From Thioalkalivibrio sp. (GTDB taxonomy: Bacteria > Pseudomonadota > Gammaproteobacteria > Ectothiorhodospirales > Ectothiorhodospiraceae), in the NCBI GenBank assembly GCA_011389655.1, contig JAABTX010000008.1, forward strand, positions 1 to 57,319: DNA of 57,319 nucleotides. Direction: 5' to 3'. The notes under the pieces are model-generated. The model did no database searches. It was not told the DNA's origin and saw only the letters and a program-made list of their open reading frames with translations. The translations under genes and the position numbers were made by a program. Below are positions 1 through 57,319 of this stretch, piece after piece. Position 1 is the first letter of the stretch, and each line of letters opens with the position of its first letter.

Positions 1-1
1 G

Positions 2-91
2 GGCCGCCTGCTCAGCGAGGGGACGCCACCCGAGCTGCTCGCCGACCAGCGCGTGCGGACGGTTTATCTCGGTGAGCATTTCCGTCTCTGA
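2..91 (+). CDS. lptB: LptB C-terminal end (LPS export ABC ATPase), partial
   Basis: Only the last 29 codons lie in the window; the 5' part is cut off by the window edge. The tail contains a VYLGEHFRL ending, which closely matches the end of LptB, the cytoplasmic ATPase that powers LPS extraction by LptBFG. The position directly upstream of rpoN and hpf is the usual lptB-rpoN-hpf-ptsN order of gammaproteobacteria, which supports the call. The stretch up to rpoN is 143 nt and shows no further gene. Confidence 0.8.
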   Translation, partial: GRLLSEGTPPELLADQRVRTVYLGEHFRL

Positions 92-234
92 TGCATGCCA
101 TCCGCGCCGTAGCCCCCGGCAGGGCGGCCCGCCTCCGGCCGCGCGCCGTGGCCCTGCACCAAAAGGCTGCAAAAAACCGGGCACAGGCAGTAACATGAAG
201 TCATGATGAATCATTTCGCGTCCCTGCCCGCCGC

Positions 235-1665
235 ATGCTGAAGTCTTCGCTCAATCTGCAGCTCGGTCAGCACCTGACCATGACCCCGCAGCTGCAGCAG
301 GCCATCCGCCTCCTGCAGCTGTCGACGATCGAACTGCAGTTGGAAGTGCAGCAGGCGCTCGAGAGCAATCCGATGCTCGAGCTCGCCGAGGACACGCCCC
401 CCGAAGAGGCGTCCGGTGAGCCAGCCGAGGCCCAGCCGGAAGCGGAACCCGCCGACAACAGCCCGGACACGGAGGCATCCGCCGAGGACTGGGGTGACGA
501 GCCGTACGCCCAGGGCCCGGGCTCGCAGGGCGTCGGGGTCGATGACCGCGACCCCTTCGAGAACCAGGCGGGCAGCGAGGGTGGCCTGCACGAGCACCTG
601 CTGTGGCAGCTGCACCTGGGCCCGCTGAACGAACAGGACCGGCACATCGGGGCGACGCTGATCGACAGCATCAACGCCGACGGCTACCTCGAGACCGACC
701 TCGAGACCCTTCAGGAAATCCTTGGGGGCGAGGAGACCGTCGGCCTCGACGAAATCGAGGCGGTCCTGCACTGGATCCAGCAGTGCGATCCGGTCGGCGT
801 CGGTGCGCGCGATCTACGCGAGTGTCTGTTGCTCCAGCTGCGCGTGCTGCCGGAGGGCACGCCGCTGCGCGACACCGCCCTTCGGGTGATCGATGCGGGA
901 ATGGAGAGTCTCGGCAGGCATGACTTCCGCACGCTCCAGCGGGAACTCGGGCTGGACGAGACGACCCTCGCGCGCGCGATGGAGCTCGTCCGCACGCTGA
1001 ATCCGCGGCCCGGCAGCCAGATCAGCGACCAGGCGCCGGAATACGTGACCCCGGACGTCTATGTGCGCCGGGACCGCGAGGGCTGGCGGGTCGACCTGAA
1101 CCCGGAGATCGCGCCGCGCATCCGGATCAACAGCCTCTACGCGGGCATGGTCCGGAGGGTCAGTGATGCGCGCGACAGCGCCTTCATGCGCAATCAGCTG
1201 CAGGAGGCGCGCTGGTTCCTGAAGAGCCTGCACAGCCGCAACGAGACCCTGCTGCGCGTGGCGCGGGCGATCGTGGACCGGCAGACCGGATTCCTCGAGA
1301 AGGGCGAGGTGGCGATGCAGCCGCTGATCCTGCGCGATATTGCCGAGGCGCTGGACCTGCACGAATCGACCATCTCGCGGGTGACGACCCAGAAATTCAT
1401 GCATACCCCGCGCGGCGTGTTCGAGTTCAAGTACTTCTTCTCCAGCCACGTGGGCACCAGCGACGGCGGTGAATGTTCCGCCACCGCGATCCGTGCGATG
1501 ATCCGCAAACTGATCAGCGAGGAACCGCCCAACCGGCCCATGAGCGACTCCCGACTCGCCCAGGTCCTCTCCGACCGAGGCATCAACGTGGCCCGGCGCA
1601 CCGTGGCCAAATACCGCGAGGCGATGAACCTGCCGCCGTCCAGCGAACGCCGGCAGCTGCTCTGA
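235..1665 (+). CDS. rpoN: RNA polymerase sigma-54 factor RpoN
   Basis: A 476-residue sigma-54 factor, which directs RNA polymerase to -24/-12 promoters that need AAA+ activators. The N-terminal Gln/Leu-rich activator-interacting region starts at residue 1 (MLKSSLNLQLGQ) and runs into the conserved MTPQLQQAIRLLQLS block. An acidic, Pro/Glu-rich linker spans roughly residues 50-110. A helix-turn-helix with ESTISR lies near residue 380, and the RpoN box ARRTVAKYRE is at 453-462. Length fits the family. The ATG lacks a clear Shine-Dalgarno, but it aligns with the family start. It heads the hpf-ptsN-hprK-rapZ-EIIA-HPr cluster; such linkage of sigma-54 to the nitrogen PTS is standard. Confidence 0.98.
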   Translation: MLKSSLNLQLGQHLTMTPQLQQAIRLLQLSTIELQLEVQQALESNPMLELAEDTPPEEASGEPAEAQPEAEPADNSPDTEASAEDWGDEPYAQGPGSQGVGVDDRDPFENQAGSEGGLHEHLLWQLHLGPLNEQDRHIGATLIDSINADGYLETDLETLQEILGGEETVGLDEIEAVLHWIQQCDPVGVGARDLRECLLLQLRVLPEGTPLRDTALRVIDAGMESLGRHDFRTLQRELGLDETTLARAMELVRTLNPRPGSQISDQAPEYVTPDVYVRRDREGWRVDLNPEIAPRIRINSLYAGMVRRVSDARDSAFMRNQLQEARWFLKSLHSRNETLLRVARAIVDRQTGFLEKGEVAMQPLILRDIAEALDLHESTISRVTTQKFMHTPRGVFEFKYFFSSHVGTSDGGECSATAIRAMIRKLISEEPPNRPMSDSRLAQVLSDRGINVARRTVAKYREAMNLPPSSERRQLL

Positions 1666-1698
1666 ACCTCGCGGCCCACCAATGCAAGGAGTTTGAGT

Positions 1699-2028
1699 AT
1701 GCAGATCAATCTGACCGGTCATCACGTCGACATCACCGATCCACTGCGTGACTACGTTCAGGACAAGTTCGGTCGCCTGGAACGGCACTTCGACCAGGTG
1801 ATCGACATCCATGTCGTGCTCACGGTGGAGAAGAACCATAACAAGGCGGAGGCCAACCTTCAGGTCAGCGGCAACCACATCCATGCCTATGCGACGCACG
1901 CGGACATGTACGCCGCGATCGACGGCCTGATCGACAAGACCGACCGGCAGCTGATCAAGCACAAGGAGAAGATAAAGGATCATCACCGCGCCGAAGGCGT
2001 GCAGCTCAACCGACAGCAAATCGCCTGA
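1699..2028 (+). CDS. hpf: Ribosome hibernation promoting factor HPF (short form)
   Basis: A 109-residue protein of the HPF/YfiA family, which binds the 30S decoding region in stationary phase and promotes inactive 70S or 100S ribosomes. The start MQINLTGHHVDITDPLRDYV is typical. Its length is that of short HPF, without the C-terminal dimerisation domain of long HPF. ATG 1699 is chosen over an in-frame TTG at 1693 because AAGGAG at 1686-1691 sits 7 nt before the ATG but only 1 nt before the TTG. It is 33 nt downstream of rpoN and 3 nt before ptsN, so co-transcription is likely. Confidence 0.95.
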   Translation: MQINLTGHHVDITDPLRDYVQDKFGRLERHFDQVIDIHVVLTVEKNHNKAEANLQVSGNHIHAYATHADMYAAIDGLIDKTDRQLIKHKEKIKDHHRAEGVQLNRQQIA

Positions 2029-2031
2029 GCA

Positions 2032-2493
2032 ATGCAGATTGCCGATCTTGTCCGGGAGGACCGGGTTTGCCTGGACGCCGACATCACCAGCAAGAAACGC
2101 GCGCTGGAACGGCTCGGTGAACTCCTGGCCAGGGATGACGCCGTTCCCTCGGCCAGCCTGATCTTCGATGCCCTCTCGGCACGGGAGCGGCTCGGCTCCA
2201 CCGGTCTCGGCCATGGCGTGGCCATTCCCCACGGGCGCATGGCCGAGATCGACAACCCCAGAGTCGCGGTGCTGCGGCTGGAGCAGGGTGTGGACTTCGA
2301 GGCCATCGACCATGAACCGGTCGACATCCTGATCGCGCTGATCGTGCCGGAGGAATCCACCGGCGAACACCTGGATCTGCTGGCGCAGCTGGCACGCGTC
2401 CTGTCCCAGCCCGACAATATCGCCGCGCTCCGGCGCAGCGCCGACACCCCCGCCCTGCACCTGGCCGCCCGCACCGCCTTCCGCGATGGCTGA
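2032..2493 (+). CDS. ptsN: Nitrogen regulatory PTS EIIA component PtsN
   Basis: A 153-residue EIIA-Ntr protein, the terminal phosphoacceptor of the nitrogen PTS, which regulates potassium uptake and metabolic enzymes by protein contact. The phosphorylatable histidine is H67 in GVAIPHGR. The family pattern of a PTS_EIIA_2 domain fills the protein. The gene starts 3 nt after hpf and its last 8 nt overlap hprK, so translation is probably coupled. In this window its likely phosphodonor is the HPr encoded at 4737-5009; the enzyme I must lie elsewhere. Confidence 0.95.
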   Translation: MQIADLVREDRVCLDADITSKKRALERLGELLARDDAVPSASLIFDALSARERLGSTGLGHGVAIPHGRMAEIDNPRVAVLRLEQGVDFEAIDHEPVDILIALIVPEESTGEHLDLLAQLARVLSQPDNIAALRRSADTPALHLAARTAFRDG

Positions 2494-3451
2494 AAGCCTC
2501 AGTCTCGCCGAGCTGGTCGCCGCCCTCGGGCCGCGCACCGGGCTGGTGTACGTCCATGGCGAGGCCGAAGCGCACGACCGGATCCTGCACGAGGCAGACG
2601 ACGCCGATCTGCCGATGGCCGGTCACTTCAACATGATCCGGCCCAACCGCATCCAGGTGATTGGCGATCTCGAGGCCCGCCATATCGAGACGCTGAAACC
2701 GGCCGAGCACGAGTGCCTGATCCTGGATCTCGCCGCGACCGGCACGGTGGCCGTGGTCTTCGCCGAGGGCACCTGCCCGTTCGAGAGCCTGCCGCCGAAG
2801 TGCGGAAATCCCCTGCCCGCGGTCCTCTGCACGCATATCGGAAGCCACGAGCTGATCGGACTGCTGCGCTATTTTCTTCAGCACCGGCTGGCGCGCTCCG
2901 TGGTCCGCCACGGCGTTTTCATGGAGATCCTCGGGGCCGGCGTGCTGATCAGCGGCGAATCCAGCGTCGGGAAGAGCGAGGTCGCACTGGAACTCGTGAG
3001 CCGCGGCCATCGGCTGATCGCCGACGATGCCCCGGAGTTCGCCCGCATCGCACCGGACATCATCCGTGGCACCTGCCCCCCGCTGCTGCGCGACCTGCTG
3101 GAGGTGCGCGGTCTCGGGGTCCTGAACATCCGGGCGATGTACGGAGATTCCGCGATCAAGCGCGGCAAGTACCTGCGCCTGATCATCGACCTGCGCGACT
3201 GGGACCAGCACACCACCCTGCCGGACGACCGCATGAACGGCTGCCGCGGAGAGGAGGATGTGCTCGGCCTGAGGATCCCGGTCGTCAGCCTTCCGGTCGC
3301 CCCGGGACGCAACATCGCGGTGATGATCGAGGCGGCGGTCCGTGCCCATCTGCTGCGGCTGCAGGGATACGCGGCCGGGGACGATCTGCGCACGCGGCTG
3401 CGCAACCGTCTGGAGTCGGAACCCGCGGTCGCGCAAGGGAACCAGGGCTGA
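2486..3451 (+). CDS. hprK: HPr kinase/phosphorylase HprK
   Basis: A 321-residue bifunctional enzyme that phosphorylates and dephosphorylates Ser-46 of HPr. An N-terminal regulatory domain covers about residues 1-130. The Walker A loop GESSVGKS is at 157-164, and the HprK signature LLEVRGLGVLNI is at 204-215. A conserved histidine precedes the loop (H142), and a DD pair follows at 180-181. The loop reads GESSVGKS where many homologues have GDSGVGKS; the Gly-Lys-Ser core is intact. It overlaps ptsN by 8 nt and ends 2 nt before rapZ. Its target Ser-46 is present in the HPr of the same cluster. Confidence 0.96.
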   Translation: MAESLSLAELVAALGPRTGLVYVHGEAEAHDRILHEADDADLPMAGHFNMIRPNRIQVIGDLEARHIETLKPAEHECLILDLAATGTVAVVFAEGTCPFESLPPKCGNPLPAVLCTHIGSHELIGLLRYFLQHRLARSVVRHGVFMEILGAGVLISGESSVGKSEVALELVSRGHRLIADDAPEFARIAPDIIRGTCPPLLRDLLEVRGLGVLNIRAMYGDSAIKRGKYLRLIIDLRDWDQHTTLPDDRMNGCRGEEDVLGLRIPVVSLPVAPGRNIAVMIEAAVRAHLLRLQGYAAGDDLRTRLRNRLESEPAVAQGNQG

Positions 3452-3453
3452 CC

Positions 3454-4335
3454 ATGCGGCTGCTGCTGCTCAGCGGCCTCTCCGGCTCGGGCAAGACGGT
3501 GGCCCTGCACACGCTCGAGGACGAGGGCTTCTTCTGCGTCGACAATCTGCCCCTGAACCTGCTGAACGACCTGATCCAGGAGCTGCGTACCGGAAGCCAC
3601 CGCAACGATGGCAGGGTGGCGGTCGGGGTGGACGTGCGCAGTGGCCGCGACGCGCTGCAGGGCCTGCCGGAGAATCTGGCGAGACTGCGCCAACAGGGGC
3701 TGCAGGTGGAGGTCGTCTTCCTGCACGCGTCGGACCAGGCGCTGTTGCGCCGCTATCACCACACGCGACGCCGGCACCCGCTGGCGCGCAAAGGCGTGCC
3801 GCTGGTCGAGGGCCTGGCACTGGAACGGGAGTGGCTCGGGCCGATCGCCGCGAACGCCGACCTGAGCATCGACAGCAGCGATCTGACCATGCATGATCTT
3901 GCCCGGCAGGTGCGGGCCCGTCTGGCGACGCACGAGGCCGGGAACCTGTCGCTCCTCTTCCAGTCCTTCGGGTTCAAGCACGGCGTCCCGGTGGACGCGG
4001 ACTTCGTCTTCGACGTGCGCTGCCTGCCCAACCCGCACTACGAGCCGGGGCTCAGGCATCGCACCGGCCACGAGACTCCGGTCGTGGCCTTCCTGGAGGC
4101 CCATCGCGAGGTCGGGGAGATGTTCGACAGCATCCAGGCCCATCTGCAGCGCTGGCTTCCGCGCTTCGCGGAGGACCATCGCAGTTACCTGACGGTGGCC
4201 ATCGGCTGTACGGGAGGACGCCACCGCTCCGTCTACTTCGCCGACCGGCTCGCCGGTGCCTGGCGGGGGATGCGGAATTTTACCGTGAGCACCCGTCACC
4301 GGGAGCTCGACGATCATCTGACGGACGCGGGGTGA
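3454..4335 (+). CDS. rapZ: RNase adapter / nucleotide-binding protein RapZ
   Basis: A 293-residue P-loop protein of the RapZ (YvcJ) family. In enterics RapZ delivers the small RNA GlmZ to RNase E and so controls GlmS; elsewhere its role is less clear. The Walker A motif GLSGSGKT is at residues 8-15. The C-terminal half carries the conserved RHRTGHE-like stretch and a GCTGGRHRS motif near the end. The start is the ATG 2 nt after the hprK stop; an open frame continues upstream of it but is out of frame with hprK and shadows that gene. Neighbouring ptsN, hprK and HPr are the usual company of rapZ in proteobacteria. Confidence 0.95.
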   Translation: MRLLLLSGLSGSGKTVALHTLEDEGFFCVDNLPLNLLNDLIQELRTGSHRNDGRVAVGVDVRSGRDALQGLPENLARLRQQGLQVEVVFLHASDQALLRRYHHTRRRHPLARKGVPLVEGLALEREWLGPIAANADLSIDSSDLTMHDLARQVRARLATHEAGNLSLLFQSFGFKHGVPVDADFVFDVRCLPNPHYEPGLRHRTGHETPVVAFLEAHREVGEMFDSIQAHLQRWLPRFAEDHRSYLTVAIGCTGGRHRSVYFADRLAGAWRGMRNFTVSTRHRELDDHLTDAG

Positions 4336-4339
4336 AGCG

Positions 4340-4765
4340 ATGTCGGTCGGTCTGCTACTGATCACCCACCAGAACCTCGGAGAGACGCTGCTGCAGACGG
4401 CCGGCAGCATGCTCGGTGAGATGCCGCAGGCCTGTGACGCCCTGCCGATGTCGCAGAGCGATGATCCCGAGGCGATCGAATCCGCGGCACGGACCCGGCT
4501 CGGGGCCCTCGACAGCGGGGACGGAGTGCTGATCCTGACCGACATGTTCGGGTCGACACCGGCGAACGTGGCCAGCCGGCTGGCCCGGGGCTCGAGCCGG
4601 CGCGTGATCGCCGGCGTCAACCTGCCAATGCTCGTGCGGGTGCTGAATTATCGTGATCTGCCGCTGAGCGAGCTCGTGAACAAGGCGCTCAGCGGCGGGC
4701 ACGACGGCATCCTGCTCTGCGACCAGGAATGTTCGGATGCCGCAGCGCGCAGTGCCCATCGTTAA
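4340..4765 (+). CDS. PTS system mannose/fructose-type EIIA protein
   Basis: A 141-residue EIIA of the mannose family (EIIA-Man fold). The phosphoacceptor is probably H10 in LLITHQNLGE, and LILTDMFGSTPAN is the second family signature near residues 73-85. No EIIB, EIIC or EIID is encoded nearby, so a sugar-transport role is unlikely. As in many proteobacteria, it probably serves a regulatory PTS with HPr, PtsN and HprK. The gene starts 4 nt after rapZ and its last 29 nt overlap the HPr gene, which implies tight translational coupling. Confidence 0.9.
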   Translation: MSVGLLLITHQNLGETLLQTAGSMLGEMPQACDALPMSQSDDPEAIESAARTRLGALDSGDGVLILTDMFGSTPANVASRLARGSSRRVIAGVNLPMLVRVLNYRDLPLSELVNKALSGGHDGILLCDQECSDAAARSAHR

Positions 4766-5009
4766 CCGGCTCGGCATGCATGCACGGGCCGCGGCCAAGT
4801 TCGTGGGGCTCGCGAGCCAGTACCAGGCGGACGTGCTGGTGAGCCGCCAGGGACGCGAGGTGAACGGCAAGAGCATCATGGGCGTGATGATGCTGGCCGC
4901 CGCGCAGGGCACGGAGGTCGAGATCCGGACCGAAGGTGCGCCCGACGCGGAGGACGCGCTGGATGCCCTGAGCGACCTGGTCGCCAATCGCTTCGGCGAG
5001 GAGAGCTGA
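4737..5009 (+). CDS. ptsH: Phosphocarrier protein HPr
   Basis: A 90-residue HPr/NPr protein, the small phosphocarrier between enzyme I and the EIIA proteins. The catalytic histidine is H15 in NRLGMHARAA. The HprK target Ser-46 is present in NGKSIMGVMML, so both the PEP-dependent and the HprK-dependent phosphorylation sites are intact. The Met start aligns with homologues (MPQR...VNRLG), which makes the 29-nt overlap with the upstream EIIA gene real. It is the last gene of the rpoN-PTS cluster. A 12-bp hairpin 60 nt downstream may end the transcript. Confidence 0.95.
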   Translation: MPQRAVPIVNRLGMHARAAAKFVGLASQYQADVLVSRQGREVNGKSIMGVMMLAAAQGTEVEIRTEGAPDAEDALDALSDLVANRFGEES

Positions 5010-5020
5010 CGCGCCGGCAG

Positions 5021-5055
5021 AGCCACGGAAGGACCCGCAAATACACGGAAGCAGA
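5021..5055. repeat. CACGGAAG-type intergenic repeat, copy 1
   Basis: AGCCACGGAAGGAC at 5021-5034 and ACGGAAG at 5045-5051 reproduce the left arm of the palindrome at 31591-31622. The two copies are the same except for a 10-nt insertion (5035-5044) and one base. The right arm is missing here. It lies in the convergent gap between the HPr gene and the AEC transporter. Confidence 0.6.
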
Positions 5056-5068
5056 TACGGCTCCCCAG

Positions 5069-5095
5069 CGGGGACAGATTGCAAATCTGTCCCCG
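5069..5095. terminator. Hairpin between convergent genes (possible bidirectional terminator)
   Basis: A perfect 12-bp inverted repeat, CGGGGACAGATT at 5069-5080 and AATCTGTCCCCG at 5084-5095, with a 3-nt GCA loop. It sits in the convergent gap between the HPr gene (+) and the AEC transporter (-). No T-run follows, so intrinsic termination is uncertain. The GGGGACAGATT arm is the same motif seen at 44786-44865, so it may equally be a remnant of a mobile palindromic repeat. Confidence 0.5.
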
Positions 5096-5111
5096 GACCT
5101 TGGCTGCCTTG

Positions 5112-5201
5112 CCCGCAAGCGGGGGAGCATCTCCCCTTTCCCGCTTGCGGGAGGGGGCCAGGGGTGAGGGCCGGCAGTTACCGCGCGCGATTTTCACGTC
5201 A
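5112..5201 (-). repeat. Stop-codon-proximal GC-rich palindromic repeat, copy A
   Basis: Read on the minus strand, the element begins with the stop codon of the AEC transporter: TGACGTGAAAATC at 5201-5189. It continues into a GC-rich palindrome built on CCCGCAAGCGGG / CCCGCTTGCGGG (5112-5151). The same 13-nt start follows aceF at 14335-14323, and a close version follows the Fe-binding protein gene at 53164. The hairpin may help end transcription. Confidence 0.65.
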
Positions 5202-6134
5202 AGCGAACAGCGGCAGGCCCTGCAGGAACGCGAACCAGAGCGGCAGCGTGACCAGGGAGACGGCGGTGGTCAGGGTGACCGCGGCGGCATAGAACCCGGT
5301 ATCCAGACCGAAGCGGTCACAGAACACCAGCCCCAGCACCATCGCGGGCATGGCGGTCTCCAGGATCGTCGCGATGCCCGGCACACCCTCCAGCCCGATA
5401 GCAGCGACGAGACCCAGGGCCACGAGCGGCGCAAGCAGCAGCTGGATCACCGTCACCGCCGCGAGCGCCGGTGCATCGGCCGCGCGGAAGCGGTCGAAGA
5501 CCAGCGCCAGGCCGACCGAGAACAGCATCAGCGGTGTGACCGCGTGGCCGAGAAAGCCGAGCCACTGGTCCAGCCAGACAGGCATCGGCGCGCCGGCCAG
5601 ATTCAGGGACACTGCAAGCAGCGCGGCCCAGATCGAGGGCACCGCGACAAGACCCCGCAATGGGGACACCGCCGGGTCCCCGCGATCCCCGTAGTGCCGT
5701 CCGATCAGCACGCCCACCGTGAGCAGCATCGGCAGCGCGGCGAAGAGGTCGAACTGGATCGCGACTGCGCGCCCCTCGTCTCCAAAGAGGCGGTCGAGGA
5801 TCGGCAGACCGAGGTAGACCGCATTCGGCCACGCGGCCACCAGGAACATGGCGCCGGTCGCGGCGCGGCTGGACAGGCAGACCCGGCAGGCCAGGCCCGC
5901 CATCGCCAGCGCCGCGAGCACCGTCAACCCGGCCACCGCGGCAATCTGCACGGAGACCAGGCCCACCGGGGCCGCCCACAGCACCTTCAGCACCAGCGCC
6001 GGGAGCAGCAGGTAGTAGACCAGCGTGGTGAGCACACGCCGGGTCTCGTCGCCGCTCAGCCCGCCGGGCCGGAGCCGGCTCCATGCCACGCCGCAGGCGA
6101 TCAGCGCGCCCATCTGGGCCATCACACCCAGCAC
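5199..6134 (-). CDS. AEC family (auxin efflux carrier-like) transporter
   Basis: A 311-residue integral inner-membrane protein with about ten hydrophobic segments spread along its whole length, starting at residues 3-18 (MAQMGALIACG region). A charged gap after the first segment and the pattern YYLLLPALVLKVL fit the AEC/MDR transporter family, whose members export small organic acids or, in some cases, auxin-like compounds. The substrate here cannot be read from sequence. The start is GTG 6134; an in-frame ATG at 6122 is an alternative. It lies 35 nt downstream of the thioredoxin gene. Its stop codon is part of repeat copy A. Confidence 0.8.
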   Translation of the reverse strand: MLGVMAQMGALIACGVAWSRLRPGGLSGDETRRVLTTLVYYLLLPALVLKVLWAAPVGLVSVQIAAVAGLTVLAALAMAGLACRVCLSSRAATGAMFLVAAWPNAVYLGLPILDRLFGDEGRAVAIQFDLFAALPMLLTVGVLIGRHYGDRGDPAVSPLRGLVAVPSIWAALLAVSLNLAGAPMPVWLDQWLGFLGHAVTPLMLFSVGLALVFDRFRAADAPALAAVTVIQLLLAPLVALGLVAAIGLEGVPGIATILETAMPAMVLGLVFCDRFGLDTGFYAAAVTLTTAVSLVTLPLWFAFLQGLPLFA

Positions 6135-6169
6135 GAATGTGCGCGCCCGCTGCGGGCGTCAGGCGTCCG

Positions 6170-6547
6170 TCAGGCGCCTGCGGCACCCTCCTGCTGGCGG
6201 CGGATGTCCTCGTGCACCTGCGCCATGTCCAGGGCCTTGACCTTGCCGATCACGTCATCCAGCTGCCCGGCACTGAGCATCCCGGGCTGCGAGAAGATGA
6301 TCACCTGCTCGCGGAAGATCATCAGCGTGGGGATCGAGCGGATCTGGAAGGCGGCCGCCAGCGACTGCTGCTCCTCGGTGTTCACCTTCGCAAACGCCAC
6401 GCCCTCGTGCTGCTCCGAGGCCGCCTCGAAGGTCGGTGCAAAGGCCCGGCAGGGTGCGCACCACGGTGCCCAGAAGTCGACGACCACGATGTCGTTGCCG
6501 GTTACGGTGGATTCAAAGTTTTCCTGGGTCAGTTCCTGAACAGCCAT
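6170..6547 (-). CDS. Thioredoxin-family protein
   Basis: A 125-residue cytoplasmic thioredoxin. The active site is C30-A-P-C33 in FWAPWCAPCRAF, a variant of the classical WCGPC. The cis-proline loop is SIPTLMIF, and the fold covers residues 1-105, with a short Gln/Ala-rich tail. No signal peptide is seen. The start ATG 6547 has GGGAG 6 nt upstream. The CAPC sequence and the phrase SIPTLMIF are typical of thioredoxins that reduce cytoplasmic disulfides, though the exact partner is unknown. It could be named trxA-like; another trxA elsewhere cannot be excluded. Confidence 0.9.
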   Translation of the reverse strand: MAVQELTQENFESTVTGNDIVVVDFWAPWCAPCRAFAPTFEAASEQHEGVAFAKVNTEEQQSLAAAFQIRSIPTLMIFREQVIIFSQPGMLSAGQLDDVIGKVKALDMAQVHEDIRRQQEGAAGA

Positions 6548-6599
6548 CGGATGCTCCCGTTAAGTCCTGTTCCGACCATACCAGCACAGGCTGCTGCTG

Positions 6600-7181
6600 T
6601 CAGGGATTCTGCGCGGCCATCATGGCCGCCCGCAGGCGCTGAAGCCGCTGCAGGGGATCGTCCTCCTCCAGCAGCTCCTGCTTGATCCGGAGGTCCAGCG
6701 GCAGCAGTTCGACCAGCCGGCCGGCCACCCATGCGGCATCACCGATGCTGCGCTCGAGATGGGACCACGGCGCACCGAGCTGCTCGAGCAGGCGATCGAG
6801 CAGTCCGGAGAGCGACGCGTATTCCACCGGCAGCTCCACCGGCGGCCATTCCTCCAGGGACGCGACCTCCGCCACCAGGAGACCGTCGGGCCGGCGCTGG
6901 TGCGACAGCACCCGCACCCGCTCCCGGCCGCTGGCCAGGATCCCGAGCAGGCCGTCCGCCCGCTGCTCCCAGTCGATGATCTCCGCGCGCGTGCCAATCT
7001 CGAAGAAGTCGGCGTCCGCCGCCGTTTCGGCACCCTGGCGGATGGCCACCACGACGAAGCCGTCCCCACTGCGCATGCATTCCCGGACCATGTCGATGTA
7101 GCGCGTCTCGAAGATACGCAGCGGCAGCAGCCCCCCCGGGAACAGCACGGTGTTCAGCGGGAACAGCGGGACGGTCCTCAC
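6600..7181 (-). CDS. LON-substrate-binding (Lon N-terminal) domain protein
   Basis: A 193-residue protein consisting of the Lon N-terminal domain only (PF02190-like), with no AAA+ or protease part. The start TVPLFPLNTVLFPGGLLPL and the IFETRYIDMV block are the family hallmarks. Such stand-alone proteins are common in proteobacteria and their job is not established; substrate or chaperone binding is presumed. The start is GTG 7181, preceded by GGAGG and overlapping the ubiX stop in a GTGA, so it is translationally coupled to ubiX. The open frame continues upstream but only shadows ubiX. Confidence 0.88.
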   Translation of the reverse strand: MRTVPLFPLNTVLFPGGLLPLRIFETRYIDMVRECMRSGDGFVVVAIRQGAETAADADFFEIGTRAEIIDWEQRADGLLGILASGRERVRVLSHQRRPDGLLVAEVASLEEWPPVELPVEYASLSGLLDRLLEQLGAPWSHLERSIGDAAWVAGRLVELLPLDLRIKQELLEEDDPLQRLQRLRAAMMAAQNP

Positions 7182-7807
7182 TTGCCCTCCGCATGGGCCG
7201 GGGCGGTGCCCCAGCGGGGTCCGAGTTCGTGGGCGATGTCGAGGTGGTCCAGCACCCGCGCGGTCATGAAGTCCACCAGATCGTCCACGGTCCGCGGACG
7301 ATCGTAGAAGGCCGGGTTCGCGGGCATGATCACCACCCCCATGCGGGCCAGGCGCAGCATGTTCTCGAGATGCAGCTCGGAGAACGGCGTCTCGCGAATC
7401 ACCAGTACCAGCTTCCGCCGCTCCTTCAGGACCACATCGGCGGCGCGCTCGATCAGGCTGCGCGACGCGCCGCTGGCGACGGCCGACAGAGTGGCGGTGG
7501 AGCAGGGACAGACCACCATCGCCCGGGGCACCGAGGAGCCGCTGGCCACGGGCGCCGTCCATTGCTCCGGACCGTAGCAGCGGATCTGGCCCGCGTCGGC
7601 GTCGAAGCGCTCGGCGAAGAAGCGCGCGATCTCCGCGGGCCGCCCGGGCACGGCGAGGTCGGTTTCCAGACCCAGCACCACCTGAGCGGGACGAGACAGC
7701 ATCAGGTGCACCGGGACGCCCGCCCGCACCAGACATTCGAGCAGCCGGATGCCGTACTGGACGCCCGATGCGCCGGTCAGGGCAAGGGCCAGATCAGATG
7801 CCGCCAT
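7178..7807 (-). CDS. ubiX: Flavin prenyltransferase UbiX
   Basis: A 209-residue UbiX enzyme, which attaches dimethylallyl phosphate to FMN to make the prenylated FMN cofactor of the UbiD decarboxylase in ubiquinone synthesis. The FMN-binding start LALTGASGVQYGIRLLE (residues 7-23) and the VVCPCSTATLSAVASG and MPANPAFY blocks are characteristic. Length is normal. It overlaps mpl by 14 nt upstream and the Lon-N gene by 4 nt downstream. The mpl-ubiX pairing is common in gammaproteobacteria. Confidence 0.95.
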   Translation of the reverse strand: MAASDLALALTGASGVQYGIRLLECLVRAGVPVHLMLSRPAQVVLGLETDLAVPGRPAEIARFFAERFDADAGQIRCYGPEQWTAPVASGSSVPRAMVVCPCSTATLSAVASGASRSLIERAADVVLKERRKLVLVIRETPFSELHLENMLRLARMGVVIMPANPAFYDRPRTVDDLVDFMTARVLDHLDIAHELGPRWGTAPAHAEGK

Positions 7808-9176
7808 CCCGGGTCTCCCGAAGGCGCGTCAACAAAGTCTCGTGGATGCCACCGAAGGCGCCATTGCTCATGATAACCAACCAGTCGCCGGGACGCGCGG
7901 CATCGACCAGTGCCTCCGCGAGCTCCCCGATCGCACTGGCCAGGTGCAGGCGCGGGCCCAGGCGTTCGCGGACCCCCTCCGGAGACCAGCGCAGATCCTC
8001 GGGCAGGAACAGGAAGACACGGTCCGCGTGCTCGAGGGCCCCACCCAGCGTGTCCGCGTGCACTCCCATACGCATCGTGTTCGAACGCGGCTCGAGCGCG
8101 ACCAGGAGCCGCCCGTCCTTCGGCATCGCCGCGCGCAGACCTGCCAGGGTCGCGCCGATCGCGGTGGGATGGTGGGCAAAATCGTCGATCACCCGGATCC
8201 CGCCCACCTCGCCCCGCACCTCCTGGCGGCGCCGCACCCCGGAGAACCGGCACAGGGCCTCGATGCCCCCTGCGAGCGAGACGCCTGCATGGCGCGCGGC
8301 ACCCAGCGCCGCCAGCGCGTTCTCGATGTTGTGCGCGCCGGTCAGGGACCAGCGAACCTCGCCAGCCGGTTCCCCCGCGGCCCGAACCTCGAAGCGCGAG
8401 CCGTCCGGATTCAGCGCGCGGGCGTCCAGGTCCGCCGCGGCGCCGGCACTGAACCGGCTCACCGGTGTCCAGCAGCCCTGCTGCAGCACCCGCTCAAGCG
8501 ACGGACTACCGGCGTTGACCAGGACCTGGCCCTGCCCCGGTACAGTCCGCAGCAAGTGATGAAACTGCCGCTCGATCGATGCCAGATCAGGGTAGATGTC
8601 CGCATGATCGTACTCGAGATTGTTCAGGACCAGGGTGCGCGGCCGGTAGTGGACGAACTTGGCGCGCTTGTCGAAGAAGGCGCAGTCGTACTCATCGGCC
8701 TCGATCACGAAGAATGCCCCGCCGCCGAGTCGTGCGCTGACCCCGAAGTCGCGTGGCACGCCTCCGATCAGGAATCCCGGATCCAGCCCCGCCGCCTGCA
8801 GCAGGAAGGCGAGCATGCTGGCGGTCGTGGTCTTCCCGTGCGTCCCCGCGACGGCCAGCACCCAGCGCCCCTGCAGGATGTTTTCGGCCAGCCACTGCGG
8901 TCCCGAAACGTAGGGCAGACCGCGATCCAGCATCGCCTCGACCACCGGCAGTCCGCGGCGCATCACGTTGCCGACGACAATCATCGCGTCGCCCGGCAGA
9001 TCCTCCGGCCGGTAGCCCTCGCGATAGGGAATGCCGGCCTGGCGCAACTGGCCATCCATCGGGGGATAGAGGTCCTGGTCAACGCCCGAGACCTCCGTGC
9101 CGGCGGCGGCCGCCAGCTGCGCGAGGCCACCCATGAAGGTCCCGCCAATTCCGAGAACGTGGATCGGCTGGCTCAT
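7794..9176 (-). CDS. mpl: UDP-MurNAc:L-Ala-gamma-D-Glu-meso-DAP ligase Mpl
   Basis: A 460-residue Mur-ligase-family enzyme that reattaches the recycled murein tripeptide to UDP-MurNAc in the cytoplasm. The N-terminal Rossmann part begins IHVLGIGGTFMGGLAQL. The ATP loop GTHGKTTT is at residues 111-118, and the central domain carries VIEADEYDCAFFD and LNNLEYDHADIY. The GGTFMG variant separates Mpl from MurC, which has GGxGMSG. The start ATG 9176 overlaps the stop of the upstream membrane protein gene (ATGA) and has GGGG just before it. Confidence 0.96.
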   Translation of the reverse strand: MSQPIHVLGIGGTFMGGLAQLAAAAGTEVSGVDQDLYPPMDGQLRQAGIPYREGYRPEDLPGDAMIVVGNVMRRGLPVVEAMLDRGLPYVSGPQWLAENILQGRWVLAVAGTHGKTTTASMLAFLLQAAGLDPGFLIGGVPRDFGVSARLGGGAFFVIEADEYDCAFFDKRAKFVHYRPRTLVLNNLEYDHADIYPDLASIERQFHHLLRTVPGQGQVLVNAGSPSLERVLQQGCWTPVSRFSAGAAADLDARALNPDGSRFEVRAAGEPAGEVRWSLTGAHNIENALAALGAARHAGVSLAGGIEALCRFSGVRRRQEVRGEVGGIRVIDDFAHHPTAIGATLAGLRAAMPKDGRLLVALEPRSNTMRMGVHADTLGGALEHADRVFLFLPEDLRWSPEGVRERLGPRLHLASAIGELAEALVDAARPGDWLVIMSNGAFGGIHETLLTRLRETRDGGI

Positions 9177-9697
9177 ACCCCGGCAAGCCCCAGCGCCAGC
9201 TGCGTCACCACACTGGAGAGGACGACGAAGCCCAGCGCAATCGCCACGCCCGTCATGCGTCCCGCGAGGTCAAGAGCCTGCTGAAGGATATGTCCGAAGG
9301 CCAGCAACAGCCAGACCACCAGCCCGAGATAGACGACCAGTGCCGGCGCCGAGACCTCCCCCTCGGCCAGATCCGGCGGAAAGAAGCCAAGCAGCACGGC
9401 CATCACCAGTCCCAGCAGGGCGCTGACTCCGACCATCGCGGTGTAGGTCTGCATCCAGCGCGCGGACCGCCCCTGCAGCCCGAGCACCGCCATCACGAAC
9501 AGGTACAGCACCACGAGATCCAGCGCGCTCAGAAACAGGCTGGCCGCGAACCCGTACATCGGCGCGGCGATCAGGATGCCGGAGAACACCGATGCCCCCA
9601 TCCAGAACACCAGTACGCCCTGATCCGCCGCCAGGTCCTGCGGTCCCCGACGCAGGCGCAGTATCTCCAGCATCGGGACGACGGTATTCAGGCCCAT
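9173..9697 (-). CDS. Small integral membrane protein of unknown function
   Basis: A 174-residue inner-membrane protein with about five hydrophobic segments: roughly residues 27-47, 50-72, 86-106, 118-138 and 145-172. A Gly/Ala-rich first helix follows a short amphipathic N-terminus (VVPMLEILRLRRGPQDLAAD). The layout resembles Yip1-domain-type membrane proteins, but I see no motif that decides it. The gene overlaps the mlaA stop (TGATG) and the mpl start (ATGA), so it belongs to the mlaA-mpl-ubiX transcription unit. That hints at an envelope role, which is inference only. Confidence 0.75.
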   Translation of the reverse strand: MGLNTVVPMLEILRLRRGPQDLAADQGVLVFWMGASVFSGILIAAPMYGFAASLFLSALDLVVLYLFVMAVLGLQGRSARWMQTYTAMVGVSALLGLVMAVLLGFFPPDLAEGEVSAPALVVYLGLVVWLLLAFGHILQQALDLAGRMTGVAIALGFVVLSSVVTQLALGLAGV

Positions 9698-10488
9698 CAG
9701 AACTCTTCCTCCGCTTCCAGTGCCTCGAGGGCGTCGAGTTCGTCCAGGTCATCCAGCCATGACTCGTCGTCCACCACCTCGCCATCGCGGACCAGAAACT
9801 CCCGGCGCTGCAGCCAGAGGTCCCGGATCGCGACGTAGCGGTCGTCCGAGTAGTCGTCCAGCAGGTCTTCGGTGGCCAGAAGGCCGGCCCGCGCATGCAC
9901 CAGGTCGAGCACCAGCAGGGCCGCGAAATTGTTGCGCAGCTCGCGCTGCTGGCCGACTGTGTAGTTGCGGGGATTGGTGTAGAAATCAACGACCAGCGCC
10001 GGGGCGTCGCGCCCGCTGCTCGGGCCCAGGAACGGAAGCTGCAGATAGGGACCGGCGGGTACACCCCAGGCACCGAGCGTCTGTCCGAAATCCTCGTTGT
10101 GCTTGGGCAGCCCCATCGGGCCGGCGACGTCGATCAGGCCGAAGACACCGAAGGAGGAATTGAACAGGATTCGTGCGGTATCGGAGGCCGCGTCGTGAAA
10201 CTTGCCCTGCAGCAGGTTGTTGAAGCCCACCCTGAAGTCGTCCAGGTTCGAGAAGAAATTGCCGACACCGGTCTGGACGGGCCCCGGGAGTTCCGAATAG
10301 ACCTCGGCCGCCGGCTTCAGCACGGCCCGGTCCAGCCGGTCATTGAAGGCGAATACCGCGCGATTGTATGGCTCCAGCGGATCCGCGGAATGACGATCCT
10401 CCGACGGGACGCTGGCGCAGCCGGAGAGAAGGGCGAACAGCAGCAGAAGGGCCAGGCGCCGGTGGGGCCTCGGGAGGTGCTTGTGCAT
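9697..10488 (-). CDS. mlaA: Outer-membrane lipid asymmetry lipoprotein MlaA (VacJ)
   Basis: A 263-residue lipoprotein of the MlaA/VacJ family, which removes misplaced phospholipids from the outer leaflet of the outer membrane and passes them to MlaC. The signal peptide ends in a lipobox LLSGC with C24 as the lipidated residue. The DPLEPYNRAVFAFNDRLD block follows, and the GVPAGPYLQLPFLGPSSGRD signature lies near residues 139-158. The C-terminus is very acidic, which is common. ATG 10488 is preferred over an in-frame ATG at 10512 because it gives a proper signal peptide and has GAGG a few bases upstream. No mlaBCDEF genes are in the window. Confidence 0.93.
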   Translation of the reverse strand: MHKHLPRPHRRLALLLLFALLSGCASVPSEDRHSADPLEPYNRAVFAFNDRLDRAVLKPAAEVYSELPGPVQTGVGNFFSNLDDFRVGFNNLLQGKFHDAASDTARILFNSSFGVFGLIDVAGPMGLPKHNEDFGQTLGAWGVPAGPYLQLPFLGPSSGRDAPALVVDFYTNPRNYTVGQQRELRNNFAALLVLDLVHARAGLLATEDLLDDYSDDRYVAIRDLWLQRREFLVRDGEVVDDESWLDDLDELDALEALEAEEEF

Positions 10489-10521
10489 CCGGTCCTCGGG
10501 TTGTCGTTCCATACGTCCGCC

Positions 10522-10566
10522 GGGCGGCGCGGCACGCCGGTGCTGCGGCACCCCGGCGCGCCGCCC
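10522..10566 (-). terminator. Nested hairpin directly after argG
   Basis: Inverted repeat GGGCGGCGCG (10522-10531) / CGCGCCGCCC (10557-10566), with an inner stem GGTGC / GCACC (10539-10543, 10548-10552). It abuts the argG stop codon at 10567 and precedes mlaA. No T-run follows, so it may stabilise the argG 3' end or cause partial termination rather than act as a strong terminator. Confidence 0.55.
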
Positions 10567-11793
<1,227 letters not shown>

Positions 11794-11908
11794 CAAGGCT
11801 TCCTTCTCTCTCGCACGCCGCTCGTTACCTTCTGTGCCCGTGACCCTTGCGTCGCAGGGGACCGTCCGGCCACCCCACGGGGCAGATCCCGCCACCGGGG
11901 CGGAACCC

Positions 11909-12262
11909 GCCGCTGGGTGGCGTCCCGGACACGCTCAAGCCATCCATGGGCGCTCGACGGCGGCCATCCGTGACCGCCAACGGTCCGGACCGGGGACGCC
12001 ACCCAGCGGCTAAAGCACTGCCCAGTCCAGTGGGTCATGCCTAAAGTACGCTACTGTCACACCACCGGGACCGCCATGCAAATGCCCTAGGCGGACGATC
12101 ATCACGACCCGGATGAAAGCGCAAGCGCCACAGGGAATGCGGCAGCCATGTTGGTGGGCCCGCTGCGCTTGGCCCACCCTACACCTTCACCGCTGAAGGC
12201 GGGAGTGGGGCGGACGGGTTCAGGGCCGTCGGCGGCTACGGATGGCCGCCGTCGAGCGCCCA
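11909..12262. repeat. Nested long inverted repeats
   Basis: GCCGCTGGGTGGCGTCCC (11909-11926) is the exact reverse complement of 11993-12010 and brackets a 102-nt block. Inside that block 11947-11983 pairs with 12226-12262 over 37 bp with three mismatches. Weaker similarity continues outward (CACGCTC on both arms). The whole element is about 354 nt with no coding potential. Confidence 0.7.
12153..12178. repeat. GGTGGGCC...GGCCCACC hairpin repeat
   Basis: A perfect 8-bp stem, GGTGGGCC (12153-12160) and GGCCCACC (12171-12178), with a 10-nt loop CGCTGCGCTT, followed by CTAC. From general knowledge, GTAGGGTGGGCC-type palindromes are a widespread intergenic repeat in gamma- and betaproteobacteria. 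Here it sits in the interior of the larger inverted repeat. Confidence 0.6.
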
Positions 12263-12329
12263 GGGACGGCCCGAGCGTGCCCTGAAGGCGTTTGCCCCGC
12301 TTCCGCCCCGGCAAGGCACAGCACGGACT

Positions 12330-14117
12330 TCAGCGCTTCCGCGGCGGCATGATGTCCGTGATCGACCCGTGCGCGACCTCGGCCGCAAAGGCCACGCTCT
12401 CCGAGAGGGTCGGGTGCGGATGCACCGTCAGGCCGATGTCCTCCATGTCCGCCCCCATCTCCAGCGCCAGCATCGCCTCCGAGATCAGGTCACCGGCCAT
12501 CGGGCCGACGATGCCGGCACCGATCACCCGGCCCTCGGTGTCGAACAGCAGCTTGGTCATCCCGTCGTCGGCGCCCAGCGCGATCGCGCGCCCCGAGGCG
12601 GCCCAGGGGAAGACGCCCTTGGTGTACTCGACGCCGTCCCGCTTCGCCTCTTCCTCGGTGAGGCCCATCCACGCCACCTCGGGGTGGGTGTAGGCCACCG
12701 ACGGGATCGCGCGGGCGTCAAAGTGCACCTTGTGCCCGGCGATCACCTCCGCGGCCACCTTGCCCTCATGCGTGGCCTTGTGCGCCAGCATCGGCTGGCC
12801 AACGATGTCGCCGATCGCGAAGATATGCTCGACGTTGGTGCGCATCTGGCTGTCCGTCTCGATGAAGCCGCGGTCGCTGACCTTCACGCCCGCGGCGTCG
12901 GCGGCGATGTCCCCGCCGTTCGGGCTGCGGCCGACCGCCACCAGCACGCGGTCGAACACGTCCTTCTCCGGCAGTTCCTTCGCCTCGCCCTCGAACCGGA
13001 CCTCGATGCCCTTCTTCGTCGCCTTCGCCTGCGCCACCTTGCTCTTCAGGTAGATGTTCTCGTAACTCTTGCGAATGCGCTTCTCCAGCGGCCGTACCAG
13101 ATCGCGATCGGCACCGAGCATCAGGCGGTCCGCCAGTTCCACCACAGTCACCTTCGAGCCCAGCGCGTCGTATACGGAGGCCATCTCCAGACCGATGATG
13201 CCACCGCCGACCACGAGCAGGCGCTCGGGAATGTCAGCGAGTTCCAGCGCGCCGGTGGAGTCCATCACCCGCGGGTCGTCCCACGGAAAGTCCTGCAGCC
13301 GCACCACCTTCGAACCGGCGGCGATGATCGCGTGCTCGAAACCGATGGTCTGAGTGCCATCCGGACCCTCGACCTCGAGCGCGTGGCTGCCCGCGAAGCG
13401 CCCGACCCCCTGTACCACCCGCACCTTGCGCTGCTTCGCAAGGCCCTTCAGGCCCTGCGTCAGCTTGCCAACGGTGCCGGACTTGTACTTGCGCAGGCCG
13501 GCCAGGTCGATCTTCGGTTGCCCGAATTCAACCCCGAACTGGGCGAAGCGCTCCGCCTCCTCGATCACCTCGGCCGCGTGCAGCAACGCCTTCGACGGGA
13601 TGCAGCCGACGTTCAGGCACACGCCACCGAGCTCCGGGTAGCGCTCGACCATGATCACATCGAGGCCAAGGTCCGCGGCGCGGAAGGCCGACGTGTAGCC
13701 CCCCGGGCCGGAGCCCAGCACCAGCACCTGGCACTGCAGGTCCGTGTCACCGGCGAAGGCCTTCGCCTCGGGCGCCGACTCAGCCGCGCCCCCCGGGGCC
13801 TTTTCGCGACCCTCGGCCGAGGATTCCGAAGCGGAGGGCGCGCCCGCACCGCTGCCGGCCTCCGGCTGTCCGGCCTCCGAGGATTCGAGATCGAGGATCG
13901 GGTCCCCCTCGGAGATGCGGTCGCCGACCTTCACGTGCATCGCCTTCACCGTGCCTTCCTGCGGCGCGGGGATATCCATGCTCGCCTTGTCCGACTCCAG
14001 GGTGATCATCGGATCCTCCGGGGCGAGGGTGTCGCCCTCGTGGACCAGGACCTCGATGATCTCCACGTCCTGGAAATCACCGATGTCGGGGACTTGGATG
14101 GTGGTCGTCTTGCTCAT
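12330..14117 (-). CDS. lpdA: Dihydrolipoyl dehydrogenase (E3) with N-terminal lipoyl domain
   Basis: A 595-residue E3 that reoxidises dihydrolipoyl groups of the pyruvate dehydrogenase complex with NAD+. Residues 1-80 form a lipoyl domain with the lipoylated lysine K44 in ESDKASMD. A Ser/Ala/Glu-rich linker covers about 81-125. The FAD-binding GSGPGG is at 135-140, the redox disulfide is C167/C172 in GGVCLNVGCIPSK, and HPHPT near the C-terminus supplies the catalytic histidine. Standard E3 is about 470 residues; the extra length is the lipoyl domain. ATG 14117 starts that domain. It follows aceF after a repeat-filled gap of about 215 nt. Confidence 0.96.
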   Translation of the reverse strand: MSKTTTIQVPDIGDFQDVEIIEVLVHEGDTLAPEDPMITLESDKASMDIPAPQEGTVKAMHVKVGDRISEGDPILDLESSEAGQPEAGSGAGAPSASESSAEGREKAPGGAAESAPEAKAFAGDTDLQCQVLVLGSGPGGYTSAFRAADLGLDVIMVERYPELGGVCLNVGCIPSKALLHAAEVIEEAERFAQFGVEFGQPKIDLAGLRKYKSGTVGKLTQGLKGLAKQRKVRVVQGVGRFAGSHALEVEGPDGTQTIGFEHAIIAAGSKVVRLQDFPWDDPRVMDSTGALELADIPERLLVVGGGIIGLEMASVYDALGSKVTVVELADRLMLGADRDLVRPLEKRIRKSYENIYLKSKVAQAKATKKGIEVRFEGEAKELPEKDVFDRVLVAVGRSPNGGDIAADAAGVKVSDRGFIETDSQMRTNVEHIFAIGDIVGQPMLAHKATHEGKVAAEVIAGHKVHFDARAIPSVAYTHPEVAWMGLTEEEAKRDGVEYTKGVFPWAASGRAIALGADDGMTKLLFDTEGRVIGAGIVGPMAGDLISEAMLALEMGADMEDIGLTVHPHPTLSESVAFAAEVAHGSITDIMPPRKR

Positions 14118-14210
14118 CGGACGGCTCCCGGGTTGATGCCGGTTCGGGGGTTGCGAAGACGAGGCCTGCCGATCATGGCGATACACGTCGGCCCGAACAC
14201 TCAAAAACCG

Positions 14211-14335
14211 CCTCCCCGCTGGCAGGGGAGGGATGGGGTGGGGGCGCGGCGCCGGTCCCGGCCCTCACCCCCGGCCCCTCTCCCGCCAGCGGGAAAGGGG
14301 AGAGTCTGAGCGCGCTGCCCGAGATTTTCACGTCA
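14211..14335 (-). repeat. Stop-codon-proximal GC-rich palindromic repeat, copy B
   Basis: On the minus strand it begins with the aceF stop codon as TGACGTGAAAATC (14335-14323), identical to copy A. Two hairpins follow. One is built on CCCGC/GCGGG around 14275-14300 (CCCCTCTCCCGC paired with GCGGGAAAGGGG); the other is CCTCCCC / GGGGAGG at 14211-14217 and 14225-14231. It separates aceF from lpd and could reduce read-through into lpd. Confidence 0.65.
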
Positions 14336-15670
14336 GAGCAGCATGCGGCGCATGTCGGACAGCAGGCCCGACAGCGCGCTGGTGAAGCGGGCGCCCAGCG
14401 CGCCGTCGACCACGCGGTGATCGTAGGACAGGGCGATCGGCAGGATCAGCCGGGGCTCGAAGGCCTCGCCGGACCAGACGGGACGGATCGCGGAGCGTCC
14501 GACACCGAGGATCGCCAACTCGGGGGCGTTGACGATCGGGGTGAAATGGGTGCCACCGATGCCGCCGAGGCTGGAGATGGTCATGCAGCCACCCTGGAGA
14601 TCCTTCGTCTTCAGCCTGCGATCGCGCGCGCGCTGCGACAGTTCCATCAGTTCCGCCGCGAGATCCACCAGGCTCTTGCGATCGACGTCCCGCACCACCG
14701 GGACCACCAGACCGTTGGGCGTGTCCACGGCCACACCGAGGTTGTAGTACTTCTTCAGGATCAGGTTTTCGCCCGTCGCATCCAGTGACGCGTTGAAGCG
14801 CGGGTACTGCTTCAGCACCGACACCAGCGCCTTCATCAGGAAGGGCAGGAAGGTGACCTTAACGCCCTTCTTCTCGTACTCGTCCTTCAGCGACTTGCGG
14901 AAGTCCTCCAGTTCGGTGATGTCCGCCTCGTCGAACTGGGTGACGTGGGGGATGCTGACCCAGTTGCGGTGCAGGTTCCGCCCACTGAGTTTGTTGATCT
15001 TGCTCAGGGCCTGGGTCTCCACCGGCCCGAACTCGCTGAAGTCGATCTCCGGCATCGGCTCGATGCCCAGCGAGGATCCGGCCGGCTGGCTCAGGCTCCG
15101 CTTCACGAAGGCCTGCACGTCCTCGCGCAATATGCGTTTCTTCCGCCCGCTCCCCTCGACCTTCGCGAGATCGACCCCGAGCTCGCGCGCGAAACGCCGC
15201 ACGGCGGGCGAGGCATGCGCCTTGCGGAAGGCCTTCTCGTCCGCAATCTGCGCGGTGGGAGACGGGCGGGGCACCGGCGGCGGCGTGCGCTCCGGGGCGC
15301 TCGGTTCCGGTTCCGGTTCCGGCCGTGAGGGCGCCTCCTTCTGCCCCGGTTCCGCGGACGGGGCCTTGCCCTCGTCCCTGTCCGCGCCGGCGTCACCGGC
15401 GGACTCCGAGGCCTCGGCGGCGCCCTCGCCCGCCGGCTCGAGGCCCAGGATCGGGTCGCCCTCGGACACCCGGTCCCCGACCTTCACGTTCACCTTGCGC
15501 ACCACGCCCCCGCGGGGCGCCGGAATCTCCATCGAGGCCTTTTCCGACTCGAGGGTGATCAACGGGTCCTCGGGAGCCACCTCGTCGCCGACGCCGACCA
15601 GAACCTCGATGATCTCCACATCCTCGAAGTCACCGATGTCGGGGACATCCACGGTAATGATCTCGCTCAT
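14333..15670 (-). CDS. aceF: Dihydrolipoyllysine acetyltransferase (PDH E2)
   Basis: A 445-residue E2 core of the pyruvate dehydrogenase complex, which moves the acetyl group from E1 to CoA. It has a single lipoyl domain at residues 1-80 with K44 in ESEKASME. A Pro/Glu/Ala-rich linker runs to about 140, and the peripheral-subunit-binding domain is at about 150-190 (ASPAVRRFARELGVDL). The catalytic domain runs to the end, with the active-site DHRVVDG at 417-423. Enteric E2 has three lipoyl domains; here there is one, and another sits on E3. ATG 15670 has GAGGAG 5 nt upstream. It lies 34 nt after aceE. Confidence 0.96.
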   Translation of the reverse strand: MSEIITVDVPDIGDFEDVEIIEVLVGVGDEVAPEDPLITLESEKASMEIPAPRGGVVRKVNVKVGDRVSEGDPILGLEPAGEGAAEASESAGDAGADRDEGKAPSAEPGQKEAPSRPEPEPEPSAPERTPPPVPRPSPTAQIADEKAFRKAHASPAVRRFARELGVDLAKVEGSGRKKRILREDVQAFVKRSLSQPAGSSLGIEPMPEIDFSEFGPVETQALSKINKLSGRNLHRNWVSIPHVTQFDEADITELEDFRKSLKDEYEKKGVKVTFLPFLMKALVSVLKQYPRFNASLDATGENLILKKYYNLGVAVDTPNGLVVPVVRDVDRKSLVDLAAELMELSQRARDRRLKTKDLQGGCMTISSLGGIGGTHFTPIVNAPELAILGVGRSAIRPVWSGEAFEPRLILPIALSYDHRVVDGALGARFTSALSGLLSDMRRMLL

Positions 15671-15704
15671 GTCAGCTCCTCGCTGGGGAACGGCGGCGAC
15701 GGCG

Positions 15705-18368
15705 TCAGGCCTGCAGGGGGTTGGGCCGGCTGGTGTCGATCCCGTACTTGGCGATTGCATCGGCCACCACCGAGGCCTCCACGTCACCGGCCTCGGACAG
15801 GGACTTCAGCACTGCCAGAACCACGTGGTAACGATCCACCTCGAAGTGGCGCCGCAGGGCCGCCCGGGTGTCCGAGCGCCCGAATCCGTCGGTGCCCAGC
15901 ACGCGGTAGGGGGCCGGCACCCAGGCCCGGATCTGATCGGCATGGGCCTTCACGTAGTCGGTGGCCGCGACCACCGGGGCCGAGGAGCCCGACAGACACT
16001 GCGTGACCCAGGGGACAGGGGTCTTGCCCTTCGGTTTCAGCAGGGCCTCGCGGTCGCAGGCCCGGCCGTCCCGGGCCAGTTCATTGAAGCTGGGCGCACT
16101 CCAGACCTCGGACGAAACCCCCCAGTCCTTGTCCAGCAGCTCGGCCGCGGCGATCACCTCGCGCAGGATCGTGCCCGAGCCGAGCAGCCGCGCCTGTTTC
16201 TTGCGTCTGCCGGCGGCCGCAAACTTGTAGAGCCCCTTCACGATGCCCTTCTCCGCTCCCTTCGGCATCGCGGGCTGGGGGTAGTTCTCGTTCATCGTGG
16301 TGATGTAGTAGAAGACCTTCTGCTGGTCCACGAACATGCGCTGCAGGCCGCTGTGCACGATCACCGCGAGCTCGTAGGCGAAGGTCGGGTCGTAGGAGAC
16401 GCAGTTCGGGACATTCGCGGCCATCATCAGGCTGTGACCGTCCTGGTGCTGCAGGCCCTCGCCCGCAAGCGTGGTGCGCCCCGCGGTGCCGCCGATCAGG
16501 AACCCCCGCGCCTGCATGTCGCCGGCGGCCCAGATCAGGTCGCCGACACGCTGGAAGCCGAACATCGAGTAGTAGATGTAGAAGGGGACGGTGGCGACGC
16601 CATGCGTGGAGTAGGAGGTCGCGGCGGCGATCCACGAACACATCGCGCCGGCCTCGTTGATCCCCTCCTCCAGGATCTGCCCCTTCTTGTCCTCCTTGTA
16701 GTACATCACCTGCTCGCGGTCCTGCGGCTGGTAGAGCTGGCCCACCGAGGAGTAGATGCCAAGCTGACGGAACAGCCCCTCCATGCCGAAGGTGCGGGCC
16801 TCGTCGGGGACGATCGGCACCAGGTAGCGCCCGAGCTTCTTGTCCCGCGCGAGCAGGGTCAGCATGCGCACGAAGGCCATGGTCGTCGACATCTCCCGCT
16901 CGCCGCTGGATTCGAGCAACGACTTGAAGATGTCCAGGTCCGGGACCTCCAGCGGCGCAGCCAGCGGCCGGCGCACCGGGAGGAAACCGCCCAGCTCCTT
17001 GCGCCGCTCCAGCATGTATTTGAATTCGGGGGCCTCCTCGTTCGGAAGGATGTACTCGGCCGCCTCGATCTGATCATCCGACAACGGGATGCTGAAGCGG
17101 TTGCGGAAGGCCTTCATGTCGTCCACGTCCAGCTTCTTCTGGCTGTGCGTGCGGTTCTGCGCCTCACCCGCCGGGCCCATGCCGTACCCCTTCACGGTAT
17201 GCGCGAGGATCACCGTCGGCTCGTGCCTGTGCTCCGCTGCGGTCTTGTACGCGGCATAGACCTTGACCGGATCGTGTCCGCCGCGGTTGAGCCGCCAGAT
17301 GTCCTCGTCGGACATGTTCGCGACCATCGCCTTGAGTTCGGGGTACTTTCCGAAGAAATGCTCGCGCACGTAGGCGCCATCCCGCGACTTGTAGTTCTGG
17401 TAGTCGCCATCCACCGCCTCCATCATGCGCCGCTGCAGCAGTCCATCCTTGTCCTTCGCGAGCAGCGGATCCCAGTAGCGGCCCCAGAGCAACTTGATCA
17501 CGTTCCAGCCCGCACCGCGGAAGATCGCCTCCAGCTCCTGCACGATCTTGCCGTTCCCGCGCACCGGGCCATCGAGGCGCTGCAGGTTGCAGTTGACCAC
17601 CCAGACCAGATTGTCCAGGCGCTCGCGCGAGGCCAGGGTGATCGCGCCCAGCGTCTCGGGCTCGTCGACCTCGCCGTCGCCGACGAAGCTCCAGACCTTG
17701 CGGTCATCGGTCTTGGCCAGGCCGCGGTCCTGCAGGTACTTCATGAAGCGGGCCTGAAAGATGCTCATGATCGGTCCGATGCCCATGGACACGGTCGGGA
17801 ACTGCCAGTAGTCCGGCATCAGCCACGGGTGCGGGTAGGACGACAGGCCCTTGCCATCGACCTCGCGGCGGAAGTGGTCGAGCTGCTCCTCGGTCAGACG
17901 CCCTTCCAGGAAGGAGCGCGCGTACATGCCGGGCGCGGAGTGACCCTGCACGAAGACGAGGTCCCCGCCGTGCTCGTGGGAGGGGGCGCGCCAGAAATGG
18001 TTGAAGCCGACGTCGTAGAGGGTCGCGGCGGAGGCGAAGGTCGCGATGTGCCCGCCCAGTTCCGCGGAGACCCGGTTGGCCTTCACCACCATCGCCATCG
18101 CGTTCCACCGGATGTACGACCGGATCCGGTGCTCCAGCTCACTGTCACCCGGGTACACCGGCTCCATGTGCGTGGGAATCGTGTTCACGTACGCGGTATT
18201 GGCCGAGTAAGGCAGATACGCCCCGCTGCGGCGCGCCTTGTCGATCAGCGACTCGAGCAGCTGGTGGGCGCGCTCGGGCCCGTCTGCATCCAGGACCGCC
18301 TCGAGGGCGTCGATCCACTCCTGGGTTTCCTGCGGATCGATATCGTGCGAGTCAGCGTTTGCGTTCAT
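15705..18368 (-). CDS. aceE: Pyruvate dehydrogenase E1 component AceE (homodimeric)
   Basis: An 887-residue thiamine-diphosphate enzyme that decarboxylates pyruvate and reductively acetylates E2. Its length equals that of the enteric homodimeric E1. The ThDP motif begins GDGEVDEPETLGAI and ends with NCNLQRLDGPVRGN. Blocks such as KRMMEAVDGDYQNYKSRDG-like and the EYPQPAMPKG-like region are typical of AceE. ATG 18368 has AGAAGGA 6 nt upstream; an open frame continues upstream without homology. It is the first gene of aceE-aceF-lpd and is divergent from rnt across 255 nt, where no regulator gene (such as pdhR) is seen. Confidence 0.97.
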   Translation of the reverse strand: MNANADSHDIDPQETQEWIDALEAVLDADGPERAHQLLESLIDKARRSGAYLPYSANTAYVNTIPTHMEPVYPGDSELEHRIRSYIRWNAMAMVVKANRVSAELGGHIATFASAATLYDVGFNHFWRAPSHEHGGDLVFVQGHSAPGMYARSFLEGRLTEEQLDHFRREVDGKGLSSYPHPWLMPDYWQFPTVSMGIGPIMSIFQARFMKYLQDRGLAKTDDRKVWSFVGDGEVDEPETLGAITLASRERLDNLVWVVNCNLQRLDGPVRGNGKIVQELEAIFRGAGWNVIKLLWGRYWDPLLAKDKDGLLQRRMMEAVDGDYQNYKSRDGAYVREHFFGKYPELKAMVANMSDEDIWRLNRGGHDPVKVYAAYKTAAEHRHEPTVILAHTVKGYGMGPAGEAQNRTHSQKKLDVDDMKAFRNRFSIPLSDDQIEAAEYILPNEEAPEFKYMLERRKELGGFLPVRRPLAAPLEVPDLDIFKSLLESSGEREMSTTMAFVRMLTLLARDKKLGRYLVPIVPDEARTFGMEGLFRQLGIYSSVGQLYQPQDREQVMYYKEDKKGQILEEGINEAGAMCSWIAAATSYSTHGVATVPFYIYYSMFGFQRVGDLIWAAGDMQARGFLIGGTAGRTTLAGEGLQHQDGHSLMMAANVPNCVSYDPTFAYELAVIVHSGLQRMFVDQQKVFYYITTMNENYPQPAMPKGAEKGIVKGLYKFAAAGRRKKQARLLGSGTILREVIAAAELLDKDWGVSSEVWSAPSFNELARDGRACDREALLKPKGKTPVPWVTQCLSGSSAPVVAATDYVKAHADQIRAWVPAPYRVLGTDGFGRSDTRAALRRHFEVDRYHVVLAVLKSLSEAGDVEASVVADAIAKYGIDTSRPNPLQA

Positions 18369-18623
18369 GCGTGATCCTTCTGGAGAACGCTCGACGGTCT
18401 GCCCCGGAACGGCGGCGGAGCGGGGCCGGGCGCCCTTTCTGCTACCATGGGTGTAGGTGCGGCGAGGCTGCGAACAGGTGAGCAAGTATCCGGACTGAGG
18501 CCGTGCAAGGTCAAGGCGCGCTGCCTTCCCGCGGCGATCGCCCGCAGAAAGCGCTTGAAATTCCCGAACAAAACATGGCCCCCATTATCCTGGAGGGAGT
18601 CTCTTGCAGCGTGCAGGCGTAAC

Positions 18624-19295
18624 ATGAGCGAGATCCCGACCCTGCCTCCAGCGGCAGTCCCGATGGCGAACCGCTTCCGGGGATTTCTTCCGGTCGTGGT
18701 GGATGTCGAGACCGGCGGGTTCGACGCCGGCAGACACGCGCTGCTGCAGATCGCGGCGGTCTTCCTGCGCCGGGGCGAGAACGGTCACCTGTGGCGGGAG
18801 CGCACGCTCAGCATCCACGTGCAGCCGTTCGACGGCAGCCACCTGGACCCGAAGTCCCTGGAGGTGAACGGCATCGACCCGTTCCACCCGCTGCGGATCG
18901 CCCAGCCCGAGGATCAGGCGATGGGACAGATCTTCAGCGAGGTGCGCCGCGAGGTGAAGCTCAACCTGTGCAAACGCGCGATCCTGGTCGGCCACAATGC
19001 GCACTTCGACCTCGGGTTCGTGCATGCGGCGGCGGCGCGCTGCGGGATCCGCCGCAATCCGTTCCATCCCTTCAGCAGCCTCGACACGGTCTCGCTGTCC
19101 GCTCTCGCCTACGGCCAGACGGTACTGGCACGCGCCGCGGAGGCGGCGGGCCTTGACTGGGACACGGATGCCGCCCACAGCGCCGCCTACGACGCCGAGG
19201 TGACGGCCGAGGTCTTCTGCTCGATCGCGAACCGCTGGATGGATACCGCGGGCATCCCGGAGGCGGCCGCGCTGCTGCCGGACGGAACGGGCTAG
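18624..19295 (+). CDS. rnt: Ribonuclease T
   Basis: A 223-residue DEDDh 3'-to-5' exonuclease that trims tRNA and other stable RNA ends and turns over tRNA-CCA. The catalytic residues are visible: D27 and E29 in [11 protein letters not shown]129 in HNAHFDLGF, and H185 and D190 in HSAAYDAEV. Length fits RNase T. ATG 18624 is chosen because it gives the family length; the open frame continues upstream without homology. An in-frame ATG at 18663 is an alternative. It is convergent with grxD over a strong hairpin. Confidence 0.95.
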
Positions 19296-19305
19296 TGGGC
19301 CACTA

Positions 19306-19332
19306 GGGCGGCGGGCCACACGCCCGCCGCCC
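19306..19332. terminator. Bidirectional hairpin terminator between rnt and grxD
   Basis: A perfect 11-bp stem, GGGCGGCGGGC (19306-19316) / GCCCGCCGCCC (19322-19332), with loop CACAC. It fills the convergent gap between the rnt stop and the grxD stop, which is the expected site for a shared terminator. There is no long T-run on either side. Confidence 0.65.
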
Positions 19333-19334
19333 GG

Positions 19335-19658
19335 TCAGGCGCGCTTGGCGTGCGCCTCTTCGACCGCCTTCTTCAATTCGCCGTTCTCGAACATCTCCAG
19401 CGTGATGTCGCAGCCGCCGACCAGTTCGCCATTGATGTAGATCTGGGGAAAGGTGGGCCAGTCCGCAAAGCGGGGCAGGTTCTGGAACACCTCGGGATCG
19501 GCCAGCACGTTCACGTACGCGAATTCGTGCTCGCAGCGCTTCAGCGCCTCGGCGGCCCGGCTGGAAAATCCGCACATCGGGAACTGCGGCGTCCCCTTCA
19601 TGAAGATCACGACGGGGTTTTCTTCCACTTGCTGACGAATGCGATCCATGACATCCAT
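19335..19658 (-). CDS. grxD: Monothiol glutaredoxin Grx4
   Basis: A 107-residue monothiol glutaredoxin of the Grx4 class, which carries and delivers [2Fe-2S] clusters, often with BolA partners. The active site CGFS is at residues 29-32, preceded by the conserved KGTPQFPMCGFS block. The glutathione-binding WPTFPQIYINGELVGGCDI follows. Length is normal. A 163-nt gap to ychF upstream contains a small hairpin (TCCCGT/ACGGGA, 19703-19720). Confidence 0.96.
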   Translation of the reverse strand: MDVMDRIRQQVEENPVVIFMKGTPQFPMCGFSSRAAEALKRCEHEFAYVNVLADPEVFQNLPRFADWPTFPQIYINGELVGGCDITLEMFENGELKKAVEEAHAKRA

Positions 19659-19821
19659 GAGAGCCTCCTGACGACTCGAATCTTTATGGGTTCAACGGTC
19701 GGTCCCGTTGGACCACGGGATGACCGTACACTATCCGCTGCGGAGGCGGGGCAACCGCTCCCGGCGCAGGATCATCCACTGCGACACGGATTCCGCGACC
19801 GGGCCCGCCGGACCGGCAGAC

Positions 19822-20913
19822 TCAGACGTTGAAGCGGAAATGTACAACGTCGCCTTCGTGCATGACGTATTCCTTGCCTTCCAGACGCCATTTACCGGCG
19901 TCCTTCGCACCCTGCTCACCGCCGCAGGCGACGAAGTCGTCGAAGGCGATCACCTCGGCGCGGATGAAGCCCTTCTGGAAGTCGGTGTGGATGGCACCCG
20001 CGGCCTGGGGCGCCGTCGATCCCCTGCGGACCGTCCAGGCACGCACCTCCTTCGGCCCTGCCGTGAAGAAGGTCTGCAGGTCGAGCAGCCGGTAGGTGCC
20101 GCGCACCACCCGGTCGAGGCCCGGTTCGGACAGCCCCAGATCGGCCAGGAACTCGTTGCGTTCGGCTTCATCCAGCCGCGCGATCTCCGCCTCCAGCGCG
20201 GCACAGACCGGCACCACTTCCGCGCCCTCCTGCGAGGCCCGGGCCTCGACCTGGGCGAGCAGCGGGTTGTCGGCGAAGCCGTCCTCCGCGACGTTGGCGA
20301 TATAGATCATGGGCTTTGCGGTCAGCAGGTGGAGGTCACGGAGCAGCGCAAGGGCCTCCGCGGAGAGGGCCTGCGCGCGCACGGGGGTGCCCTTGTCCAG
20401 ACCGGCCGCCACCCGCTCCGCGATCTCGAGCCGCGCCAGCGCCTCCTTGTCCTGTGACTTGGCCGCCCGCGTCAGGCGCGTGATCGCGCGGGACACGGTG
20501 TCCATGTCCGCCAGCGCCAGTTCGGTGCCGATGATCTCGATATCCGACAGCGGATCCACCTGACCGGCGACGTGGACCACGTCCTCGTCCTCGAAACAGC
20601 GTACGACCTGGGCGATCGCGTCCGTCTCCCGGATGTGGGCGAGGAACTGATTGCCCAGGCCTTCGCCCTGCGCGGCCCCGGAGACCAGTCCCGCGATGTC
20701 GACGAATTCCACCGTGGTCGGCAGCACGCGCTGCGGCTTCACCAGCTCCGCGAGGACGCCGAGCCGCGGATCCGGCACCTCCACCACCCCCACATTGGGG
20801 TCGATGGTGCAGAACGGATAGTTCTCGGCCGAGATGCCGGCCCTGGTGAGCGCGTTGAACAGAGTGGACTTGCCCACGTTGGGCAACCCGACGATCCCGC
20901 ACTTGAGACTCAC
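19822..20913 (-). CDS. ychF: Ribosome-binding ATPase YchF
   Basis: A 363-residue Obg-family protein of the same length as the E. coli protein. The P-loop GLPNVGKST is at residues 9-17. The base-specificity motif is NVAE instead of NKxD, which explains the ATP preference of YchF. A C-terminal TGS domain is present, including the AWTVRRG and AEVIAFDDF region. YchF binds ribosomes and affects oxidative-stress responses. It overlaps pth by 4 nt (ATGA); pth-ychF is a standard gammaproteobacterial pair. Confidence 0.97.
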
Positions 20914-21506
20914 GCTTCTTTCTCCCCATTCGGCACGGCCTGTGTGTGCAGCCGGCGCACCGCCCGATCCCAGTCTCCGCCCACGAGGTCGTCGACGACC
21001 CCGAGCGCTGCATCGATCGCCTGGCGCATCGCCATCGCCTCTTCCCGGCCGGGGCGCTCCAGAACATAGCCGATCACCGCCTCACGGATACCCGGATGAC
21101 CAATGCCGATACGCAGCCGGGCGTAGTCCGCACCGAGATGACGGTGGAGGTCGCGCAGGCCGTTGTGCCCTCCGTGACCGCCGCCCGCCTTCAGGCGCGC
21201 GGTACCGGCCGGCAGGTCGAGGTCGTCGTGCACGACCAGGATCTCCGCGGGGGGGATACGGTAGAAGGCCGCAAGCTTCTGCACCGCGCTGCCGCTCTTG
21301 TTCATGAAGGTCAGCGGCTTCTGCAACAGGCAGGATGCAGTGCCCGCAGCGAACCTCGCGACCTCGCCCTCGAAACGGGACTCCGCACGGAAGGTACTGC
21401 CACGATCCGCCGCGAGGCGGTCCGCGAACCAGAAGCCCGCATTGTGCCGCGTGTCGGCATAACGCGGGCCCGGATTGCCCAGACCGACCAGGAGCCGTAT
21501 CGGCAT
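20910..21506 (-). CDS. pth: Peptidyl-tRNA hydrolase
   Basis: A 198-residue Pth, which frees tRNA from prematurely dropped peptidyl-tRNA. The catalytic H21 lies in [11 protein letters not shown], and the [16 protein letters not shown] start is the family signature. The [16 protein letters not shown] and [13 protein letters not shown] blocks follow. Length is normal. It starts 33 nt after rplY and overlaps ychF by 4 nt. Confidence 0.97.
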
Positions 21507-21539
21507 TTCTTGGCCAGACCCCGTGCAGACCCGGGGCGA

Positions 21540-22178
21540 TCAGTCCTCGGCCTCGAGGCCCTCGACGCCCGGCTCGGCCTCCTCCGGCTCCGCCTTCTCG
21601 CCGCGGGGAAGAAGCACGCTGACCACGGCGGAGTCGTGCCCCTCGTGGGCCAGCGCCACCACCGTCACACCGGCGGGAAGCACAAGCTCTGACAGGTGTA
21701 CCGTCTCGCCAACATCGAGCCCGGCCACGTCCACCTCGATCGCCTCGGGAAGATCCGCGGGCAGGCACTCGACCTCGACGTCGGTCAGCTGACGGTTGAT
21801 CATGCCGCCGCCGGTCTTCACGCCCTTGCAGATTTCCTCGTTCAGGAGATGCAGCGGGACCTGCACCCGGATCGCCTCGTCGGCACTGACCCGCTGCAGA
21901 TCGACGTGAATCAGCGTGGGCTTGAAGGGATGGCGCTGCAGGTCGCGCAGGATCGCGCGCTCGCGGCGGCCCTCGAGATTCACCGTGAGGATATGGGAGT
22001 AGAAGGCCTCGTGCTTCAGGTTCAGCAGGATCGCGTTGTGATCGAGCGTTATCGCAATGGCGTCCTTGTGCCCTCCGTAGAGGATACCCGGCAGCTTGCC
22101 CGCGCGACGCAGGCGGCGGCTCGCACCCGATCCCTGATCCGCGCGCGGTTCGGCTTCAATGACAAAATCCGTACTCAT
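21540..22178 (-). CDS. rplY: 50S ribosomal protein L25 / general stress protein Ctc
   Basis: A 212-residue long-form L25 (Ctc type). An N-terminal 5S rRNA-binding domain covers about residues 1-95 ([13 protein letters not shown] and [13 protein letters not shown]). A C-terminal beta domain follows, ending in a Glu-rich tail. ATG 22178 has GGAG 8 nt upstream; an open frame extends 30 nt further but lacks a ribosome binding site. It lies in the usual prs-rplY-pth-ychF order. Confidence 0.95.
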
Positions 22179-22279
22179 GACGCTTTCTCCAAAATGAGCG
22201 CGCCCCATCCGCGACCAGATGAGGCGCCAGAAGGGGCCTGAGCCCCGTCGATGCCGCCCGGCTGGGCGACGGTACAGGG

Positions 22280-23236
22280 TCAGTCCACGAACAGCGAACT
22301 GACCGATTCCTCGGTATTGATGCGGCGGATGGTCTCCGCGAGCATCTCCGCCACGGACAGGAGGCGGATACGGCCGCAGGCCTCGGCGTTCGGCTGCAGC
22401 GGCACGGTGTCGGTGACCACGAGCTCGTCAAGTAACGAACCCTCTATGTTAGCAACTGCCGGACCGGAAAGCACGGCATGGGTCGCGTAGGCGTAGACCT
22501 TCTTCGCGCCGTGCTCCTTCAGTGCCCCCGCCGCCTGGCACAGGGTGCCGGCGGTGTCGACCATGTCGTCTATGATTACGCAGCACCGGTCTTCCACGTC
22601 GCCGATGATGTGCATCACCAGGGACTCGTTGGCGCGCGGCCGGCGCTTGTCGATGATCGCGAGGTCGGCGTCGTCGAGCCGCTTGGCGATGGCCCGCGCG
22701 CGCACCACGCCGCCGACGTCCGGGGAGACCACCGTCACATCGCCCGCCTCGCGGCGCCAGATGTCGCCGAGCAGGATCGGGGAGGCGTAGACGTTGTCCA
22801 CCGGCACGTTGAAGAATCCCTGCACCTGGTCCGCGTGCACGTCAATGGTGAGCACCCGGTCGGCACCCACGGATTCGATCATGTTGGCGACGACCTTGGC
22901 CGAGATCGGCACTCGCGCGGAGCGCACCCGGCGGTCCTGGCGGGCATAGCCGAAATACGGGATCACGGTGGTGATGCGCCCGGCGGAGGCCCGGCGCAGC
23001 GCATCCACCATGATCAGCAGTTCCATGATGTTGTCGTTGGTCGGGCGCCCGGTCGGCTGGATCACGAAGACGTCCCGCCCGCGCACGTTCTCGAGAATCT
23101 CGACCTGCACCTCGCCGTCGCTGAAGCGGCCCACGGTGGCCTTGCCCAGGCGCAGGTCGAGGTGCTCCGCGACCCGCTGCGCGAGCGGCAGGTTCGCATT
23201 GCCCGCAAAGATCATCATTCGGCTCTGGTTCGCCAC
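22280..23236 (-). CDS. prs: Ribose-phosphate pyrophosphokinase
   Basis: A 318-residue PRPP synthetase, supplying PRPP for nucleotides, histidine and tryptophan. The start region [15 protein letters not shown], the [15 protein letters not shown] block and the PRPP-binding [13 protein letters not shown] identify it. The start is taken as GTG 23236 because a G-rich stretch lies just upstream; ATG at 23218 would give 312 residues and is also close to the family start. No gene lies between this start and tRNA-Gln (290 nt), which is filled by a structured tRNA-derived element. Confidence 0.95.
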
Positions 23237-23370
23237 GGCCCCCCCGATATGAATGCATCGAACACCATCGGCCGGCCCGGGCGGACCCCGCCGGCGCGGG
23301 AATTCTAGCGCAGGATGGTGATCGGGTGTCGGTACGAACCCGGTGGCTTCCGGGCGTCCCGGTTCCCGCA

Positions 23371-23483
23371 TGGCTGGGCCGGCAGGATTACGGCGCTGCG
23401 CGCCGCCCTCCGGGCCGTCGCCTGCGGCGACGTTCTGCCCCTTCGGGGCAGTCGAACCTTGAGCTTCGAACCCTGCCGGCCCC
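23371..23483 (-). other. tRNA-Gln-derived minihelix-like element with four tandem triloop hairpins
   Basis: It lies downstream of tRNA-Gln on the same strand. Bases 23371-23388 plus 23452-23459 repeat, without a mismatch, the 26 nt of the tRNA 3' end at 23527-23552. They are split in the T loop by 63 nt. The insert is four adjoining hairpins at 23392-23404, 23405-23415, 23416-23432 and 23435-23451, with minus-strand loops GCA, GGA, GCA and GAA. An 11-bp outer stem (23376-23386 / 23472-23482) equals acceptor plus T stem of the tRNA, and a GCCA tail follows at 23374-23371. The predicted fold is therefore an acceptor-T minihelix with a CCA end. Whether it is transcribed or processed cannot be told from sequence. 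Confidence 0.6.
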
Positions 23484-23488
23484 GCTTC

Positions 23489-23516
23489 GTGACGCCCAGT
23501 GGCATTCCGGCGTCAC
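23489..23516 (-). terminator. Hairpin just after tRNA-Gln
   Basis: A perfect 8-bp stem, GTGACGCC (23489-23496) / GGCGTCAC (23509-23516), with a 12-nt loop. It begins 11 nt beyond the tRNA 3' end in the direction of transcription. It could be a terminator or a 3'-trailer structure guiding tRNA processing; there is no T-run. Confidence 0.45.
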
Positions 23517-23526
23517 AATTCCTGTA

Positions 23527-23601
23527 TGGCTGGGCCGGCAGGATTCGAACCTGCGAATGCCGGGATCAAAACCCGGTGCCTTACCGCTTGGCGACGGCCC
23601 A
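23527..23601 (-). tRNA. tRNA-Gln (anticodon TTG)
   Basis: A 75-nt tRNA with encoded CCA. The acceptor stem is TGGGCCG / CGGCCCA, discriminator G, and the T arm is GCAGG-TTCGAAT-CCTGC. The anticodon arm is CCGGG-TTTTGAT-CCCGG, so the anticodon is TTG, reading CAA and wobbling to CAG. The D arm carries the AAGCGGTAAGG of bacterial tRNA-Gln. It starts 17 nt after the ispE stop codon and probably shares its transcript; ispE-tRNA-Gln-prs is a common gammaproteobacterial order. Confidence 0.97.
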
Positions 23602-23617
23602 ATGACTCGTTGTCCGG

Positions 23618-24481
23618 CTACGTCCCGTCCGCGTCCGGAGGGTGCCACTCGCACAGTGGCGAGCGGTTGACGAGGCGCACGACCCAGCTGCGCCAGGGGT
23701 GTGGCTGCGCCTGCTGTGCCGCCCGCGCGGCGGCCGCGTCGGCGAACAGCCCGAACAGACAGCCCCCGGTTCCGCTGAGCCGGGCCGGGACTCCCTGCGC
23801 ACCCAGCCACTCCAGCGCCGCGTCCACGACCGCAAGACGGCGCCGCACCAGCGGCTCGAAGACATTGCCGAAAGACCCGTACCCGGACGCCGTGATTCTC
23901 TCGGGGGGACAGTCCCGTGTCAATTCGCGGGAACCGAACATGGTTGCGGTGGACACCGCCTCCCCCGGGTCGATCAGCAGCACCCAGGGCGTGTCCGGCT
24001 CCACCGGGGTCAGACGCTCGCCAACGCCCTCCGCCCATGCCGCGAGCCCGCGCACGAACACCGGCACGTCGGCCCCCAGCCGCAGGCCCAGCTGCGCCAG
24101 GGACGGCAGCGACAGACCCAGCCGGAACAGGTGGTTCAGCGCCACAAGCGTGGTCGCGGCATCGGAACTGCCCCCGCCCAGCCCCCCGCCGACGGGGATG
24201 TGCTTGGTCAGCGCGATCCTTACCCCGAGGGAATGACCGCTGCGCTCGGCAAGCAGGCGTGCCGCCTTCAGACACAGGTTGTCGCCATTCAGGGAGGGCA
24301 TCGCCGCGTCGAGCTCGACGCGCCCGGAAGACAACGGGAAGAACTGCAGCCAGTCGCAGAGATCCACGAACTGGAATACGGTCTGCAGCTCGTGGTAACC
24401 GTCCGGGCGACGGCCGGTGATGTGCAGGAAACGGTTGATCTTCGCGGGTGCCGGAAACCGGACCGAGAAATCCGCGTTCAC
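23618..24481 (-). CDS. ispE: 4-diphosphocytidyl-2-C-methyl-D-erythritol kinase
   Basis: A 287-residue GHMP kinase of the MEP isoprenoid pathway. The catalytic lysine block is FPAPAKINRFLHITGRRPDGYH near the N-terminus. The ATP loop is VGGGLGGGSSDAATTL, and the catalytic aspartate lies in LGADVPVF. A late GTGGCLFGLF glycine loop completes the fold. The start is GTG 24481, overlapping the lolB stop in GTGA, so translation is coupled. The frame is open further upstream but only shadows lolB. Confidence 0.95.
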   Translation of the reverse strand: MNADFSVRFPAPAKINRFLHITGRRPDGYHELQTVFQFVDLCDWLQFFPLSSGRVELDAAMPSLNGDNLCLKAARLLAERSGHSLGVRIALTKHIPVGGGLGGGSSDAATTLVALNHLFRLGLSLPSLAQLGLRLGADVPVFVRGLAAWAEGVGERLTPVEPDTPWVLLIDPGEAVSTATMFGSRELTRDCPPERITASGYGSFGNVFEPLVRRRLAVVDAALEWLGAQGVPARLSGTGGCLFGLFADAAAARAAQQAQPHPWRSWVVRLVNRSPLCEWHPPDADGT

Positions 24482-25101
24482 GGCGCCGGCGCCGGCTGGC
24501 CGAGCTGCCAGCGCTGGATCCGCAGCTCCAGGCGCATGTCCCCGCGGCGCAGCTCCAGAGAGGCCGGCATCGCCGCAGGACCGGCATCCTCGAAGGCCCC
24601 GTAGCGGACCTCCCAGCCATCCTGGATCAGCCGCGACGGGCGCCCCGCCGCGTCCGCGCGGAGATCGAAGCCCGCGCCCGGACGCGCGATCCCGCGCACC
24701 CAGGCATCGAGGCCCGCGACCGGGATCTCGCGCCCGGTGATCCGCGCGATCAGCCGGTCGGGGTCGGAGGCCTGGTAACGTTCGCCGTCGCGGGTCAGCA
24801 GCATCGCGTGGCGCCCGTCGAAAATCACGCGACCGCCCCCGCGCCCCATCGGCCCCGACAGGTCGATCACCTGCTCCGGCCCCTCGGCACGCCAGCCCAG
24901 TTGCCCCGTCCAGGTCTCCTCCGGGAGTTCCAGGATCACCTGCCCGGCCAGGCGCCACGTGTCCACCGCCTCCAGCCGGGCGGAACGCTCGGCGAAGGCC
25001 GCGCGAGCGGCAGCCTCGTCTACCGATGGTTCGGGGATCGACGCACAGCCAAGGAGTCCGAACACCGCGAGGACGGCCAGCAGGATCGGCCGCAGGCGCA
25101 T
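24478..25101 (-). CDS. lolB: Outer-membrane lipoprotein receptor LolB
   Basis: A 207-residue lipoprotein that accepts lipoproteins from LolA and inserts them in the outer membrane. The signal peptide MRLRPILLAVLAVFG ends in a lipobox LLGC with C19. The mature part shows the LolB pattern (WRLAGQVIL, WRAEGPEQVIDLSGPMG and the WEVRYG near the end). ATG 25101 gives a clean lipoprotein signal; a GTG at 25140 would add 13 residues. The lolB-ispE-prs order supports the call. Confidence 0.9.
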   Translation of the reverse strand: MRLRPILLAVLAVFGLLGCASIPEPSVDEAAARAAFAERSARLEAVDTWRLAGQVILELPEETWTGQLGWRAEGPEQVIDLSGPMGRGGGRVIFDGRHAMLLTRDGERYQASDPDRLIARITGREIPVAGLDAWVRGIARPGAGFDLRADAAGRPSRLIQDGWEVRYGAFEDAGPAAMPASLELRRGDMRLELRIQRWQLGQPAPAP

Positions 25102-25153
25102 GGAGTTCAGGCCAGGGAAGCCGGAGGAGGCGTCAACCACAGGTCAGATCCAC

Positions 25154-26869
25154 TCAGTCTCCCAGCTCCCGGCTGACCCGGCGCAGCCGCTCGTGCCCGG
25201 GATCGCGTTCCAGGGCCTCCTCGATGATCGCGCGGGACTCGTCGCGACGGCCCACCTCCCACAGGACCACCGCCAGGTTGCTGGCGATCTCGCTGTCCTG
25301 CATCAGGTCGTAGGCACGCTCCAGCTTCGCCAGCGCCTCATCGAGGCGGCCCATCCGGTACAGCACCCAGCCGTAGCTGTCGATGATCGCGGCGTCGTCC
25401 GGGCGCTGCTCGTAGGCACGGGTGATGAGATCGTAGGCCTCTTCATAGCGTTCGGTCCGGTCCGCGAGGGTGTATCCGAGGGCATTGAGTGCCGACACGT
25501 TCTCCGGGTCCATCTCCAGGATGGCCCGGAAATCCGCCTCGGCCGCCGGGATGTTGCCGGCCCGCTCGTGGACCAGCCCACGCAGATAGAGCAGCTGCTC
25601 CGAACCGGGGAACTCGACGAGCCCCCGCGCCAGCCGCTCGAGCGCCGCGTCGAATTCGCCGCTGTCCCGCAGCACATTCGCCTCCACCAGGTAGGCGCGA
25701 AGGGCGATGCCTTCGTCAGGGTCCTGCTGGAGGTCTTCGAGGATCGGCCGGGCCGCCGCGTGACCCTCCAGCTCCGCCGTCAGGCGCGCCACCCTGAGGC
25801 GTGCGTCGTCGACGTGCTCCCCGGCATCCACCGCCCGATAGGACCGCCGCGCGGCCTCGAGATCCTCCGCCTGTTCATGCAGGCGGCCGAGATAGTAGTG
25901 GGCATCCGAGGTCCGGCGTCCGCTCGCGAGGAGATGCTCGAGGTATTCCCGTGCAAGCTCGAAACGCCCCGCCTCGAGACTGAGCAGGGCGGTGGTCAGC
26001 AGAAGATCCGCGTCCTCGGGGTCCATGTCCAGAAGCCGGTCCAGCTCGGGGCGCACGCGCTCGAAATCCTCCACGTCCACCAGCGCCCTGGCGTAGGCAA
26101 GACGCACATCGCGCCGGTCGGGATGCACATCCACCGCGGCTGAAAGCGTCGCCAGCGCCGCATCGTCGTCTTCCATCTCGGTGAGCACGCGGGCCAGGGT
26201 CATGCGCAGGTGCACCGCATCGGGAAAACGCTCCACGCCCGTCCACGCGATCTCGCGGGCCCGCTCGAGCTGCTCAAAGCGCAGGGCAAGTTCCGCATGT
26301 GCCTGCCAGCCAGCGGCCTCGTCGGGATTCGCGTCCACCAGCCGCTCCACGGCCCGAAGCGCGGTCGCCCGATCCTCGGACTGCGCGAGCAGGGACACCA
26401 CGACCCGGTAACCCTCGTCGGTGCCGACCGCGTCGACGAGGGTCTCCAGCAGTTCGGCCGCCTCGTCGTCCCGTCCGGTGGTGGTCATCAGTACCGCAGC
26501 GATCTGCATCGCCTCGATGTTGCCGGGCGACAATTCCAGCCACCGCTCCGCAGCCGCGAGGGCACGCGGATGATTGCGGGCGAACAGGGCCAGCCGGGTG
26601 GCCCGCTCGGCGACCTGAACATCGCTGCTGAGCCGGGCCGCGGCCAGGTAATAGGTGCTCGCCTGCTCGTAGTCGCCCGACTGGGCGGCCAGTTCGGCCG
26701 CCAGCAGGCTGAACAGCACCCGCGCCTCGGAATCTTCCGTCGCCTCGCTCCCGGATATCGAGAGAATCGGGGGGGCCTCGATATACTCGGAGCCCGATGC
26801 ATTGAGATTGGTCTGGGCGCAACCCGCCAGCAGCACGGCGGGGAGCGCGACAGCGAGAAGTCGCGACAT
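25154..26869 (-). CDS. TPR-repeat lipoprotein
   Basis: A 571-residue lipoprotein made almost wholly of tetratricopeptide-like repeats, with about 12-14 units inferred from the recurrent A-x-Y-A / W-x-G pattern. The signal peptide MSRLLAVALPAVLLAGC ends with lipobox cysteine C17. The last repeats, containing SALNALGYTLADRTERYEEA and AIIDSYGWVLYRMG, are a well-known motif of these gammaproteobacterial proteins, which sit next to lolB. The function is unknown; a scaffold in the outer membrane is plausible. ATG 26887 is an alternative start that adds 6 residues. It is divergent from hemA across 151 nt. Confidence 0.85.
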   Translation of the reverse strand: MSRLLAVALPAVLLAGCAQTNLNASGSEYIEAPPILSISGSEATEDSEARVLFSLLAAELAAQSGDYEQASTYYLAAARLSSDVQVAERATRLALFARNHPRALAAAERWLELSPGNIEAMQIAAVLMTTTGRDDEAAELLETLVDAVGTDEGYRVVVSLLAQSEDRATALRAVERLVDANPDEAAGWQAHAELALRFEQLERAREIAWTGVERFPDAVHLRMTLARVLTEMEDDDAALATLSAAVDVHPDRRDVRLAYARALVDVEDFERVRPELDRLLDMDPEDADLLLTTALLSLEAGRFELAREYLEHLLASGRRTSDAHYYLGRLHEQAEDLEAARRSYRAVDAGEHVDDARLRVARLTAELEGHAAARPILEDLQQDPDEGIALRAYLVEANVLRDSGEFDAALERLARGLVEFPGSEQLLYLRGLVHERAGNIPAAEADFRAILEMDPENVSALNALGYTLADRTERYEEAYDLITRAYEQRPDDAAIIDSYGWVLYRMGRLDEALAKLERAYDLMQDSEIASNLAVVLWEVGRRDESRAIIEEALERDPGHERLRRVSRELGD

Positions 26870-27020
26870 GACGGGAACGTTCCACATGATTACGAGGGCT
26901 TGGACGATGGATGTACGCAACGGGTTCCACCGAGGGGACCAGGCCCCACTGTATCCGATGGCGCCACGCAGTACACTAAGGCGTTGCTGATCCCACCCGG
27001 GCGCGAAAGAATCCCGCTAA

Positions 27021-28304
27021 ATGCTGTTCACCCTCGGAATCAATCACCGCACTGCGCCGGTCCAGGTCCGCGAGCGCCTCGCCGTCAACGAGGTCCAGCT
27101 CGGGGAGGCGCTGGATTCGCTCCACAGCGGCGTGCGGATTCCGGAAGCGGCCATCCTGTCCACCTGCAACCGCACCGAGATCTACTTTCGGGAGAACGAC
27201 CATGGCGGAGAGGAACGCGTGCTGGACTGGCTGGGCGGTTTCCACGGCATCCGGCGCGACGAACTCGAGGCCTACCTGTACCGGCATCACGACGACGAGG
27301 CGGTGCTGCACACCCTGCGCGTCGCCTGCGGGCTCGACTCCATGGTGCTCGGCGAGCCGCAGATCCTGGGGCAGATGAAGTCCGCCTATCAGCACGCCCA
27401 CACGGCCGGGACGCTGGGGCTGTCACTGGAGCGTCTCTTTCAGCACGCCTTCGCCACCGCCAAGGACGTGCGCACGTCCACCGCGATCGGCGCCAGCGCG
27501 ATCTCGGTCGCGTTTGCGGCGGTATCCCTCGCGCGGCAGATCTTCGGGGACCTGAAACCGCTCACTGCGCTGGTGATCGGGGCCGGCGAGACCATCGAGC
27601 TCACGCTGCGCCACCTGGTGGGTCACGGAGTCGGGCACGTGATCGTCGCGAACCGCACCGTCGAGCGCGCGCACATGCTCGGCGACCGCTTCGGGGCCGA
27701 ACCCATCCCGTTGACCGGACTCCCGGAGTACCTGCACCGCTGCGACATCGTGATCAGCTCCACCGCCGCCCCGCTGCCAATCCTCGGCAAGGGCGCGGTG
27801 GAACGGGCCATCCGCAGGCGGCGCCATCGCCCGATGTTCATGGTCGATATCGCGGTGCCCCGTGACATCGAGCCGGAGGTGGCGGAACTGGAGGACGTGT
27901 ACCTGTACACCGTCGATGACCTGCAGGAGGTGATCAGCCGGAACATGGCATCCCGCCAGGCGGCGGCGGAACAGGCCGAGCAGATCATCGCGGCACGGGC
28001 CCACGAGTTCATGCGCTGGCTGCGCGCGCGGGATTCGGTGGAGAGCATTCGGCGGCTGCGCGAACAGGCGGAGACGATCCAGCACGAGACGCTCCTGCGC
28101 GCCGAGACCCAGCTGCGGGCGGGCCACCCGCCGGAGGACGTCGTGCGGCAGCTCGCGCACCTGCTGACCAACAAGCTGATGCACGCCCCCTGCAAGAGCC
28201 TGAACGCGGCTGCGCACGAGGGCGATGCCGATCTGCTGCACGCCGCGCATCGGCTGTTCCGGCTGCCCGGCAACGATGACGGGGACGGCCGGGACGATTC
28301 GTGA
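27021..28304 (+). CDS. hemA: Glutamyl-tRNA reductase HemA
   Basis: A 427-residue enzyme that reduces Glu-tRNA to glutamate-1-semialdehyde, the first step of C5 tetrapyrrole synthesis. The start [17 protein letters not shown] is typical. The catalytic cysteine is C49 in [11 protein letters not shown]. An NADP-binding [12 protein letters not shown] follows near residues 180-191, and a C-terminal dimerisation helix ends the protein. It heads hemA-prfA-prmC, with a 4-nt GTGA overlap into prfA. The Shine-Dalgarno is weak (GAAAGA). Confidence 0.97.
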
Positions 28305-29386
28305 AGGAATCATTCGAACGCCGACTGGAGGGCCTGGCCGAGCGCCACAGCGAGATCGCGGGACTGCTCGCGGCGCCCGATGCCGCGGAGGACCCGGATC
28401 GCTTCCGCCGGCTCTCGGTCGAGTACAGCCAGCTGGAGCCGGTCGCCACGGCGTGGCGAGCCTGGATCCGCAACCGGGATGAACTGAGGGCCACCGAGGC
28501 GCTTCTGAAGGATCCCGAATCCGAGGTCCGGGAACTGGCGGCGGACGAGACGACGAGGCTGCAGGCGGAGGCCGAGCGGCTGGAGAGCGAGCTGCAGGCC
28601 CACCTCGTGCCGCAGGATCCCCACGACGAGGCCAATGTGTTCCTGGAGATCCGGGCCGGGACCGGTGGCGACGAGGCCGCCATCTTCGCAGGCGACCTGC
28701 TGCGCATGTACAGCCGCTACGCCGAACAGCGGCAGTGGCAGATGGAGATCCTGAGCGCCAGCGAGGGAGAACACGGGGGCTTCCGCGAGGTCATCGTCCG
28801 GGTGGTCGGGCATGGGGTGTATTCCAGGCTGAAGTTCGAATCCGGAACCCATCGGGTGCAACGGGTACCGGAGACCGAGTCCCAGGGCCGCATTCACACC
28901 TCGGCGGCGACCGTGGCCATCATGCCCGAACTGGAGGCGGTGGAGATGCCGGAGATCAACCCGGCCGACCTGCGCATCGACACCTATCGGGCCAGCGGTG
29001 CCGGCGGCCAGCATGTGAACCGCACCGACTCGGCGGTGAGACTGACCCACCTGCCCACCGGGATGGTGGTCGAGTGCCAGGACGAGCGCTCCCAGCACAA
29101 GAACAAGGCACGCGCGATGACCCTGCTGGCGGCACGGCTCTACGAGGCCGAACGCAGCCGGCAGGCCGCGGAGCAGAGCGCCACGCGCAAGAGCCTGGTG
29201 GGCAGCGGCGACCGCTCCGAGCGCATCCGTACCTACAATTTTCCCCAGGGCCGTGTCACCGATCACCGGATCAACCTGACCCTGTACAAGCTGGACGAAG
29301 TGATGTCGGGAGGCCTCGATCCACTGATCGATCCGCTGACGCACGAGCACCAGGCCGAACAGCTGGCCGCACTTGCCGACGACTGA
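28301..29386 (+). CDS. prfA: Peptide chain release factor 1
   Basis: A 361-residue RF1 that ends translation at UAA and UAG. The catalytic GGQ is at residues 235-237 in SGAGGQHVN. The codon-recognition tripeptide PxT of RF1 is P190-E191-T192 (PET; many species have PAT), in [13 protein letters not shown]. Its glutamine is the target of PrmC, encoded next. The start is GTG 28301, overlapping the hemA stop. Length is normal. Confidence 0.97.
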
Positions 29387-30230
29387 CGCGACCACCGTGG
29401 AAGGGCTGCTTGCCGAATGCCGCGACAGGCTGCGGCGGGCCGGCGTCGCGCACCCGGGGCTCGAGGCCCGTCTGCTGCTGGGCCATCAACTGGAGATCCC
29501 GGACGTGCATCTGCTCGCCTTCGGCGAGCGACCGGTCACGGCGCCGCAGGCCAAGGCCGTGCGCGCGCTGATTGCCGCCCGTGCTGCCGGGCAGCCGGTC
29601 GCCTACCTGCTGGGCCGGCGGGAGTTCTGGTCCCTGCCCCTGGCAGTGGATGACGGCTGCCTGATCCCGCGCCCGGAGACCGAACTGCTGGTGGAACGCG
29701 CACTCCGGCACCTGCCGACGGGGCCGGCGCGGGTGCTGGATCTTGGGACCGGCTCCGGCGCAATCGCCCTGGCGCTGAAGACCGAACGGCCGTCACTAAC
29801 GGTCTGGGCCAGCGATGCCGAAGCCCGGGCCCTGGCGGTGGCAGCGGCGAATGCCCGCAGCCTCGGGCTGACGGTTCACTGGTTCCGCGGGCGCTGGCTG
29901 GAGGGGGTCGCGCCCAGGCCGCGGTTCGATCTGATCGTCAGCAACCCGCCCTACATCGCAGCCGAAGACCCGCACCTCGCCGCCGGGGATCTGCGCTTCG
30001 AGCCCCGCAGTGCGCTGGTGGCCGCCGACACCGGCCTTGCGGATCTGCGGGCAATCGCGGAAGCATCGCGCTCCCGACTGCGCCCGGGAGCCTGGCTGCT
30101 GCTGGAACATGGCGCCGACCAGGGATCCGCGGTGCGCGCCCTTCTGCGCAGGGCCGGCTACCGCGAGGTATCGAGCCACACCGATCTGGCGGGCCTCGAG
30201 CGCATGACCGAGGGTCGCGCCGCCGCCTGA
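29373..30230 (+). CDS. prmC: Peptide chain release factor N5-glutamine methyltransferase PrmC
   Basis: A 285-residue SAM-dependent methyltransferase that methylates the GGQ glutamine of release factors. The SAM loop [15 protein letters not shown] is at about 121-135, and the substrate-binding NPPY is at 191-194 in [13 protein letters not shown]. An N-terminal helical domain covers 1-85. The start is uncertain: TTG 29373 overlaps prfA by 14 nt, and GTG 29397 just past the prfA stop would remove 8 residues. Neither has a good Shine-Dalgarno, which suggests translation coupled to prfA. Confidence 0.94.
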
Positions 30231-30310
30231 ATGCCGGTGCCTTCCCGTGGCGCGCCATTGGACGTGGAACTGACTGGGCAAATGATGCGGCGCCAACTAC
30301 CATACAGGGC

Positions 30311-30712
30311 ATGGACTCGACCGTTCGCACAAGGGAATTCATCTTCCGGGGGCCGCACCAAGAGAGGGACCAGGCCCCCTCGGCCGCGCTGCTGCTGGCC
30401 GACTCGCCGATGGTCTCCGAGGTGTCGGTGGCTGTCCCGAACCGGGTGCTGGCGAGCTATGACCTGCGCGAGGTGACGTTCTCCGAGATCGAGTCCGCAC
30501 TGGAGGAACTCGGCTTCCACCTGGACAACAGCCTGCTCACCCGGCTGCGCCGCGCCTACTACGCCTATTGCGAGGAGACGCGGCGCGCGAACATGCAGGT
30601 CAGCTCCAACTGCTTCGGGCACTGCGCGCGGCGCATCTTCGTGCGCCATTACCAGCAGAGCGAACACGGCTGCCGGGACCAGCGGCCCTCGCACTGGCGC
30701 TCGTACTGGTGA
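30311..30712 (+). CDS. Conserved small protein of unknown function, possible HMA-like fold
   Basis: A 133-residue protein I do not recognise by name. Residues 32-75 (SEVSVAVPNRVLASYD then FSEIESALEELGFHLD) have the alternation of a ferredoxin-like heavy-metal-associated domain, but the CxxC metal site is absent. The C-terminal half is basic and aromatic-rich (RRAYYAYCEETRRANM, CFGHCARRIFVRHY, HWRSYW) and has three cysteines plus four histidines. No signal peptide or membrane segment is seen. It stands alone 80 nt after prmC and 40 nt before the MoeB/ThiF-like gene. A role in sulfur or metal chemistry with that neighbour is possible but is only inference. Confidence 0.75.
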   Translation: MDSTVRTREFIFRGPHQERDQAPSAALLLADSPMVSEVSVAVPNRVLASYDLREVTFSEIESALEELGFHLDNSLLTRLRRAYYAYCEETRRANMQVSSNCFGHCARRIFVRHYQQSEHGCRDQRPSHWRSYW

Positions 30713-30752
30713 CGCCGCCCCGGCGCGGGCCGGTCGCGATTCGGAGTCCCGG

Positions 30753-31514
30753 GTGAACGACGAGCTCCTGCTGCGCTACAGCCGCCAGATCCTGCTGCCG
30801 AACGTAGGCGCCGAGGGGCAGGAGCGTCTGGCGGCCGCCCACGCGGTGGTGATGGGTCTCGGGGGGCTGGGTTCCCCGATCGCGGCCTATCTCGCGGCGG
30901 CCGGAGTCGGACAGCTCACCCTGGTCGATTTCGATCGCGTCGATCTGAGCAACCTGCAGCGCCAAGTCCTGCATGGTCAGCAGGACATCGGCCGGCTCAA
31001 GGTCGATTCGGCCGCGGACAGCCTGCGCCGCCTGAACCCCGCATGCCGCCTGAACACGCTGGCCCGTCGCCTTGACCAGGCGGAACTGGAGACACTCGGT
31101 GCGGAAGCCGACGTGATCCTGGACGGCACGGACAATTTCGCCAGCCGGGCGCTGATCAACCGCGCGGCGGTGGCTGCCGGCGTCCCGCTGGCCTCCGGAG
31201 CGGTGATCCGCTTCGAGGGCCAGCTGACCACCTTCGACTTCCGGGACCCATCGATGCCCTGCTACCACTGCCTCTACGGCGAGGGCGAGGAACTCGGCGA
31301 GACCTGTGGCGAGTCCGGGGTGCTGGCGAGCCTACCGGGGGTGATCGGCAGCCTGCAGGCCACGGAGGCGCTGAAGCTCCTGCTCGGATTGCCGACGCTC
31401 GCCGGGAGGCTGTTGCTGGTCGACGGGCTTACGATGAACTTTCGGACCCTGTCGCTCTCGCGCGATCCGGCCTGCCCGGTCTGTGGTCCGGCAGCGACCG
31501 CCGCGGGCGCATGA
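30753..31514 (+). CDS. MoeB/ThiF/HesA-family adenylyltransferase (E1-like)
   Basis: A 253-residue E1-like enzyme that adenylates the C-terminal Gly-Gly of MoaD or ThiS sulfur carriers. The nucleotide loop GLGGLG is at 35-40, with DFDRVDLSNLQRQ at 60-72. Zinc is bound by C170/C173 (PCYHC) and C241/C244 (CPVC). C185 in GETCGESG is the position of the ThiF-type cysteine. It could serve molybdopterin or thiamine synthesis, since no MoaD, ThiS or other partner is nearby. GTG 30753 has GGAG 6 nt upstream. A hairpin overlaps its stop codon. Confidence 0.92.
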   Translation: MNDELLLRYSRQILLPNVGAEGQERLAAAHAVVMGLGGLGSPIAAYLAAAGVGQLTLVDFDRVDLSNLQRQVLHGQQDIGRLKVDSAADSLRRLNPACRLNTLARRLDQAELETLGAEADVILDGTDNFASRALINRAAVAAGVPLASGAVIRFEGQLTTFDFRDPSMPCYHCLYGEGEELGETCGESGVLASLPGVIGSLQATEALKLLLGLPTLAGRLLLVDGLTMNFRTLSLSRDPACPVCGPAATAAGA

Positions 31515-31526
31515 GAGCGCCCGCGG
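31501..31526 (+). terminator. Hairpin spanning the moeB-like gene stop codon
   Basis: A perfect 10-bp stem, CCGCGGGCGC (31501-31510) / GCGCCCGCGG (31517-31526), around a 6-nt loop ATGAGA that contains the TGA stop codon (31512-31514). There is no T-run. It may protect the mRNA end or terminate with Rho. Confidence 0.5.
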
Positions 31527-31532
31527 CGGAGC

Positions 31533-31682
31533 ATGTGAACACCACGTCAACGCTCATGCCGTGGACGATGCGCGCCGAGGGATGAAAACAAGCCACGGAA
31601 GGACACGGAAGTAGATCGAAATCCGCGATTTGATCACGCATTCCGCGTATTTCCGTGTCCTTCCGTGGCCATGTGTTCACAT
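31533..31682. repeat. 150-nt palindromic CACGGAAG element, copy 2
   Basis: Outer arms ATGTGAACAC (31533-31542) and GTGTTCACAT (31673-31682) are perfect reverse complements. Inner arms GCCACGGAAGGACACGGAA (31592-31610) and 31651-31669 are a perfect 19-bp inverted repeat. It lies in the convergent gap before hslO. The inner arm occurs again, interrupted, at 5021-5055, so it is a dispersed intergenic repeat. Confidence 0.7.
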
Positions 31683-31713
31683 TAACCGGATCCGTGCCGC
31701 GTGCAGCAAATCC

Positions 31714-32610
31714 TCAGTGGCGGGTGGAGCCCACCGTCGGCTGCGGTTCGGCGGCCGCGAACAGGGCCTCCGCATCCACCGCGTCGAGACGGTAGCGGGC
31801 ATTGCAGAATTCGCAGGTCACTGCGATCTCCCCCTCCTGCTCGAGCGTTGCCCGCACCTCGTCGGGGCCGAGTCCCTTCAGCATGTCCTGCACCTTGTCG
31901 CGCGAGCAGCTGCAGGCGAAGCGCATCCCGTGCCCGGCCAGCAACCGCACCCGTTCTTCGTGGAACAGCCGGCGCAGCAGGTCTTCCGCCGCGAGATCGA
32001 GCAATTCCCCGGCGGAGACGGTGTCGCCCAGCAGGGTGAGGCGCGTCCAGTCCTCCGAATCGCGCGGCGTCGGTGACCCGTCCGGTCCCGGCATGCCCTG
32101 CAACAGCATTCCGGCGGCGCTGTCCGGACCGGCCGCGAGCCAGACCCGTGTCGGCAGCTGTTCGGAGCGCTCGAAGTACGCATCCAGTGCCGTTGCGAGC
32201 GACCGGCCCTCCAGCGCCACCACGCCCTGGTAGCGTTCGCGCCCCGCACCCGGGTCGAGCGTGATCAGCAGCCGGGCATCGGCGCCGAAGATCTGGCCCA
32301 GATCACCGTCCGGGACCTCTCCCCGGTAGCGGGCGAGTCCACGCAGCGACTGGCTTCCGGTCGCCTGCACCACCAGCAGGTGCAGCGGACCGGAGCCGGT
32401 GATCTGCAGGATCAGGGAACCGTCGAACTTCAGCGTTGCCGCGATCAGGGCGACGGCCGCATAGGCCTCGCCCAGTTGCCTGTGCACCGCGGGAGGATAA
32501 CGGTGGCGTTGCAACAGGGCCTGCCAGGACGCATCGAGGTGTACCCACTCGCCCCTCACCGGGGTGTTCTCGAGCAGGAAGCGGTGCAGCGTGTCGGCCT
32601 CGGCGATCAT
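31714..32610 (-). CDS. hslO: Redox-regulated chaperone Hsp33
   Basis: A 298-residue cytoplasmic holdase switched on by oxidation. The zinc-binding redox switch is complete: C233 and C235 in ACSCSRD, and C266 and C269 in CEFCN. The N-terminal domain has the LKFDGSLILQITGSGP block. Length is normal. ATG 32610 has GAGGAG a few bases upstream. It lies 32 nt after gatB and its 3' end faces the moeB-like gene across the palindromic repeat. Confidence 0.96.
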   Translation of the reverse strand: MIAEADTLHRFLLENTPVRGEWVHLDASWQALLQRHRYPPAVHRQLGEAYAAVALIAATLKFDGSLILQITGSGPLHLLVVQATGSQSLRGLARYRGEVPDGDLGQIFGADARLLITLDPGAGRERYQGVVALEGRSLATALDAYFERSEQLPTRVWLAAGPDSAAGMLLQGMPGPDGSPTPRDSEDWTRLTLLGDTVSAGELLDLAAEDLLRRLFHEERVRLLAGHGMRFACSCSRDKVQDMLKGLGPDEVRATLEQEGEIAVTCEFCNARYRLDAVDAEALFAAAEPQPTVGSTRH

Positions 32611-32642
32611 GACTCCTCGGACCGCGACCGCGGTGCGCGCGT

Positions 32643-34079
32643 TCAGTCGCCCCGCAGCCGCGCCCGCAGCCGCTCGTTGACCTGGGCCGGGTTGGCCTTG
32701 CCCTGGGTCTTCTTCATCACCTGCCCGACAAAGAAGCCGAGCAGCTTGTCCTTCCCGGCACGGTACTGTTCGAGCTGCACGGGATTCGCGGCGATCACAT
32801 CGTCGATGATGCGGTCGATCGCGCCGGTGTCGGTGATCTGCTTCAGCCCGCGGGCGGCAATGATCGCATCGGCGTCGCCCTCACCCGCCCACATCGCGTC
32901 GAAGACCTCCTTCGCGATCTTGCCGGAGATGGTCGCGTCCTGGATGCGCGCCAGAAGCTGCGCCAGCGCCGCCGGCGCGACCGGACTATCGCCCACCTCC
33001 AGCTCGGAACGGTTCAGCGCCGCGGTGAAGTCACCCATCATCCAGTTGGCGGCGAGCTTTGGCGCCCCGCAGGCCGCCACCAGCGCCTCGTAGTAGTCCG
33101 CCAGGTCGCGGGTGGCGGTCAGCGCGCCGGCATCGTAGGGGGACAGCGCGTAGTCGCGCACGAAGCGCTCGCGCTTCGCATCCGGCAGTTCCGGCATCTC
33201 GGCGCGGATCGCCTCGATATCCTCCGTGTGGATCGCTACCGGCAGCAGGTCGGGATCCGGGAAGTAGCGGTAGTCGTTCGCCTCTTCCTTGGAGCGCATG
33301 GGGCGGGTCTCGTCGCGGTCCGGGTCGAACAGGCGCGTCTCCTGCACCACCGTGCCGCCCGATTCGATCAGCTCGATCTGGCGCTCCACCTCGAAGTTGA
33401 TCGCGCGCTCGACGAAACGGAAGGAATTCAGGTTCTTGATCTCGGTGCGAATACCGAAGGACGACTCCCCCGCCGGGCGGACCGAGACATTCGCGTCGCA
33501 GCGGAAGCTGCCCTCCTGCATGTTGCCGTCACAGATATCGAGGTAACGCACCAGCGCGTGCAGTTTCTTCATGTACGCCACCGCCTCGCGCGCCGAACCC
33601 AGCTCCGGCTCGGAGACGATCTCGACCAGCGGCGTCCCGGCACGGTTGAGGTCGATGCCCGTCATCGTGCCGAAGCCCTCGTGCAGGCTCTTGCCGGCGT
33701 CCTCCTCGAGGTGCGCCCGGGTGACGCCGATCCGCTTGCGGCTGCCGTCGTCGAGTTCGATCTCCAGGTGGCCCCGCGCGACGATCGGCAGTTCGAACTG
33801 GGAGATCTGGTAGCCCTTCGGGAGGTCCGGGTAGAAGTAGTTCTTGCGTGCGAACACGGACCGGGGGGCGATCTGCGCCTCGAGTGCCAGTCCCAGCATC
33901 ACGGCCTTGCGCACGACCGCCTCGTTCAGCACCGGCAGCACCCCGGGCAGGCCCAGGTCGACGGCGCAGGCCTGCCGGTTCGGCTCCGCGCCGTAAGCGG
34001 TCGCGGCCCCGGAGAAGATCTTCGACGCGGTGTTCAGCTGGGCATGGATCTCCAGCCCGATCACGGTTTCCCATTCCAT
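32643..34079 (-). CDS. gatB: Asp/Glu-tRNA amidotransferase subunit B
   Basis: A 478-residue GatB, the kinase subunit of the GatCAB amidotransferase that converts Glu-tRNA(Gln) or Asp-tRNA(Asn) to the amide form. It begins [13 protein letters not shown] and carries the [17 protein letters not shown] signature and a C-terminal YqeY-like tail domain. ATG 34079 is chosen by homology; an open frame continues upstream. It follows gatA after 13 nt. It needs GatA for ammonia release. Confidence 0.97.
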
Positions 34080-34092
34080 TCTTCGTCCGCCC

Positions 34093-35547
34093 CTAAGCGA
34101 AGGTCGCCGGCATGCGCTGATGCCAGCCCGTCTCCTGCTGGAACTGGTGCGCAACGTTCAGCAGGCGGCCCTCCTCGAAGTAGTTCCCGATCAGCTGCAG
34201 CCCGACCGGCAGACTGCCGATCGTTCCCGCCGGCATCGACAGGCCCGGCAGACCGGCGAGATTCGCCGCGATGGTGTAGACGTCGGAGAGATACATGCTG
34301 ATCGGGTCCGCGCTCTTCTCTCCCAGCCGGAACGGGAGCTCCGGTGTCGTCGGGCCGGCAATCACATCCACCCGCTCGAAGGCGCGGCGGAAATCCTCCG
34401 CGATCAGCTGCCTGACCTTCTGGGCCTTCAGGTAGTAGGCATCGTAATAGCCCGCGGAGAGCACGTAGGTCCCGATCATGATGCGCCGCTTGACCTCGGC
34501 ACCGAAGCCCTCGGCGCGCGAGCGCGTGTACAGGTCCATCAGGTCGCGCGGATCATTGCAGCGATGGCCGAAACGCACGCCGTCGTAACGGGCCAGGTTG
34601 GACGAGCACTCGGCCGGTGCCACCACGTAATAGGCCGGAACCGACAGGTTGCTGTTCGGCAAACTGATCTCCACCGGCTCCGCCCCGCGCTCGCGCAGCA
34701 CCGCCAGTGCATCCTGCACCGCGCGGCGCACGTCCGCGTGCAGCCCGTCCCCGAAGTATTCCCTGGGCAGACCGATGCGCAGACCCTTGAGGTCGCGGTC
34801 GAGACCGGCGGTGAAGTCCTCGTCCGGACGTTCCAGGCTGGTGGAATCCCGGGGATCGAAGCCGGCCATCGCATTCAGCATCAGCGCGCAGTCTTCCGCG
34901 CTGGCGGCCATCGGACCGCCCTGGTCCAGGCTGGAGGCAAAGGCGATCATCCCGTAGCGGGAGACGCGTCCATAGGTGGGCTTCAGCCCGGTGACGCCAC
35001 AGAACGCGGCCGGCTGCCGGATCGAACCGCCGGTGTCGGTTCCCGTCGCCGCGGGCACCAGGCGCGCGGCCACTGCAGCCGCCGACCCGCCGGAGGATCC
35101 GCCGGGCACCCGCTCCGGGTCCCACGGATTGCGGACCGGGCCGTAGTAGCTGGTCTCGTTCGACGAACCCATCGCGAACTCGTCCATGTTGGTCTTGCCC
35201 AGCATCACCGCGCCGGCGGCATTCATGCGTTCGACGACCGTGGCGTCGTAGGGGGCGACGAAGGAATCGAGCATCCTCGAACCGCAGCTGGTGCGCACCC
35301 CGTGCGTGCAGAAGATGTCCTTCTGCGCCACCGGCAGTCCCAGCAGCGGCGCGCGCTCACCCTGCGCGAGCCGCTGATCCGCCGCGTCGGCCGCGGCCAG
35401 CGCCTGTTCCCGGGTCACGGTCACGAAGCTGTTGATGCCGGGATCCAGCCGGTCGATACGGTCGAGATAGAGTTCGGTCAGTTCGCGGCTGCTGATCTCG
35501 CCCGCTTGCAGACGGCGCGCCCAGCCCGAAAGGGTATCGAGTGTCAT
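34093..35547 (-). CDS. gatA: Asp/Glu-tRNA amidotransferase subunit A
   Basis: A 484-residue amidase-signature protein that hydrolyses glutamine to supply ammonia to GatB. The Ser-cisSer-Lys triad is visible as K76 (PVAQKDIF), S151 ([11 protein letters not shown]) and S175 ([12 protein letters not shown]). The glycine-serine-rich amidase signature is intact. Length is normal. It lies 34 nt after gatC and 13 nt before gatB. Confidence 0.97.
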
Positions 35548-35581
35548 CGCCGGGGTTTCCGTTGCTGGACCGGTTTGCCGA

Positions 35582-37041
<1,460 letters not shown>

Positions 37042-37056
37042 CCGTTCCCGCCCGCC

Positions 37057-37061
37057 GGAGG
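37057..37061 (+). promoter_or_regulatory. Shine-Dalgarno GGAGG that places the mreC start at an ATC codon
   Basis: GGAGG at 37057-37061 is the strongest ribosome binding site in the mreB-mreC gap. Seven nucleotides later, at 37069, the mreC reading frame begins with ATC. No ATG, GTG or TTG exists in that frame until GTG 37129, which lies inside the predicted transmembrane segment. Confidence 0.6.
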
Positions 37062-37068
37062 ACGTGTC

Positions 37069-37926
37069 ATCGAAAAGCCGCTGTTCAGCCTCGGGGCATC
37101 ACCCACACTCCGGCTGCTGGCCGTTCTCGTGGTCGCCCTGGCGCTGATGGCGCTCGACCATCGGTTCAACCAGCTGCAGACCCTGCGCAGCATCTTCGCC
37201 ACCATCGCCTATCCCGTCCAGCTGGCGGTGGATGCGCCGATCCGGGCCGGCAGCCGGATCCTGGAATCCTTCTCGCGTCATGAACAGCTCGTGCTGGAGA
37301 ACCGGCTGCTGCGCTCGGACCTGATGGAACTGCGCGCGCGGCAGTTGCGCTTCGATGCGCTGCAGGCGGAGAACGATCGCCTGCGGGCCCTGTTGCATAC
37401 CTCCGCGCAGGCCACCGAGCGGGTCCAGATCGCCAAGCTCCTCGCGGTGGATCTGGACCCCTTCCGCCAGCAGATCGTGATCGACAAGGGCAGGGCCGAT
37501 GACGCGTATGCCGGACAGCCCCTGATCAATGCGGATGGCGTGATCGGACAGATCCTGACGCCGCACTGGGCCAGCTCCACCGCGCTGCTGATCTCCGACC
37601 CGGGGCACGCCCTGCCGGTGATCGTGGAGCGCACCGGATTGCGCGCACTGGCCGTCGGCTCCGGCAACCCGCGGCGCCTAGATCTGCGCCACGTGCCGCC
37701 GCAGGAGGACATCGAGGAGGGCGACCTGCTGCTGACGTCGGGCCTGGGCGAACGCTTTCCGGCGGACTACCCGGTCGCGCGCATCGTGTCGGTTGAACAT
37801 GAGCCCGGTCAGCCCTTTCTGGCCATCGCCGCCGAACCCCTGGCCGCGCTGGACCGCTCGCGCGAGGTCCTGCTGCTATGGACCGATGCGCCGGAGACCG
37901 ACGCCGAGACGGACGCGGAGGAATGA
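37069..37926 (+). CDS. mreC: Rod-shape-determining protein MreC (apparent ATC start)
   Basis: About 285 residues from the proposed ATC start; 265 if the first conventional codon, GTG 37129, is used. MreC is a periplasmic elongasome protein anchored by one N-terminal helix. The conserved N-terminus (I/M)EKPLFSLGASPTLRLLAVLVVALALMA lies before GTG 37129, so the GTG start would cut off the cytoplasmic tail and half of the membrane helix. A coiled coil (ENRLLRSDLMELRARQLRF, 75-110) and the beta domain with IDKGRADDAYAGQPLINADGVIGQI follow. It ends in an acidic tail and overlaps mreD by 4 nt (ATGA). Confidence 0.9.
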   Translation: MEKPLFSLGASPTLRLLAVLVVALALMALDHRFNQLQTLRSIFATIAYPVQLAVDAPIRAGSRILESFSRHEQLVLENRLLRSDLMELRARQLRFDALQAENDRLRALLHTSAQATERVQIAKLLAVDLDPFRQQIVIDKGRADDAYAGQPLINADGVIGQILTPHWASSTALLISDPGHALPVIVERTGLRALAVGSGNPRRLDLRHVPPQEDIEEGDLLLTSGLGERFPADYPVARIVSVEHEPGQPFLAIAAEPLAALDRSREVLLLWTDAPETDAETDAEE

Positions 37927-38414
37927 ACCCGGGATTCGCCGTGCCGCTGCCGGTGCTGTTGTCCCTGCTGGTCGCGCTGGCACTGAGCATCGTGCCCCTG
38001 CCGGAGGCGATCGCCCCCCTCCGTCCGGAGTGGGTGCTGCTGGTGCTGGTCTACTGGGGCATGGCGTTCCCGCGCCGGGTGGGCATCCTGGTCGCCTTCG
38101 TCACCGGTCTCTTCCTCGACGTGCTGCACCATCACCTTCTGGGCCAGAACGCGCTGACGCTGTCCCTGGCCATGTTCGTGGTGCTCCAGATCTACCCGCG
38201 CATGCGGGTCTTCCCGGTCTGGCAGCAGGCGGTGGCGGTGGCATCCCTGGTGGCCTTCACGCGCCTTCTGCAGATCTGGATCCAGGGGGCGACCGGACTG
38301 CCGCCGGACAGCATCTGGTACTGGAGCCCGGTGATCACCAGCGCCCTGCTCTGGCCGGTCGTCTATCACATCCTGCGCGACGCACGCCGACGCTGGCTTT
38401 TGCACCTGACCTGA
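37923..38414 (+). CDS. mreD: Rod-shape-determining protein MreD
   Basis: A 163-residue inner-membrane protein with five to six transmembrane segments, third subunit of the elongasome module. RPEWVLLVLVYWGMAFPRRVG and the GLFLDVLHHHLLGQNAL block are typical of MreD. ATG 37923 overlaps the mreC stop in ATGA. No mrdA or mrdB follows here; in many relatives they are next. Confidence 0.94.
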   Translation: MNPGFAVPLPVLLSLLVALALSIVPLPEAIAPLRPEWVLLVLVYWGMAFPRRVGILVAFVTGLFLDVLHHHLLGQNALTLSLAMFVVLQIYPRMRVFPVWQQAVAVASLVAFTRLLQIWIQGATGLPPDSIWYWSPVITSALLWPVVYHILRDARRRWLLHLT

Positions 38415-38540
38415 CGGCCTGTGACAAAATCGGGGCCCCGCGCACTGCAGGCCTGTGCGTCACCCCGCCGCCCCCCGTTACCATGAGTCACTGGTCCCGG
38501 GGGCCATCCACAATCTCCGACCGATCAACGGGCTGCCGAC

Positions 38541-38849
38541 ATGCAAGAAACGACACGAACACGAATCGAGGCCGAGGTCTTCCAACGGCTGCTGCGACAT
38601 CTGGACGAACGCAAGGACGTACAGAACATCGACCTGATGAACCTGGCGGGATTCTGCCGCAACTGCCTGGCCAAGTGGTACGTCGCGGCAGCCGAATCTA
38701 ACGGCGCAGAGATCGATCTCGACCAGGCGCGCGAGATCATCTACGGGATGCCCTACGCCGAGTGGAAGCGTCTCCACCAGAAGGAGGCCACGCCGGAACA
38801 GCGGCGGTCATTCTCGGAGTCGCAGTCCGCCGGCAACGCCGATGCGTGA
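38541..38849 (+). CDS. DUF1244 family protein
   Basis: A 102-residue protein with the DUF1244 core VQNIDLMNLAGFCRNCLAKWY and IIYGMPYAEWKRLHQ. Two conserved cysteines (FCRNC) could bind a metal. The biochemical role of the family is not known. Its last 8 nt overlap rnd, which suggests translational coupling and hints at a link to RNA metabolism; this is inference. No membrane segment is present. Confidence 0.9.
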   Translation: MQETTRTRIEAEVFQRLLRHLDERKDVQNIDLMNLAGFCRNCLAKWYVAAAESNGAEIDLDQAREIIYGMPYAEWKRLHQKEATPEQRRSFSESQSAGNADA

Positions 38850-40029
38850 TCACGGACTGGTCGAGACGACGGCGCAGTTGCAGGACCTGGTCGGCACCCT
38901 CGCCGGCAGCGACTGGGTGGCCCTGGACACGGAGTTCATGCGGGAGAAGACCTACTTTCCGCAACTGTGCCTGGTCCAGGTCGCCACACCGGATCACATC
39001 GCCTGTATCGACCCCCTGGCGCTACCGGATCTCGGACCGCTGTGCGCCTTGCTGGAGGATCCCGAGGTGCTGAAGGTCTTTCACTCGGCCAGCCAGGATC
39101 TCGAGGTCCTCTACCTGATGACCGGTAACGTGCCGGCCCCGGTCTTCGACACGCAGGTGGCCGCCAGCCTGCTGGGGTACGGGGAACAGGTCGGCTACGC
39201 AAGGCTCGTCGAGGCCGTGCTGGGGATCGAACTCGACAAGACCCAGTCGCGGACCGACTGGTCACGCCGCCCGCTGAAGGCGGAACAGCTGGCCTATGCG
39301 CGGGACGACGTGCGCCACCTCGTCCTGGTCTACCAGCGTCTGCAGGAAGAGCTGGAAACGCTCGGACGCACGACGTGGCTGGCCCCGGAAATGGAGGCCA
39401 TCACGCGGCCGGAGCTCTACCAGCCCCGGGCGGAGGACGCATGGCGACGGGTCAGCGGGCACAAGCGGATGAAGCCGCGCGAGTTGGCAGTGCTGCGCGA
39501 GGTCGCCGCTTGGCGCGAGGAAGAGGCGCGCAGGCTCGATCGGCCCCGCCGCTGGATTCTTGGCGACGATCTGCTGCTGTTGATCGCGCGCGTCCGGCCC
39601 GGCGATCCGGACGCGCTGCAGGAACTGCGCGGGTTTCCGAAGGGCATTGGGGCGGAACGCGTGGGCCAGCTGCTGCTGGCGGTCCAGCGCGGGATCGCGA
39701 CGCCGAAGGAGCAGTGGCCGGCGCTGGCGGCCCGGGCGAGGCCGCTGACGGAGACGGAGGAGGTGGTTGCCGATGTGGCGACGGCCCTGCTGCGCGATCT
39801 CGCACGCCGGCAGCGGATTGGTCCCGAGGCGATCGGCGGGCGCCGGGACATCGTTGCGCTGATGCGCGGGGATGACGATGCCCGTCTCGTGCGCGGCTGG
39901 CGCCGCGAGGTCGCCGGACGCGAGCTTCAGCGCTGGCTGGAGGGACGCAGCGCCGTGTACTGCGACCGGGGCCGGATCGCCATGTCGGAACGGGGCGCAC
40001 CGGCCTCGTCATCTTCCGTCGGTCCATGA
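38842..40029 (+). CDS. rnd: Ribonuclease D
   Basis: A 395-residue DEDDy exonuclease that trims tRNA 3' ends. Catalytic residues D29 and E31 (ALDTEFMR), D86 (SASQDLEVLY), and Y152 and D156 (YARDDVRHL) are visible. An HRDC domain follows at about 210-290 with a KPRELAVLREVAAWREEEARRLDRPR block. Length is slightly above the E. coli enzyme. It is convergent with the winged-helix gene at 40115. Confidence 0.95.
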   Translation: MRDHGLVETTAQLQDLVGTLAGSDWVALDTEFMREKTYFPQLCLVQVATPDHIACIDPLALPDLGPLCALLEDPEVLKVFHSASQDLEVLYLMTGNVPAPVFDTQVAASLLGYGEQVGYARLVEAVLGIELDKTQSRTDWSRRPLKAEQLAYARDDVRHLVLVYQRLQEELETLGRTTWLAPEMEAITRPELYQPRAEDAWRRVSGHKRMKPRELAVLREVAAWREEEARRLDRPRRWILGDDLLLLIARVRPGDPDALQELRGFPKGIGAERVGQLLLAVQRGIATPKEQWPALAARARPLTETEEVVADVATALLRDLARRQRIGPEAIGGRRDIVALMRGDDDARLVRGWRREVAGRELQRWLEGRSAVYCDRGRIAMSERGAPASSSSVGP

Positions 40030-40046
40030 TCCGGCCCCCGCACACA

Positions 40047-40076
40047 GAAGGGGCCTCCCGACACGGCCGTCCCTTC
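40047..40076. terminator. Weak hairpin between convergent rnd and winged-helix gene
   Basis: GAAGGG (40047-40052) pairs with CCCTTC (40071-40076), with an inner GCC/GGC, in the 85-nt convergent gap. No T-run is present. Position rather than strength supports a terminator role. Confidence 0.35.
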
Positions 40077-40114
40077 GTGGCCCGCGAGTTCCGTTCGCCG
40101 TGCCCGGTCCGGAC

Positions 40115-40549
40115 TCAGACGCTCGAATACACGCCGCGCCGGGGGGAGTTGAGCCGTCCCTGGCGCTTCAGGTAGGCCAGCGTCTGGCTGATGTTCCTGG
40201 TCTCGATACCCGAGGATTCGGCCTCGTCACGGATCTCGCTGACGGTCATTTCCGGGCGCGTGGCGACGATATCACAGAGCTTCTGGCTGATCGTCTCGCC
40301 CCCGGGACGGCGCCGGCGAGTGCTGCGGGCGCGGGGCACCGCGCCCCCCATGTCCCGGATCTGCCGGTCCATCTCGGCCAGCTCCTTGCGGTGGCGGGCC
40401 AGAAGCTCCTTGCGCTTCGCCTTCAATTCACCCAGCTGCTCCTTGATTTCCTGTTCCCGGCGCTCCGCCTCCTGCTGCTCGCGCTCACGCGCCAGCGCAT
40501 AGAGTTCTTCGGAACTGAGTTCATCGATGTCTTTCCTTACGGCACTCAT
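40115..40549 (-). CDS. Coiled-coil plus winged-helix protein of unknown function
   Basis: A 144-residue protein I cannot name. Residues 8-70 are a long, highly charged coiled coil (LSSEELYALAREREQQ then EIKEQLGELKAKRKELLARHRK). A basic Arg-rich hinge covers about 72-83. Residues 84-144 look like a small winged-helix domain (KLCDIVATRPEMTVSEIRDEA then ISQTLAYLKRQGRLNSPRRGVY). This architecture, oligomerising coil plus DNA-binding domain, recalls small nucleoid or regulator proteins such as H-NS or MvaT, but it does not share their motif. ATG 40549 has GAGGAG upstream. It is divergent from the SprT-like gene across an A-rich region. Confidence 0.75.
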   Translation of the reverse strand: MSAVRKDIDELSSEELYALAREREQQEAERREQEIKEQLGELKAKRKELLARHRKELAEMDRQIRDMGGAVPRARSTRRRRPGGETISQKLCDIVATRPEMTVSEIRDEAESSGIETRNISQTLAYLKRQGRLNSPRRGVYSSV

Positions 40550-40612
40550 TAATGCTCCTCGTCTGCTGTTCGACAGGATCAAGGCCTTTACGGCTCGAAA
40601 ACCAGAAGCAAC

Positions 40613-40641
40613 AACATAATAAAAAGCGCAAGAATAAACAA
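40613..40641 (-). promoter_or_regulatory. Candidate sigma-70 promoter in an A-rich divergent region
   Basis: On the minus strand TTGTTT (40641-40636) and TATGTT (40618-40613) are 17 bp apart and would drive the winged-helix gene. The surrounding stretch (about 40600-40660) is distinctly AT-rich compared with the rest of the window, as expected for a promoter and possibly for binding of a nucleoid protein. Confidence 0.35.
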
Positions 40642-40668
40642 CAGGTCTGCTTCAAAAAGGATCACTGC

Positions 40669-41175
40669 ATGAAGACCGGGCTCAACCAAAACCAGCAGAA
40701 CGAGATCCGTGCTGCAGCAATCGGATTTTATTCCATCATGCGATCCGCGCCGGTTCCCGAGGTCCGCCTGGACCTGCGCGGGCGCGCGGCCGGTCAATGG
40801 CGGATCCGTGATGGAATTGAGTTGCTGCGTTTCAACCCGGAGGCCTTTCTGCTGGACTGGGATGCACACTTTCCGGCCACCGTCGCCCACGAGGTGGCGC
40901 ACTCCCTGGTCTACCGACGGCACGGACCCCGGCGCGTACGCCCGCACGGACCCGAGTGGAAGGAAATCATGGCAGCACTGGGCTTTCCCCCGGTGGTCAC
41001 GCATCGCACGCCGCTCACCGGCCGCCGGAGCCGGGTTTATATTTACAAATGCAAATGCCGTGCGCATCGCCTCGGGCCCCGGCGACATTACCTGGTTACC
41101 CGACGGGGCTATCGCTACAGCTGCGCAGACTGCGGCAGTCGTCTACATTTTGACGATCATGCTGAGTGGAAATGA
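40669..41175 (+). CDS. SprT-like zinc metalloprotein
   Basis: A 168-residue SprT-family protein. The zinc metallopeptidase motif HEVAH is at residues 74-78 and the third ligand is probably H93 in RPHGPEWKEIM. A C-terminal zinc ribbon is formed by C128/C130 (YKCKCR) and C152/C155 (CADCG). The SprT/Spartan fold handles DNA-protein crosslinks in eukaryotes; the bacterial role is not settled. ATG 40669 has AAGG 8 nt upstream. It is divergent from the winged-helix gene. Confidence 0.85.
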   Translation: MKTGLNQNQQNEIRAAAIGFYSIMRSAPVPEVRLDLRGRAAGQWRIRDGIELLRFNPEAFLLDWDAHFPATVAHEVAHSLVYRRHGPRRVRPHGPEWKEIMAALGFPPVVTHRTPLTGRRSRVYIYKCKCRAHRLGPRRHYLVTRRGYRYSCADCGSRLHFDDHAEWK

Positions 41176-41291
41176 AGATGCGCTGAATGCCGATGCGAGC
41201 GGCCGAATGGCCCGGCGATTTTCTGGGGATACGGATGCGCGGCGGTCGCCTTTGGTAGGTGCGGATCCATTCATTTAGGCCCGCGCCCTGT

Positions 41292-41308
41292 TTGCCGTTA
41301 GACGGCAA
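41292..41308. terminator. Small hairpin between sprT-like gene and kdkA
   Basis: TTGCCGT (41292-41298) / ACGGCAA (41302-41308) with loop TAG, in the 202-nt convergent gap that otherwise shows no gene. There is no T-run, so function is uncertain. Confidence 0.4.
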
Positions 41309-41377
41309 TGGCCTGTTGATCACTCTGGCACGGACAGAACCGAACCGCCAACGGGCGCACCGGAACCGCGACCCTGC

Positions 41378-42139
41378 TCAGTCATCCGGGTCGTCCGGCG
41401 GGGACGCCGAACGCGGGTCGGCATAGCCCTGCAGCAGGCGTTCGAAGTCCGGATCCGCATATTGCCATTGATCATGCAGACGCCGCCGCTTCTCCAGGTC
41501 CCGGCGGAGCCGCTCGAGATTTCGCCGCGTCCAGGCGCCCTGAGCGCGCCAGCACCCGCGGTCCCAGTCGATCAGCCAGACGCGGTCGCAGACGTCGATC
41601 AGGATGTTGCGGCTGTTCAGATCCGCGTGGCAGTATCCGGCGTCGTGGAAGCGTCGGATGACTGCCCCGACACGATGCCAGTCGGCTGCGCCCACCGATC
41701 CCTCGCGCAGGCGCTGATGCAGCGAAAGGGCGTCGGGCACGCGCTGCGTGATCAGATCGGCGCGCCAGTAGAGCCCATGTCGCGTGAGCCGCGCGGCGAC
41801 GGGACGTGGCACCGGCAGGCCCTCGTCGCGCATCGTATGCGTGAGCATGAATTCCCGCCAGGGCCGGCTCCTCTTCAGGCCCGTCCAGAGATACCGGTCG
41901 CCGAGGATCCGGGCCACGGAGCCGCCGCGCAGATAATGCCGCAGCACCCATTGCCCGCCGGAGCCGGGAATCGGCGGATCGCAGAACAGCACCCGACCGC
42001 GGCCGGTGTGGACCTCTCCGGCGCAGTAGCCGCGCTGCCTCAGGCCACCGGGTTCGAACATCCACGGCTCCGGCGCCCGTTCCAGGGCCTCGTCGTGGAT
42101 CAGGTAATTACCACCGCTGCGCTGCAGCCTCCATTCCAT
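41378..42139 (-). CDS. kdkA: 3-deoxy-D-manno-octulosonate (Kdo) kinase KdkA
   Basis: A 253-residue protein-kinase-like sugar kinase that phosphorylates Kdo on the LPS inner core at the cytoplasmic face of the inner membrane. The catalytic loop HADLNSRNILID is at 171-182, and the metal-binding DWDRG at 191-195. The region LRHYLRGGSVARIL near 66-79 holds the ATP-site arginine/lysine. ATG 42139 begins MEWRLQRSGGNYLIHD, typical of KdkA; the frame is open further upstream without homology. It is divergent from waaA, its functional partner. Confidence 0.92.
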   Translation of the reverse strand: MEWRLQRSGGNYLIHDEALERAPEPWMFEPGGLRQRGYCAGEVHTGRGRVLFCDPPIPGSGGQWVLRHYLRGGSVARILGDRYLWTGLKRSRPWREFMLTHTMRDEGLPVPRPVAARLTRHGLYWRADLITQRVPDALSLHQRLREGSVGAADWHRVGAVIRRFHDAGYCHADLNSRNILIDVCDRVWLIDWDRGCWRAQGAWTRRNLERLRRDLEKRRRLHDQWQYADPDFERLLQGYADPRSASPPDDPDD

Positions 42140-42310
42140 CTCACACCCCGACCCTGGTATACCCCCGGCTCGGTCACGTCGCCGTTCCGCCAGCGAGGGA
42201 TGGCAGTATAAGGCAGGACCGGCCCCGTTGGCGGCCGCGGATCGCGACCGAACCGCCTGTCGAGCCCGTTTCTTGCTAAGCTCGACCCCTCGATCCCGAT
42301 GGGTGCGGTC

Positions 42311-42451
42311 ATGAGCCCGGAAGATGTCAGCACAGCCCTGGAAGACAGCGCGAACATGATGGCGGGAACACCCCGGCAGTGGACGCGCACCATCCCCGTG
42401 AGCCGCAGGGCCCGCTTCGAGATCCGGGCCGCGCACAGCGGAGAACGCTGA
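42311..42451 (+). CDS. Candidate small ORF directly before waaA
   Basis: A 46-codon frame starting MSPEDVSTALED and ending HSGER, with an in-frame ATG at 42299 that would add 4 residues. Its stop is immediately followed by the waaA ATG (TGA-ATG), and the waaA Shine-Dalgarno GGAG lies inside its last codons, so it could be a leader peptide coupled to waaA. Third-position GC is high, as in neighbouring genes. I recognise no homologue, and it could be a chance frame. Confidence 0.35.
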   Translation: MSPEDVSTALEDSANMMAGTPRQWTRTIPVSRRARFEIRAAHSGER

Positions 42452-43789
42452 ATGGGGGATCGGCAGTGGCGACCGACACTCGCGCGCCTGGGCTACAACC
42501 TCATTATCCATCTGCTGATTCCAGCGGCAATCCTGCACTTCCTGTGGCGCTCGCGCCGGGAGGCGGGCTACCGCCGGCACCTCGGCGAGCGACTCGCCCT
42601 GGGGGCGCCCCCGCCACCACTCCCCGACCTCTGGATCCACGCGGTCTCCCTCGGCGAGATGCGGGTCGCCGGGACCCTCTTGCGCGCCCTCGCCGCCTCC
42701 CGCCCCACCCTGAGGCTGCTGCTCACCACCGTGACGCCTGCGGGCCGGACAGAGGCGGAACGGATGCGCGCGCAGGGGCTACCGCTCGAGGTCCGCTACC
42801 TGCCGCTGGACTCGCCGGTCCTGATGCGCCGGTTCATCAGCAGGGTCCGTCCCCGCGTGCTGGTGCTGATCGAGACGGAGCTGTGGCCCAACCTGCTCCG
42901 GCAGGGTCACCTCGCGGGCCTTCCGGTCGTGCTGGTCAACGCCCGGCTCAGCCCGGCGCTGCGCGCCACTTACCGCCGGTTCCGCCTGCTCTACGGGCCG
43001 CTGCTCGGCACAATCGAATGGATCGCGGCCCAGGGCCCGGGCGATGCCCGCGAGTTCCGTGATCTCGGCGCCGGGCGTGTGGAGGTCACGGGCAACCTGA
43101 AGTTCGATCTGCCGCCAGTGCCTCCCGCACCCGCGCTGGAGCGCGCCCAGCTGGCCTCCGGACAGCTCTGGCTGGCCGGCTCCACCCACCCCGGGGAGGA
43201 GGCGCTGGTGCTGGACGTCCATCACCGATTGCAGGCGACCGGCCGCGGCGCGCGGATTCAGCTGCTGCTCGCCCCGCGCCATCCGGCGCGCAGTTCCGAG
43301 GTCATCGCGCTCGCCCGGGCGGAGGGCTTCAGCGTGATCGCGCGTTCCGCAATCGGCACCGCCGGGACCTCTGCCGACGTGATCGTCCTGGACACCCTGG
43401 GGGAGCTCGCCGCGCTCTATGCCCTCGCCGATGCCGCCTTCGTCGGCGGCAGCCTTGTTGCCCAGGGCGGTCAGAATCCGCTCGAGCCGATCGCGGCCGG
43501 ATGCCCGGTCGTGATCGGGCCCGACACCCGAAACTTCGCGGACATGATCGAGCAGCTGCGGGACGCCGGCGCCCTGCTCCAGGTCGCGGACGCGGACGAT
43601 CTGCTACAGGCGCTTGAGCGGCTCCTCGGGGACCCAGGGGCGGGTCGTGCACAGGTCGCGAGGGCGCGAGAGGTGGTCGCCGCCAACAGCGGCGCCACCG
43701 CGCATACACTGCAACTGCTGGAACCCCTGCTTCCCGGACCACAGGATGCCACCGGGCACACAACCCGCGCCCTGCACGATGCACGCTAG
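42452..43789 (+). CDS. waaA: Kdo transferase WaaA (KdtA)
   Basis: A 445-residue glycosyltransferase that adds Kdo from CMP-Kdo to lipid IVA. The N-terminal membrane anchor is about residues 14-33 (YNLIIHLLIPAAILHFLW), followed by the donor-binding IHAVSLGEM block and the ETELWPNLL motif near 140. The C-terminal GGSLVAQGGQNPLEPIAAG is diagnostic. Because KdkA lies next door, this is probably a monofunctional transferase (one Kdo), as in Haemophilus-type LPS; that is inference. GGAG precedes the ATG by 8 nt. Confidence 0.95.
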   Translation: MGDRQWRPTLARLGYNLIIHLLIPAAILHFLWRSRREAGYRRHLGERLALGAPPPPLPDLWIHAVSLGEMRVAGTLLRALAASRPTLRLLLTTVTPAGRTEAERMRAQGLPLEVRYLPLDSPVLMRRFISRVRPRVLVLIETELWPNLLRQGHLAGLPVVLVNARLSPALRATYRRFRLLYGPLLGTIEWIAAQGPGDAREFRDLGAGRVEVTGNLKFDLPPVPPAPALERAQLASGQLWLAGSTHPGEEALVLDVHHRLQATGRGARIQLLLAPRHPARSSEVIALARAEGFSVIARSAIGTAGTSADVIVLDTLGELAALYALADAAFVGGSLVAQGGQNPLEPIAAGCPVVIGPDTRNFADMIEQLRDAGALLQVADADDLLQALERLLGDPGAGRAQVARAREVVAANSGATAHTLQLLEPLLPGPQDATGHTTRALHDAR

Positions 43790-44747
43790 AGAGCCGCTGT
43801 TCGCCGCGCTCCTCGGGTCCCTTCTCCTGTCGGCCCCGGTCGTCGCGGAAGACGTCAGTGCCGACGGGGACCCTGAAACGGCCGAGGAGGCGGAGATCCG
43901 CGCCCTTGAACTCACTCGTGAGGGCCTGCACCGCAGCGCCTACTGGCTGGTGACCAACGTGGACAGCTGGTTCGGCGAAAAGCCGTTCGAAGAGCGCGGA
44001 CGTGTCTCCGGGGCGTTGAGGACGCGCGTGCTCTACCGCCAGGACGAGGGCGTGGATACGGACTTCCGCTACCGGCTGCAGGTAAAGATGCCGAACGTCA
44101 GCGAATTCGGCTATCTCTTCATCGGACGCGACAACGAGCAGGAACTGATCCGGGACGAGGGCGAGGCCTTCCGCCGGGAGCAGTCGCTGCTGCCCGAGGA
44201 CAGGAGCGACGATCAGACCTTCTTCGTCGGCATCGGACGGATGCTGCGCGAGAACCTGGACCTGAGGCTGGGTGTCCGCGGCGGCTACAAGCTCTACGCG
44301 CAGGCCCGTTACCGCAAGACCTGGTGGTTGACGGACGACTCCAACATCGACTATCGCCAGACCCTGTTTCTCGCGGTGGCCGATGGCCTGGGCACCACCA
44401 CGGGACTCAACTACGCCCTGGCGCTGGGCCCGGACACCGCATTCCGATGGCGCAACTCCGCGACGATTGGAACCGAGACCGAAGGCCTGGAATGGTCGAC
44501 GAGCCTCGGGCTGTTCCGGACCTTCGGCCCCGAGCGGGAATTCTCCTTCGAGCTCCTCGGGAACGGCGACACCGACGGAACGGTGCTGGCGCATGAGTAT
44601 GGCCTGCGCGCGATCTACAGCCGGCCAATCTATCGCGACTGGATCATCGGGGAACTGATCGGCGGGTATTTCTGGCCGCGCAACGAGGATGATCCCGAGC
44701 GCTACGAGACCGCAGCGGTGGGCCTGGGCGTCGAGTTCCGCTTCTGA
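43779..44747 (+). CDS. Predicted outer-membrane beta-barrel protein of unknown function
   Basis: A 322-residue exported protein. Residues 1-23 (LFAALLGSLLLSAPVVAED) form a signal peptide. The mature part has an acidic N-terminus (about 24-50) followed by repeated amphipathic strands such as FRYRLQVKMP and LDLRLGVRGGYKLYAQARYR. It ends in VGLGVEFRF, with the terminal phenylalanine typical of barrel proteins. I do not recognise a family. ATG 43779 overlaps waaA by 11 nt, so the two are co-translated, which hints at an envelope or LPS-linked job. Confidence 0.75.
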   Translation: MHAREPLFAALLGSLLLSAPVVAEDVSADGDPETAEEAEIRALELTREGLHRSAYWLVTNVDSWFGEKPFEERGRVSGALRTRVLYRQDEGVDTDFRYRLQVKMPNVSEFGYLFIGRDNEQELIRDEGEAFRREQSLLPEDRSDDQTFFVGIGRMLRENLDLRLGVRGGYKLYAQARYRKTWWLTDDSNIDYRQTLFLAVADGLGTTTGLNYALALGPDTAFRWRNSATIGTETEGLEWSTSLGLFRTFGPEREFSFELLGNGDTDGTVLAHEYGLRAIYSRPIYRDWIIGELIGGYFWPRNEDDPERYETAAVGLGVEFRF

Positions 44748-44785
44748 AAGGACGGCGTTCCGTTCGGAGAAGCGGAGAAATGCGA

Positions 44786-44865
44786 GAAACGGGGACAGTT
44801 TTATTAATCGGGATTTGTCAATCTGTCCCCATTTCTGGTTTCAATAATAAATCTGTACCCGTTTC
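44786..44865. repeat. GGGGACAG-type palindromic repeat
   Basis: Arms GAAACGGGGACAGTTTTATT (44786-44805) and 44846-44865 are inverted repeats with 18 of 20 matches; a third CTGTCCCC lies at 44823-44830. The flanks are low-complexity GGAGAAA/TTTCTCC runs that also mirror each other. The region lies between two convergent genes and is AT-rich. In other proteobacteria AAACGGGGACAGATTTATT palindromes often flank REP-associated transposases, but no transposase is here. Confidence 0.6.
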
Positions 44866-44936
44866 CTCGTTTCCGGTTTCCGCCGTTTCCGTTTCTCCGA
44901 TCCCTCGCTTCGGGGAGACGCGGATCGCGATGATCG

Positions 44937-47039
44937 TTAATGCCGGTCGGCGCAGGGCTCCAGCTGCCCGATGGCCGTCCGCAGGTCCTGCAGATCGAGC
45001 GGTTTGCGCAGGACTGTTGGATTGCCGGGCAGATGCGTGCCCGGAAAGACCGCCGGCACCTGCCCGGTCATCAGGATCAATGGCAGTGCGGGGTGCCGGT
45101 CGCGCAGGATGCGGCAGAGTTCGGCGCCGTCCAGCACCGGCATCGACACGTCCGACAGCACCAGGTCGAAATCGGGCTCGAGCCGCAGGCGCTCCAGGCA
45201 GGCCAGCCCGTTATCCACCGTCGCGACGGAAGCGCCATCCATCTCCAGCAGGCGCCGCACCGAATCCCGGCTGCGCGGATCGTCGTCGACCACCAGTACG
45301 CGCAGCGTTTCCGGTGTCAGCGCGCCGGCCACGGGCTCCGGGAGGCGGGTGCACGTGCTGGACTCATTCCAGCCGGGCAGCAGAAGCCGGAATTCGGAAC
45401 CCTCTCCCACCCGCGAGTCGACCTCCAGCCGGGCACCGGAGCGCAACACGAACTCGTGCACCATGAACAGACCGAGACCGTGGCCACGCTGTTTCGCCTT
45501 GGTCGAGAACAACGGCTCGAAGAGGCGGTCCAGGATCTTGCGGTCCATGCCGCAACCCGAGTCGGCCACGCGCAATTGCACGAGGTCCTGCACTTCGGTG
45601 TCACCGAGGGCCACGGCTGCGGATCCCGGACCAGGCACCCGGAAGGCCCCGATGCGCAGCCGGCCCCCATCGGGCATCGCATCCCGGGCGTTGAGCGCCA
45701 GGTTCAGCAGGGCCGCCTGCAGAAAGCCGCCGTTGCTGCAGACCGCCAGCTGCGGTTCCAGCGCGACCTCGAGCCGGATCTCGGGGGGCAGGATGTGCTT
45801 GAGGATTCGCACCAGTCCGGAGATGGCGTCCTCCACCTCCACCCGCTCCGCGGCAAACCCCCCGGTCCGGCTCAGCGACAGCATGCCCGAGGTCACCACC
45901 TTGGCCTGTCCGATGGCGCTGTGGGTCTCCTCCAGGACCTGCGTGATCTCCGGGTCCGTCCCGGTATCCCTGACGGTCTCGTGCAGGTAGTGCACGTTCG
46001 CGTCGATCACGCCGAGCAGGTTATTGAAGTCGTGAGCCACGCCGCTGGCGAGGTGACCGATCATCTCGCGCTGCCTCGCCGCCATCATGTCCGCATAGGC
46101 ACGTTCACGCTCGATGGTGCTGATCATCAGGCTGCCGAAGACCTGAAGAAAGCGGACCTCGGCCGAGGACCAGTCGCGCTCGTTTTTGACCGCGTCGAAG
46201 CCCACGAAGCAGTTCAGTGCGTCACCCTCCATCACCGGCACGAGAAGCATGGAGCGGATGCCCTGGGCCTCCAGAAACGCCCGCTCCGGATGATACCGGG
46301 GGAGTTCGGAGACGCTCGGGATCACCACCGGAGCGCCCGCGTTGAGCATGCGGGCGCATTCCGGGACCCCCTCCCAGGAGACATCTCCGAGCATATGGAT
46401 CATCGCCTCGACTCCCGGCGCGGTCCATTCGTGCGTGTTACTGAAGGTCCTTCGCTCGCTGTCCACGTCAAAGAGATAGGCCCGGTCGGTTCCGGTCAGC
46501 TCACCCATGCGGCCAAGGGCCCTGTCGATCAGGTCATCCATCCCCGGGCCGGGGCGCGAGAGGAACATTGCCGCGAGTTCCAGCAGTCCCCGCTCCAGCC
46601 GTTCCCGCTGACGGAGGTCCTCCTCGTCGTGGATGCGGTCGGTGAGATCCAGGGCGGTCCCCGAGATGCTGAGCGGTCGGCCGCGATCGTCGAACCGGAC
46701 CCGGCCCCGCTCGCGCACGTACCGCTGCACGCCGTCCCGGCCCACCACCCGGTGTTCGATCGAGTAGCCGCCGTCCGGGCGCAGGCACGCGGACTCCAGC
46801 TCCTGACGCACCGCGGCTCGATCTTCCGGGTGCACCAGGGCGAAGAACAGCTCCGGCGTCGGCGTCACGGATCCTGGGGGAATGCCGAGGATACGGAAGG
46901 TCTCCTCACTCCAGACGAGTTCGCCGGTCACGTAGTCCAGATTCCAGCTGCCGAGCTGCGCGATCGCCTGTGCCTCGCGCAACGCGGAATCGCTACGGGC
47001 GGGTTGCTCGGCGGACGGGTCCTGCCGCGCCAGGGTCAT
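44937..47039 (-). CDS. Hybrid sensor histidine kinase (PAS-GAF-HisKA-HATPase-REC)
   Basis: A 700-residue hybrid kinase without membrane segments, so probably a cytoplasmic sensor. Domains in order: PAS (about 25-135), GAF (150-315), HisKA with phosphoacceptor H336 in GVAHDFNNLLG, and HATPase with N-box NLALNARDAM (about 453) and GHGLGLFMVHEF (about 520). A receiver follows at about 585-700 with the aspartate near 629 in VLSDVSMPVLDG. ATG 47039 is preferred to TTG 47069. It lies 79 nt after the response-regulator gene. No HPt protein is in the window. The signal is unknown; a GAF domain may bind a small ligand. Confidence 0.9.
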   Translation of the reverse strand: MTLARQDPSAEQPARSDSALREAQAIAQLGSWNLDYVTGELVWSEETFRILGIPPGSVTPTPELFFALVHPEDRAAVRQELESACLRPDGGYSIEHRVVGRDGVQRYVRERGRVRFDDRGRPLSISGTALDLTDRIHDEEDLRQRERLERGLLELAAMFLSRPGPGMDDLIDRALGRMGELTGTDRAYLFDVDSERRTFSNTHEWTAPGVEAMIHMLGDVSWEGVPECARMLNAGAPVVIPSVSELPRYHPERAFLEAQGIRSMLLVPVMEGDALNCFVGFDAVKNERDWSSAEVRFLQVFGSLMISTIERERAYADMMAARQREMIGHLASGVAHDFNNLLGVIDANVHYLHETVRDTGTDPEITQVLEETHSAIGQAKVVTSGMLSLSRTGGFAAERVEVEDAISGLVRILKHILPPEIRLEVALEPQLAVCSNGGFLQAALLNLALNARDAMPDGGRLRIGAFRVPGPGSAAVALGDTEVQDLVQLRVADSGCGMDRKILDRLFEPLFSTKAKQRGHGLGLFMVHEFVLRSGARLEVDSRVGEGSEFRLLLPGWNESSTCTRLPEPVAGALTPETLRVLVVDDDPRSRDSVRRLLEMDGASVATVDNGLACLERLRLEPDFDLVLSDVSMPVLDGAELCRILRDRHPALPLILMTGQVPAVFPGTHLPGNPTVLRKPLDLQDLRTAIGQLEPCADRH

Positions 47040-47118
47040 GCGCGGCCCCCAAGCCCGTGCCGACGGCAACCCGGCCGCGACCGACAGGGCTCGTCTCCGG
47101 GCTTCCCGGGACTGGCAG

Positions 47119-47841
47119 TCATGAGGAGGCTGCGGCCGATGCGCCCGTCAGGTGGATACGGTAGCCGGCACCCCGCACCGGCAGGATCGCAAGGTCGTCG
47201 ATCCCCGATTCCCGCAGCTTGCGACGGATGTTCGCCACGTGCACGTCCACACTGCGATCCTCCGATGGCTTGACCTCGCGGCTGCACAGCGCGTCGCGGG
47301 TCACCGTTCGCCCCGGGTTCTGCATCAGCTGCAGCAGGATGCGCGTCTGCGTCTCCGTGAAGCGGACCCGCGCCACCTGTCCGTCCTCGCGGGACAGGGT
47401 CATGTCATCGCGCTCGAGCATGTAGGGCCCGACCCGGGCCCAGGCGCGCGGAGGCGGGCTCAGGGAGTGACGCCGCAGCACGGCCCGAACCCGGGCGAGC
47501 AGTTCTTCCGGATCAAAGGGCTTGGTCACATAATCGTCGGCACCGGCATCCAGCCCCGTGATCCGGTCCTGCAGGTCGACGCGCCCGGTCACGATGATCA
47601 CTGCGGCGCTGGTGGAGCGCAGCAGTTCGCGCGCCAGATCCATCCCGTCCTCGGAACCCAGATTGAGGTCCAGCAGCACGAGGTCGATATCGTTCTCCCG
47701 GCACAGCTGGCGCAGCACGGGACCGCTGGCCACGCGGGTTACGAGGTGGCCGTCGCGGCGCAGGTAGCGCTCCAGTGCCCGGGCCATGCGGGCATCATCC
47801 TCCACCACGACGACGCGTGCAGGGGTTACGATGGAATCCAT
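47119..47841 (-). CDS. OmpR-family response regulator
   Basis: A 240-residue regulator. Receiver domain at residues 8-125 with phosphoacceptor D58 in LVLLDLNLGSEDG, and conserved T85 and K107 (VTGR, TKPFDP). A C-terminal winged helix for DNA binding runs from about 135 to 232 (FTETQTRILLQLMQNPG, VDVHVANIRRKLRE, VRGAGYRI). It precedes the hybrid kinase and is most likely its partner. Its target genes are unknown; the upstream neighbour is the zinc-finger gene, 21 nt away, so it may be transcribed with glnE-ilvE. Confidence 0.94.
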   Translation of the reverse strand: MDSIVTPARVVVVEDDARMARALERYLRRDGHLVTRVASGPVLRQLCRENDIDLVLLDLNLGSEDGMDLARELLRSTSAAVIIVTGRVDLQDRITGLDAGADDYVTKPFDPEELLARVRAVLRRHSLSPPPRAWARVGPYMLERDDMTLSREDGQVARVRFTETQTRILLQLMQNPGRTVTRDALCSREVKPSEDRSVDVHVANIRRKLRESGIDDLAILPVRGAGYRIHLTGASAAASS

Positions 47842-47862
47842 GCTGTCGGCTGCCGGTCCGTG

Positions 47863-48081
47863 TCAGTCTTCCAGAATGTACACCGTTCCGCAGTACGGGC
47901 AACGCATGCGCCCGTCCGGGGACTCGTCGATCGGCAGGTAGACGCGCGGGTGCGACGCCCACAATGCGGTTTGCGGGGTCGGGCAGTTCAGGGGAAGCTG
48001 GCTGCGGTGCACGGTGACCGTGGTCTCCGCATTGGCCGGCTTGAATCGCTCCTGCTGCTCGGCGGTGTGTGGGTTCGGCAT
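47863..48081 (-). CDS. Zinc-finger domain protein (CHCC type)
   Basis: A 72-residue protein with the CHCC zinc motif seen in the NDUFS6-like family: C33, H44 (SHPRVYLPID), C61 and C64 (CPYCGTVY). Function in bacteria is not established. AAGGAG lies 8 nt before the ATG. It sits 44 nt after ilvE, the usual neighbour of this small gene in gammaproteobacteria. Confidence 0.9.
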   Translation of the reverse strand: MPNPHTAEQQERFKPANAETTVTVHRSQLPLNCPTPQTALWASHPRVYLPIDESPDGRMRCPYCGTVYILED

Positions 48082-48125
48082 CGGGCCCTCTCCTTTTCGC
48101 TTCTATTGTTGGTGGAGCGCGGGTC

Positions 48126-49046
48126 TCAGACGTGGGTCAGCCAGGCCTCGTGCTTGGGATGCCTGCCCTTGACCACATCGAAGTACAACGACTGCAGGCG
48201 CTGGGTGATCGGGCCTCGCGTGCCCTCGCCGATCGGCCGGCCATCCACCTCGCGAATCGGCGTGACCTCCGCGGCGGTGCCGGTGAAGAAGGCCTCGTCG
48301 GCGATGTAGACTTCGTCACGGGTGATCCGCCTCTCAACCACCCGCAGGCCTTCCTCGTCCGCCAGCGCGAGGATGGTCCGTCGCGTGATGCCATCCAGGG
48401 CCGAGGTCAGGTCCGGCGTGTGCAACACGTCGTCGTGGACCAGGAAGATGTTCTCACCGCTCCCCTCGGCGACATAGCCCTCGGTATCGAGCAGCATCGC
48501 CTCGTCATAGCCGCAGGAGATCGCCTCCTGCAACGCCAGCATGGAATTCATGTAGTTGCCGTTGGCCTTTGCCTTGCACATCGTCACATTTACATGGTGA
48601 CGGTTGTAGGAAGAGGTTCGCACGCGAATCCCCCGGGTCATGTTCGCCTCGCCGAGGTAGCTGCCCCAGGTCCAGGCCGCGACGATCACATGAACCTCCA
48701 GGTTGTCCGCCCTGAGCCCCATGCCCTCCGCGCCATAGAAACACATCGGCCGGATATAGGCGGTCTTGAGCCCATTCTCGCGCACTGCGGCGACCTGCGC
48801 CGCGCTGATCTCGTCGGCGCCGTAGGGCATAGGCATTCCGAGGATGCGTGCCGAGTTGAACAGCCGCCGCGTGTGATCCTCGAGGCGGAAGATCGCGGTA
48901 CCCCCCTCCGCCTCGTAGGCACGCACACCCTCGAACACGCCCATGCCGTAGTGGAGCGTGTGCGTCAGGACATGGGTGCGGGCATCGCGCCAGGGCACCA
49001 TCTTGCCGTCCATCCAGATCACTCCGTCGCGATCCGCCATCGACAT
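48126..49046 (-). CDS. ilvE: Branched-chain amino acid aminotransferase
   Basis: A 306-residue class IV PLP aminotransferase that performs the last step of valine, leucine and isoleucine synthesis. The PLP lysine is K160 in CKAKANGNYMNS, and the LHYGMGVFEGVRAY block (31-44) and the phosphate-binding EGSGENIF are present. ATG 49046 gives the family length and has GGAG in the region upstream; an upstream open frame lacks homology. It starts 13 nt after glnE. Confidence 0.95.
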   Translation of the reverse strand: MSMADRDGVIWMDGKMVPWRDARTHVLTHTLHYGMGVFEGVRAYEAEGGTAIFRLEDHTRRLFNSARILGMPMPYGADEISAAQVAAVRENGLKTAYIRPMCFYGAEGMGLRADNLEVHVIVAAWTWGSYLGEANMTRGIRVRTSSYNRHHVNVTMCKAKANGNYMNSMLALQEAISCGYDEAMLLDTEGYVAEGSGENIFLVHDDVLHTPDLTSALDGITRRTILALADEEGLRVVERRITRDEVYIADEAFFTGTAAEVTPIREVDGRPIGEGTRGPITQRLQSLYFDVVKGRHPKHEAWLTHV

Positions 49047-49059
49047 CGTCGGTCTCTCC

Positions 49060-51996
49060 TCAGTCAGTCTTCCCGGGCACCGCGGTATCGGCCGCGACGT
49101 CCCCGAACAGCTCATCCCAGCTGTCCATCACCTGCTTCCGCAGCGCCCGGAGATCCTCGGGCGGATCGCTCACGCGGGTGCTTGCTCCGGCCAGCGTAAG
49201 GCGGTGGATCCGGTTGCGCATGTCGCGGTAGGCGTCGGCCAGGGCCGCCCCCAGTGCCGGAGTGATCACACCCGTCCTCCCGAGCACCTCGAGCGTCCGC
49301 ACCTTGTCGGGCCAGTCGCAAACCTCCGGATGCCTGCGCGCATTCGACAAAACCCAGTATTGAACCATGAACTCGATGTCAGTAATACCACCCCGGTCGC
49401 GTTTCAGATCAAATACCTCGGGATCGCGCGATGCATGCTCCGCCAGCATCCGGGCACGCATCTCCACGACCTCCCTGCGCAGCGCCGCGGAATCGCGCGG
49501 ACGCGCGAGGATCCACCGGCGGACCTCGGCGAAGCGCTCACCGAGGTCGGCATCCCCGGCAACGAATCGCGCGCGCACCAGCGCCTGGTGTTCCCAGGTC
49601 CAGGCCGATCCCTCCTGATAGCGCCTGAAGGCATCCAGACTGCTGACCAGGAGCCCCGAGAGACCGCTGGGCCGCAGCCGGGTGTCCACCTCGTAGAGCC
49701 GGCCGGCGGGCGTGAAGGCACCGAGCAGGTGAACCACCCGCTGCGCCACGCGGCCAAAGAACTCCGAATTCTCGATCACCCGCGGGCCGCTGGTACGGGC
49801 GGGTTCTCCGTTGCTGTCGTGCAGAAAGACGACATCGAGATCGGAACCGTAGCCCAGTTCGAAGCCACCAAGCTTCCCGTAGCCGATGATCGCGAAATGC
49901 GCCCGGCGCCGCGCAGCCCCCTCTCCGCACCAGGGTTCACCGTGACGCTCCACCATCAGGTTCCAGGACAGCTCCAGCACCCGTTCCAGCAGTACCTCGG
50001 CCAGCCAGGTGAGGTGATCCGAGACCCGCATCACCGGCAGGTGCCCCATGATGTCCGCCGCGGCCACACGCAGGGTCTGAACCTGCTTGTACTGCCTCAG
50101 GCGGTCCAGCACCTGTTCCTGATCCTCCACCGGAAACTGGCCCAGTTCGTGGTCGAGCTCCTCCTTCAGCCCCTCGCGTCCCGGGGGCGCGTACAGGACT
50201 CTGGGGTCGAGCAGCTCGTCCAGCAGCAGGGGATAATGCGTCAGCTGATCGCTGATCCAGGAGCTCGCATCGCAGAGCTTCACCAGCTGCGACAACGCCA
50301 GCGGGTTCTCCACCAGGAGCGACAGGTACACCGAGCGGCGCGCGATCGTCTTAACCAGTTGCAGCGCGCGGGGCAGCGCGGGATCCGGGGCGTCCAGTTC
50401 GGCCAGCGCCCCGAGCAACAGGGGCATCAGCCGATCCAGCCGCTGCCGGCCCGTTTCCGAGAGACTGCGCGTGACCGGGCTGTCCCGGAGGCCCCGGACA
50501 CCCTCGTATGCGGTCACCGGGTCGTCGAAACCCATGTCCCTCAGAAGCGGCAGCGCCTCTTTCTCATCCAGTTCCATGGACCAGAGCTGGCCGATCATCC
50601 GCGTGCGCCGGGTCCCCGGGGCACCCTCGAGGGAGTCCCCGTTCTCCCGCTGGGGCGCCGAAAAGACCTGTTCGAATTGCGCCTGCACCCGTCGCTGTTC
50701 CCGCAGCAGGGCCATCTCGAAGGAGGCCTCATCGGTGAAACCCATGGACAGGGCGAGCCGGGTGCGGTCGAAGGGATGCGCCGGGAGCCGGTGGGTCTGC
50801 TGGTCGTTCTGCATCTGCAGGCGATTCTCCACCCGGCGCAGGAAGCGATAGGCGGTGACGAGCTGGTCCACCGCGTGGGGAGGCAGGAGCTGCCGCTCAC
50901 CGAGCAGGTCCAGGACCCCGAGCAAGTCACGGCGCTGCAGTGCACGATCGCGCCCGCCGCGGATCAGCTGGAAGACCTGTCCCACGAACTCGACCTCGCG
51001 GATACCGCCTCCGCCATGCTTGACGTCCTCCACCCGCTCCCGGCGCGCCGACTCCTCGTTGATCATGCGCTTCAGGTCGCGCAGGTTCGCGAAGGCGCCG
51101 TAATCGAGGTAGCGTCGGTAGATGAAGGGACGCAGCTTCTCCATCAGGCGTTCGCCGGCCGCCGGCTCACCTGCGATCGCACGGGCCTTGATCAGCGCGT
51201 AGCGTTCCCACTCGCGCCCGTGTCCCTGGTAGTAGTCCTCCATCGCGTCGAAGTGCATCACCAGGGGTCCGGAGTCGCCGAAGGGCCGCAGGCGCATGTC
51301 GACCCGGTAACAGAATCCCTCGGGGGTCGCCTCGGTCAATGCCGCGATCAGGGAACGCCCCAGGCGCTGGAAGAACTCCTGGTTCTCGATGCTGCGCCCG
51401 CCATCCGTGGTGCCGGGGTGCCAGTAGGCGAAGATCAGGTCGATATCCGACGAGAAATTCAGTTCGCCGCCACCGAGCTTGCCCATCCCCAGGACCACCA
51501 GCGACTGCGCCGCACCCTCGTGGTCACGGGGGGTCCCGTAGCGCTTGTGCAACTGTTCCTCCAGCCAGCCGAGCGCCCCCTGCACCAGGGTCTCCGCGAG
51601 CCTCGTGAGGTCGTGCATCACTTCATCGAGACCGGCCTCCCCGAGCAGATCACGCCAGGCGATCCGGATAAGCTCGCGGTGGCGCAATTCCCGCAGACAG
51701 GCCTTCAGCGCCGTCTCCTCGGCGATTGCGGCCAGGCGCTCCCGAAGCCAGCCCCGTACCTCTTCGTCGGAACGCGGCGGCATCCGACCGTTGGCGTCGA
51801 GGGACTCCAGCACGTACTCCGGGTGCCGCATGCTCGTCTGCGCCACGTAATCGCTGCACAGCAGGACCAGCTCCGCCCCCGGAATGTCGCCGGGGAAATC
51901 GGGCGCACGCTCGCGGAACCCTTCCAGCAGGAAAACGGCACGCTCCCGCGCCGCGGGCGGGAGGGATTCCAGCGGGATCGGCGGCGTCACGCTCAT
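49060..51996 (-). CDS. glnE: Glutamine synthetase adenylyltransferase/deadenylase GlnE
   Basis: A 978-residue bifunctional enzyme that adenylylates and deadenylylates glutamine synthetase in response to PII and glutamine. Two nucleotidyltransferase domains are seen. The N-terminal (deadenylylating) one has GKLGGGELNFSSDIDLIFA (DID at 184-186), and the C-terminal (adenylylating) one has GGFELGYGSDLDVVFL near 711-720. The length is slightly above that of E. coli. It begins a minus-strand unit glnE-ilvE-zinc finger-response regulator-kinase. Confidence 0.96.
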   Translation of the reverse strand: MSVTPPIPLESLPPAARERAVFLLEGFRERAPDFPGDIPGAELVLLCSDYVAQTSMRHPEYVLESLDANGRMPPRSDEEVRGWLRERLAAIAEETALKACLRELRHRELIRIAWRDLLGEAGLDEVMHDLTRLAETLVQGALGWLEEQLHKRYGTPRDHEGAAQSLVVLGMGKLGGGELNFSSDIDLIFAYWHPGTTDGGRSIENQEFFQRLGRSLIAALTEATPEGFCYRVDMRLRPFGDSGPLVMHFDAMEDYYQGHGREWERYALIKARAIAGEPAAGERLMEKLRPFIYRRYLDYGAFANLRDLKRMINEESARRERVEDVKHGGGGIREVEFVGQVFQLIRGGRDRALQRRDLLGVLDLLGERQLLPPHAVDQLVTAYRFLRRVENRLQMQNDQQTHRLPAHPFDRTRLALSMGFTDEASFEMALLREQRRVQAQFEQVFSAPQRENGDSLEGAPGTRRTRMIGQLWSMELDEKEALPLLRDMGFDDPVTAYEGVRGLRDSPVTRSLSETGRQRLDRLMPLLLGALAELDAPDPALPRALQLVKTIARRSVYLSLLVENPLALSQLVKLCDASSWISDQLTHYPLLLDELLDPRVLYAPPGREGLKEELDHELGQFPVEDQEQVLDRLRQYKQVQTLRVAAADIMGHLPVMRVSDHLTWLAEVLLERVLELSWNLMVERHGEPWCGEGAARRRAHFAIIGYGKLGGFELGYGSDLDVVFLHDSNGEPARTSGPRVIENSEFFGRVAQRVVHLLGAFTPAGRLYEVDTRLRPSGLSGLLVSSLDAFRRYQEGSAWTWEHQALVRARFVAGDADLGERFAEVRRWILARPRDSAALRREVVEMRARMLAEHASRDPEVFDLKRDRGGITDIEFMVQYWVLSNARRHPEVCDWPDKVRTLEVLGRTGVITPALGAALADAYRDMRNRIHRLTLAGASTRVSDPPEDLRALRKQVMDSWDELFGDVAADTAVPGKTD

Positions 51997-52078
51997 CAGC
52001 CAAGACTACCAGTCCCGCCTGCTCGGCGTGAACACGAAGGCGCGGCCCACTGTGACTGTTGACTGAGACACGGATACG

Positions 52079-52097
52079 AATGACAATGGTTCTTGTT
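52079..52097 (+). promoter_or_regulatory. Candidate Fur-like operator before the Fe(III) transporter
   Basis: AATGACAATGGTTCTTGTT matches the Fur consensus core AATGATAATCATTATC at 11 of 16 positions and lies 38 nt before the iron-binding protein ATG, where a repressor site would be expected. The match is modest and the site is judged by eye only. Confidence 0.35.
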
Positions 52098-52134
52098 CGT
52101 GACTTGCGAACCAACACCATAACGGAGTGACAAA

Positions 52135-53166
52135 ATGTTCCGAAATTCCCTGAGACTCCTCGGCATCGCGGCACTTGGTGCCGCAATCGGCCTGCCCGTC
52201 TCGGCCAGCGCCGACGGTGAGGTCAACGTGTACTCGGCCCGCCAGGAAAACCTGATCAAGCCCCTGCTCGATGACTTCACCCGGGACACCGGGATCACGG
52301 TCAACCTCCTGACCGGACGCGCCGACGAGCTGCTACAGCGCCTTCGCCTGGAAGGACGCAACTCTCCGGCCGACGTGCTGATTACCGTGGACGCCGGAAA
52401 CCTGCACCAGGCCAAGGAGGCGGAAGTGCTGTCCCCCGTCGACTCCCCCGTGCTCAATGAGCGCATTCCGGAAAACTTCCGGGACGTGGACGGACACTGG
52501 TACGGGCTGTCGCTGCGGGCACGCCCGATCATGTACAACAAGGACACGGTCGATCCCTCGGAGCTGTCAACCTACGAGGCGCTGACCGACCCGAAGTGGC
52601 GCGGCCGCATCTGCATCCGCTCCTCCTCGAACATCTACAATCAGTCCCTGGTCGCATCGATGATCGCCAGCAACGGCACCGAGGCCACGAGCGAGTGGGC
52701 CGAGGGCCTGGTCGCGAACTTCGCGCGTCCCCCGCAGGGCGGCGACACCGACCAGATCCGTGCCGCCGCGGCCGGTGTCTGCGACATCGCCATCGCCAAC
52801 ACCTATTACCTGGGTGGAATGCTCGCGGGAGATGATCCCGAGCAGCGTGCCGTAGCGGAACAGATCGGCGTGTTCTTCCCGAACCAGGACGGCCGCGGAA
52901 CCCACGTGAACATCAGCGGCGCCGGCGTGACCGCGCACGCACCGAATCCCGGGAACGGCGTCCAGCTGATCGAGTACCTCACCGGCGAGGAGGCGCAGCG
53001 CTGGTATGCCGAGGTTAACCAGGAGTACCCGGTGCGCCCCGAGGTGCCGACCAGCGAGACCCTGCAGAGCCTCGGCGACTTCAAGGCCGACAGCCTCAAC
53101 CTGTCCCTGCTGGGACAGTACAACGCAGAGGCCGTCCGCATCATGGACCGGGCCGGCTGGCGCTAG
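52135..53166 (+). CDS. Fe(III) ABC transporter substrate-binding protein
   Basis: A 343-residue periplasmic iron-binding protein of the FbpA/FutA/IdiA type. The signal peptide (1-26) ends SASA. The start VNVYSARQENLIKPLLDDF and the late NTYYLGG and tyrosine-rich region (Y in TYYLG) fit the iron ligands of this family. GGAG lies 7 nt before the ATG. It precedes the permease and ATPase genes after a 298-nt gap with a strong hairpin, typical for a binding protein made in excess. Repeat copy C follows its stop. Confidence 0.9.
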   Translation: MFRNSLRLLGIAALGAAIGLPVSASADGEVNVYSARQENLIKPLLDDFTRDTGITVNLLTGRADELLQRLRLEGRNSPADVLITVDAGNLHQAKEAEVLSPVDSPVLNERIPENFRDVDGHWYGLSLRARPIMYNKDTVDPSELSTYEALTDPKWRGRICIRSSSNIYNQSLVASMIASNGTEATSEWAEGLVANFARPPQGGDTDQIRAAAAGVCDIAIANTYYLGGMLAGDDPEQRAVAEQIGVFFPNQDGRGTHVNISGAGVTAHAPNPGNGVQLIEYLTGEEAQRWYAEVNQEYPVRPEVPTSETLQSLGDFKADSLNLSLLGQYNAEAVRIMDRAGWR

Positions 53167-53219
53167 CGTGAAAGTCGCGCCCTTCTCCCCTCCCCCGCAA
53201 GCGGGGGAGGGGGCTTTCA
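53164..53219 (+). repeat. Stop-codon-proximal GC-rich repeat, copy C, with strong hairpin
   Basis: The stop TAG (53164-53166) is directly followed by CGTGAAAGTCGCGCC, which matches the start of copies A and B. Then comes a perfect 12-bp stem CCCCTCCCCCGC (53187-53198) / GCGGGGGAGGGG (53201-53212) around AA. Outer bases TGAAAG and CTTTCA (53169-53174, 53214-53219) pair too. It may attenuate read-through from the binding-protein gene into the permease gene. Confidence 0.65.
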
Positions 53220-53464
53220 TCGTCGGGAGTGGCGCCAGGGCCATGACCGTTGGCCGCATGTCGCCGGGGTCCGGCCTCGCCACGCTGGCGCGAGACGGGT
53301 CGGACTGTATTCGGATCGCCGTATTCGCCCGCTTTGTTCGCGGAGACAGCCCGTCCCTCCCGGCATTGCTCCTGCATTGAAATACCCCGCGCGGCCTTCC
53401 GGTTGCGGCACGTCCGGGGGACCCCCAGTGTCTTCCGGAATATGAACGGTTATTATTTGCGGCG
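53220..53464. other. Spacer between binding-protein and permease genes
   Basis: I see no gene in this stretch of about 245 nt and no further strong repeat. It may contain a secondary promoter for the permease and ATPase genes, since the hairpin at 53187-53212 would limit read-through, but no clear -35/-10 pair is visible. Confidence 0.5.
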
Positions 53465-55234
53465 ATGATCACGGAAGCCGCCTCCCAACCTGCGCAAGCC
53501 CCCAGATCCTGGCTTCCCGGCCGTCTTGCGCGGCCCGGCATCTGGCAGATCACTGCGGTCACCGTCGCCCTGGTCCTGGCCCTGCCCGTGCTCGTGATCT
53601 TCGCCCATGTCTTCATTCCGTCGGGCGAGGTCTGGTCCCACCTTCGCGAGACCATGCTCGGCGAGTACGTGGCCAACTCGCTGCTGCTGCTGTTCGGGGT
53701 GGGCGTCGGCGTCCTGGTGATCGGGGTGCCGGTGGCCTGGCTGGTCAGCGTCTGCGAGTTCCCGGGCCGGCGCGTCTTTCAGTGGGCACTGATGCTGCCG
53801 CTCGCGATGCCGGCATACATCATCGCCTACACCTACACCGGCATGCTCGATTTCGCCGGTCCGGTGCAGACCCTGTTCCGGGAACTGACCGGGCTGGGCT
53901 TCGGGGAGTACTGGTTCCCGGAAATCCGGTCGCTGACCGGGGCGATGCTGATGCTGACCCTGGTCCTGTACCCCTATGTCTATCTGCTGACCCGGGCGGC
54001 GTTCCTGGAACAGTCGGTCTGCGTGCTCGAGGTCTCCCGGACCCTCGGCAGCGGCCCTTACGCCAGTTTCCTGCGGGTGGCGCTGCCGCTCGCGCGCCCG
54101 GCGGTGATTGCGGGCCTGACGCTGGCCCTGATGGAAGTCCTCGCGGACTATGGCACGGTCGCCTATTTCGGCATTCCCACCTTCACCACCGGCATCTTCC
54201 GGACATGGTACGGCCTCGCGGATCCCGCTGCAGCCGCACAGCTCGCCGCCGTGCTGCTCAGCTTCGTGTTCGTGCTGATCCTCCTCGAGCGATGGTCGCG
54301 GATGCGGGCGCGCTTCCACCACACCTCTTCGAGGTATTCCAACCTGCCGCGCTACCGCCTGCGCGGCTGGAAGGCGAGCGCCGCGGTAGCCGCCTGTCTT
54401 CTGCCCGTCCTCCTCGGCTTCCTGATCCCGGCCATGCAGCTCTCGATCTGGGCGGTGCGCACCCGCGAGCACTGGATGAACCCCGACTTCGCACAACTCG
54501 TGTTCAACACCTTCTATCTCGCGGCGATGGCGGCGGCGATCGCGGTCACTCTGGCACTGGTCCTGGCCTATGCGCGGCGGATGCAGGGCGGCCCGATCAC
54601 CGCGATCGCGGTGCGCGTGGCCGGGCTCGGCTACGCGGTTCCCGGAACCGTGATCGCGATCGGAGTGATGCTGCCCTTCGCATGGTTCGACAACACGTTC
54701 GACTCCTTGATGCGCGACTGGCTGGGCATCTCCACCGGGCTGCTGCTGTCCGGCACCCTGTTCGCCCTGCTGTTCGCCTATGTGGTGCGGTTCCTTGCGG
54801 TGTCGCTGCAGACCGTCGAGGCCGGGCTCGGCAAGATAAAACCGAGCATGGACGACGCCGCGCGCTCACTCGGGGTGCGTCCGCTGGGCACGCTGACGCG
54901 CGTGCACCTGCCGATCATGCGCGGCACGCTGCTGACTGCGCTGCTCCTGGTCTTCGTCGACGTACTGAAGGAACTGCCGGCAACGCTGATCCTGCGCCCG
55001 TTCGACTTCAATACCCTCGCGGTTCGCGCCTTCGAGCTCGCCGGGGACGAGCGCCTGGCGGAATCATCCAGCGCCGCGCTGGCAATCGTGCTGGTCGGGC
55101 TGCTACCGGTTATCCTGCTCAGCCTGACCATCGAACGATCCCGTCCGGGGCAGCGACAGCGGATGCGCCGGCGGAACGGCGACTCCGCCCGGACGGAGCC
55201 GATCGCCGTTCCGGCCGGCACGCGAGGCGCATGA
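53465..55234 (+). CDS. Fe(III) ABC transporter permease (FbpB-type)
   Basis: A 589-residue double permease with two fused six-helix halves; hydrophobic segments lie near 30-50, 70-95 and onward. Each half has an ABC-permease EAA-like loop: first-half LEVSRTLGSGPYASFLRVALPLARPA and second-half MDDAARSLGVRPLGTLTRVHLPIMRG. This two-in-one layout is typical of FbpB/FutB/SfuB iron permeases. The last 4 nt overlap the ATPase start (ATGA). ATG 53465 has no clear Shine-Dalgarno. Confidence 0.92.
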   Translation: MITEAASQPAQAPRSWLPGRLARPGIWQITAVTVALVLALPVLVIFAHVFIPSGEVWSHLRETMLGEYVANSLLLLFGVGVGVLVIGVPVAWLVSVCEFPGRRVFQWALMLPLAMPAYIIAYTYTGMLDFAGPVQTLFRELTGLGFGEYWFPEIRSLTGAMLMLTLVLYPYVYLLTRAAFLEQSVCVLEVSRTLGSGPYASFLRVALPLARPAVIAGLTLALMEVLADYGTVAYFGIPTFTTGIFRTWYGLADPAAAAQLAAVLLSFVFVLILLERWSRMRARFHHTSSRYSNLPRYRLRGWKASAAVAACLLPVLLGFLIPAMQLSIWAVRTREHWMNPDFAQLVFNTFYLAAMAAAIAVTLALVLAYARRMQGGPITAIAVRVAGLGYAVPGTVIAIGVMLPFAWFDNTFDSLMRDWLGISTGLLLSGTLFALLFAYVVRFLAVSLQTVEAGLGKIKPSMDDAARSLGVRPLGTLTRVHLPIMRGTLLTALLLVFVDVLKELPATLILRPFDFNTLAVRAFELAGDERLAESSSAALAIVLVGLLPVILLSLTIERSRPGQRQRMRRRNGDSARTEPIAVPAGTRGA

Positions 55235-56328
55235 CCATCACAAGAAGAAATCCCGCTGCCGCCGCGGAGGTGGCACTCGACGACGTCGACGTCGGCTACG
55301 CCGGCCAGCGCGTCGTTCACGCGATCTCGCTGGAACTCCCGCGCGGCCAGATCGGCTGTCTGCTGGGTCCGTCCGGCTGCGGCAAGACCACGCTGCTGCG
55401 CGCGATCGCCGGTTTCGAGGGCGTGATGCGGGGAGAGATCCGTCTCAACGGCGAGAGCGTCAGCCGACCGGGTTTCACGCTGCCGCCGGAGAAGCGCAGC
55501 GTGGGCATGGTGTTCCAGGACTTCGCACTGTTCCCGCATCTCGACGTCGCCGGCAACATCGCCTTCGGTCTCCGCCGCTGGAGCCGCGGAGACCGTGACC
55601 GGAGGGTGCGGGAACTGCTGCGGCTGATCGGCCTGTCGGGATACGAACGCGCCTACCCGCATGCACTCTCCGGCGGCCAGCAGCAGCGCATCGCGCTGGC
55701 GCGGGCGCTGGCGCCGAGGCCGGAGCTGCTGCTGCTCGACGAACCCTTCTCGAACATGGACGTTGAACTGCGCACCGATATTGCCCGCGAGGTCCGCGCC
55801 ATTCTGCGCACCGAGGACACCACCGGGATCCTGGTGACCCACGATCAGAACGAGGCCTTCGCCTTCGCCGACCGCATCGCGGTACTGAACAATGGCCGGC
55901 TCTCGCAGTGGGACAGTGCCTATCACCTATACCACCGGCCCGCCGACCGCTTCGTTGCCGGTTTCGTCGGCGAGGGGGCGATCATCCCGGGCAAGGTCTG
56001 CGAGAACGATTGCGTCGAGACCGCACTGGGCAGGATCCGCGGACCGCTGTCCGATCGTTTCGTTCCCGGCACGGCCCTGGATGTCCTGGTGCGTCCGGAC
56101 GACGTCGCGCTCGACAACGAGCAGGGCGAGATCGAGGCTGAGGTGCTGTCGAAGGCGTTCCGTGGCGCGGATTTCCTGTATACGCTGAGACTGCGCGACG
56201 GCACGGAGATCCTGTGCGTTGCACCGAGTCACGACAACTTCGTGGTGTCGGATCACGTTCGGCTGCGCCTGAACTTCTCACACCTGGTGGTGTTTCCCCG
56301 AGGCGAAAGCGGCGCCACACGGCGCTGA
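55231..56328 (+). CDS. Fe(III) ABC transporter ATP-binding protein (FbpC-type)
   Basis: A 365-residue ABC ATPase that powers the iron importer. Walker A GPSGCGKTT lies at about residues 47-55, the signature LSGGQQQR at about 145-152, Walker B LLLLDEPFSNMD at about 165-176, and the switch histidine in VTHDQNEAF. A C-terminal TOBE-like domain (about 265-365) is typical of FbpC. ATG 55231 overlaps the permease stop; the open frame continues upstream only as a shadow of the permease gene. Confidence 0.93.
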   Translation: MTITRRNPAAAAEVALDDVDVGYAGQRVVHAISLELPRGQIGCLLGPSGCGKTTLLRAIAGFEGVMRGEIRLNGESVSRPGFTLPPEKRSVGMVFQDFALFPHLDVAGNIAFGLRRWSRGDRDRRVRELLRLIGLSGYERAYPHALSGGQQQRIALARALAPRPELLLLDEPFSNMDVELRTDIAREVRAILRTEDTTGILVTHDQNEAFAFADRIAVLNNGRLSQWDSAYHLYHRPADRFVAGFVGEGAIIPGKVCENDCVETALGRIRGPLSDRFVPGTALDVLVRPDDVALDNEQGEIEAEVLSKAFRGADFLYTLRLRDGTEILCVAPSHDNFVVSDHVRLRLNFSHLVVFPRGESGATRR

Positions 56329-56467
56329 GGGCGATGCGGCACCGCCGGCACTGCGCCCGGCGCGCGATCCATTCGCGTTATCATGGTGGACCCATGCATG
56401 ATGAGTCATGGTGAACAGGTCGCGCCGGTCCCCCCAAGCGTCCCCTCCTCATGGCCGCGCAGACTCG

Positions 56468-57319
56468 ATGACGCACCCCGAACAACCAAGGCGAGTCCGA
56501 CCGCGCACGGAATTCCGTTCCAGGATTCTTTCCGGGCTGCTGCTGATGGCGCTGGGCGCGATCTCGCCCGTGATGGCCGAGGACCAGCCCCGCCTGCAGA
56601 TCGAGGGTGGAACCGCGGAACAGCGGCAGAACATCCGGGCCTTCGTGCCCATGCGACGCTACGAGTGCGAGCTTCCGGCCGCCCGGGAAACCAGGATCAC
56701 GCGCACTGCGGCCGACCGCGCCCGCCAGGCGTTGCGGGCGCTGGGTCACTACCAGCCGGACATCGATGTCGCGCTCGCCCGCACCGGGACCTGCTGGGAC
56801 CTGAAGGTCACGGTGGAACCGGGGCCCGTGGCGCGCATCGTCGAGGTGGATGTCCGGGTCACCGGTGAGGGCGCCGACGATCCCGCCTTCGCGGCGGTGG
56901 TCTCGGAGCCCGGCATCGCCCCGGGTGATCCGCTGCGGCACGATGCCCACGACCGTCTGCGCTCCCGTCTGACGGGGATCGCCTCGGACCGCGGGTATTT
57001 CGACGCCGAACTGAGCGAAAGCCGGCTGCTGGTCGACCCGGAGTCGAACGAGGCGCGGATCCGGATGCGTCTCGACAGCGGGCCACGCTACCGCTTCGGC
57101 GGCATCACGCTGGAGCAGGAGATCCTGCAAGACGCCTTCGTCGCCCGGCTGTTCCCGTTCGAGCGCGGCGATCCGTACAATTCCCGGCAGATCATTCAGC
57201 TCCAAAAGAACCTGAGGGACAGCGGTTATTTCGACGCGGTACGCGTACGCCCCCTCCTGGATGCGCGGTCGGAGGGAGAGGTGCCGATAACGACCGAGAT
57301 CACTCCGCGCAAGCGGACC
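56468..57319 (+). CDS. tamA: Autotransporter assembly factor TamA, 5' part (cut by window end)
   Basis: The first 284 codons of an outer-membrane Omp85-family protein; the barrel lies beyond the window. An N-terminal signal peptide ends near PVMAED (about residues 20-45). Three POTRA domains follow (LQIEGG..., about 45-275): DIDVALARTG, YFDAELSESRLL and SGYFDAVRV are POTRA-type strands. The last residues TEITPRKRT match the POTRA-to-barrel junction of TamA. ATG 56408 would give a longer start. No tamB is visible, but it usually follows tamA. Confidence 0.88.
   Translation, partial: MTHPEQPRRVRPRTEFRSRILSGLLLMALGAISPVMAEDQPRLQIEGGTAEQRQNIRAFVPMRRYECELPAARETRITRTAADRARQALRALGHYQPDIDVALARTGTCWDLKVTVEPGPVARIVEVDVRVTGEGADDPAFAAVVSEPGIAPGDPLRHDAHDRLRSRLTGIASDRGYFDAELSESRLLVDPESNEARIRMRLDSGPRYRFGGITLEQEILQDAFVARLFPFERGDPYNSRQIIQLQKNLRDSGYFDAVRVRPLLDARSEGEVPITTEITPRKRT

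Follow-up and report, generated by a model that had tools for sequence, protein, structure and literature searches.

A Thioalkalivibrio member of the RtT/tRNA-linked-repeat family downstream of tRNA-Gln(UUG), its copied tRNA ends and its hairpin core

An odd folded stretch at positions 23371-23492, read straight from the minus strand of the window (the whole 57,319-nucleotide stretch of Thioalkalivibrio sp. DNA analysed here) and lying directly 3′ of tRNA-Gln(UUG), is a newly found member of the RtT RNA/tRNA-linked-repeat (TLR) family. The Rfam covariance model RF00391 (RtT RNA) matches the element over its full length with 56.7 bits, against a gathering score of 45; the statement of the initial annotation that no described family has such a layout was therefore wrong, and assignment to an unknown family is rejected. 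Like TLRs, which follow a tRNA or 5S gene directly and on the same strand, the element follows a tRNA gene; its last 18 nt (23371-23388) agree with the 3′ end of that gene at 18/18 positions, where TLRs repeat 18-19 bp; and its paired structure, with compensatory changes, is common to E. coli RtT. As an explanation of the whole, we consider it rather probable that this is an RtT member built from the neighbouring tRNA, multiplied by recombination and yielding, after processing, a CCA-ended trailer RNA.

Anatomy and fold of the repeat

The features of the region are as follows.

23527-23601 (−): tRNA-Gln(UUG) gene, with encoded CCA at 23527-23529 (ARAGORN and Rfam RF00005, 64.7 bits)
23489-23516 (−): spacer hairpin GTGACGCC...GGGCGTCAC in the gap between tRNA and repeat, T run absent (sequence reading)
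23371-23492 (−): whole RtT element (RF00391; cmscan E 1.9e-8, model positions 1-130 of 130)
23462-23485 (−): 5′ arm, antisense copy of part of the tRNA acceptor/T arm, 21/24 nt (local alignment)
23452-23458 (−): GGTTCGA, direct copy of the 5′ half of the T loop, immediately ahead of the core (sequence reading)
23389-23451 (−): core of 63 nt, four hairpins in the T loop (sequence, fold and covariation)
23435-23451, 23416-23432, 23405-23415, 23392-23404 (−): core hairpins, with triloops GAA, GCA, GGA and GCA, respectively
23371-23388 (−): direct copy of the tRNA-Gln 3′ end, from T loop to CCA, 18/18 nt (sequence comparison)
22283-23218 (−): next gene downstream, presumably prs (ribose-phosphate pyrophosphokinase), judged by the protein sequence; marker for the orthologous site

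About 34-35 nt separate the last base of tRNA-Gln (the end of its CCA) from the start of the element on the same strand, and the spacer hairpin, lacking a T run, is not a canonical terminator. Direct reading confirmed all the minus-strand elements that had been placed after tRNA-Gln in the initial annotation, including the GCCA terminus at 23374-23371. Removal of 23389-23451 joins AGGTTCGA to ATCCTGCCGGCCCAGCCA and restores the perfect 26-nt copy of the tRNA-Gln 3′ end that had been described, the core being inserted between what we take to be A58 and A59 of the T loop. The minimum free energy (MFE) fold of the element reaches −75.9 kcal/mol, compared with −53.7 ± 3.85 in 200 dinucleotide shuffles (z −5.8), and 0/200 shuffles were as low. 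It recovers the four hairpins with the annotated loops, as well as an outer stem which had been given as 11 bp and proved two pairs longer (13 bp): part of the 5′ arm pairs with 23376-23388, and 13/13 outer pairs form. Sequence and fold both support the proposed mimic of a T arm and acceptor carrying an insertion in its T loop.

Paired changes in the stems, which the initial annotation had named as a check, are present among relatives. We aligned 28 hand-chosen copies (27 distinct), E. coli and the window included, mostly downstream of Gln and Tyr tRNAs and with one Ser copy, which came from outside the genus. In this alignment 90.1% of cells are paired, compared with 76.9% after shuffling, and changes on both sides occur in 119 cells, compared with 37.0 ± 4.8 (0/500 shuffles as high) and with 16-39 when the partners are slid; 19 of the 35 pairs show change on both sides. 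Because the last hairpin is misaligned between sub-groups, it was excluded from this count. Among 122 distinct unaligned cores, 107 have a perfectly paired last stem of at least 3 bp, in 31 distinct stems, although this is a weak criterion. The small stem annotated at 23452-23456/23465-23469 is the weakest part of the structure: its cells are paired in 97% of cases in relatives, where its counterpart is mostly GAACC/GGTTC, but none of its pairs has changed on both sides, and RNAalifold omits it, pairing GTTC instead with the GAAC that follows the first hairpin.

Folded cores carry GNA in 250 of 314 triloops, a loop type that is unusually stable in single-stranded DNA. On whether the structure acts as RNA or as single-stranded DNA, a comparison of the strands gives mixed signals: in GNA hairpins, G:T mismatches outnumber A:C mismatches (20 vs 4), whereas the opposite trend appears in whole-core folds, with 98 G:U pairs in the sense and 137 in the antisense strand. 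The sense strand is the more stable one in 95/122 cores with RNA parameters and in 109/122 with DNA parameters. Standard copies and 17 copies of whole tRNAs (see below) alike have the core flanked by TTCGA on its 5′ side and by ATCC on its 3′ side; since we set the core anchors ourselves (GGTTCGA-like before, ATCC after, neither imposed by RF00391), the constancy of these flanks is partly built in. In the comparison of cores, 6/144 copies were dropped because the anchors gave no core.

Distribution and copied tRNA ends

Of the 58 genomes in the nearest set, which takes in that of the window, 32 have RtT matches, as do 26 of its 30 genus members. One genome, G029, has 17 matches, and the window's genome has two copies, the present one and one after tRNA-Gln(CUG). 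Wider draws gave matches in 51/274 genomes of the class and 39/299 of the phylum, same-class genomes being counted in the latter; the three draws overlap and all were filtered strictly, so that weak matches are lost. The 117 matches of the nearest set comprise 14 in whole tRNA copies and 103 standard copies. We also scanned a genome collection with a pattern that fixes GGTTCGAC before the core and TAATCC after it, leaving the rest of the ends free. This returned at least 117 stretches with at least 138 matches, at least 109 of them with a same-strand tRNA within 600 nt and at least 95 within 150 nt.

In the nearest set, an upstream same-strand tRNA is in view for 93 of the 103 standard copies, and in 81 of these 93 the copy and its tRNA have at least 15 identical terminal nucleotides in common. 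Seven of the ten others are no more than 255 nt away from the end of a contig. The three that are not (L045, L063 and L087) have ahead of them just a tRNA fragment, its 3′ part, which in L063 is very short; we infer a tRNA split by an island, with the repeats carried to its far end. In the pattern scan, among the matches listed, the 18-nt tRNA end is exact in 69/109 copies, at least 16 nt are identical in 79/109 and at most 14 in 30/109, so the CCA end is not universal. The mean 3′ match among the matches listed is 16.0 to the copy's own tRNA and 10.4 to tRNAs of other amino acids; in both comparisons four of the 18 nucleotides, ATCC, are set by the pattern. The 79 well-matched copies among the matches listed follow tRNAs for Tyr, Ser, Gln, Arg, Glu, Lys, Pro, Val, Thr and Asp; among the 30 poor ones, again within the matches listed, are 14 Arg copies and every copy that follows a Met or Ala tRNA. 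Judged by sequence identity, the comparison shows that the 3′ end of the module tracks the identity of the upstream tRNA.

Among the matches listed, 29 have no same-strand tRNA within 600 nt. In nine of these a tRNA follows closely, to which the 30 nt before the core could be aligned: five were identical to it and four differed at 4 to 17 positions. A few of the others, e.g., L183 and L223, bear no likeness to a tRNA and may be chance matches.

Local alignment to the reverse-complemented 3′ portion of tRNAs further shows, at the level of sequence, that the 5′ arm is an antisense copy of the neighbouring tRNA's T arm, together with acceptor strand. In the nearest set, the score with the copy's own tRNA exceeded the mean for tRNAs of other amino acids in 93/93 distinct cases (means of 15.1 and 9.9); the window's arm scores 18, compared with a mean of 9.3. 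The same held for 84/95 copies of the pattern scan among the matches listed. Since a T arm differs little from its reverse complement, the heptamer was left out when orientations were compared: antisense then exceeded direct orientation in 67/68 copies of the nearest set and, among the matches listed in the scan, in 81/95, with 11 equal and 3 below. Exact antisense matches extend up to 21 nt for Ser(gga), 18 for Ser(tga) and 20 for Arg, reaching the 5′ strand of the T stem and the variable region; in Gln copies the median is 10-11 nt.

In Gln, Tyr and Val copies the antisense arm extends into the acceptor side, which accounts for the acceptor-T minihelix of the initial annotation. Outer-stem pairing in these three is clearly better with the own tRNA end than with foreign ends. 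Ser copies fail in this respect (own 4.1-5.3, foreign 4.4-5.3), and overall the own end is higher in 63/96. The complete minihelix, real in the former copies, is thus ruled out as a general design by the Ser copies and by 3′ ends truncated after the T stem.

Seventeen tRNA copies are themselves interrupted after TTCGA/TTCAA (Gln 6, Ser 7, Val 2, Gly 1 and Arg 1), and each is followed, 175-260 nt downstream, by the same tRNA in intact form. Read by eye, every one of the inserts has a hairpin of the CCCGNAGGG type. The 5′ part is identical to the intact tRNA in 11/17, the CCA end is kept in 0/17, and the right-hand border of the core shifts by a few bases in at least two. This survey covered repeat-bearing loci and interruptions after TTCGA/TTCAA, and is accordingly silent on frequency and on other insertion points. 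There are further cases besides these 17, among them a core-bearing tRNA-Tyr copy in Kosakonia (L184) that retains its acceptor end and CCA.

Individual loci illustrate these arrangements. Whole tRNA-Gln copies with a T-loop core (L047:1474-1977 and L070:1492-1781, both tandem, L035:1876-1949 and similar ones) were read as having a perfect hairpin directly after the acceptor strand and no CCA. Whole tRNA-Ser copies of the same design occur in L038, L039 and L046, and near position 5745 of L173 (minus strand) a T-loop-filled tRNA-Ser(cga) is followed by an intact tRNA-Ser(cga) and then by a standard repeat with nearly the same core. A possible chimera near position 282 of L266 joins a tRNA-Gln 5′ part with T-loop core to a serine-like tRNA 3′ end.

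The design extends to 5S rRNA. In E. coli rrnB (NC_000913.3, 4171757-4172056), between T1 and T2, an RtT-type core, which shares 80% identity with the core of a Val copy, precedes a copied 5S 3′ end; an antisense arm is not evident in this copy (antisense score 6, direct 7). The first rrnB terminator was reported to stop 87% of transcripts, and the T1-T2 region is widely used in cloning plasmids (PMC8144298).

Gain, loss and transcript fate

The tRNA-Gln(UUG)/prs site offers a view of gain and loss. The tRNA is in view at 24 of 28 orthologous genus loci and, classified by eye, 15/24 sites are filled, 2/24 hold a remnant and 7/24 are empty; both remnants retain the outer stem and the last hairpin alone. 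Empty and filled sites can be paired between close relatives, as in G025 and G005, or in G016 and the window, whose Prs proteins are 99% identical. As 7/24 genus loci lack the module, it is not essential at this site. Tandem RtT units were found at several sites, and a 175-bp difference in repeat number is tabulated at an rtT RNA in Salmonella, in the portion of PMC2658671 consulted. The nearest core in other genomes shares the isoacceptor in 84/115 cases, the amino acid alone in 17 and neither in 14, and most copies therefore look inherited in place. Against this background, the Gln and Val cores of G051 are 94.5% identical, each with its own tRNA-specific ends. No other pair from different amino acids reaches 85% in the compared set; several pairs of Ser isoacceptor cores reach that level within one genome.

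We hypothesize that recombination between duplicated tRNA ends would multiply and remove the module, which would give tandem units and clean empty sites. The tRNA transcript would run on and the module would fold; its copied 3′ end might then be trimmed by the tRNA maturation machinery (RNase E and 3′ exonucleases), leaving a stable CCA-ended trailer like RttR. The processed CCA-ended RNA envisaged in the initial annotation is plausible by analogy: the annotated E. coli RttR, an RNA of 171 nt that follows tyrV, has as its 3′ end precisely the CCA of the tRNA-Tyr copy. If the repeat has a role, the likeliest would be that of a processed trailer tuning tRNA 3′ maturation or read-through. A stringent-response role was dropped: the early link of TLRs to stringent response and amino-acid starvation was later withdrawn, according to the portion of PMC8144298 consulted.

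A terminator-like hairpin with a T run precedes the module in 20/21 distinct Gln-ctg spacers, 2/2 Arg and 18/25 Ser (cga 8/8, gga 6/8, gct 3/5 and tga 1/4), and in 0/19 distinct Gln-ttg spacers and none of one Tyr and one Val spacer. Copies behind such a hairpin would be reached only by read-through, and their expression would be low. We regard it as unlikely that the module is itself a terminator. The tyrT repeat region of E. coli is a Rho-dependent terminator region, which speaks for that reading. So does the position of the 5S-linked relative between two terminators (PMC8144298). Nevertheless, no T run follows a hairpin in the window copy, seven of the 24 genus loci manage without the module, many copies already have the separate hairpin ahead of it, and a terminator would have no need of a copied CCA or an antisense T arm. 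A decoy or switch, in which the antisense arm would pair with the real T arm or the copied 3′ end and alter tRNA folding or processing, seems to us slightly less likely again. The long antisense matches of Ser(gga), Ser(tga) and Arg copies do exceed the reach of pairing with the copied 3′ end, but the tRNA is made and folded first, the Gln matches are shorter, and the proposal is drawn from sequence. Finally, we give practically no credence to a chance palindrome or a fragment of rRNA spacer or coding sequence: overlapping ORFs exist mechanically, while the RF00391 match, the z score and the covariation of the stems speak against it, the last two being the grounds on which a chance palindrome was rejected.

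The main competitor, which we hold to be possible though doubtful, takes the core as a mobile, satellite-like DNA insertion into the T-arm palindrome of tRNA genes, of no benefit to the host, which would survive wherever a second tRNA end exists or is created. The shared insertion point in standard and whole-tRNA copies fits such an element, as do presence or absence of the module at one orthologous site, the G051 cores with their different ends, the similar Ser isoacceptor cores, the Val-like core before the 5S end and the prevalence of GNA loops. Inheritance in place, as suggested by the nearest cores, argues against it, as does the isolation of the Gln/Val pair across amino acids. A phage collection gave no match to the repeat, and phage origin was rejected on this ground, though three viral contigs fit the exact pattern. 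Tentatively, the core may be specific to the tRNA T loop and a comparable point in 5S, entering at GGTTCGA^ATCC. Its products might be the downstream TLR and, upstream, a whole tRNA copy whose T loop is filled with hairpins and whose acceptor end is ruined, and stabilization by the duplicated tRNA end and antisense T arm is an equally tentative part of this proposal. Such an insertion, if true, would be a tRNA-targeting element of a kind absent from the literature searched. We favour RNA processing for the fate of the transcript, with T-arm-targeting DNA insertion as a possible account of the spread; the two are compatible.

Some records from mobile or viral collections were read individually. 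One viral contig (L278) has four tandem pattern matches at 10074-10714, and ARAGORN found no tRNA gene in its 13.7 kb. Nine Klebsiella plasmid records match, of which three were examined: the first has YchJ, purU, narI and narJ as neighbours, the second purU, and the third an Lrp-type regulator and a transporter that are both also in the first. We read these three as chromosomal tyrT-nar pieces filed as plasmids, and plasmid carriage was rejected for them. Two circular Klebsiella “plasmids”, NZ_CP079141.1 (position 141) and NZ_CP079158.1 (position 2), start in or beside an RtT repeat, as if cut there by assembly or recombination.

Comparison with known systems

Genomic islands at tRNA 3′ ends are inserts flanked by a direct duplication of the tRNA 3′ end, and the RtT unit likewise has this end duplicated on both sides. 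Unlike islands, it measures only ~155-225 bp, and its ends vary with the tRNA while the core is common. REP and BIME sequences are short, intergenic, GC-rich hairpins in many copies, a description that also fits RtT, and rttR is listed as REP-bearing in the consulted part of PMC12306157. RtT differs from them in its link to tRNA genes and in taking its parts from the adjacent tRNA.

The closest counterpart is E. coli rttR, with which the window element has in common the order of parts, the copied tRNA 3′ end with CCA and a hairpin core ending in ..TAATCC. The host tRNA is Gln in the window and Tyr in E. coli, and the window has one copy rather than a tandem array; from the tRNA end to the copied end it spans 156 nt, compared with 178 in rttR, and 13/13 outer pairs form, compared with 10/13. 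According to the excerpts of PMC8144298 available to us, tRNA-linked repeats were described in 1978 and their function is not known; E. coli has 22 copies at ten loci (Rudd 1999, as cited there), and their 3′ 18-19 bp are identical to the upstream tRNA or rRNA (5S) gene. The window element resembles these TLRs in copying the end of the upstream gene, and the rrnB 5S-linked copy has the same type of core. For that 5S-linked relative, RNase E was proposed to recognize the repeated 3′ end (PMC8144298, same excerpts). Elsewhere, in sources likewise consulted in part, Northern signals were obtained for two RtT RNAs in Actinobacillus (PMC4986893) and a tandem GA motif was reported in RtT (PMC7657543), and the consulted part of a paper on pseudouridine (PMC11623569) held nothing bearing directly on RtT.

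The TLR account in the excerpts of PMC8144298 is without an antisense T arm, an insertion point in the T loop or whole-tRNA copies; nor were these three found in the parts of the open-licence literature searched. Our comparison defines the parts of tRNA-linked repeats precisely, as an antisense T arm, a core placed in the T loop and a sense 3′ end, and adds empty and filled sites together with a natural series covering the tRNAs of ten amino acids (at least 16/18 nt, among the matches listed) plus 5S. Taken together, anatomy, sites and series open the ideas of RNA processing and mobile insertion to direct tests in E. coli K-12 and Thioalkalivibrio.
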